A DNA stretch of 26,275 bases, from IMG/VR virus record IMGVR_UViG_3300049846_000488, positions 1-26,275 of that record; one strand, written 5' to 3'. Source of the DNA: a virus. A program made the translations under genes and the position numbers. This document shows positions 1-26,275 of the stretch, piece by piece. Each line of letters begins with the position of its first letter. Positions within the stretch are counted from its first letter, which is position 1. The notes beneath the pieces are model-generated. The model searched no databases and was not told the DNA's origin. It was given only the letters and a program-made list of their open reading frames with translations.

Positions 1-2
1 TA

Positions 3-1079
3 GGGATTGGCACTACTTCTCCTGATTCTGGTCTGGTTTTGACAGTAGGAGCCACAAATGGATATCCAGTTATGGGTTTCCAAAACAGTGGCACAACTTA
101 TGGAGATATTGGTTGGCAAACCGGACTTGGAATGATATTAGGAGCACGTTCAACTACTCCGCTTTTGTTCTATACAAACGGATCTGAACGCGCCCGCATC
201 GACAGCTCTGGCAGGCTTTTAGTTGGCACGTCTTCTGCGCTTAACGTCGAACCCTTTGTTTCAGCACAAGTTCACAACGAAGCACGTTACGGATACGCCA
301 GTATTTACAGGGCAAATGACGCCAGCGGCCCAGCGTTCTATTTCATCAAAAGTCGAGCCGCCTCTGCCCCAACAGTTGTTCAATCAGGAGATGTTCTCGG
401 AGAGATTCGGTTCCAAGGCGCAGACGGTGGTGACTATGAAACTCCTGGCGGAACAATTAAGTGTGAGGTAGACGGCACACCCGGCGCTAACGACATGCCG
501 GGCAGGTTAGTGTTCTCCACTACCGCCGACGGAGCGAGCAGCCCGACGGAGCGGATGAGGATTACGAGTGCAGGGATTCAGCGCGTATTTAGCTCTTCCG
601 ATAATACTATTGAGGCCGCAATTTCTGCTGCAGCAGGAACAACTGAGAATCTTTATGCTGGTAGATACAGCGCAACTGGGACCAATACCGGCACGCTTTG
701 CTTTGTCGTTAGGTCAAACGGCAACGTTCTCAATACTAACAACTCATACGGATCTCTTTCTGACATCAAACTGAAAGAGAATATCATCGACGCCAACTCC
801 CAATGGGATGATCTCAAGGCTCTCCAAGTCCGCAACTACAACTTCAAAGAAGGCCAGACTCATACCCAAATCGGTCTGATCGCCCAAGAGGTTGAACTCG
901 TCTCCCCTGGCCTTGTCAGCGAATCCCCCGACCGCGACGCCGATGGCAACGACCTTGGCACCGTAACCAAGAGCGTCAACTATTCGGTGCTTTACATGAA
1001 GGCAGTGAAGGCGCTGCAGGAAGCAATGGAGCGGATCGAGGTTCTTGAACAGCGCCTCACTGATGCTGGTATCGCCTAG
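3..1079 (+). CDS. Tail fibre/spike, 3' part, with C-terminal S74 intramolecular chaperone
   Basis: The frame is open to the left edge, so the gene is cut by the window; the TTG at 39 is only an internal codon. The body has repeated short motifs typical of phage fibre stems (RARIDSSGRLLVGT, ERMRITSAG). The last ~106 residues are a Peptidase_S74 chaperone: it begins SLSDIKLKENI (Ser codon at 759) and continues with YNFKEGQTHTQIGLIAQEVE. In this family the chaperone helps trimerise the fibre, then cuts itself off just before that Ser using a Ser-Lys pair; cleavage here is inferred. The C-terminus ends in a short coiled coil (ALQEAMERIEVLEQRL). It is probably the host-recognition fibre and the last gene of the tail module. 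Confidence 0.88.
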   Translation, partial: GIGTTSPDSGLVLTVGATNGYPVMGFQNSGTTYGDIGWQTGLGMILGARSTTPLLFYTNGSERARIDSSGRLLVGTSSALNVEPFVSAQVHNEARYGYASIYRANDASGPAFYFIKSRAASAPTVVQSGDVLGEIRFQGADGGDYETPGGTIKCEVDGTPGANDMPGRLVFSTTADGASSPTERMRITSAGIQRVFSSSDNTIEAAISAAAGTTENLYAGRYSATGTNTGTLCFVVRSNGNVLNTNNSYGSLSDIKLKENIIDANSQWDDLKALQVRNYNFKEGQTHTQIGLIAQEVELVSPGLVSESPDRDADGNDLGTVTKSVNYSVLYMKAVKALQEAMERIEVLEQRLTDAGIA

Positions 1080-1124
1080 ACCTCTTAGCCCTACTCTCTA
1101 AACGTTCTTGCGCGTAACAGGTCT

Positions 1125-1147
1125 GGCTGACACATTTTTTGTCAGTC
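1125..1147 (+). terminator. Possible terminator hairpin after the tail fibre
   Basis: An 8-bp stem (GGCTGACA with TGTCAGTC, one G-T pair) encloses a T-rich loop about 45 bases after the fibre stop codon. The T-run lies in the loop and again a few bases downstream rather than directly after the stem, so termination is plausible but not textbook. Confidence 0.4.
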
Positions 1148-1238
1148 GGATCTATTTTTGCGCAGCGGCTTTTTTGCTGTAATGTGGTGGGGCAGCGAGT
1201 TTGCACCTCCTGCCCCTGGCCACAGTTCCCTAGAAACC

Positions 1239-1400
1239 ATGACCCAAGAAGAATACCGCTCCGAGATCACGCTGAGCGAGCGTGGCAAGGAAGTCATCCG
1301 TGTCGATGAGGAAGGCTTCCACTACAACGGTCAGTTCATTGCCGATGCCGGTGAAGCGCATCGCTTGCTGGTCGAGTTTTTGAAAAAGCACACCGCCTAG
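1239..1400 (+). CDS. Small hypothetical protein, 53 aa
   Basis: I chose the ATG at 1239 rather than an upstream start at 1158, because the extra 27 residues look like translated leader (Trp- and Pro-rich). The protein begins MTQEEYRSEITLSERGKEV and is charged and soluble, with no membrane segment or known motif. It lies 19 bases before the next gene on the same strand. The function is unknown; the amino-acid composition and a sensible C-terminal helix (EAHRLLVEFLKK) support real coding. Confidence 0.6.
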   Translation: MTQEEYRSEITLSERGKEVIRVDEEGFHYNGQFIADAGEAHRLLVEFLKKHTA

Positions 1401-1419
1401 TCATTACCACTAATCACCC

Positions 1420-1806
1420 ATGACACAACAACACCCCATCACCCCACCGCCGGAGCTGGTAGAGCAGTGGCTGGAAGAGCTGTACGGCGGCCCAGTTTCT
1501 GTGATTAGCCCATTTGATCAGCGCGTCCTTATAGCTGCCGCCCAATGGGGTGCAGACTGCCAACTTGAAGCAGACGCGGAGTGGTTAGACCGAAATTCCT
1601 TGGATGCGCCACATTTGACAATCACTCCGACTGGTAAGGGTTTGGTAGAAGCAATGCGCTCCAAGGCGCCGAGTTTGAAGGAGCAGGCGCTAGATCTTCT
1701 GGATAAAGCAGAGGATCCTTCTTGGGACATCAATGATTTTTCCATCATCCGCCGCGCATTGGAGGCACTGCCCGACAGCATTGTCGTATTTCCTTCTCAG
1801 TGTTAA
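1420..1806 (+). CDS. Hypothetical protein of a cyanobacterial/cyanophage family, 128 aa
   Basis: The start is MTQQHPITPPPELVEQW followed by a stretch ending VLIAAAQWGADCQLEAD. From memory, proteins with this opening are common in Synechococcus genomes and their mobile elements; this is family recognition, not a function. It is soluble, acidic, with no catalytic motif that I can name. It follows the 53-aa gene by 19 bases and is followed by a 177-base gap. The Pro-rich N-terminus and helical C-terminus (SLKEQALDLLDKAE, ALEALPDSIV) look native. Confidence 0.7.
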   Translation: MTQQHPITPPPELVEQWLEELYGGPVSVISPFDQRVLIAAAQWGADCQLEADAEWLDRNSLDAPHLTITPTGKGLVEAMRSKAPSLKEQALDLLDKAEDPSWDINDFSIIRRALEALPDSIVVFPSQC

Positions 1807-1983
1807 AAGCATTAAAAAGCGGCAGGATGTCACCCCCGCCGCCCTTGCAACTGGATCTCACTCCAGTCGCTTTGCTGCTTTCTGATCAGCCCCAGCACTG
1901 TAGCACACGGCAGGTATCAGCATGTATTACCTGAAAACAGGAATCAGCTAATACTTGCCCGCTTACGACCCGTCTCAATTTCC
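1807..1983 (+). other. Non-coding gap with inverted repeats
   Basis: No convincing ORF on either strand. Two short inverted repeats are visible: ACTGGA/TCCAGT with a 6-base loop at 1850-1867, and CAGGTA/TACCTG about 60 bases on, near 1912-1934. Neither is followed by a clean T-run. It may hold a weak terminator or the leader of the 1984 gene. Confidence 0.3.
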
Positions 1984-2169
1984 ATGTCTGAACTTTCCTC
2001 CGCCGCGCAGGCGGTAATTACTGCCAGCAACTGTGCTGGGTCTCGAATCGTGCAGTTGCACATTGCCGCCGCTTTGCGAGCTGCTGCGGATCAGGTCGAC
2101 CATCATTGGGATGGCGCTGAGTGTGTTGACCACCTCATTGCCCTAGCTAACGAGCTTGAAACCCAGTAG
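1984..2169 (+). CDS. Small hypothetical protein, 61 aa
   Basis: The sequence SSAAQAVITAS...HIAAALRAAADQVDHH...LIALANELE matches the pattern of a small helical protein seen repeatedly in Synechococcus and its phages (recognition from memory). There is no signal peptide, membrane segment or catalytic motif. Function unknown. The ATG directly follows a short leader, and the stop is 79 bases before the next gene. Confidence 0.62.
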   Translation: MSELSSAAQAVITASNCAGSRIVQLHIAAALRAAADQVDHHWDGAECVDHLIALANELETQ

Positions 2170-2248
2170 TCACCTTCCCTAGGGTGGGCAGCCGACCCTT
2201 TCCAACTGGCTGTAACCCAACTACTCTGTACCAGTCTGGTTCTTCATC

Positions 2249-2560
2249 ATGGCCACCACCTTTACGTGGGGTATCAACACCCTTGAACGCGAAACCGACG
2301 ACGGCTTTGTGTTTACCGCCCACTACACCGTCAACGCCGACGATGGCACCTATTCTTCAGGTGCATACGGCAGCGTGGGATTTCAACGTCCCGACAACCT
2401 GATCCCGTACAACCAACTCGACGAGGCAACCGTGATCGGCTGGGTCCAAGAAGCCCTTGGCGGTGAGGAAAAGGTTGCTGAAATTGAAGCTGCCCTGCAA
2501 GCTCAGATTGACGAACAGCGTCATCCGTCAAAAGCGGCTGGTGTTCCTTGGGGCAACTAA
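2249..2560 (+). CDS. DUF7936-like phage protein, 103 aa
   Basis: The protein opens MATTFTWGINTLERETDDG, passes through a beta-rich segment (VFTAHYTVNADDGTYSSGAYGSVGF) and ends in a helix (VIGWVQEALGGEEKVAEIEAALQAQIDEQ) and KAAGVPWGN. This layout fits a small conserved phage family that I recall as DUF7936, common near tail or lysis genes of siphoviruses and podoviruses. Its role is unknown; placement after the fibre suggests a late accessory protein. The start ATG at 2249 fits the family's usual N-terminus. Confidence 0.75.
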   Translation: MATTFTWGINTLERETDDGFVFTAHYTVNADDGTYSSGAYGSVGFQRPDNLIPYNQLDEATVIGWVQEALGGEEKVAEIEAALQAQIDEQRHPSKAAGVPWGN

Positions 2561-2565
2561 AAGCA

Positions 2566-2658
2566 ATGCTGACTGCATTTGTTTTGGCCGGTGCCTGGTG
2601 CGCCGGCATTTTTCTTGCCTACTGCTTGGTGGCCATCAACCCCCGCGACGACCACTAG
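2566..2658 (+). CDS. Tiny membrane protein, 30 aa
   Basis: Begins MLTAFVLAGAWCAGIFLAYC and ends NPRDDH: one hydrophobic helix (about residues 3-23) with a short charged C-terminal tail, probably facing the cytoplasm. It starts 5 bases after the previous stop, in the same direction, which suggests coupled translation. Such mini-proteins near phage lysis genes may be holin-like or accessory, but nothing more specific can be said. It is short enough that chance cannot be excluded. Confidence 0.45.
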   Translation: MLTAFVLAGAWCAGIFLAYCLVAINPRDDH

Positions 2659-2727
2659 TGTGCTAGGAAGGATGCGGCCAGCGCAGCGCCAACTGCCTGA
2701 CCCCGATCGACCCACCGACTTGGACCG

Positions 2728-3621
2728 ATGCCTGAATTGTATCGCGCAGAATCTGCTGCGCCGTCTTGCACTCACACGTTGTCGCAAGCATGGGAGCTAT
2801 TTAAGGAAGAACGCAGCGTTTCGCTCTGTCCTACCAGCCTCACTAGTGACTACAACCAAGTCACAAAATGGCTAGAGCGTTGTCCTGTACAAAGCCTTGC
2901 TGAAGGCCGCCGTGTGTTGACGTGGCTGTTGCAACAAAAACCAGAGAAATCTGCACGCCGCGTGTGCATGTATGTGCGCAGTTTGTACCGCTGGGCATCC
3001 GCAGAAGATGTTGCCTTACTGGTGCGTAATCCAGTTGCAAACTTTAGGATGCCTAAAGCCCCGCAAGGCAACCACGAAATTGTTGTGATCCCACGCGATG
3101 AAGTTGCCCTGGTGCTTGTTGCACTAGAAGCCAAACGGACTTACAAAAACGTGAACTGGGCGTGGTTTGCTGAATTTATGCTGCAGACGGCCTTGCGGAC
3201 TGGCGAAGTTAGAGCGTTGAAATGGTCAGATATTGATGGTGATCGCGTACTGGTGCACAGCAATTACACGCTTACTCATGGGCATAAAAACAGCACCAAA
3301 ACAAACAAAAAGCGCTGGGTGCCACTTAACTCCCGCGCAAAGGAAATACTGGAGTCGTTAAAACGCGAGAACGATTACATATTTCCTTGGAACAGGCTGG
3401 CGTTCCAGAGTTACTTTATTAAACGTATGCAAGAACTACATAAAGCTGGTTTGATCAAAGCGCGATACCGCCCTTACGATCTTCGCCATGTTGCAATCAG
3501 CCGCTGGCTTGAGGCTGGTATTCCTGTAACGCAGGCTGCTAACTGGGCGGGTAATACAGCTGACGTTATCTGGAAACACTATGCGGCCACAACTGCTGAG
3601 TATAAAATCCCCGTGCTCTGA
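2728..3621 (+). CDS. int: Tyrosine recombinase (phage integrase), 297 aa
   Basis: Site-specific integrase that would insert and excise the phage. An N-terminal SAM-like DNA-binding part (about 17-100, with RRVCMYVRSLYRWA) precedes the catalytic domain. Visible active-site residues: R157 in TALRTGEVRALKWSDI, a Lys in the KTNKKRWVPL beta-turn (191-196), Y250-x-x-R253 in RPYDLRH (His of HxxR replaced by Tyr, as in many phage integrases), and the likely nucleophile Y285 in VIWKHYAA. The His/Trp position appears as N276 in WAGNT. It shows the phage is, or was, temperate. No excisionase was recognised next to it and no att core could be identified without the host sequence. Confidence 0.9.
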   Translation: MPELYRAESAAPSCTHTLSQAWELFKEERSVSLCPTSLTSDYNQVTKWLERCPVQSLAEGRRVLTWLLQQKPEKSARRVCMYVRSLYRWASAEDVALLVRNPVANFRMPKAPQGNHEIVVIPRDEVALVLVALEAKRTYKNVNWAWFAEFMLQTALRTGEVRALKWSDIDGDRVLVHSNYTLTHGHKNSTKTNKKRWVPLNSRAKEILESLKRENDYIFPWNRLAFQSYFIKRMQELHKAGLIKARYRPYDLRHVAISRWLEAGIPVTQAANWAGNTADVIWKHYAATTAEYKIPVL

Positions 3622-3664
3622 TGGCGATAGGTCGGTAATATCGCCTTAGATTTCTACATTTCCA

Positions 3665-3802
3665 TTGGCCGTAAAATCCAAGACCGCACTGGGGCGCGTC
3701 GAGCACAAAGCCGGACGCCCTAAAACCACAAGTCAGGGTTTCGGACAGCACAGCCGTCCACGTCGTCGCGGCAAGAAAAAACTGGTCGGTCAAGGCCGCT
3801 AA
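3665..3802 (+). CDS. Small basic protein, 45 aa, TTG start
   Basis: The frame reads MAVKSKTALGRVEHKAGRPK and ends RPRRRGKKKLVGQGR. TTG at 3665 is the only usable start after the in-frame stop at 3647-3649. The protein is very basic (Lys/Arg-rich tail) and low in hydrophobics, suggesting nucleic-acid or envelope binding. Short proteins with the same opening and closing pattern occur, as far as I recall, in cyanophage genomes, which supports real coding. It sits between the integrase and the lysis genes. Function unknown. Confidence 0.55.
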   Translation: MAVKSKTALGRVEHKAGRPKTTSQGFGQHSRPRRRGKKKLVGQGR

Positions 3803-3833
3803 ATTAGTAAAAAGGTCGGCAGTATGCCTCGCA

Positions 3834-4085
3834 ATGGAACATCACGAGGAAGTTCACGCCGCCGCACCGCAACCACCTAACTTGATCAATCAGGCTGTAC
3901 CGGCATTGCTGGCCACGGCTGTGATCGGGTTAGGTGGCCTTTTTATCCAGGTTGCCAAACTGGATCAATCGGTTAGCACGGTCGCCGCCGATATTCAAGA
4001 GCTAAAGAACGACTCAAAAGAAAGGCTTAGTGACCTTGAAGCCAGAGTGCGCCAGATTGAAATGACGGTTGGCAGTCGCAAATGA
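3834..4085 (+). CDS. Single-pass membrane protein with coiled coil, holin/haemolysin-XhlA-like
   Basis: After a hydrophilic N-terminus (MEHHEEVHAAAPQPP) there is one transmembrane helix (about 20-42, AVPALLATAVIGLGGLFIQV) and then a coiled coil (LDQSVSTVAADIQELKND...LSDLEARVRQIEMTV). This topology is seen in phage holin accessory proteins such as the XhlA type, and the next genes lead straight to the endolysin. The lysis role is inferred from topology and position; no sequence motif proves it. An alternative is a membrane-anchored structural accessory protein. Confidence 0.6.
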   Translation: MEHHEEVHAAAPQPPNLINQAVPALLATAVIGLGGLFIQVAKLDQSVSTVAADIQELKNDSKERLSDLEARVRQIEMTVGSRK

Positions 4086-4117
4086 TCGCCGTACACTGAA
4101 GGAAACGCGATTCCATC

Positions 4118-4255
4118 ATGGATCCCACCACTGCTGCTGTTATTGCCATTCTTGTGGCTGCAGGTTCTGAGATTATTGCCATCCTGCCGATCAAAGAAAA
4201 TAGCTGGCTACAACTGATTGTTAAGGCGCTTAAGGTGCTGTTCCCAAAGCGCTGA
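4118..4255 (+). CDS. Small hydrophobic membrane protein, 45 aa, possible holin component
   Basis: The protein is MDPTTAAVIAILVAAGSEII, then AILPIKENSWLQLIVKALKV and LFPKR. It has one hydrophobic segment (about 5-23) followed by an amphipathic helix and basic C-terminus. It lies 32 bases after the coiled-coil membrane gene and just before the endolysin region, so a lysis role (holin or antiholin) is reasonable but unproven. The last codons contain C CCA AAG (4243-4249), a -1 slippery heptamer in the correct phase; slipping there would enter the open frame of the next entry instead of stopping at 4253-4255. Confidence 0.6.
   Translation: MDPTTAAVIAILVAAGSEIIAILPIKENSWLQLIVKALKVLFPKR
4243..4249 (+). 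promoter_or_regulatory. Candidate -1 ribosomal frameshift heptamer C CCA AAG
   Basis: In the 45-aa gene's frame the bases read ..C CCA AAG CGC TGA. This is the X XXY YYZ form; a -1 slip gives CCC AAA GCG CTG and enters the downstream frame, which has no standard start codon. An SD-like AAGG lies about 8 bases upstream (4232-4235), where stimulators sit in bacterial -1 sites, and GCGCT (4249-4253) can pair with AGCGC (4275-4279). All are modest signals. Confidence 0.35.
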
Positions 4256-4533
4256 ATGCTGACACGGTATGGCTAGCGCGGTTTGGCCAAAAGACTTGGC
4301 GTGATCAACTGCGTAAAGCAGCGCAGGATTACAAATTTGAAAAAACGCTAGGTCCACGGCTGGATCGCGCAGAGGCTGATTGGCATAAGGCACAGCCAGA
4401 AAGCGCAACACCTGTCATTGTGTATGAGTTGCCTGATCCTGAGTTACAGACTGGTGATAGCCGTTTGCTTGGCGGCGCCATGAGTATTCACGCACCTTGG
4501 AGTGATGACGCAAAACGCAATCAGGCTGATTGA
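4252..4533 (+). CDS. Hypothetical protein, non-canonical start or frameshift product
   Basis: The frame reads LNADTVWLARFGQKTWRDQL, continues with RKAAQDYKFEKTLGPRLDRAEADWHKAQ and ends SDDAKRNQAD: clearly protein-like, charged and helical. There is no ATG, GTG or TTG in its first 56 codons; the frame opens after a stop at 4231-4233. Two readings fit: a CTG start at 4252 overlapping the previous stop as CTGA, or a -1 frameshift from the 45-aa membrane gene, giving a ~137-aa membrane-anchored fusion. It overlaps the endolysin start by 32 bases. No known domain recognised; from context it may be a lysis accessory protein. Confidence 0.5.
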   Translation: MNADTVWLARFGQKTWRDQLRKAAQDYKFEKTLGPRLDRAEADWHKAQPESATPVIVYELPDPELQTGDSRLLGGAMSIHAPWSDDAKRNQAD

Positions 4534-5557
4534 CCTGTTTCGGTATTACAGGCATGGGTTGCCGCATCAAATGGCAGCGGTAACGGAGCTTGAGGCTGCG
4601 ATCAATAAGGCGAATCCGCATATCCTTGGCCGTGATCAGGGTTGGTTTAAGACGTGGAGCCAAAGCGGCAAACAGGACGAAAACGATCTGGAGCCAGCAC
4701 TAGATCTGATTCGGCAGTTTGAGGGTTGCAGGCTTGAAGCTTATCTGTGCCCGGCTGGTGTATGGACAATCGGTTATGGCCACACTGGCCCGAACGTAAA
4801 GCCTGGGCTGAAAATCACACAGGCAGATGCAGAGGCGTTATTGCTGTCTGATGTTGAGCGTTTTGCGCGTGCTGTTGATACGTGGATCAAGGTAAAACTG
4901 AGCAATAACCAGCGTTGCGCCCTGATTAGTTTTACGTTCAATGTGGGCATTGGTGCGCTGCAGGGAAGCACGCTGCGTAAACGCCTTAATAATGGCGAAG
5001 ATGCTGTGAAGGTGGCAATGGAAGAGTTGCCACGATGGAATAAAGGCGACGGCGAGATCCTTGAAGGCTTAGTGCGGCGTCGCAAGGCAGAGGTTGATTT
5101 GTTTTGCCGTGGCGTAAAACCTTTGACCGATGATGTGAAATTGACCCCTGATAAGCCTTTCACTTTTAAGGTGACGCCACATATTACTTATGGCGAGCTG
5201 ACATTAAACGAAGAGGCTAGGCGTTTTACGAAACAGCATCAATGCGACACGGCAGTTGTGTTGTGCAATTTCCTTGAAAAGGCTCGCGCTGCGTTTGGCA
5301 ATAAGCCCATTGTGATTACCAGTGGATATAGACCGCCGAAGGTGAATGCATCTGTGGGTGGTGCATCTAGGTCGGAGCATCTTTACGACGCACCCGATAC
5401 TGGAGCCGTTGATTTTTACATTGATGGTGTCAACATTTACGACCTGCAGGAATGGTGCAAGGCTCACTGGCCGTTCAGCTTGGGGCTAGGTGCTCCAAAA
5501 GGTTTCATGCACATCGGAATTCGCCCTGGTCGGCCTAAGGTGGTTTGGGTTTACTGA
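4502..5557 (+). CDS. Two-domain endolysin: GH24 lysozyme plus M15 peptidase
   Basis: A lytic enzyme that would cut peptidoglycan twice: glycan strands by the lysozyme domain and peptide stems by a D-Ala/L-Ala-D-Glu-type carboxypeptidase. The GH24 part (about 63-205) shows RQFEGCRLEAYLCPAGVWTI and GYGHTG, giving E74-x8-C83-x5-T89, the E-(D/C)-T triad of phage lysozymes. The C-terminal M15A part (about 225-351) shows SGYRPP, H293, D304 in GAVDFY and H337 in FMHIGIR, the zinc-ligand pattern. The N-terminal ~60 residues are a separate region of unknown role. GTG at 4502 is followed by ATG at 4505; either may be used. No signal peptide is seen, so export would need a holin. Position after two small membrane genes fits a lysis cassette. 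Confidence 0.87.
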   Translation: MMTQNAIRLIDLFRYYRHGLPHQMAAVTELEAAINKANPHILGRDQGWFKTWSQSGKQDENDLEPALDLIRQFEGCRLEAYLCPAGVWTIGYGHTGPNVKPGLKITQADAEALLLSDVERFARAVDTWIKVKLSNNQRCALISFTFNVGIGALQGSTLRKRLNNGEDAVKVAMEELPRWNKGDGEILEGLVRRRKAEVDLFCRGVKPLTDDVKLTPDKPFTFKVTPHITYGELTLNEEARRFTKQHQCDTAVVLCNFLEKARAAFGNKPIVITSGYRPPKVNASVGGASRSEHLYDAPDTGAVDFYIDGVNIYDLQEWCKAHWPFSLGLGAPKGFMHIGIRPGRPKVVWVY

Positions 5558-5563
5558 GGCTCC

Positions 5564-6115
5564 GTGCTGCTGCCTGATTCTGAGATCCGCGCCCTGTGCC
5601 AATCTCACGCTCTGATTCATCCGTTCAATCCTGATCGTTTAAATCCCGCCAGCTACGACGTGGCGCTAGGGGACAACATCATGATTGAGGTGGCTGAGAC
5701 TCCCGAGCTAATCAGGCACAGCATTAAGTCGCATACCAAGGATGATCCTTACTGGCTACAGCCTGGTGAGTTCATCCTTGCTGAAACGCAGGAGATTTTC
5801 AATCTGCCTGATAGCCCAGCGATTGCCGCTCAATTTGTACTGAAATCAAGCCGTGCGCGTTCTGGTATTCAGCATATGTTGGCCGGATTTTGTGATCCTG
5901 GCTGGCATGGCAGCAGGTTGACGCTTGAACTGAAGAATGTACGGCAAAAGCATCGCGTCGGTGTTTGGCCGGGTTTGCTGATTGGTCAAATGGTCTTTAT
6001 GCCACTCAGCGATGACCCTGAAAAGTCTTACGCTGAGGTTGGGCACTACAACCGACACGAAACCGTAATGCCATCTTGGGAAACATTTAAGACTTCTCCG
6101 AGCGTTAATGTTTAG
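5564..6115 (+). CDS. dcd: dCTP deaminase-like protein (dUTPase superfamily), 183 aa
   Basis: Related to enzymes that deaminate dCTP to dUTP (some also hydrolyse dUTP to dUMP) to supply thymidylate. Family marks: LNPASYDVALGD near the N-terminus, LAETQEIFNLP, then KSSRARSGIQHML (95-106), GFCDPGWHGSRLTLELKN (108-125) with the likely catalytic E122, and GQMVF (141-145). GTG start, 4 bases after a GAGG. It lies 6 bases after the endolysin stop, so it is probably co-transcribed with it. Length is close to bacterial Dcd. Mono- or bifunctionality cannot be decided from sequence alone. Confidence 0.85.
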   Translation: MLLPDSEIRALCQSHALIHPFNPDRLNPASYDVALGDNIMIEVAETPELIRHSIKSHTKDDPYWLQPGEFILAETQEIFNLPDSPAIAAQFVLKSSRARSGIQHMLAGFCDPGWHGSRLTLELKNVRQKHRVGVWPGLLIGQMVFMPLSDDPEKSYAEVGHYNRHETVMPSWETFKTSPSVNV

Positions 6116-6139
6116 CCTATAGAAGGAGAGATGGGGACG

Positions 6140-6172
6140 ACCGCTCAGTGCCAAGGCTGGGCGGTTTTTTAT
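6140..6172 (+). terminator. Rho-independent terminator after dcd
   Basis: A 9-bp stem (ACCGCTCAG with CTGGGCGGT, one G-T pair), 8-base loop and TTTTTT run directly after it. It ends the plus-strand integrase-lysis-dcd unit, and separates it from a converging minus-strand gene. Confidence 0.88.
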
Positions 6173-6175
6173 TGC

Positions 6176-6346
6176 CTAATGATCTGGCCCCTGTTGACGC
6201 CTTAGAAAACATGGCACATCAGGATCCTGCAGCATATGCAGGCTGAATTCATCGGCATAGCGATCAGCACACCATTTCTGAGCGCCGCCTACGGTGCGGA
6301 ATGGTCCGACTCGTGTTCCGTCAGGAAGCTTGACGTAGTAGGTCAT
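6176..6346 (-). CDS. Small hypothetical protein, 56 aa
   Basis: The minus frame reads MTYYVKLPDGTRVGPFRTVG, then GAQKWCADRYADEFS and ends RRQQGPDH. The opening (VKLPDGTRVGPF) looks like a beta hairpin common in small phage proteins, followed by a helix. It converges on dcd, with the terminator between them. The function is unknown. Codon use and the native-looking sequence support it despite its length. Confidence 0.55.
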   Translation of the reverse strand: MTYYVKLPDGTRVGPFRTVGGAQKWCADRYADEFSLHMLQDPDVPCFLRRQQGPDH

Positions 6347-6390
6347 TTTCGTTGTAGTAGCTACCGTTTAGAGAACCAAGCGGTCGCCTG

Positions 6391-6702
6391 GTGGTTGAAC
6401 ACATTGACGGTACAGAGCTAGTACGCAAGCACGAAGCAAAACGCCGTTTCCGTGATCAGATCCTGTTGCATTTCAATTATCACTGCGCTTATTGCTTTGA
6501 GCCGTTAGGGCGTTCCCCAACACTTGATCATGTAATCCCAAAAATCAAGGGAGGCACCAGTGCAATGAATAATTTGGTTGCCTGTTGTTTTGGGTGCAAT
6601 ATGTCAAAAGGACATAAAGACTGGCGAGTTTGGTACAGAAATTTGCCGTTTTGGTCGGAGATTGGGGAGGCGCGGATTATGGATTGGATTAGCAGGGACT
6701 AA
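6391..6702 (+). CDS. HNH endonuclease, 103 aa
   Basis: A metal-dependent DNA nuclease of the small free-standing HNH type. Visible: C32-x2-C35 in HCAYCFEP, the D46-H47 pair in TLDHVIPKIKGG, N60/N61 in MNNLV, and C66-x2-C69-N70 in CFGCNMSKGHKDW; the four Cys likely bind zinc and the DH...N(K) core binds Mg2+ and DNA. Starts at GTG 6391, the first start after an in-frame stop at 6358. It is plus-strand, divergent from the 56-aa gene and convergent (4-base overlap) with the minus-strand train. It may be a homing-type nuclease or packaging helper; it is far from the terminase, so a mobile insertion is as likely. Confidence 0.85.
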   Translation: MVEHIDGTELVRKHEAKRRFRDQILLHFNYHCAYCFEPLGRSPTLDHVIPKIKGGTSAMNNLVACCFGCNMSKGHKDWRVWYRNLPFWSEIGEARIMDWISRD

Positions 6703-6872
6703 GGCGAAGTCATCTGGTGCTGATAGACATGGGCTTGCCAAAGATCAGAGCTATAACGACACATACCTTTGTAACAAGTGCGGTAATACATTTCTCCACC
6801 TTCCGCAGGTTCTAGAACTTCGATGTAACTACCGTCTTCAAAATCAGTCCGGCTCAAAATTGTCGGTTCCAT
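6699..6872 (-). CDS. Small hypothetical protein, 57 aa
   Basis: Begins MEPTILSRTDFEDGSYIEVL and has MYYRTCYKGMCRYSSDLWQA. I chose ATG at 6872 because a longer start (6959) would run deep into the upstream gene; at 6872 the overlap is 29 bases. Two Cys six residues apart could be a redox or metal pair, though nothing confirms this. It is the last gene of a ten-gene minus-strand train. Function unknown. Confidence 0.6.
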   Translation of the reverse strand: MEPTILSRTDFEDGSYIEVLEPAEGGEMYYRTCYKGMCRYSSDLWQAHVYQHQMTSP

Positions 6873-7224
6873 CGTTGTACAGGCTGCATTGATTAGCAAA
6901 ACGACCGTTCGGAAAGCTCTTGGCCTCAGGGAAACCAAGCGAGCAGCCGTTTCCTCCATTGTGGGCCAAGGTTGGTGCCCATTGAATGCAATCCCAGCAA
7001 CGAGGCGCTGTAGGTTCAGGATCTTCTAATGGTTCAAGCTTTTTGCCTGACCGAAAGGCTTGATAAATATTGTTAGCCCGCACAAAGGCAAGCCGTAACT
7101 CCTTGGTGTGAAGATCCACCTCTACTTGTTGCTCTGGCCGTGGGCCAAGGCGTATACGACAGCGCCAGTTCTCAAACAGCTTGTGCCGTTCAAGGATCAG
7201 TCTGTTATTGAAGAGGTGGATCAC
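6844..7224 (-). CDS. Four-cysteine (GFPEA-motif) protein, 126 aa
   Basis: The C-terminal third carries C76-x2-C79 (RCWDCIQW), C94 and C113 in GCSLGFPEAKSF and RFANQCSLYN. The same arrangement occurs in the 115-aa protein at 8030-8377, so these four Cys are probably a zinc or iron-sulfur site; that is inference. The N-terminal part (ENWRCRIRLGPRPEQQVEVD) is beta-rich and loosely similar to the start of the next upstream gene's product. Starts 2 bases after the upstream stop. Function unknown. Confidence 0.7.
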   Translation of the reverse strand: MIHLFNNRLILERHKLFENWRCRIRLGPRPEQQVEVDLHTKELRLAFVRANNIYQAFRSGKKLEPLEDPEPTAPRCWDCIQWAPTLAHNGGNGCSLGFPEAKSFPNGRFANQCSLYNDGTDNFEPD

Positions 7225-7226
7225 GA

Positions 7227-7460
7227 TCAGTCTTCCTCGCCGTAGGAAGGCATATGGAAGAGGCGTTCAAGGTTGAAATGATCCGGTGGCATTTCATCTG
7301 GCGCCTGGCCTTCACGGAACGGATCGTTTAGATCACGCACGATGTAGGTAACAGGTGTGTGGCGCAGACGGATTTGGATGGTTCCGACCCGAGGGCTTTT
7401 GGCCAGCACTCTGAAACACCAGTTTTCAAAGCGATTAAGGAAAGGAACTTTAATGGCCAT
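7227..7460 (-). CDS. Hypothetical protein, 77 aa
   Basis: Begins MAIKVPFLNRFENWCFRVLA and continues VGTIQIRLRHTPVTYIVRD. The FENW-x-R segment resembles FENWRCR in the following gene's product, which hints at an old duplication, but the match is short. No known domain. The gene is spaced 2 bases from both neighbours, as expected for one translationally coupled unit. Confidence 0.6.
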   Translation of the reverse strand: MAIKVPFLNRFENWCFRVLAKSPRVGTIQIRLRHTPVTYIVRDLNDPFREGQAPDEMPPDHFNLERLFHMPSYGEED

Positions 7461-7462
7461 GT

Positions 7463-7729
7463 TCAGGGTTTTGGCGGAACCAAATACGTTGTTAGAAGGG
7501 TGATAGCAACATCAGCGTACCGATTAGCCAGCTTGCTGTCAGTACCACCAACAGCACGGATGAGATCAGAACGGAAAACGTTGTAATCAAGGTCACGTAA
7601 GTTGCTGGCGACTTCACGAGAAAACTCATCCCAAAGACCGGTGTAAAGCTGATCGTTGCGTCCGGTGCGTTGGTAAATCATGTCCATGAAATCAGCACGG
7701 CGCTGGTCAAGTTCAGTGGCGGTCAGCAT
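7463..7729 (-). CDS. Hypothetical protein, 88 aa
   Basis: Starts MLTATELDQRRADFMDMIYQ and is helical and charged (LWDEFSREVASNLRDLDY, DLIRAVGG). The frame stays open upstream to 7879, but there the neighbouring frame is the better-looking protein, so I use the ATG at 7729, which overlaps the upstream gene by 17 bases. No motif recognised. Confidence 0.62.
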   Translation of the reverse strand: MLTATELDQRRADFMDMIYQRTGRNDQLYTGLWDEFSREVASNLRDLDYNVFRSDLIRAVGGTDSKLANRYADVAITLLTTYLVPPKP

Positions 7730-7910
7730 AGTTTTTGGCAGTAGCAAGGGCTTGGGAACGGGTATCGCAGAGCGGTCCGTACCAGACTGAATTGCCATCC
7801 CAGCACCAAGGCTGAAAGGCAGACATGACACCGTAACCAACCCAATCAGCTCCGTAGCAGTAATGCCGTGGACTGTCATATCGGTTGGCTTCCGCTTTGA
7901 TCGGCGCCAT
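7713..7910 (-). CDS. Small hypothetical protein, 65 aa
   Basis: The core reads SAFQPWCWDGNSVWYGPLCD, then TRSQALATAKNYADRH: an aromatic, Trp/Cys-rich front (two Cys) and a closing helix. This looks like a compact small domain, and it is the more natural of two open frames over 7729-7879. The ATG at 7910 overlaps the upstream gene by 35 bases; an internal Met at residue 29 is an alternative start. Function unknown. Confidence 0.5.
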   Translation of the reverse strand: MAPIKAEANRYDSPRHYCYGADWVGYGVMSAFQPWCWDGNSVWYGPLCDTRSQALATAKNYADRH

Positions 7911-8091
7911 TGGCTATTGGGCAGTTTGCCGTTTGATAGCGGATGAATGGCTGGAGCGCAGCGTACATACGGGCACAGTCGTCAATCGTGTGATTGTTGA
8001 ACCGTGGCGCCCAGTATTCAGCGAGGCATTCAATCAGTACAGCTTGGATTTCGCTGGTAGAGGTGACAGGCTGCTGCGAAAAATGGTTCAT
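7876..8091 (-). CDS. Small hypothetical protein, 71 aa
   Basis: Begins MNHFSQQPVTSTSEIQAVLI and contains ECLAEYWAPRFN and IDDCARMYAALQPFIRYQ. Helical, soluble, no recognised domain. It overlaps the end of the upstream 115-aa gene by 62 bases, long for this train, so the true start could be a rarer codon further in. Function unknown. Confidence 0.5.
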   Translation of the reverse strand: MNHFSQQPVTSTSEIQAVLIECLAEYWAPRFNNHTIDDCARMYAALQPFIRYQTANCPIANGADQSGSQPI

Positions 8092-8377
8092 CTATGGCCT
8101 CGGGGAAGCCGTAGGAACATTCACCCTGTCGAAATTCCGCACAGTTTGTACAGAGTTTGGCGCGGGCAACGTAATCACGGCGGACTGATTCTTTAACGCG
8201 GACTGGAATGCGTGGAATTTCAGGGGCAACGTCTGTCCATGATCTTCTGTTGCGTATCAAGGAAATCGCCTGCCGAGTTACATCTAACTGATCAGCCAGC
8301 TCTTGATTGGTTTGAGTTGACTGGAGGATATAAATGATCTTGGCAGGCGTGAGCTTGGTTTTATTGGTACGCGCCAT
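8030..8377 (-). CDS. HTH protein with four-cysteine GFPEA motif, 115 aa
   Basis: Residues ~8-50 form a helix-turn-helix (NQELADQLDVTRQAISLIRN then RRSWTDV), like the DNA-binding tails attached to HNH nucleases and phage regulators. The C-terminal half has C76-x2-C79, C87 and C104 (LCTNCAEFRQGECSYGFPEA, FFAAACHLYQ), matching the cysteine pattern of the 6844-7224 protein. It is probably a small DNA-binding protein with a metal-stabilised domain, perhaps a regulator; this is inference. It overlaps the upstream gene by 17 bases. Confidence 0.7.
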   Translation of the reverse strand: MARTNKTKLTPAKIIYILQSTQTNQELADQLDVTRQAISLIRNRRSWTDVAPEIPRIPVRVKESVRRDYVARAKLCTNCAEFRQGECSYGFPEAIDEPFFAAACHLYQRNPSCTD

Positions 8378-8558
8378 TGATGGTGGGTAGCTTCACCTCA
8401 CTGTGTTTGTCTGGTGTGATCCAGCGAAGGTCGTTGTAAACAGGCCCCCATGTTTCAAAGGCAAGCTGTTTGGCCTCGGGAAATCCACAGGCCACCACCC
8501 AGTCGTAGACGTTGATGGATGGAATGGTGAAGTAAAAACGACGTGGTTGTGGTTGCAT
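8361..8558 (-). CDS. Small hypothetical protein, 65 aa
   Basis: Begins MQPQPRRFYFTIPSINVYDW and contains VVACGFPEAKQLAFETWGPV. ATG 8558 lies 2 bases after the upstream stop, so I prefer it to the longer start at 8654. The CGFPEA string echoes the motif of the cysteine proteins, but the other Cys are absent. Function unknown. Confidence 0.58.
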   Translation of the reverse strand: MQPQPRRFYFTIPSINVYDWVVACGFPEAKQLAFETWGPVYNDLRWITPDKHSEVKLPTINGAYQ

Positions 8559-8560
8559 GA

Positions 8561-8860
8561 TCAGCGGGTTTCGATGGGTCGCTTGGAAAGGTAAAGCTGT
8601 GAAACTTGATAAGTTGCGCCTGTGGCGAAGCTTTGAACGAGGTAGGTAGGCCATGAGCAGCCTTCTACCTTGCTGATGACTGTTGCTTCAACCTGAGGCC
8701 AGCCACGGACGTAACAAGGCATTCCAGGATGGAAGCGCCACAGGTCACGTTCAACTCTGACGCCGCGTGCATTGGGCGACATTTTGTAGATCTTTTGACT
8801 AGTTGAAATAACAGGCGCCACCATGCCGGAGCATTGAGCGGTGAGAACAACGAGGCTCAT
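8561..8860 (-). CDS. Hypothetical protein, 99 aa
   Basis: The part after residue 27 is beta-rich (WRFHPGMPCYVRGWPQVEAT, then LVQSFATGATYQVSQLYLSK) and resembles a small SH3-like or OB-like barrel, though this is only a composition-based guess. The ATG at 8860 overlaps the upstream stop as ATGA, supporting this start over the Met at residue 27. Function unknown. Confidence 0.6.
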   Translation of the reverse strand: MSLVVLTAQCSGMVAPVISTSQKIYKMSPNARGVRVERDLWRFHPGMPCYVRGWPQVEATVISKVEGCSWPTYLVQSFATGATYQVSQLYLSKRPIETR

Positions 8861-8994
8861 TTTGTGGTGGTGTAGACGGCGTGTTGAGTACCGCTGTGGT
8901 GAGCGGTTTTAAGAGTTAGGCCATCGTGAATGATGGCGCCGAAGATAAGGCCAGGGATCAGGATTTGCAGGATCCCGCAGAGGCAATTTTTCAT
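8857..8994 (-). CDS. Small membrane or lipoprotein-like protein, 45 aa
   Basis: Begins MKNCLCGILQILIPGLIFGA, so one hydrophobic helix near the N-terminus, with Cys at residues 4 and 6, then a hydrophilic tail (HDGLTLKTAHHSGTQH). I use ATG 8994 rather than 9081, since the extra residues overlap the promoter at 9061-9091. It is the first gene of the ten-gene train, about 60 bases after the predicted transcription start. Confidence 0.5.
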   Translation of the reverse strand: MKNCLCGILQILIPGLIFGAIIHDGLTLKTAHHSGTQHAVYTTTK

Positions 8995-9060
8995 GGTGTG
9001 GTGTGGGTTGTCGGTTGGCCGGATCGCTCCGGTTGGGTGAATGGTAGCGACTATTTGGGC

Positions 9061-9091
9061 GGAGTAAACCCCTAAATTCATGGTGTCGCAA
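9061..9091 (-). promoter_or_regulatory. Promoter with operator-like palindrome, reading into the small-gene train
   Basis: On the minus strand: -35 TTGCGA (9086-9091), a 17-base spacer, -10 TTTACT (9063-9068). The -10 sits inside the motif TTTAGGGGTTTACTCC (9061-9076), a one-base variant of the motif at 10937 and 12988. Transcription would start near 9056 and serve the genes from 8994 down to 6699. Confidence 0.6.
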
Positions 9092-9141
9092 TTCGTTACC
9101 TTGCCCTGTGTCTAGCGTGAATGTGGTATGCACTTCGGATC

Positions 9142-9369
9142 ATGGATAACGAAGCCTGGCAATGGATGCAGCTCAAGCCTGAACCCACCACAGCCTTTAA
9201 GGTCGAAACAGAAGCCCGGCGCCTAGAGAACACCCCAAACGCCGGGCCTATTGCTGCTCAGTTGTATCGCGCCTGGTCTATGCAGCAAACTTTGCTACAG
9301 CAGGCCACCAACCGTATTGCAGCTTTAGAACTGCAGTTAATAAAAGACAAATATCAAGAAGACAACTGA
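9142..9369 (+). CDS. Hypothetical protein, 75 aa
   Basis: Begins MDNEAWQWMQLKPEPTTAFK and continues VETEARRLENTPNAG and a coiled-coil-like tail (MQQTLLQQATNRIAALELQL). A start at 9121 adds seven residues and is possible. It is one of only two plus-strand genes in the minus-strand block; its start is ~50 bases beyond the -35 of the 9061 promoter on the other strand, so the pair is divergent. It overlaps the end of the converging HTH gene by 16 bases. Function unknown. Confidence 0.62.
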   Translation: MDNEAWQWMQLKPEPTTAFKVETEARRLENTPNAGPIAAQLYRAWSMQQTLLQQATNRIAALELQLIKDKYQEDN

Positions 9370-9701
9370 ACATCCTTCCACGTCTTGCCATATTTGATCA
9401 GATTGACGGTTGTAACATGCACGCCGTAATCGTTAGCGATCTTTTGCGCTGATTCACCGCCAGCAGCAAGACGGCGTTTGATTTCAGCCACCTTGTCAGG
9501 ATTTAGAGCACCGCGCTTGCGCTTGGCTTTACGACGCTTGCTAGTCAAAGCGGTTGGCTGATCATGTTCGGTTACAGCTTTGGGCTGTGCAGCACCACCA
9601 GCTTTGATGACCTGCGCTGATTCGATCAACCGTTGGATCTGGCCAATGCGGTTGTTCAGTTCGACGACTTGAGAATCGGTGAGGATGATCATGGAATCCA
9701 T
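9354..9701 (-). CDS. HTH DNA-binding protein, 115 aa
   Basis: The N-terminus is a short coiled coil (VVELNNRIGQIQRLIESAQ), followed by a basic linker (KRRKAKRKRG) and a C-terminal helix-turn-helix (VAEIKRRLAAGGESAQKIAN then DYGVHVTTVNLIKYGKTWKDV). The ending, with W108-K-D-V, matches W-T-D-V in the 8030-8377 protein, so both belong to one HTH type often attached to HNH nucleases. Likely a DNA-binding regulator, perhaps a dimer. Its ATG shares a base with the upstream stop (TGATG). Confidence 0.68.
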   Translation of the reverse strand: MDSMIILTDSQVVELNNRIGQIQRLIESAQVIKAGGAAQPKAVTEHDQPTALTSKRRKAKRKRGALNPDKVAEIKRRLAAGGESAQKIANDYGVHVTTVNLIKYGKTWKDVQLSS

Positions 9702-9997
9702 CAGAAAGAGGTTTCAGGGAGTTCGGGTTTGATAGGCGAAAAGGAGCCTTTATTGCCCCATTTGCCACCCCAGAGCGAAAAGCCGGTGTGCTCGGTGTAT
9801 TCATCCTTGCCTGTGTAGACGCGGATCTTTTGGCCTTTAGCTTCTGCCTGTTCAGCCATGCTCATCAGGTAGTTAGCCGCAGCCATAGCCTGCTCAGAGG
9901 TGAAATCGATGATGATCTGTTCCTCTGGAGCCTTGTCGCTTTTGCGATTGCGATTTTCCTGAATGCGGAATTTCGCCGTGAAGGCAATGTCAGCCAT
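9701..9997 (-). CDS. Hypothetical protein, 98 aa, in the recombination operon
   Basis: Begins MADIAFTAKFRIQENRNRKS, with IIIDFTSEQAMAAANYLMSM (beta strand then helix) and a Gly/Trp-rich end (GFSLWGGKWGNKGSFSPIKP). ATG 9997 overlaps the upstream RHH gene by 8 bases; a longer start at 10063 would overlap much more. Located between an RHH gene and an HTH gene behind the annealing protein, it may support DNA recombination, but no fold is recognised with confidence. Confidence 0.65.
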   Translation of the reverse strand: MADIAFTAKFRIQENRNRKSDKAPEEQIIIDFTSEQAMAAANYLMSMAEQAEAKGQKIRVYTGKDEYTEHTGFSLWGGKWGNKGSFSPIKPELPETSF

Positions 9998-10172
9998 TGT
10001 TTGATAGGAAGCTTGAGATGATGTAACGCAGCGCCTGATTGATGTTCTGGCCTGATTTGGCACAGTACACCTTCAGTTGCCGGTAGGTATCAGGCGGAAG
10101 TTTGGCCGCAACGATGGTGCGGTTTTTTCTCCGATTGATTTCCTCTTGTGTTTTGGGCCGTCGCCCTGTCAT
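9990..10172 (-). CDS. Ribbon-helix-helix DNA-binding protein, 60 aa
   Basis: The pattern RTIVAAKLPPDTYRQLKVYC then AKSGQNINQALRYIISSFL is a CopG/Arc-type ribbon-helix-helix: one beta strand (~18-25) and two helices, binding DNA as a dimer. A basic N-terminus (MTGRRPKTQEEINRRKNR) precedes it. Its ATG overlaps the annealing-protein stop as ATGA. It could regulate the phage's own promoters; it is a candidate for binding the repeated palindrome, though nothing proves this. Confidence 0.75.
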   Translation of the reverse strand: MTGRRPKTQEEINRRKNRTIVAAKLPPDTYRQLKVYCAKSGQNINQALRYIISSFLSNNG

Positions 10173-10882
10173 GCGGGATTGTCAGCGATGTACTTGGCAA
10201 TGAACTCCTTATGTTCAGGGAACTGAATACGGTCAGCGATACGCGGGGCCATAATCTTGAACTGCTTTTTAAAGGCAGTAATCAGGTCATCGCGTTTTTC
10301 GTAACCCTTGACCCAACCCTTGATTTCCTCAACTTCTTCATCGGTCAGAAAAACGACCTTTGATTCAGCCTTGGATTCGGTCTTGGTCTTTGCCTTGGGT
10401 TGAGTGTCCCGCACTTGGGACGGCTCCTTTGGCGCTTCTTGCTGCAGGGCTGGCTTAGCCGGTTCTTCGCGGTGCGGATTCTCTATTGCTTCCCGCGCCC
10501 AGAGCTGCCATGCAAGGCCGAATTGAGCGGCTGCAGCAGTACAAAGGCAACGCCGATGAGCATCAGTGAGATCACGGGCAGTGACCTTTTCAAATGCGAT
10601 GGCGTTGTTGCGGTTATCCATGATCGCCTGTGGGAAGGGCGGCGTATCGGATCCGTTGACGTGTTCAAAGCACCCGACCACATAAGCGGTTCCGTCGGGA
10701 GACTTCCAAACATGGCCGGTTTCTGGGTGAGCCTTGAGAGCAAACTGCCAGCCAGGCGCATGATCATGTAGTAAGTGGGCAACACGGCACCAGTTGACGT
10801 AATCAGCGGCGTATGAGCCTGTTCCTTTGGTTGATACGTCTTGCTGCGTGATGATGCCCCCAAGATTGGGGTAATCGGTCAT
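10169..10882 (-). CDS. Single-strand annealing protein, DUF1071/Sak3-like, 237 aa
   Basis: A phage recombinase that would anneal complementary single strands during replication-linked recombination. The N-terminal ~140 residues fit the family: DYVNWCRVAHLLHDHAPGWQ, GTAYVVGCFEHVNG, PPFPQAIMDNRNNAI, and the RNA/DNA-binding helix region ARDLTDAHRRCLCTAAAAQF then GLAWQLWARE. A low-complexity linker (~140-180, Glu/Pro/Lys-rich) joins a charged C-terminal domain (VFLTDEEVEEIKGWVKGYEK), probably for partner binding. It heads an operon with the RHH and HTH genes, under the 10937 promoter. Confidence 0.78.
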   Translation of the reverse strand: MTDYPNLGGIITQQDVSTKGTGSYAADYVNWCRVAHLLHDHAPGWQFALKAHPETGHVWKSPDGTAYVVGCFEHVNGSDTPPFPQAIMDNRNNAIAFEKVTARDLTDAHRRCLCTAAAAQFGLAWQLWAREAIENPHREEPAKPALQQEAPKEPSQVRDTQPKAKTKTESKAESKVVFLTDEEVEEIKGWVKGYEKRDDLITAFKKQFKIMAPRIADRIQFPEHKEFIAKYIADNPA

Positions 10883-10936
10883 AGGGTTTGTGCGGGTTGT
10901 GTGGTGATCGGTTGAGGACGGGCTTCGGACCCATCA

Positions 10937-10967
10937 GGAGTATACCCTTAAATGCAAAGGCTGTCTA
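10937..10967 (-). promoter_or_regulatory. Promoter with operator-like motif ahead of the annealing protein
   Basis: Minus strand: -35 TAGACA (10962-10967; five of six match TTGACA), 17-base spacer, -10 TATACT (10939-10944). The -10 lies in TTTAAGGGTATACTCC (10937-10952), the same motif as at 12988. The -35 overlaps the last codons of the gene at 10965. Start of transcription would be near 10932, about 50 bases before ATG 10882. Confidence 0.68.
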
Positions 10968-11708
10968 GATCTCTTCAAAGTGATATCCGGCGGTCTTATG
11001 CCCTTTGTCAACCGCCCGCGCAATGCACTGCCTTACAACAAATACATCACGAGCAGCGGCTCCCATGCTTGGGTAGATCTTGCCAGTTTCAATGCAGCGT
11101 ACACGTTTTTGTTTCCATTGCCGATCCGGGCGTTTCGGATATTTCCGCAGGATTTCCTTTGCCCATCGTGAATCTTCTAGCAACATCTGCAGACCAACCT
11201 CATTGGCCCCACCAAGCCGTGAAGGATGATGGCGTGCAAAATTCTTGAACATCTTAGTCGTTACATAATTAAATGTTTTCTTTTTGCTATCGCGTCGGTA
11301 TGTTTCAAGTGGATAATCCTTAAGACGCTTCCATCCCGCGATTGTGTCTCTAGATAGTCCAAGCATCTGGCCAAGTTTCATAAATGTATAAAACTCAACC
11401 GTTGGTCGATTAGAATAGCCAAAGGTTCTCAGCTTTTTATCTATTGCGTGCTTGCTTCGATCAGGGAGCCCATTAACACGTGCCCATAAATTAAACGAAC
11501 GCACAAGTCGTGACAGCGGCATCGTATTGACGTGATCAATTAGCCAATCTGTTTCTTCCTGCGTCCATAAGCGAACCCGTTTCCGTGGTTTATTGGCACA
11601 ACTACGACTGCAGGTTTTTCGCGTTGACGGTCTGCCATTGCGCAGAATTTTGATGTCAAACGCAGTGCCGCAAATTTTGCAAATACGGACGTACTTTGAT
11701 GCGTTCAC
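10965..11708 (-). CDS. Zinc-finger, SANT-like and NUMOD-like DNA-binding protein, 247 aa
   Basis: Three modules are visible. N-terminus: C10-x2-C13 and C33-x3-C37 (RICKICGTAF, KTCSRSCANK), a zinc finger. Then a SANT/Myb-like stretch (~47-100, RLWTQEETDWLIDHVNTMPL) and an HTH-like segment (~110-130, MLGLSRDTIAGWKRLKD). C-terminus (~204-247): VRCIETGKIYPSMGAAARDV ending HKTAGYHFEEI, like the NUMOD1 DNA-binding repeats attached to homing endonucleases. No nuclease motif is seen. It is probably a regulator or a nuclease-less homing relative. ATGA overlap with the RusA gene. Confidence 0.65.
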   Translation of the reverse strand: MNASKYVRICKICGTAFDIKILRNGRPSTRKTCSRSCANKPRKRVRLWTQEETDWLIDHVNTMPLSRLVRSFNLWARVNGLPDRSKHAIDKKLRTFGYSNRPTVEFYTFMKLGQMLGLSRDTIAGWKRLKDYPLETYRRDSKKKTFNYVTTKMFKNFARHHPSRLGGANEVGLQMLLEDSRWAKEILRKYPKRPDRQWKQKRVRCIETGKIYPSMGAAARDVFVVRQCIARAVDKGHKTAGYHFEEI

Positions 11709-12115
11709 AGTTTGTTAATGGTGATTAGGGCTCCTGGTAGTTCGCCTTCATTGGCGTATTGTTTTGTTGCTATTAATGTCACAACCTGCGAATCGTCTTT
11801 AATCAACACATTGGTAATACCGTCCAAGGTTGAGCGGCACAACTTATCAAGATCAGGCTTGGTGAACTTATAAAACGGCGCCTTGGGTTTGACTTCACCT
11901 TTACTGGTGTAGTGCGCCTTTGGGCGGCTGAACAGAAAGGTAATCAATACGCTGACAGGCTCATCAATCAACGCTTCGCCGGTTTCAAGCGCTGCCTGGC
12001 TGACGGCAAAACGCCATGGCTTGACTTTTTTTGATGCTTCCACCATGCGGCCATTGCCAACATGGCGCTTACTGCCTTGCGGTGCCGGCTCAATGCCCTG
12101 CACGGAAAACTTCAT
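11705..12115 (-). CDS. rusA: RusA-like Holliday junction resolvase, 136 aa
   Basis: A dimeric endonuclease that cuts four-way DNA junctions. Family marks: FSVQGIEPAPQGSKRHVG (3-20), a segment with KPWR, SRPKAHY, then TKPDLDKLCRSTLDGITN (85-102) with D88, D90 and D98, and KDDSQV (106-111) with D107/D108, followed by K118. These acidic residues bind Mg2+ in RusA. I place the start at ATG 12115, which overlaps the upstream small gene as ATGA, instead of a TTG six codons earlier. Length fits the family. Its neighbours suggest a role in recombination or in resolving replication forks before packaging. Confidence 0.86.
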   Translation of the reverse strand: MKFSVQGIEPAPQGSKRHVGNGRMVEASKKVKPWRFAVSQAALETGEALIDEPVSVLITFLFSRPKAHYTSKGEVKPKAPFYKFTKPDLDKLCRSTLDGITNVLIKDDSQVVTLIATKQYANEGELPGALITINKL

Positions 12116-12249
12116 TTCGTATGCGTCAGACAACGATTGAGGTGTTCAACTGGCGTGCTTAGTGTGATGCCCTGAACGTCAGGGCGCATGGATAGCAACC
12201 AAAACAGAAACCGCGTCTGCCAAGTCAGGTTGTAAGGGTTGTTAATCAT
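12112..12249 (-). CDS. Small hypothetical protein, 45 aa
   Basis: Reads MINNPYNLTWQTRFLFWLLS then MRPDVQGITLSTPVEHLNRC and LTHTK. It is amphipathic at the front and soluble after; no transmembrane call is certain. The ATGA overlap with rusA and the 9-base spacing from the upstream gene support it. Function unknown. Confidence 0.58.
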   Translation of the reverse strand: MINNPYNLTWQTRFLFWLLSMRPDVQGITLSTPVEHLNRCLTHTK

Positions 12250-12258
12250 TCGATTGCA

Positions 12259-12447
12259 TCAAACAATTTTCAAGATGTTTTTTTGTGGAATGGACTGGTA
12301 GTACAGGCTCTTGCGTTCGTCTTTTGGGTCAAGGGTCAGCAGGTACTGCACCAGCTCTGCCACGGCGTTTGTGTATTGCTCTGGATCCCATAGGTCGTAC
12401 TTGGCCAAGATGGCGTCAATACGGTCATCTACGGGAGAGCCAGCCAT
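12259..12447 (-). CDS. Small hypothetical protein, 62 aa
   Basis: Begins MAGSPVDDRIDAILAKYDLW and is helical and acidic (NAVAELVQYLLTLDPKDERK). Start ATG 12447 shares a base with the upstream stop (TGATG), so it is translationally coupled. No known domain. Confidence 0.65.
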   Translation of the reverse strand: MAGSPVDDRIDAILAKYDLWDPEQYTNAVAELVQYLLTLDPKDERKSLYYQSIPQKNILKIV

Positions 12448-12755
12448 CAGAACTCTGCCTTTGGCAGCGTCACTCTCCAGTATTCTGTTTCGCGCTTGGT
12501 GGCGACGCCTTCAAATTCCTCTAGCTGCTTAAGCTGCTTTACCGCTTCGCTGTATTGGTAGGTGGTTTTAACGCAACGCGTAACTTTGACTCCATTGGCG
12601 TTGAGGTTGCCGTCGTCGTCCTTCAGGTCGTCCATATCGCCTGCGGTGTACATCAGGGTAAGGTCATCCATGAGACGATCAAGGATTTCTTGATGACGTG
12701 CAATTTCCTTTTTGGTGCTGGCGATGACGCCAAGGAGTGTGCTGGGGTTGGTCAT
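12447..12755 (-). CDS. Coiled-coil hypothetical phage protein, 102 aa
   Basis: Helical N-terminus (LGVIASTKKEIARHQEILDR), an acidic loop (GDMDDLKDDDGNLNANG), then EAVKQLKQLEEFEGVATKRE and YWRVTLPKAEF. This resembles hypothetical proteins found near phage nucleases and recombination genes, but I do not know a function. First gene after the terminator at 12758-12783, so either some read-through from the 12988 promoter or an undetected promoter must drive it. Confidence 0.68.
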   Translation of the reverse strand: MTNPSTLLGVIASTKKEIARHQEILDRLMDDLTLMYTAGDMDDLKDDDGNLNANGVKVTRCVKTTYQYSEAVKQLKQLEEFEGVATKRETEYWRVTLPKAEF

Positions 12756-12757
12756 GG

Positions 12758-12783
12758 TGAAGAAAAGGCCCCGTAAGGGGCCA
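12758..12783 (-). terminator. Rho-independent terminator, minus strand
   Basis: On the minus strand GGCCCC-TTAC-GGGGCC followed by TTTTCTTC: a perfect 6-bp GC stem with a 4-base loop and a T-rich tail. It lies directly behind the 54-aa gene, so it would end or attenuate transcription from the 12988 promoter before the 12755 gene. Confidence 0.82.
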
Positions 12784-12788
12784 TGAGA

Positions 12789-12953
12789 TCAGAACAGAAG
12801 GCCGAGGCAGAAGCTCACGGCTGCAATCCATAAAGCAACGGTGATCTGTTCCTTGGATTCGTTCACCTGTTGTTCAAGGGTTGAAGTGGTGTCGGCTTGC
12901 TGTCGTAGCAGGTCGATTAACTGCGCCTTGGTGGCACGGTTGAAATTGGTCAT
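12789..12953 (-). CDS. Small membrane protein with coiled coil, 54 aa
   Basis: Begins MTNFNRATKAQLIDLLRQQA, continues with a coiled coil (TSTLEQQVNESKEQI) and ends in a transmembrane helix reaching the C-terminus (TVALWIAAVSFCLGLLF), so it is tail-anchored with the N-terminus in the cytoplasm. It has its own near-consensus promoter about 30 bases upstream and a terminator directly behind. Possibilities: superinfection exclusion, membrane-linked replication, or lysis control; the sequence does not decide. Confidence 0.66.
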   Translation of the reverse strand: MTNFNRATKAQLIDLLRQQADTTSTLEQQVNESKEQITVALWIAAVSFCLGLLF

Positions 12954-12987
12954 GGCGTTTCATGTCGTGGTGGCATCGCTGCCATAA

Positions 12988-13018
12988 GGAGTATACCCCT
13001 AAACGGAGGGCGTGACAA
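12988..13018 (-). promoter_or_regulatory. Near-consensus promoter with operator-like motif
   Basis: Minus strand: -35 TTGTCA (13013-13018), exactly 17 bases, -10 TATACT (12990-12995). The -10 is inside TTTAGGGGTATACTCC (12988-13003). Best match to the bacterial housekeeping sigma consensus of the group; transcription would start near 12983, ~30 bases before the 54-aa gene. Confidence 0.75.
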
Positions 13019-13024
13019 CCCGCC

Positions 13025-13705
13025 TCAGAACTCCGGTTGGTTCAGCATCAAAAACGCATCACGGGCGCCCTGCCACTCAATCACTGCCTCATCTACATCC
13101 ACCTTCTGCAGCGTCGTGCTGCCAGGTCGGCTCCACAGCACCCCAGCCTTCTGTACGTACAGCTTTGGCCAGTGCAACCCAAGCATCCCAAGATATCCAC
13201 CAAGTTGCGGGCTTACGTCATATGGGCTGGCATCGGCCTTGCCCTGCGTTTTCAAATCCACCAACACAAGCTGCCGATGGTCATCCTTACGCCGCAACAG
13301 GCAATCAAAGCTGCCCGCAATGTTGCGATCTAAATCCGCCAGTCGGTATTCACACGCCACCGCCTCATACGTATTCCAAACGGAATGCTCTAGCAGCGGC
13401 TCAACCCATTCGCTGTAGTCAGCCGGATACACCCCTGGCTCACCAGTCGTCAGAAAGTTTTCCAACGCCAAATGAACCGCCTTCCCACGCGGCTCCCAGA
13501 TGTGCTTGGTCTCCATAATCCGTTTCATCGCCCACGCATCCTTCGTGCCCTTGCATACCTGCGTCACCGAGTGATTCAGCCACTGGCCCGTGGGTTGCCA
13601 TTGGTAGCGGTGCGCCTCCTCGTTGAACAGGATCGGCAGCGGCGGTAACCACCGGGAAGTCTCTGGGATCTGTGACTTGGACTCGTTCAGTTGGTGTGGG
13701 CTCAT
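13025..13705 (-). CDS. PD-(D/E)XK nuclease, RecB/Cas4-like exonuclease, 226 aa
   Basis: Probably a phage exonuclease that makes single-stranded ends for the annealing protein. Motifs: GKAVHLALENFL (G74, H78, E82), GSFDCLLRR (131-139, with D134), LVLVDLKTQGKA (D150, K152) and QLGGYLGML (Q167, Y171). This is the RecB-family order H - D - DxK - Q-x3-Y. I use ATG 13705 because the usual fold begins around LFNEEAHRYQW (26-36). The first ~90 bases lie in an open frame shared with the upstream gene (266-base overlap in total), which is unusual. It is the last gene of its operon. Confidence 0.8.
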   Translation of the reverse strand: MSPHQLNESKSQIPETSRWLPPLPILFNEEAHRYQWQPTGQWLNHSVTQVCKGTKDAWAMKRIMETKHIWEPRGKAVHLALENFLTTGEPGVYPADYSEWVEPLLEHSVWNTYEAVACEYRLADLDRNIAGSFDCLLRRKDDHRQLVLVDLKTQGKADASPYDVSPQLGGYLGMLGLHWPKLYVQKAGVLWSRPGSTTLQKVDVDEAVIEWQGARDAFLMLNQPEF

Positions 13706-13880
13706 CTCTGAGGGGATTACGGAAGACAGGCGGTGTGAAACCGGGAATGCGCTTGGCATCCTCCATTGTGATGACCCAGCCCGGTGATGGCACATCTAGA
13801 TCCTGCAGGGTCCAGTGCTTGTTTTCAATGCCACGCCTGAGCAGGCGGCGAACTTCGGCTATGTCAAAAGCTTGTTTCAT
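13440..13880 (-). CDS. Hypothetical protein, 146 aa, long overlap with the nuclease gene
   Basis: The first ~70 residues look native (MKQAFDIAEVRRLLRRGIEN, then HWTLQDLDVPSPGWVITM and PPVFRNPLRDEP). After that the frame runs over the nuclease gene and becomes Gly/Ala-rich (GDAGMQGHEG, GAAWEGGSFGVG), like a chance reading of the other frame. The true gene may be shorter in function, or the two genes may be one with a +1 shift. ATG 13880 directly follows the upstream stop (TAAATG). Function unknown. Confidence 0.55.
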   Translation of the reverse strand: MKQAFDIAEVRRLLRRGIENKHWTLQDLDVPSPGWVITMEDAKRIPGFTPPVFRNPLRDEPTPTERVQVTDPRDFPVVTAAADPVQRGGAPLPMATHGPVAESLGDAGMQGHEGCVGDETDYGDQAHLGAAWEGGSFGVGKLSDDW

Positions 13881-14960
13881 TTAGACCCAACGCATTTGTT
13901 GATAGTTTTTCTCGCTAACACGCTTGCGGCGTCCGCGCTGGACAGGGTAAAGACGATCCAATTCGTAATTAACAAATTTCATGTCGCCCGGACTCGCTTG
14001 CATCAACAAAGCCTTGCAGGCGGTGACAATTGGTATGACAACTTCCATCTTTGCATTATCGCTAAGCAATTGATGGTGCTTATACTTTCTTTTGCCATCT
14101 TCGTCGGCTGGATTGAGATCCATTATTGTTTCGTATACATCCGAAGGCAGTCTGTTCCAAAGAAGATTGGCGATAATGTACTTAACATGGCCCGAAGTGC
14201 TATTTATGTCGTGGCCGGAAACTCGCTTAAAGTGAATTTGAAAATGCCTGTCAAAAAGTTTTCTGTACGGGCCAATTTCCAAGTCAAGAAAATAATCAAG
14301 CAGCCTATCTTGTTGATTTCTTGAATCTTCAATGCCAAAGGCTTCCTGATAGCTGCGTTCAAGGCTGACGCCAGCCAGCGTATTGATAAGCTGCCACGCC
14401 ATATCTTGCGACGCACCTTCGCCATACCTAGCTTCGTGAGCCCAAACCGATTGAGCCATTGGCAGGGATAGCAGCGATTCCGGTCTGCCGGCAACCTTGA
14501 TTACTGGCTGATCCAAAAAGTTTTCATTGCCCGCCGTTTTTGGGGCCGAGACAGGCTGAGACTTATTGCCAGACAAGGCGTTTGCCCCCGCCGCCAACTG
14601 ACTTGAGACTAGTCTTGAGACAAATTGATGATTCCGACCGATAACGCGACCTGTACTGCCAAGTCCTTGCCGAAATTCGCCATTCGGCATCATGAAGCCA
14701 TCAACGGTCACAGGACCGATCTGGATTGACTTGCGAACAAAGGTCAACGCCTGGGGTTCAGGCTGCGTCGGCAGATGCTTTTTGGTCATTGCTGGTGGTG
14801 CTGTAAAACCCGCCAGCGTTGCTGAGGCGTTGACGGGGTGAACCAATGTACCCGCTGTTGTCAAGCGGTTGTTCCTGTTACACTCTGCTGGCTGGGGCGT
14901 TGGCTCCGAAGGGGTGGGGCTTACGGGCTCTGCCCTTTCTGCTTTTAGATCTGCCTCCAC
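13881..14960 (-). CDS. P63C-domain protein, possible phage antirepressor-like, 359 aa
   Basis: The C-terminal ~110 residues fit the P63C domain: ANLLWNRLPSDVYETIMDLN, KRKYKHHQLLSDNAKMEVVI, and ACKALLMQASPGDMKFVNYE then LDRLYP. A middle segment (~70-120, VRKSIQIGPVTVDGFMMPNG) is a short N-terminal-type module and the first ~60 residues are Pro/Thr-rich and disordered. In phages and mobile elements P63C proteins are often called regulators or antirepressor-like; the mechanism is unclear. ATG 14960 overlaps the upstream gene by 16 bases; Met at 14789 is an alternative start. Confidence 0.78.
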   Translation of the reverse strand: MEADLKAERAEPVSPTPSEPTPQPAECNRNNRLTTAGTLVHPVNASATLAGFTAPPAMTKKHLPTQPEPQALTFVRKSIQIGPVTVDGFMMPNGEFRQGLGSTGRVIGRNHQFVSRLVSSQLAAGANALSGNKSQPVSAPKTAGNENFLDQPVIKVAGRPESLLSLPMAQSVWAHEARYGEGASQDMAWQLINTLAGVSLERSYQEAFGIEDSRNQQDRLLDYFLDLEIGPYRKLFDRHFQIHFKRVSGHDINSTSGHVKYIIANLLWNRLPSDVYETIMDLNPADEDGKRKYKHHQLLSDNAKMEVVIPIVTACKALLMQASPGDMKFVNYELDRLYPVQRGRRKRVSEKNYQQMRWV

Positions 14961-15232
14961 AGCCGCTCCTTGTCTGCGTGGTCACGCTCTGACGCGGCCA
15001 GCGGATGCACGACGTAACGCGCTGCCAGCGGGCTCTTCGGGTCATCAGCGCCCACGTTCGGGCAGAAGGTCATGTACAGGCCTTGATCGTCGTACTTGCC
15101 CATCGGGTGCCCGTAAGCGGCATCAGGCGGCGCTGTGCGGGTTGTGGTGACGCTGTAGCTGACCTGCTTGGTCTTGGCGTCAGCGGTCTGCCAGACGTAT
15201 TTGCCTTTGTTTTCTGGTGCGTACAGTTTCAT
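14945..15232 (-). CDS. Hypothetical protein, 95 aa
   Basis: Begins MKLYAPENKGKYVWQTADAK and is beta-rich and polar (TKQVSYSVTTTRTAPP, GLYMTFCPNVGADDPKSPLA). The ATG at 15232 gives the natural start; a longer frame to 15286 would overlap the replication gene. No known fold recognised. It lies between the replication-like gene and the P63C gene. Confidence 0.6.
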   Translation of the reverse strand: MKLYAPENKGKYVWQTADAKTKQVSYSVTTTRTAPPDAAYGHPMGKYDDQGLYMTFCPNVGADDPKSPLAARYVVHPLAASERDHADKERLWRQI

Positions 15233-15264
15233 GGTGAGTCTCAGTTGATTAACAAAGGACGGGA

Positions 15265-15882
15265 TCAGTCGTCGTAAACCCAGCAACGGTTTTCCTCATC
15301 CCAATACTTTCCGCCGCTTTGGCGCTTGTGCTCTTCGAGATACACCTCGTACTTGCCGTCACGCAGCCAGCGAAACAGGTCAGGAAGGCTGCCAACAAAC
15401 TCCCCGGCACCCATCTTCCGCTTCTGCTCGGCAATCGCCCTTTCAGCGGCTTCCAGGAGGGTCTCAGGGCCTTCAAGGGCAACGATCGCCTTCCATTCGT
15501 CAAACGCCTTTGGTTTCGTCTGGGATGAGACTCGATCAGGGGCAGATTGATACAGCTTCCAGAAGGCGTTGAACTCTTCGGAATACTCCGGCTTTTTCCG
15601 GGCTTTCCCGGTTTTCTTAGCCGTTTTCGTTAATTTAACAGCCGTACTATTATTAATACTAAAAGATTCTTCTTTAGTAATACTAGAACTTATAGTATTA
15701 ATACTATTAGAAGAATTAGAGGCTTCGCTCCCTGTCGGTCGCTCCGCCAGCGTAACGTCCCTGTCAACTCCTAGCTCAATCAAATAGGCGCAAAACCCAG
15801 TTAGGGTCATGGTTCTGGGTTTGTAACGCTCCAAGTCACAAATCAAATCCTCTGGTAATCGCAGGAAAATGGCCTTTGACAT
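15265..15882 (-). CDS. Replication-initiator-like protein with RHH N-terminus, 205 aa
   Basis: N-terminus (1-45): SKAIFLRLPEDLICDLERYK then TLTGFCAYLIELGV, a ribbon-helix-helix DNA-binding fold. A Ser/Asn/Ile linker (~60-85), encoded by the AT-rich repeat region at 15630-15720, leads to a basic segment (KLTKTAKKTGKARKK) and a C-terminal domain (YSEEFNAFWKLYQSAPDR, KAFDEWKAIVALEGPETLLE, PDLFRWLRDGKYEVYLEEHK) of the kind found at the C-terminus of phage replication proteins. Initiator activity is inferred. ATG 15882 is preferred over a start 39 bases upstream. First gene of the minus-strand replication operon, divergent from the terminase. Confidence 0.68.
   Translation of the reverse strand: MSKAIFLRLPEDLICDLERYKPRTMTLTGFCAYLIELGVDRDVTLAERPTGSEASNSSNSINTISSSITKEESFSINNSTAVKLTKTAKKTGKARKKPEYSEEFNAFWKLYQSAPDRVSSQTKPKAFDEWKAIVALEGPETLLEAAERAIAEQKRKMGAGEFVGSLPDLFRWLRDGKYEVYLEEHKRQSGGKYWDEENRCWVYDD
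15630..15720. other. AT-rich island with TAATACTA repeats, candidate replication origin
   Basis: Three copies of TAATACTA lie at 15654-15661, 15678-15685 and 15699-15706, spaced 24 and 21 bases. The third is the right half of a perfect 14-bp palindrome TAGTATTAATACTA (15693-15706). The region is far richer in A/T than its surroundings and lies inside the replication-initiator-like gene, as in lambda O. It also encodes the Ser/Asn/Ile-rich linker, so composition alone could reflect a disordered linker. Confidence 0.45.
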
Positions 15883-16078
15883 TGCTTGCTGTTTTTTGCT
15901 TGGTGAAAGAAAAGCTTGCAAAGGCTAGCCAAATTTTGCAGGTCGGCAAGTGCCCTGCAGCACATTCCTAAAAGTCTTCAGAATCGGTTTTCCACAGCCT
16001 CGCCCGTCTCATCCGCGTCTCATCCGCGCCATTCTCTCATTTTGGGTTTATCCTTATTTCATCGCTTTTATTTCAACC
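15883..16078. other. Divergent intergenic region with DnaA-box-like site and tandem repeat
   Basis: No ORF is supported here. TTTTCCACA at 15988-15996 is one base from the E. coli DnaA box and, from memory, equal to the form used at cyanobacterial origins. An 11-bp tandem repeat GTCTCATCCGC occupies 16006-16016 and 16017-16027, just before the terminase gene, where terminase recognition or transcription control is plausible. No strong promoter was identified for either side. Confidence 0.4.
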
Positions 16079-16396
16079 TTGGCGCGTTCTACCGCCGCTG
16101 AAGTCAACTTCCGTATTGACACCGTTTACGGTCTTCTGACCGAAGGAAAATCGCGTGGTCAAATTGTTCAGTTCGGCGCAGAACAATGGAATGTAGATAT
16201 TCGTCAAGTCGATAACTACATCAAACGTGCACGAATTCGCCTAGAAGAAGACGCCGCCATGACCCGGCCTTCATGGATTGCCGAAGCCCTAGGCCGTCTT
16301 CGTACCTACGAACAATCCGCCTACAAGCGCGGCCAAACGCAAGTCGCCCTCAACTCGGTCCAACTCCAAGCCAAACTGATTGGTCTTGAAATTTGA
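16079..16396 (+). CDS. Terminase small subunit, 105 aa
   Basis: Binds the packaging site on phage DNA and activates the large subunit. The protein begins MARSTAAEVNFRIDTVYGLL and holds an HTH-like part (VYGLLTEGKSRGQIVQFGAE, QWNVDIRQVDNYIKRAR) and a helical C-terminus (ALGRLRTYEQSAYKRGQTQV, ALNSVQLQAKLIGLE), the usual TerS build. TTG at 16079 is chosen because the longer frame (15950) starts in the repeat-bearing intergenic region. Overlaps terL as TTGA. Identification rests on shape and position. Confidence 0.78.
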   Translation: MARSTAAEVNFRIDTVYGLLTEGKSRGQIVQFGAEQWNVDIRQVDNYIKRARIRLEEDAAMTRPSWIAEALGRLRTYEQSAYKRGQTQVALNSVQLQAKLIGLEI

Positions 16397-17718
16397 GCCT
16401 GCTCGCCAATGCCCCTGGTGGCTTCCTGCTTGAACCGCCCATCCCGGCAGACCTTCAGGATCAAAAAGACTGGCTGCCCTTTGCCCAGCAGCTCTACCAA
16501 GGTCTGACCGGCCCGCAACGTCAGGTCTGGGATGCACCCGAGCGTTTCAAACTGCTGTGTTCTGGCCGCCGCTTTGGCAAGACCTACCTCTGCATTAGCC
16601 GCCTTGTCGCCTGGGCCATTGAGCACCCCGGCAGCCTGAACTGGTACGTCACGCAAACCTATAAATCGGCAAAACAAATTGCATGGCGCCAGCTTCGCAG
16701 CATGGTGCCGCCCGAAATGTTTGCCAGAAAAAATGAATCTGAACTGTCTGTTGAATTAAGTAATGGCAGCGTGATCGCCTTAAAAGGTGCCGAATCAGCC
16801 GATGCCCTGCGTGGTGTGTCACTCAGCAGTCTGATCGTTGACGAAGCCGCTTACGTCAAGCAGGAAGCATGGGAGATGGTCCTGCGCCCAGCGCTGTCAG
16901 ACCAAGGCGGTCCGGCATGGTTTATCACCACCCCTGCTGGCCTGAACTGGTTTCACGACCTGTGGGAACAGGCGCAGGATCAGCCGGACTGGTCAACCTT
17001 CAGTTACACCACGATCCAAGGTGGCAACGTCCCCGAGGATGAGGTTGAGGCGGCACGCCGCACGCTTGACGACCGCACCTTCCGTCAGGAGTACCTAGCC
17101 AGTTTTGAAACCCTGTCGGGCCGTGTCTACCCCGATTTCAGCGACGACAACATTTCTGATGCCGTCCGCGACACTGGCGGCCCAATCCTGTGGGGCACTG
17201 ACTTCAACGTGAGCGTGCTGGCCGGCGTGCTTGGTAGCCGCGTTGGCGACACACTTCATATATGGGATGAGGTATCCGTTACGCAGACCAACACGGATGA
17301 GGTGTGCGCCATGCTGCGTGAACGGTTCAGAGATCGGAAGCTGATCGCCTACCCGGATCCAACTGGTAGTGCCCGCAAGACTTCATCGGCTGGCCGCACG
17401 GATCACGAGATCATCCGGCAGTACGGTTTCGGCGTGGTCAGCCCCAAAGCGCCCTGGTCAGTGAAGGACAAGATCAACGCCACCAACAGCTTGATCCGTA
17501 ACGCCAATGGCCAGATCCGCCTGTTCGTTCACCCGCGTTGCAAGAACACGATCAAGGCGCTGCGCAACGTGACGTACAAGCAGGGTGCTGACGATTACGT
17601 GATTGATAAATCGGCTGGGATCGAGCACTGGACAGACGGGCTGGGGTATCTGGTGATGTCGGAGTACAACCCGCTACATGCGAACGCGGGCAAGGGCACG
17701 GGTATCAGGCTGTATTGA
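16393..17718 (+). CDS. terL: Terminase large subunit (packaging ATPase/nuclease), 441 aa
   Basis: The motor that cuts and pumps DNA into the prohead. ATPase domain: Walker A SGRRFGKT (57-64), Walker B LIVDE (147-151), coupling motif TTPAG (179-183). Nuclease domain: D270 in GTDFN, D322 in AYPDPTGSARK, and D415 in WTDGLGY, the three acidic metal-binding residues of the RNase H fold. Starts at TTG 16393 overlapping terS by 4 bases. Length is within the usual range (about 400-600 aa). Packaging mode (cos or pac) cannot be told from sequence here. Confidence 0.93.
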   Translation: MSLLANAPGGFLLEPPIPADLQDQKDWLPFAQQLYQGLTGPQRQVWDAPERFKLLCSGRRFGKTYLCISRLVAWAIEHPGSLNWYVTQTYKSAKQIAWRQLRSMVPPEMFARKNESELSVELSNGSVIALKGAESADALRGVSLSSLIVDEAAYVKQEAWEMVLRPALSDQGGPAWFITTPAGLNWFHDLWEQAQDQPDWSTFSYTTIQGGNVPEDEVEAARRTLDDRTFRQEYLASFETLSGRVYPDFSDDNISDAVRDTGGPILWGTDFNVSVLAGVLGSRVGDTLHIWDEVSVTQTNTDEVCAMLRERFRDRKLIAYPDPTGSARKTSSAGRTDHEIIRQYGFGVVSPKAPWSVKDKINATNSLIRNANGQIRLFVHPRCKNTIKALRNVTYKQGADDYVIDKSAGIEHWTDGLGYLVMSEYNPLHANAGKGTGIRLY

Positions 17719-17745
17719 CGATTTGTGAAGTGACCACTGGGGTGC

Positions 17746-17775
17746 TTGTCAGATGGCGGGGGTATACCCCATAAT
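17746..17775 (+). promoter_or_regulatory. Promoter with perfect palindrome GGGGTATACCCC in the spacer
   Basis: Plus strand: -35 TTGTCA (17746-17751), 18-base spacer, -10 CATAAT (17770-17775). The perfect 12-bp palindrome GGGGTATACCCC fills 17759-17770. It is the symmetric form of the motif found at the minus-strand promoters 9061, 10937 and 12988. Transcription would begin near 17782, ~45 bases before the 53-aa gene. Confidence 0.6.
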
Positions 17776-17826
17776 TAAGGGACAGGGGGCAACCCCACCA
17801 TTCTCGGCACGGCGCCGGTTCTGAAA

Positions 17827-17988
17827 ATGTGGTTTGATTCCTACAAGGAAGCCATGGCTGCTCTTCAAGCAGACCGCAAGCTGACCGCTTTCTGGGATGC
17901 TGGCGAAGGCTGGAAAGCTGAGGCTTACTGGAATCGTGGTCGTCTGATCATGGTCAGCATCAATCCCGATGGTCTTCGGATCGTCTGA
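17827..17988 (+). CDS. Small hypothetical protein, 53 aa
   Basis: Begins MWFDSYKEAMAALQADRKLT, then AFWDAGEGWKAEAYWNRGRL and ends SINPDGLRIV. Helix followed by a beta hairpin; many Trp and no membrane segment. It is the only gene between the palindrome promoter and the terminator at 17995-18020, so it seems to be its own transcription unit between terminase and portal. Function unknown. Confidence 0.62.
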   Translation: MWFDSYKEAMAALQADRKLTAFWDAGEGWKAEAYWNRGRLIMVSINPDGLRIV

Positions 17989-17994
17989 TGCACT

Positions 17995-18020
17995 GGGGGG
18001 AGCAATCCCCCTTTTTGTTT
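17995..18020 (+). terminator. Rho-independent terminator
   Basis: GGGGGA-GCAA-TCCCCC (17996-18011), a 6-bp perfect stem with a 4-base loop, followed by TTTTTGTTT. It starts 7 bases after the 53-aa gene. Confidence 0.85.
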
Positions 18021-18032
18021 GCTGTGCTTGAT

Positions 18033-18263
18033 ATGGAAAGCCTGAACGGCGTTGAATTGGTTGCTGGCATGAAGGTATGGGTCGATATGCCACACATGCC
18101 GAATGTGTTTGCTGGCGACGTGATGTATGCAGAAGTTGTTGATGGCGCTTTGCCAGCCACCTCTGGCAGCGTTTGGGTTAAGCAGCTTGCTACTGCCGCT
18201 TGTCCGATCATCGGCGATCCTTGGATTAGTGAGCAGCCAGCAATACGGTGTTTAGCCGTCTGA
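18033..18263 (+). CDS. Hypothetical protein, 76 aa
   Basis: Begins MESLNGVELVAGMKVWVDMP, with HMPNVFAGDVMYAEVVDGAL. The beta-rich pattern suggests a small barrel domain. I chose ATG 18033 because the longer frame (17988) reads through the terminator stem. No known family. It lies between two terminators. Confidence 0.6.
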   Translation: MESLNGVELVAGMKVWVDMPHMPNVFAGDVMYAEVVDGALPATSGSVWVKQLATAACPIIGDPWISEQPAIRCLAV

Positions 18264-18270
18264 TACTTGA

Positions 18271-18294
18271 GCCCCTCCGGGGGCCTTTTCTTTT
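18271..18294 (+). terminator. Rho-independent terminator
   Basis: GCCCC-TCCG-GGGGC stem followed by CTTTTCTTTT, 8 bases after the 76-aa gene's stop. The stem is short but GC-only. Confidence 0.72.
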
Positions 18295-18325
18295 GCCGCT
18301 ACCGTAAGGCCGCCGCACAATCACA

Positions 18326-18514
18326 ATGTCCGCACCCCTCTGGCACGACCTTGAAGCCGCTTTTGACTCCGTTCAAGACGACGGCTCCTATGACTTCAAC
18401 GAAGCCGCTTCAGCCATGCTCACCGCCATTCAACAATGGCTATATGACGAAGGCTTCGATGACGCCGGTGATGCGCTAGAAGACGAAATCAATCGCGCTG
18501 ACCAAGGCGAATAA
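18326..18514 (+). CDS. Small acidic protein, 62 aa
   Basis: Begins MSAPLWHDLEAAFDSVQDDG and is very acidic (EGFDDAGDALEDEINRADQG). It is helical, with no known domain. It follows the second terminator, so it probably has its own promoter or shares the portal transcript; the 116-base gap after it holds nothing I can identify. Function unknown. Confidence 0.62.
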   Translation: MSAPLWHDLEAAFDSVQDDGSYDFNEAASAMLTAIQQWLYDEGFDDAGDALEDEINRADQGE

Positions 18515-18630
18515 ACTTTGATCCTGCTGGGTCGGTTCTGTCCGTAAGGCTGAACGCCGTGTGTGGCGGTATCGGAGGCCCGGCTTACATTTGCCCAATA
18601 GAATCAAACTACGGCTAAACGCGGCAGATC

Positions 18631-20115
18631 ATGTACACCGGTTTCAACGCATACGACCGGCTTCTGACGCGCAAAGCCACGCAGGTGCAAGACCCCAATA
18701 ACGCTTGGGCTGCACAGGAACCGCATTGGATCTTGATTGAAGATCTGATGGAGGGCACTTACGGTATGCGCCGCAAGCATCGGCGTTATCTTCCGCAAGA
18801 ACCCCGCGAGCAAGACGAGTCTTACGACAACCGCCTAGCTCGTAGCGTCTGCCCGCCGTATTACCAGCGCCTTGAACGGATGCTGGCCGGCATGTTGACC
18901 CGCAAGCCTGTACGCCTTGACGACGTACCTGATCTGATCCGTGAGCAACTGTTTGATGTAGACCTGCAGGGTAACGATCTCAATATCTTTGTCTACGAAT
19001 TGACGCGCAAGATTGTGCGTTACGGCCACGCTGGCGTGTTGGTTGATTTCCCCAGCGAAACAGAAGACGAACTGCAGAACATCACTGATACTGCATCGCT
19101 TCGCCCGTATTGGGTGACGTATACGCCGCGTGACATTCTTGGTTGGCGATCTGAAATCGTCAACGGCGCACAGAAGCTAACCATGCTGCGCTTGCGTGAG
19201 TTAATCGTTGTGCCTGATGGTGATTTTGGTGAGAAATACTTAGAGCAGATCCGCGTACTTAAACCCGGCTCTTACGAACTGCACCGCCAATCAGACACCA
19301 AAGGTCAATATGAAATGGTGGCAGAAGGCACCACCAGCCTTGATTACATTCCCTTTGCCGTCGCCTACTCCAACCGTGTTGGCCTGCTTGAGTCACGCCC
19401 GCCGCTGGAAGACATTGCCGAGCTGAACCTAAAGACTTACCAAATCCAGAGCGATCTGGACAACATGCTGCATATCAGCGGCGTGCCAATGCTTGCCTTC
19501 TACGGCTTCCCATCATCTGCCGAGGAAGTATCTGCTGGCCCTGGTGAAGCCATCGCCTTTCCTGCTGAAGGCCGTGCTGAGTACATCGAACCGGAAGGCA
19601 AGAGCTACGAAGCGCAATTCCGTCGTCTTGAACAGCTTGCTGGACAGATCAATGAACTTGGCCTGTCTGCTGTCCTAGGTCAAAAGCTCAGTGCTGAAAC
19701 GGCTGAGGCAAAGCGGATCGACCGCAGCCAAGGCGACAGCACCATGATGGTCATCGCACAGCAGGTTCAAGATCTGATTGACAACTGCCTGCGGTATCAC
19801 GCTGATTACCTTGGTCAACAGCAATCAGGCAGCAGCTATGTCAATCGGGATTTTGTGGGCGCACGCCTTGAACCCGCCGAAATCCTTGCACTGTTGCAGC
19901 TCTACACCGCAGGCACCATCACACAAAAAACACTGCTGGATCAACTGGCGCAAGGTGAAGTGTTGGGCGATGACTTTGACGTAGAAGAGGAACTGGAGGG
20001 CACTCAATCGGGTGGCTTGATTGAGCTTGGTGGCCCTGAAAACCTTGGCGCTGAAGATGTAACTGGCGAAGAAATGATGGCTGAAAACAACGATGACGCT
20101 ATTGCTGAACAATGA
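18631..20115 (+). CDS. Portal protein, DUF4055 family, 494 aa
   Basis: Forms the dodecameric ring at the capsid vertex through which DNA passes. The sequence fits DUF4055: an N-terminal segment (WILIEDLMEGTYGMRRKHRR, YLPQEPREQDESYDNRLARS), a central part (LARSVCPPYYQRLERMLAGM, VRYGHAGVLVDFPSE, LRPYWVTYTPRDILGWR), and helical C-terminal parts (LNLKTYQIQSDLDNMLHISG, GLSAVLGQKLSAETAEAKRI). The acidic tail (GDDFDVEEELEG) is typical of portals. ATGA overlap with the following head gene fits the terminase-portal-head order. Confidence 0.88.
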   Translation: MYTGFNAYDRLLTRKATQVQDPNNAWAAQEPHWILIEDLMEGTYGMRRKHRRYLPQEPREQDESYDNRLARSVCPPYYQRLERMLAGMLTRKPVRLDDVPDLIREQLFDVDLQGNDLNIFVYELTRKIVRYGHAGVLVDFPSETEDELQNITDTASLRPYWVTYTPRDILGWRSEIVNGAQKLTMLRLRELIVVPDGDFGEKYLEQIRVLKPGSYELHRQSDTKGQYEMVAEGTTSLDYIPFAVAYSNRVGLLESRPPLEDIAELNLKTYQIQSDLDNMLHISGVPMLAFYGFPSSAEEVSAGPGEAIAFPAEGRAEYIEPEGKSYEAQFRRLEQLAGQINELGLSAVLGQKLSAETAEAKRIDRSQGDSTMMVIAQQVQDLIDNCLRYHADYLGQQQSGSSYVNRDFVGARLEPAEILALLQLYTAGTITQKTLLDQLAQGEVLGDDFDVEEELEGTQSGGLIELGGPENLGAEDVTGEEMMAENNDDAIAEQ

Positions 20116-21422
20116 CGCAATCAGGCGTAACACCTCGCCTGCTCAACGTTGAGCAATTCAAGCGGCGTATTAACCGCAAAGATCCTGTTGCCAATATCTA
20201 TCGCAACGCCATTGATCTCAATCGTTTCAGCAACGCTGTTGCCGGTCAGATCGTTCGTGATTACAACAGCATCATCCTCAGTGCCGTTGACGATCTAAAA
20301 CGTATTGACCTTGGCGTACCCACGGCAGGCGGTGGCATCGTCAGTCCGGCATCAGTTCAGGCGCAACGACTTCGTGTTTTGTTGGCTCAACTGAGGGAAT
20401 CGCTGGATAGCTGGGCGGAACGCAGCACGGCATACGCAGCCACCGAACTACAGGGCCTAGCCGAGCTTCAAACAGAATTTGTGACCGATCAACTGCGTCT
20501 TGCCGTTGCTGGCGGTGAGGCTGGTGCCCGTGGCATTGAGCCAAGCGTTATTGCTCAGCAGGCAGTCAACACAGTTGAGGTGGCGCCGAACTTTGCCGCT
20601 ACTGTCGCCACTGTTGATCCAACGGATATCAACTTCACGTTGCCTGGCACGGGTGGCTTCAACCTGACGGCTGGCCAAGGTGCAGCGATCACATTGCCAA
20701 ACGGTCAGGTCGTAGAGAAAGCCTTTCGCGGTCTTGCCGAATCGCAGGCGCAACGTTTCAACACCACGATCAGAACAGGCATCCTTGCCGGTGAACCCAC
20801 GCCACAAATTGCACGGCGTCTTGTCGGCAACCTTGATTTTGGGCAACTGGCCAAGACCGCAAAACAGCAAGCCCTAGCCGGTGGCGAGCTGATCAAGATG
20901 GCTGACCATCAGGTTTTAACTGTTGTGCGTACAAGCGTGCAGCAGGTAGCTAACACAGCCAGCCAAAACGTTTACCAAGCCAATCAGGACGTAACCAAGA
21001 AATACCGTTACGTTGCCACGCTGGATAGCCGCACCTCAGCGATCTGCCGCAGCCTTGACGGCAAGGAATATGTTTACGGCAAAGGACCGCAACCGCCTGT
21101 TCATTTCAACTGCAGATCAACCACTATTCCAGTCGTTGATTACCGCGCCCTTGGCTTGCGTCCGCCCGAGGAAGTAATCGGTGAGGGCAAGCGTGCTGCG
21201 GAAGGCGGTCAAGTTTTGGCTAGTACCAACTACGGCCAGTGGCTACAAAAACAACCGAAGGCGTATCAGGAAGAGGTGCTAGGCAAATCACGCGCCGCCT
21301 ACTTTGATCGCCTCAGCCAGAAGTTTGGTCCACAACAGGCATTAAGCCGAATGGTGCGTGAAGATGGATCAGAAGTCCCACTTAGAGTGTTGCAAGAACG
21401 CTACGGTTCAAACAATGGCTAA
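20112..21422 (+). CDS. MuF/SPP1 gp7-like head morphogenesis protein, 436 aa
   Basis: A minor head protein of the Mu F type, which binds the portal and is packaged in the head. The C-terminal domain (~295-342) carries the marker: YRYVATLDSRTSAICRSLDG then KGPQPPVHFNCRSTTIPV, with C312, H331 and C334 likely metal ligands. The first ~270 residues are helical (RVLLAQLRESLDSWAERSTA). Overlaps the portal stop as ATGA. No toxin domain is seen at the C-terminus, unlike some MuF fusions. Confidence 0.87.
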   Translation: MTQSGVTPRLLNVEQFKRRINRKDPVANIYRNAIDLNRFSNAVAGQIVRDYNSIILSAVDDLKRIDLGVPTAGGGIVSPASVQAQRLRVLLAQLRESLDSWAERSTAYAATELQGLAELQTEFVTDQLRLAVAGGEAGARGIEPSVIAQQAVNTVEVAPNFAATVATVDPTDINFTLPGTGGFNLTAGQGAAITLPNGQVVEKAFRGLAESQAQRFNTTIRTGILAGEPTPQIARRLVGNLDFGQLAKTAKQQALAGGELIKMADHQVLTVVRTSVQQVANTASQNVYQANQDVTKKYRYVATLDSRTSAICRSLDGKEYVYGKGPQPPVHFNCRSTTIPVVDYRALGLRPPEEVIGEGKRAAEGGQVLASTNYGQWLQKQPKAYQEEVLGKSRAAYFDRLSQKFGPQQALSRMVREDGSEVPLRVLQERYGSNNG

Positions 21423-21600
21423 AAAGCCGACCAAGGCCGAAAAGAAGATCGGCAAGGTGATGAAGGAATACAAGGAAGGCACCCTGCAATCCGGCAAGCC
21501 TGGCCCCGGCAAAGGCCCCAAGGTCAAAAGCCGTAAACAGGCAATCGCCATTGCACTGAGCGAAGCTGGCAAAGCACGCAAGCCAAAAAGTAAAAAGTGA
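21415..21600 (+). CDS. Small basic protein, DUF6496-like, 61 aa
   Basis: Begins MAKKPTKAEKKIGKVMKEYK and contains EGTLQSGKPGPGKGPKVKSR then KQAIAIALSEAGKARK, the pattern of the DUF6496 family of small, very basic phage and bacterial proteins. The high Lys content suggests DNA or virion binding. ATG 21415 overlaps the MuF gene by 8 bases; the next gene starts on its stop (TGATG). Confidence 0.8.
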   Translation: MAKKPTKAEKKIGKVMKEYKEGTLQSGKPGPGKGPKVKSRKQAIAIALSEAGKARKPKSKK

Positions 21601-21767
21601 TGGCACGCAAAAAGCCTGGCCTGTACGCCAACATTGCTGCCAAGCGCAAGCGGATTGAGGCTGGAGAAAAAGAACGCAAAGCACGTCCCGGCGAAGCCAA
21701 TTATCCCGATAAAGACGCTTTCAAGGTTGCTGCAAAGACAGCTAAAAAACGTAAGCCGAAAAAATGA
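21600..21767 (+). CDS. Small basic protein, 55 aa
   Basis: Begins MARKKPGLYANIAAKRKRIE and ends AAKTAKKRKPKK. Very basic, no Cys, with a central helix (KDAFKVAAKTAKKR). Short proteins with the same opening occur in many phages near the head genes (recollection). Its ATG overlaps the previous stop as TGATG; ATGA with the next gene. May be a packaged DNA-binding protein; function unproven. Confidence 0.68.
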   Translation: MARKKPGLYANIAAKRKRIEAGEKERKARPGEANYPDKDAFKVAAKTAKKRKPKK

Positions 21768-21961
21768 AAGGCAAGATTTGGCAAGGCGGTTGCACCTACC
21801 TCAAATGCTCCGACGGCATGATTGAGGGCCGTTTTGTCTTTCCTTGCCCAAATAGCCCCGAGGTGCTTGGTGCCTTAATGGGCAGACTGGCCGAGGGCGT
21901 AGAAGTCATCACCTGCACCGAGGATGATGATGAAGACGACAACGAGGATGACGATGATTGA
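21764..21961 (+). CDS. Small protein with acidic tail, 65 aa
   Basis: Begins MKGKIWQGGCTYLKCSDGMI; two Cys (CTYLKC) and a third in FPCPNSPE, then GRLAEGVEVITC and a Glu/Asp-only tail (~53-65). The acidic tail is opposite in charge to the two preceding proteins, hinting at a complex. Function unknown. Starts as ATGA. Confidence 0.68.
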   Translation: MKGKIWQGGCTYLKCSDGMIEGRFVFPCPNSPEVLGALMGRLAEGVEVITCTEDDDEDDNEDDDD

Positions 21962-22226
21962 GTATCGCGGCGAAAAGTTTGACGGCTACAACAAGCCGAA
22001 ACGCACGCCTGACCATCCAACCAAGTCGCACGCTGTCTTGGCCAAGGAAGGCGACAAGGTAAAACTGATTAGGTTCGGTCAGCAGGGCGTGTCAGGCTCA
22101 CCACCACGAAAATCAGAATCGGAATCAGACAAAATACGAAGGGCATCATTTAAGGCTCGCCATGCGGCCAATATCGCCAAAGGCAAAATGTCTGCGGCTT
22201 ACTGGGCTGACAAGGAAAAATGGTGA
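21954..22226 (+). CDS. Conserved phage protein, 90 aa
   Basis: Begins MIEYRGEKFDGYNKPKRTPD, then HPTKSHAVLAKEGDKVKLIR, FGQQGVSGSPPRKSESESDK and ends NIAKGKMSAAYWADKEKW. This string of motifs (FGQQGVxGSP, RHAxNIAKGK, AYWADKxKW) belongs to a phage head-region family, often listed as hypothetical, that I recognise but cannot name securely. The ATG at 21954 lies within the acidic repeat of the preceding gene (8-base overlap). Confidence 0.78.
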   Translation: MIEYRGEKFDGYNKPKRTPDHPTKSHAVLAKEGDKVKLIRFGQQGVSGSPPRKSESESDKIRRASFKARHAANIAKGKMSAAYWADKEKW

Positions 22227-22227
22227 C

Positions 22228-22422
22228 CTACTGACGTTCCTGATGGTGTATCCAATCCTTTAGGCCAGTCACATATGCCCGTAACGCTTGCGCATTCCTC
22301 GCGTGCCACGGGTCACCCGTCGCTAAATATTCCATCATGTGCAGATCCACTGCCTTCAAACAGTGGTGAATAATTGGGTTCCATGGTCCGCGTACCGGTG
22401 TATCCCACTCGCGCCGTGACAT
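22228..22422 (-). CDS. Small hypothetical protein on the opposite strand, 64 aa
   Basis: Begins MSRREWDTPVRGPWNPIIHH and has CLKAVDLHMMEYLATGDPWH then ARNAQALRAYVTGLKDWIHH. The helical pattern with conserved-looking Trp and His residues is unlike a chance frame. It converges on the plus-strand gene ending at 22226 and is the only minus-strand gene in the structural module, as expected of a lysogen-expressed or accessory ('moron') gene. Function unknown. Confidence 0.65.
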   Translation of the reverse strand: MSRREWDTPVRGPWNPIIHHCLKAVDLHMMEYLATGDPWHARNAQALRAYVTGLKDWIHHQERQ

Positions 22423-22435
22423 GACGTGACAAGGT

Positions 22436-22462
22436 GTAAACCTACCTATACACTCTGATCGT
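22436..22462 (+). promoter_or_regulatory. Weak promoter candidate before the scaffold gene
   Basis: A TATACA -10-like box in a GTGTA...TACAC inverted repeat lies ~30 bases upstream of the scaffold ATG. The best -35 (GTGACA) is 15 bases away, shorter than optimal, so the call is weak. Confidence 0.28.
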
Positions 22463-22479
22463 TACCCTACGGGTCATTC

Positions 22480-23175
22480 ATGTCTGAAGAGCAACTGCAG
22501 GAAGCTACGCCGACTGCAACTGGTGATGATCTTGATGCGCTTAAACGCAGCGTTGAGGCCCTAGAACGCAAAAACTTTGAGCTGATTGGCAAGCTTAAGG
22601 AGGCCAAAGAAAAAACGCCCAACCTGCCCGACGGGTTGAACGTTCAAGAACTTGTTGACTTCAAGCGAAAGAAGGAACAGGAAGAGCTTGAATCGAAAGG
22701 CAAATACGACGAAGCCCTGAAACAATACGCTCAGCAATTTCAAGAGCGTGAAGACGGCTACAAAAAGCGTATTGCCGATCTTGAGTCACAACTGACGGTT
22801 AATCAACTTGATAATCGTGTCGTTGCAATTCTTGCTGAACAAGGCGCTCACAATCCACACGATGCGCTGCGTCTAGTGCGTGATCAGTTGAAGCTTGACG
22901 ACAGCGGCAACCCCATTGCTGTTGATGGCTACAACGAAATTCCCATGGATCAGTGGGTAGAACGCCTTAAGGCCGAACGCGGTTACCTGTTTAAGGCATC
23001 CAACATCAAAGGCTCTGGCGCACCTGTCGGCACAAAGGTCAGCAGTACCGATATCCCGGTCGGTATTAAAAACCCATTCCTACCCGAAAACTTCAACCTG
23101 ACCGAGCAGTCACGTCTGTTCCGCACGGATCGTGATCTGTACGAAAAGTTGAAAACTGCAGCGGCTTCTGCTTAA
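22480..23175 (+). CDS. Scaffolding protein-like, 231 aa
   Basis: Would guide prohead assembly and then leave. It is placed directly before the major capsid gene and is mostly helical and coiled-coil: LDALKRSVEALERKNFELIG then KLKEAKEKTP, LVDFKRKKEQEELESKGKYD, KQYAQQFQEREDGYKKRIAD. The rest (120-231) contains MDQWVERLKAERGYLFKASN and a C-terminal helix (LYEKLKTAAASA). No protease motif is visible. Scaffold function is inferred from position and coiled coils. Confidence 0.75.
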   Translation: MSEEQLQEATPTATGDDLDALKRSVEALERKNFELIGKLKEAKEKTPNLPDGLNVQELVDFKRKKEQEELESKGKYDEALKQYAQQFQEREDGYKKRIADLESQLTVNQLDNRVVAILAEQGAHNPHDALRLVRDQLKLDDSGNPIAVDGYNEIPMDQWVERLKAERGYLFKASNIKGSGAPVGTKVSSTDIPVGIKNPFLPENFNLTEQSRLFRTDRDLYEKLKTAAASA

Positions 23176-23178
23176 GAT

Positions 23179-23203
23179 GTAACCGTTAAACGCGAATGGT
23201 TAC
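23179..23203. repeat. Inverted repeat before the major capsid gene
   Basis: GTAACC (23179-23184) and GGTTAC (23198-23203) are perfect inverted repeats 13 bases apart in the 82-base gap after the scaffold gene. It may fold in the mRNA or bind a regulator. Confidence 0.3.
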
Positions 23204-23257
23204 GCCGTTCCGTTATTGGGTTACGCCCGCAAACAGCAAATTCCCTGAGGATTCATC

Positions 23258-24280
23258 ATGGCGACTCTTCGCTCTGATGTCATCATCCCCGAGATTTTTA
23301 CTCCGTATGTGATCGAGCAATCGACTCTGCGGAACCAGTTTCTTGCCAGCGGCGTTGTGCAGCCCATGGCGGAACTGAATGCAACCGAGGGTGGTGACTT
23401 CGTAAACGTGCCTTTCTGGAAGGCAAATCTGTCTGGCGACCTGGAAGTTCTTACCGACTCCACCAGCCTGACGCCTGGCAAAATCACTGCTGACAAGCAA
23501 GTTGGCGTGATCCTGCACCGTGGCCGCGCCTTTGAGGCCCGCGACCTTGCTGCTCTGGCCGCAGGTTCCGACCCCATGGCTGCCATTGGTCAAAAGGTTG
23601 GTGAATACGTTGCCAACCAACAGCAGGCTGACCTGTACAAGTGTCTGGAAGGTGTGTTCGGCAGCCTGACCGGCTCTGACTCCCCTGCTTTTGATGCTCT
23701 GCGTTTTGACACCAGCGGCGCAACTGCTCTCGGCCCCCGCCAGGTGGCTAAGGCTCGCGCAATTCTGGGTGATCAAGGCGACAAGCTGACCGCTGTGGCC
23801 ATGCACTCGGCTTGCTACTACGACCTCGTGGAGCGCAAGGCGATTGACTACGTGACCAACACGGAAGCACGCCTGAGCACTGCTGCAACTGGCGCTAGCA
23901 CCATCAACGCTGTTGGCGGTTCTGTGGCTGCTGCCTACGGTGACGTTCGTGTTCCGACCTACATGGGTCTGAATGTGATCGTCTCTGACGACATCAGCAA
24001 CAGTGCCGGCAACTATGCCTGCTATTTCTTCACCTCTGGCGCTATTGCCTCCGGTGAGCAGGCTGCCATGCGTACTGAAACCGACCGCGATATCCTCGCC
24101 AAGTCGGATGCCATGTCGCTGGACATGCACTACATCTACCACCCGGTAGGTGCTAAGTGGGCCGTGACCACCACCAACCCAACCCGCGCACAGCTGGCCA
24201 CCGTTGGTAACTGGTCGAAGGTGTACGAAACCAAGAACATTGGAATCGTGCGTGCCACCATCACCTCCAACTTTGATTGA
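23258..24280 (+). CDS. Major capsid protein, 340 aa
   Basis: The main shell protein, by position after the scaffold and by sequence shape. Begins MATLRSDVIIPEIFTPYVIE, with FVNVPFWKANLSGDLEVLTD (beta hairpin/E-loop area), AFEARDLAALAAGSDPMAAI then GQKVGEYVANQQQADLYKCL (spine helix), and GDVRVPTYMGLNVIVSDDIS near the C-terminus. This fits the HK97-like fold at family level. SD GAGG lies 9 bases upstream of the ATG. No cleavable N-terminal scaffold domain is seen, consistent with a separate scaffold gene. Confidence 0.88.
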   Translation: MATLRSDVIIPEIFTPYVIEQSTLRNQFLASGVVQPMAELNATEGGDFVNVPFWKANLSGDLEVLTDSTSLTPGKITADKQVGVILHRGRAFEARDLAALAAGSDPMAAIGQKVGEYVANQQQADLYKCLEGVFGSLTGSDSPAFDALRFDTSGATALGPRQVAKARAILGDQGDKLTAVAMHSACYYDLVERKAIDYVTNTEARLSTAATGASTINAVGGSVAAAYGDVRVPTYMGLNVIVSDDISNSAGNYACYFFTSGAIASGEQAAMRTETDRDILAKSDAMSLDMHYIYHPVGAKWAVTTTNPTRAQLATVGNWSKVYETKNIGIVRATITSNFD

Positions 24281-24281
24281 T

Positions 24282-24287
24282 AGGAGG
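24282..24287 (+). promoter_or_regulatory. Strong Shine-Dalgarno AGGAGG
   Basis: A full AGGAGG 8 bases before the ATG of the 122-aa gene, immediately after the capsid stop. It is the strongest ribosome-binding site I saw in the window and suggests a highly made structural protein. Confidence 0.8.
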
Positions 24288-24295
24288 AACTAACG

Positions 24296-24664
24296 ATGGC
24301 TTCTCAATTTGAAGTTTCTGCCGGTAAGTCGATTGGCTACACCTCCGGTCTCGGCGGTGCTGTCACTCAGGCCACCAGCAAGTCCACTGGTGTCACGCTG
24401 AACAAACCCTGTGGCTCAATCACCATGCACAACGCTTCGCTTGCGGGCGATGCCGAGGTTTCCTTCACTGTGACCAACAGCGAAGTGGCCGCTACTGACG
24501 TGGTGAACGTGTCCGTGAAGTCTGGTGCTACCACTGGTAAGTACCTGCCTTTCGTGACCGCTACTGCCGCTGGCAGCTTTGAGATCACTGTTTCCAACGT
24601 CGGTTCTACCGCTGGTGAAGCTGTGGTGCTCAATTTTGCCGTTCTCAAGTCGGCTGCTGACTGA
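24296..24664 (+). CDS. Head decoration-like structural protein, 122 aa
   Basis: Begins MASQFEVSAGKSIGYTSGLG, followed by Thr/Val-rich beta strands (TLNKPCGSITMHNASLAGDA, EVSFTVTNSEVAATDVVNVS, GSFEITVSNVGSTAGEAVVL). An all-beta, Ala/Gly/Thr-rich protein after the capsid, with a very strong RBS, fits a decoration protein or abundant minor head protein. This is inferred from position and fold guess; no named family match is certain. Confidence 0.68.
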   Translation: MASQFEVSAGKSIGYTSGLGGAVTQATSKSTGVTLNKPCGSITMHNASLAGDAEVSFTVTNSEVAATDVVNVSVKSGATTGKYLPFVTATAAGSFEITVSNVGSTAGEAVVLNFAVLKSAAD

Positions 24665-24870
24665 TGAGCATGTTCGCCTTCCGGCGGCTGCGTGAACGTG
24701 AGGCTCTGGCTACGGCTGGGGCCTCTTTTTCTGATGCAGAGCCTACGCCTACACTTGAAGTAACAGAAGATCAGCCGCTGTCTACCGATGGCAATAACAA
24801 TCGACGCAACGGTGGGCGGCGCAAACGCCAACAGCTATCTGACACTGGTAGCAGCGGAAGCGATCATTGA
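24664..24870 (+). CDS. Small hypothetical protein, 68 aa
   Basis: Begins MSMFAFRRLREREALATAGA and ends with a basic and polar tail (NNNRRNGGRRKRQQLSDTGS). Probably disordered. Its ATG overlaps the preceding stop (TGATG) and its last 83 bases overlap the next gene, a long overlap. The N-terminus (RRLREREALA) resembles small proteins between capsid and connector genes in other phages, by recollection. Function unknown. Confidence 0.55.
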   Translation: MSMFAFRRLREREALATAGASFSDAEPTPTLEVTEDQPLSTDGNNNRRNGGRRKRQQLSDTGSSGSDH

Positions 24871-25354
24871 GGGTTTTGTTCAGGATGACGATGTAACCGC
24901 CTGGGCATCGGCCACCACTGATCAAAAAAACCGGGCGTTGTTTACTGCCACGCAACGCCTTGATCGTGAGCGTTTTCTTGGTGCTCGGGCAACGGATACG
25001 CAGGCTCTGCAGTGGCCCCGTACTGGCGTGCGCAAGCCTGATACCTATATCAATACTTATGCCGTCGGCTTTCCATTCCGCATCACCACGGATTATTTCA
25101 CCGACACCGAAATTCCAACGCAGATCAAATACGCACAATGCGTGCTGGCAACGTATTTGAACAACAATAAGGATGGGATGGCCCTGAGCGGACTGGAGGA
25201 TTACAAGTCCGTGTCCATTGGCAGCCTTAGCGTCACCACTGCAGGCGCTAGCAGCACAGCCACTGGCGTTGATCGCATCCCGCCGATTGTGGAACGGTAT
25301 TTAACCGGTCTTAGAATCAGTGGACCGGGCAACATTGCTATTCGCCGGAGCTGA
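24788..25354 (+). CDS. Head-tail connector, DnaT-like (DnaT_2) family, 188 aa
   Basis: Begins MAITIDATVGGANANSYLTL, then VAAEAIIEGFVQDDDVTAWA, SATTDQKNRALFTATQRLDR, and TQALQWPRTGVRKPD. The sequence order (SYLTL..AEAI.. W..A..ALF.AT..LDR..F.G....QALQWPRTGV) matches the DnaT-like family that occupies the head-tail connector position in siphophages; the name does not imply a role in replication here. C-terminal part includes IPTQIKYAQCVLATYL and an SVSIGSLSV strand. Confidence 0.8.
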   Translation: MAITIDATVGGANANSYLTLVAAEAIIEGFVQDDDVTAWASATTDQKNRALFTATQRLDRERFLGARATDTQALQWPRTGVRKPDTYINTYAVGFPFRITTDYFTDTEIPTQIKYAQCVLATYLNNNKDGMALSGLEDYKSVSIGSLSVTTAGASSTATGVDRIPPIVERYLTGLRISGPGNIAIRRS

Positions 25355-25356
25355 TC

Positions 25357-25593
25357 ATGGCTGACTCTGATATGTACAACATTGGTTTTGAGTACATCAG
25401 TGATACCAGCGCTCACACCGGCAGGTTTTGGCGGCTCTACGCCCTTGCTGATGCAGTGATCAGCACAGCGACTGTTCAGAACGCCAGCGGCAATACCTTC
25501 AGCTCTGTGCCCTTGGCTGCCGGTGATTCAATTGAAGGCGTATTCACAAGCGTCACTCTGGCAAGCGGCAAAATTGTCGCCTATAAAATCTGA
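25357..25593 (+). CDS. Paralogous structural-region protein A, 78 aa
   Basis: Begins MADSDMYNIGFEYISDTSAH and ends GVFTSVTLASGKIVAYKI. It aligns with the next gene over its whole length: TGRFWRLY/TGRWAAIY, QNASGNTFS/QNWDGSTLS, GVFTSVTL/GVFTSIKL, VAYKI/VAYKL. Tandem paralogs 2 bases apart. Beta-rich small protein; the repeated GVFTS-x-x-L unit occurs, from memory, in phage virion-region proteins. Possibly a decoration or neck accessory protein. Confidence 0.68.
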   Translation: MADSDMYNIGFEYISDTSAHTGRFWRLYALADAVISTATVQNASGNTFSSVPLAAGDSIEGVFTSVTLASGKIVAYKI

Positions 25594-25595
25594 TC

Positions 25596-25844
25596 ATGAG
25601 TGATTCCAACGTTCTCGGTATTGATTACGCTAAAGGCGCAACATTTATTGGCGACAGTACGACGCGCACCGGTCGTTGGGCAGCAATTTATTTCACAACA
25701 AATGCCCAAATTGACGCAATTGTTGCGCAGAACTGGGATGGTTCCACCTTGTCTGGTCAATCCATGAGCGCCGCCACAACGTTGTACGGTGTTTTTACAA
25801 GCATCAAACTGCAAAACGGTCACTGCGTCGCGTACAAGCTCTAA
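25596..25844 (+). CDS. Paralogous structural-region protein B, 82 aa
   Basis: Begins MSDSNVLGIDYAKGATFIGD and ends GVFTSIKLQNGHCVAYKL. Partner of the previous gene (shared TRTGRW/HTGRFW, QN, GVFTS and VAYK blocks). Its stop overlaps the next start as TAATG. The two may form a mixed ring or dimer, which is inference. Confidence 0.68.
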   Translation: MSDSNVLGIDYAKGATFIGDSTTRTGRWAAIYFTTNAQIDAIVAQNWDGSTLSGQSMSAATTLYGVFTSIKLQNGHCVAYKL

Positions 25845-26200
25845 TGGCACTTGCTACTTCACTACGGAAGACCGCTGGTAAATTGATGGCCAAATTCGGC
25901 GGCGAAGTCACCATCAGGCGAATCACCACTGGCGCGTACAACCCGACGACAGGCACGGCAACACCAACTGCTTCTGAGACCGTTGTGCGCGGCGTGCTTG
26001 AAGCTGTAACTGAACGTGAGCTAAACGACCTAATCAAGAGCACAGATAAGAAGCTGACGGTGGCTGCTGTTGATCTTGCGGCTGAACCCAGCGTGGCTGA
26101 TCAGGTGACAATCTCCGGGCGGATCATGCAAACCGTACAGGTCAACAAGATTGAACAGGATAATCAGGCAATTGTGTTTGAGATATTTCTGAGGGAATGA
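25844..26200 (+). CDS. Head closure/neck-like protein, 118 aa
   Basis: Begins MALATSLRKTAGKLMAKFGG and continues EVTIRRITTGAYNPTTGTAT, then VRGVLEAVTERELNDLIKST and VADQVTISGRIMQTVQVNKI ending FEIFLRE. This pattern (xVTIRRxTxGxYxPxTGT...V.G.) is that of small beta-barrel head-closure or head-tail adaptor proteins that seal the connector. Position between connector and tail genes fits. Confidence 0.75.
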   Translation: MALATSLRKTAGKLMAKFGGEVTIRRITTGAYNPTTGTATPTASETVVRGVLEAVTERELNDLIKSTDKKLTVAAVDLAAEPSVADQVTISGRIMQTVQVNKIEQDNQAIVFEIFLRE

Positions 26201-26201
26201 C

Positions 26202-26275
26202 ATGGCACGCCAGATCAGGATTGGCGAGATTGGTCAGTATGCCGAGGGGCAGCTCAACAAACTGATCACTGCTGC
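26202..26275 (+). CDS. Neck/tail-completion gene, cut by the window edge
   Basis: Begins MARQIRIGEIGQYAEGQLNK and continues past the right edge. Starts 1 base after the preceding stop. By position it is probably an HK97 gp10-like or tail-completion protein; the 24 visible residues cannot show this. Confidence 0.5.
   Translation, partial: MARQIRIGEIGQYAEGQLNKLITA

Follow-up and report, generated by a model that had tools for sequence, protein, structure and literature searches.

The stretch of viral DNA analysed here (IMG/VR record IMGVR_UViG_3300049846_000488, 26,275 nucleotides at full length and hereafter called the window) contains, just in front of an endolysin gene, a protein-like reading frame without a start codon of its own, and the question raised by this locus is how such a frame is translated. 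The frame overlaps the end of a gene for a 45-aa protein, and the initial annotation had proposed that the two are joined by a programmed -1 ribosomal frameshift. The comparison of homologous junctions presented below makes it very probable that ribosomes shift to the -1 frame in a programmed manner at this junction, which lies in a cyanophage lysis region. The site probably gives a 45-aa holin-like peptide and a 138-aa membrane-anchored form, whose role is putative and deduced from sequence.

A -1 frame at the end of a small membrane protein gene

The 45-aa gene (positions 4118-4255, plus strand, as are all window features given with coordinates below) belongs to phrog_22542, a family of unknown function, and encodes a holin-like candidate that would form the N-terminal anchor of the predicted fusion. 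It ends in CTG TTC CCA AAG CGC TGA. As initially annotated, the slippery heptamer C CCA AAG lies there in the correct phase (4243-4249), and the 0-frame stop TGA (4253-4255) follows one codon 3' of it; at homologous sites the heptamer can instead be A AAA AAG or G GGA AAG. The -1 frame opens after a TAA at 4231-4233 and closes at a TGA at 4531-4533; past the end of the 45-aa gene it runs for 93 codons and reaches the endolysin gene. It was confirmed that no ATG, GTG or TTG occurs over the first 56 codons counted from 4252, the first such codon being a GTG at codon 57. The extension that encodes the C-terminal domain (GCG CTG AAT ... TGA, 4249-4533) thus has no start of its own. Among the window's ORFs of 40 codons or more, the 45-aa ORF alone combines a strong in-phase heptamer close to its stop with a long extension in the -1 frame.

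The -1 frame had also been described as a protein-like frame of more than 90 codons, and its substitution pattern agrees with this: its dN/dS is about 0.2 (0.15-0.21), low against the values of 1.2 and 2.0 in the other two frames of the same DNA, and the -1 frame is therefore protein-coding. An in-phase heptamer at the end of one ORF and a -1 coding frame without a conserved start are both found at this locus.

In the mechanism that we propose, most ribosomes would terminate at the TGA at 4253 and release the 45-aa membrane peptide, and some would slip back by one base at C CCA AAG, the tRNAs involved being tRNA-Pro and the only tRNA-Lys (anticodon UUU) expected in the host. Tandem slippage would give a product composed of residues M1 to F42, followed by Pro, Lys, Ala (GCG, 4249-4251) and Leu (CTG) onward, with FPKALNAD at the junction, that is 138 residues and about 15 kDa. 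The length of 137 aa given initially is corrected by one residue, because the Ala codon precedes CTG. The 138-aa protein would combine the membrane anchor of the 45-aa gene with the conserved C-terminal domain; the slippage event itself and its rate are what we infer from sequence.

Stimulatory elements were searched across the family. An AAGG resembling a Shine-Dalgarno (SD) sequence is indeed present in the window (4232-4235), 7 bases 5' of the heptamer, as noticed earlier, but it is no feature of the family: it is found at 40 of 150 sites, namely 32 of 57 with C CCA AAG, 8 of 88 with A AAA AAG and none of the five with G GGA AAG. An upstream SD of the dnaX type is consequently rejected as a general stimulator, and the AAGG of the window would be auxiliary at most. 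Downstream of the heptamer, RNAalifold runs on each heptamer group revealed no stem or pseudoknot that is conserved (alifold z between 0.7 and -2.5). The only candidate for a general stimulator across the family is the nearby stop codon, which lies one codon past the heptamer at 136 of 150 sites. Some shift sites of tailed phages seem to function without stimulators (PMC5009743), and the nearby stop together with the weak pairing of AAG by a single tRNA-Lys may be enough for slippage. The tRNA genes of one cyanobacterial genome were examined, namely the genome of the Cyanobium locus L166 described below; the 36 found there include just one tRNA-Lys, whose anticodon is UUU.

Conservation of the probable shift site among homologous junctions

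Homologous junctions were collected with both halves of the predicted fusion. The 93-aa frame as query gave 80 loci in viral contigs, and tblastn of phage records with it gave S-CBS3, KBS-S-2A, S-CBS1 and S-EIV1; the 45-aa part added relatives with and without the downstream domain, including the T7-like isolates S-B28, 7B11-B and WH11-B. After removal of duplicates the set comprised 152 junctions with the domain and 43 without it, presence or absence being assigned with a motif rule, after which obvious misassignments were put right by eye.

The domain lies in the -1 frame at all 152 distinct junctions, 150 of which carry a heptamer (88 A AAA AAG, 57 C CCA AAG and five G GGA AAG), and this supports the frameshift reading. 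The exceptions are L054, with G AAA AAG, and L166, in a Cyanobium contig, without a heptamer. The initial annotation had asked whether homologues keep the frame in -1 with the heptamer or have an ATG start; the -1 arrangement is the one found, with either the same heptamer or a different, likewise highly shift-prone one in that position, all three types being X XXA AAG heptamers of high shift proneness in Escherichia coli (Atkins et al. 2016, PMC5009743). The recurrence of the junction in more than 150 distinct sequences and seven isolates rules out sequencing error as its cause.

The seven isolates with a shift site are S-CBS3, S-CBS1, KBS-S-2A, S-EIV1, S-B28, 7B11-B and WH11-B. The predicted junction of S-CBS3 reads ...LRAIKGKKALGKTWEQ... 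and the heptamer of S-EIV1 is G GGA AAG; in S-B28, 7B11-B and WH11-B, CCA AAA AAG TAA is followed by a -1 ORF of 54-64 aa that ends in a similar SISLTxPW/F tail. None of the examined records of the seven isolates carries a frameshift annotation. A frameshift would correct these annotations, since S-CBS3 gp22 and S-CBS1 gp23 have been annotated from internal starts that would be false and the -1 frames of KBS-S-2A and the T7-like isolates have largely been missed. A further occurrence of the gene pair, with A AAA AAG, is on a short contig in a Verrucomicrobiota MAG bin (L165), which is probably phage DNA within that bin.

Codon choice at the shift site indicates that the heptamer is selected beyond the amino acids that it encodes. 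In the C CCA AAG group the codons TTC, CCA and AAG are invariant in 57 of 57 junctions, and the heptamer codons have a synonymous diversity of 0.00, against mostly about 0.3-0.65 for the neighbouring upstream codons. Those relatives of the 45-aa gene that lack the domain serve as controls, and 34 of these 43 have no heptamer. When the gene ends in F-P-K, proline is encoded by CCA in 61 of 61 cases with the domain and in 9 of 28 without it, where CCC, CCT or CCG is used in the other 19; K-K is written AAA AAG in 85 of 85 cases with the domain and in none of 10 without it, these ten having AAG AAA or AAG AAG. Fisher's test of codon choice with and without the domain gives p of about 1e-13, a value not corrected for relatedness. 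Moreover, the tree of the N-terminal 45-aa part indicates several switches of heptamer type, a count that is rough as the alignment is short. That the shift site is kept while the heptamer varies among three types argues strongly, from natural variation, that slippage is under selection.

CCCAAAG is still present at nine sites without the domain. Among the relatives that keep it (L128-L131, L133-L135, L137-L139, L141, L151 and L152), most have FPKQRR ends and the -1 frame resembles the endolysin read out of frame; the heptamer is perhaps a relic or a truncating shift. L147-L150 also keep CCCAAAG, and their -1 tail is merely 28 aa long and basic (PKALTAAPERRRPKQQRRRRQWRKTRSD).

Two other ways of expressing the -1 frame have to be weighed against ribosomal slippage. 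In translational coupling, ribosomes would stop at TGA and restart at an overlapping codon (CTGA, TTGA), producing a free C-terminal protein; a CTG start of this kind was the alternative named in the initial annotation. The codon that overlaps the stop is in fact CTG at 97, TTG at 13 and GTG at three of the 152 junctions, but an NTG overlap is automatic, because every TGA stop gives NTG in the -1 frame. The stop is TAA or TAG at 39 junctions, and CTA, TTA or GTA overlaps it there, so the CTG start fails across the family, and a coupled restart leaves the invariant heptamer without explanation. We consider it very improbable as the general mechanism. Homologues with a normal start and no heptamer, which would have favoured it, are not the rule in the family; the one exception is L166:4793-5120 (Cyanobium sp. 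N5-Cardenillas contig), where the same gene pair has no heptamer and a GTG overlaps the stop as GTGA, so a coupled start may have replaced frameshifting there. Frame-joined mRNAs could also arise by transcriptional slippage on an A run, which the A6G at 88 junctions would fit; only three A's are present, however, at 57 junctions, the window included, and five have GGGAAAG, these being classical tandem-slip heptamers, and we regard this explanation as the most improbable of those considered, with next to no weight. Programmed -1 ribosomal frameshifting is thus the reading retained below.

The C-terminal domain and its side of the membrane

The domain encoded in the -1 frame is made up of a predicted helix, a proline-rich linker and a LQTGDSRLLGGAMSIHAPW motif. 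The AlphaFold model shows a helix and, around the LLGGAMSIHAPW motif, a short hairpin, without a defined fold (pTM 0.38). Sequence searches of Pfam and the PDB gave nothing convincing and Foldseek found no match in the PDB; against BFVD, Foldseek led to S-PM2p161, a protein of phrog_3316. The domain aligns with phrog_3316 in hhalign (E 2.8e-5), and four family members match it in a PHROG profile search (E 1.5e-5).

In these T4-like cyanophage relatives a related domain (LGGEIRLCAPW in phrog_3316) stands in frame behind an N-terminal hydrophobic segment, in proteins of 130-137 aa. Unlike the predicted fusion, they are encoded by one continuous ORF starting with ATG, and their Lys-rich N-terminus is apparently unrelated to the 45-aa part. 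S-PM2p161 itself (L300:17831-18226) is encoded without interruption (132 aa), carries a hydrophobic segment in its N-terminal part and has a lysozyme gene about 1 kb away; lysozyme or endolysin genes likewise occur in the vicinity of the relatives in DSL-LC03, S-SRM01 and S-B68. S-PM2p161 and the proteins L305-L308 (T4-GC 410) have an LGGxxRLxAPW or FGDEGWSIxIxNP tail and are single ORFs. That anchor and domain together could make a functional form is supported by the T4-like relatives, whose in-frame protein has the same size. It is possible that the domain family spans three phage morphotypes.

On which side of the membrane the domain would lie bears on a different reading of the fusion, in which the -1 product is a protein resembling an inner-membrane spanin and the 45-aa peptide its by-product or regulator. 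A membrane anchor, a helix and a proline-rich tail are what the predicted fusion would offer such a protein, and the Lys-rich N-termini that precede the hydrophobic segment in the T4-like relatives, together with a Cys after the segment in three of four, suggest a periplasmic domain. In the 45-aa part, by contrast, Asp at the N-terminus and K/R past the helix suggest, by the positive-inside rule, a cytoplasmic C-terminus. Spanin profiles match neither the fusion nor phrog_3316, no lipoprotein partner was identified, and the neighbouring gene for an 83-aa protein (3834-4085; one transmembrane helix and a coiled coil, weak matches to Rz-like spanin and holin profiles) is an equally good candidate for the inner-membrane spanin. 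The spanin-like reading is therefore rather improbable, although not negligible.

A putative lysis gene and its relation to known systems

Several features make the 45-aa protein a holin candidate. It is small, with one transmembrane helix predicted by hydropathy (residues 7-25) and an amphipathic helix at about 29-42, and it adjoins an endolysin without a signal sequence, as judged from its sequence. This endolysin (phage lysozyme plus peptidase M15, 4502-5557) starts at GTG 4502 or ATG 4505, both of which fall within the last part of the -1 ORF. Profile searches with both halves gave no lysis-protein match beyond weak ones, the only holin profile matched by the 45-aa family being phrog_1356, in one of 26 members and weakly (E 0.01). 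In the window, as in S-CBS1, S-CBS3 and KBS-S-2A, the endolysin gene lies 3' of the putative frameshift gene; other cyanophages have a small predicted protein in the place of the 83-aa gene. In the T7-like S-B28, 7B11-B and WH11-B the gene lies between the tail fibre and the terminase small subunit, the position that the holin gene 17.5 has in T7.

A role of this gene in lysis is accordingly likely. It could instead be that the frameshift is real and the gene merely adjoins the endolysin, and it is true that no endolysin is annotated next to it in S-B28, 7B11-B and WH11-B and that it has no characterised homologue; the position in front of the endolysin in the four phages named, and the match with the place of T7 gene 17.5, speak against this, which we judge unlikely, at about one chance in a few. 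Within the lysis reading, we tentatively favour a holin-like short form and a modulating long form. The long form would be a lower-copy variant that modulates the short one, or would carry the domain to the membrane. More tentatively still, the balance between a short and a long version of one small membrane lysis protein might be fixed through -1 frameshifting in siphovirus-like and T7-like cyanophages. If this is true, lysis timing would be built into a slippery codon pair and not into two start codons, with the T4-like relatives keeping a single ORF; and, should the two forms control lysis, the little-understood timing of cyanophage lysis would become testable through single synonymous changes.

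The mechanism itself is established, and it is the gene family and its setting that appear to be new. The best-known examples of programmed frameshifting in tailed phages are tail chaperones and capsid proteins. The A AAA AAG of 88 junctions is also the heptamer of E. coli dnaX, where lysine codons slip with one tRNA-Lys. In dnaX an upstream SD and a downstream hairpin assist the shift, which shortens the product, whereas the cyanophage site has no conserved stimulator and its shift lengthens the product. Should the lysis reading be right, the gene would also resemble that of the lambda holin and antiholin S107/S105, in that one gene encodes a small membrane lysis protein in two versions, but lambda uses two starts and the cyanophage gene would have two ends, with an extension of about 94 aa. 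The lambda g-t tail assembly chaperone shares G GGA AAG with the group of S-EIV1 (Xu et al. 2004, as cited in PMC3483164) and, as is proposed for the cyanophage gene, has a short main product and a less abundant one with a C-terminal extension; it is, however, another gene in another module, and no homology to tail chaperones was seen. In the capsid frameshifts of T7/T3 10A/10B and Lactobacillus phage A2 the minor product is also extended at its C-terminus (PMC5009743), those being structural proteins and the cyanophage gene encoding a small membrane peptide.

Our literature search covered open papers and found no frameshift described in a cyanophage or in a holin or lysis gene of a tailed phage. 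The nearest case is the old one of the MS2 lysis gene, the expression of which was formerly linked to frameshifting (Kastelein 1982, as cited in PMC10885494) and which differs in that, according to the same source, no fusion protein is made.

Two small ORFs were also observed. Upstream of the lysis genes, the window contains at 3665-3802 a very basic 45-aa ORF with a TTG start and a weak match to phrog_516. In Microviridae SD_MC_44 (MH572431.1), a single-stranded DNA phage, an unannotated 46-aa ORF (L175:2489-2629; MEIIMANPELFLAAALAISEIIALTPLKSNSIFQLLFNILKRKEGS) between the scaffolding and replication genes shows similarity to the 45-aa membrane peptide (tblastn E 2e-3) and is a candidate lysis peptide.
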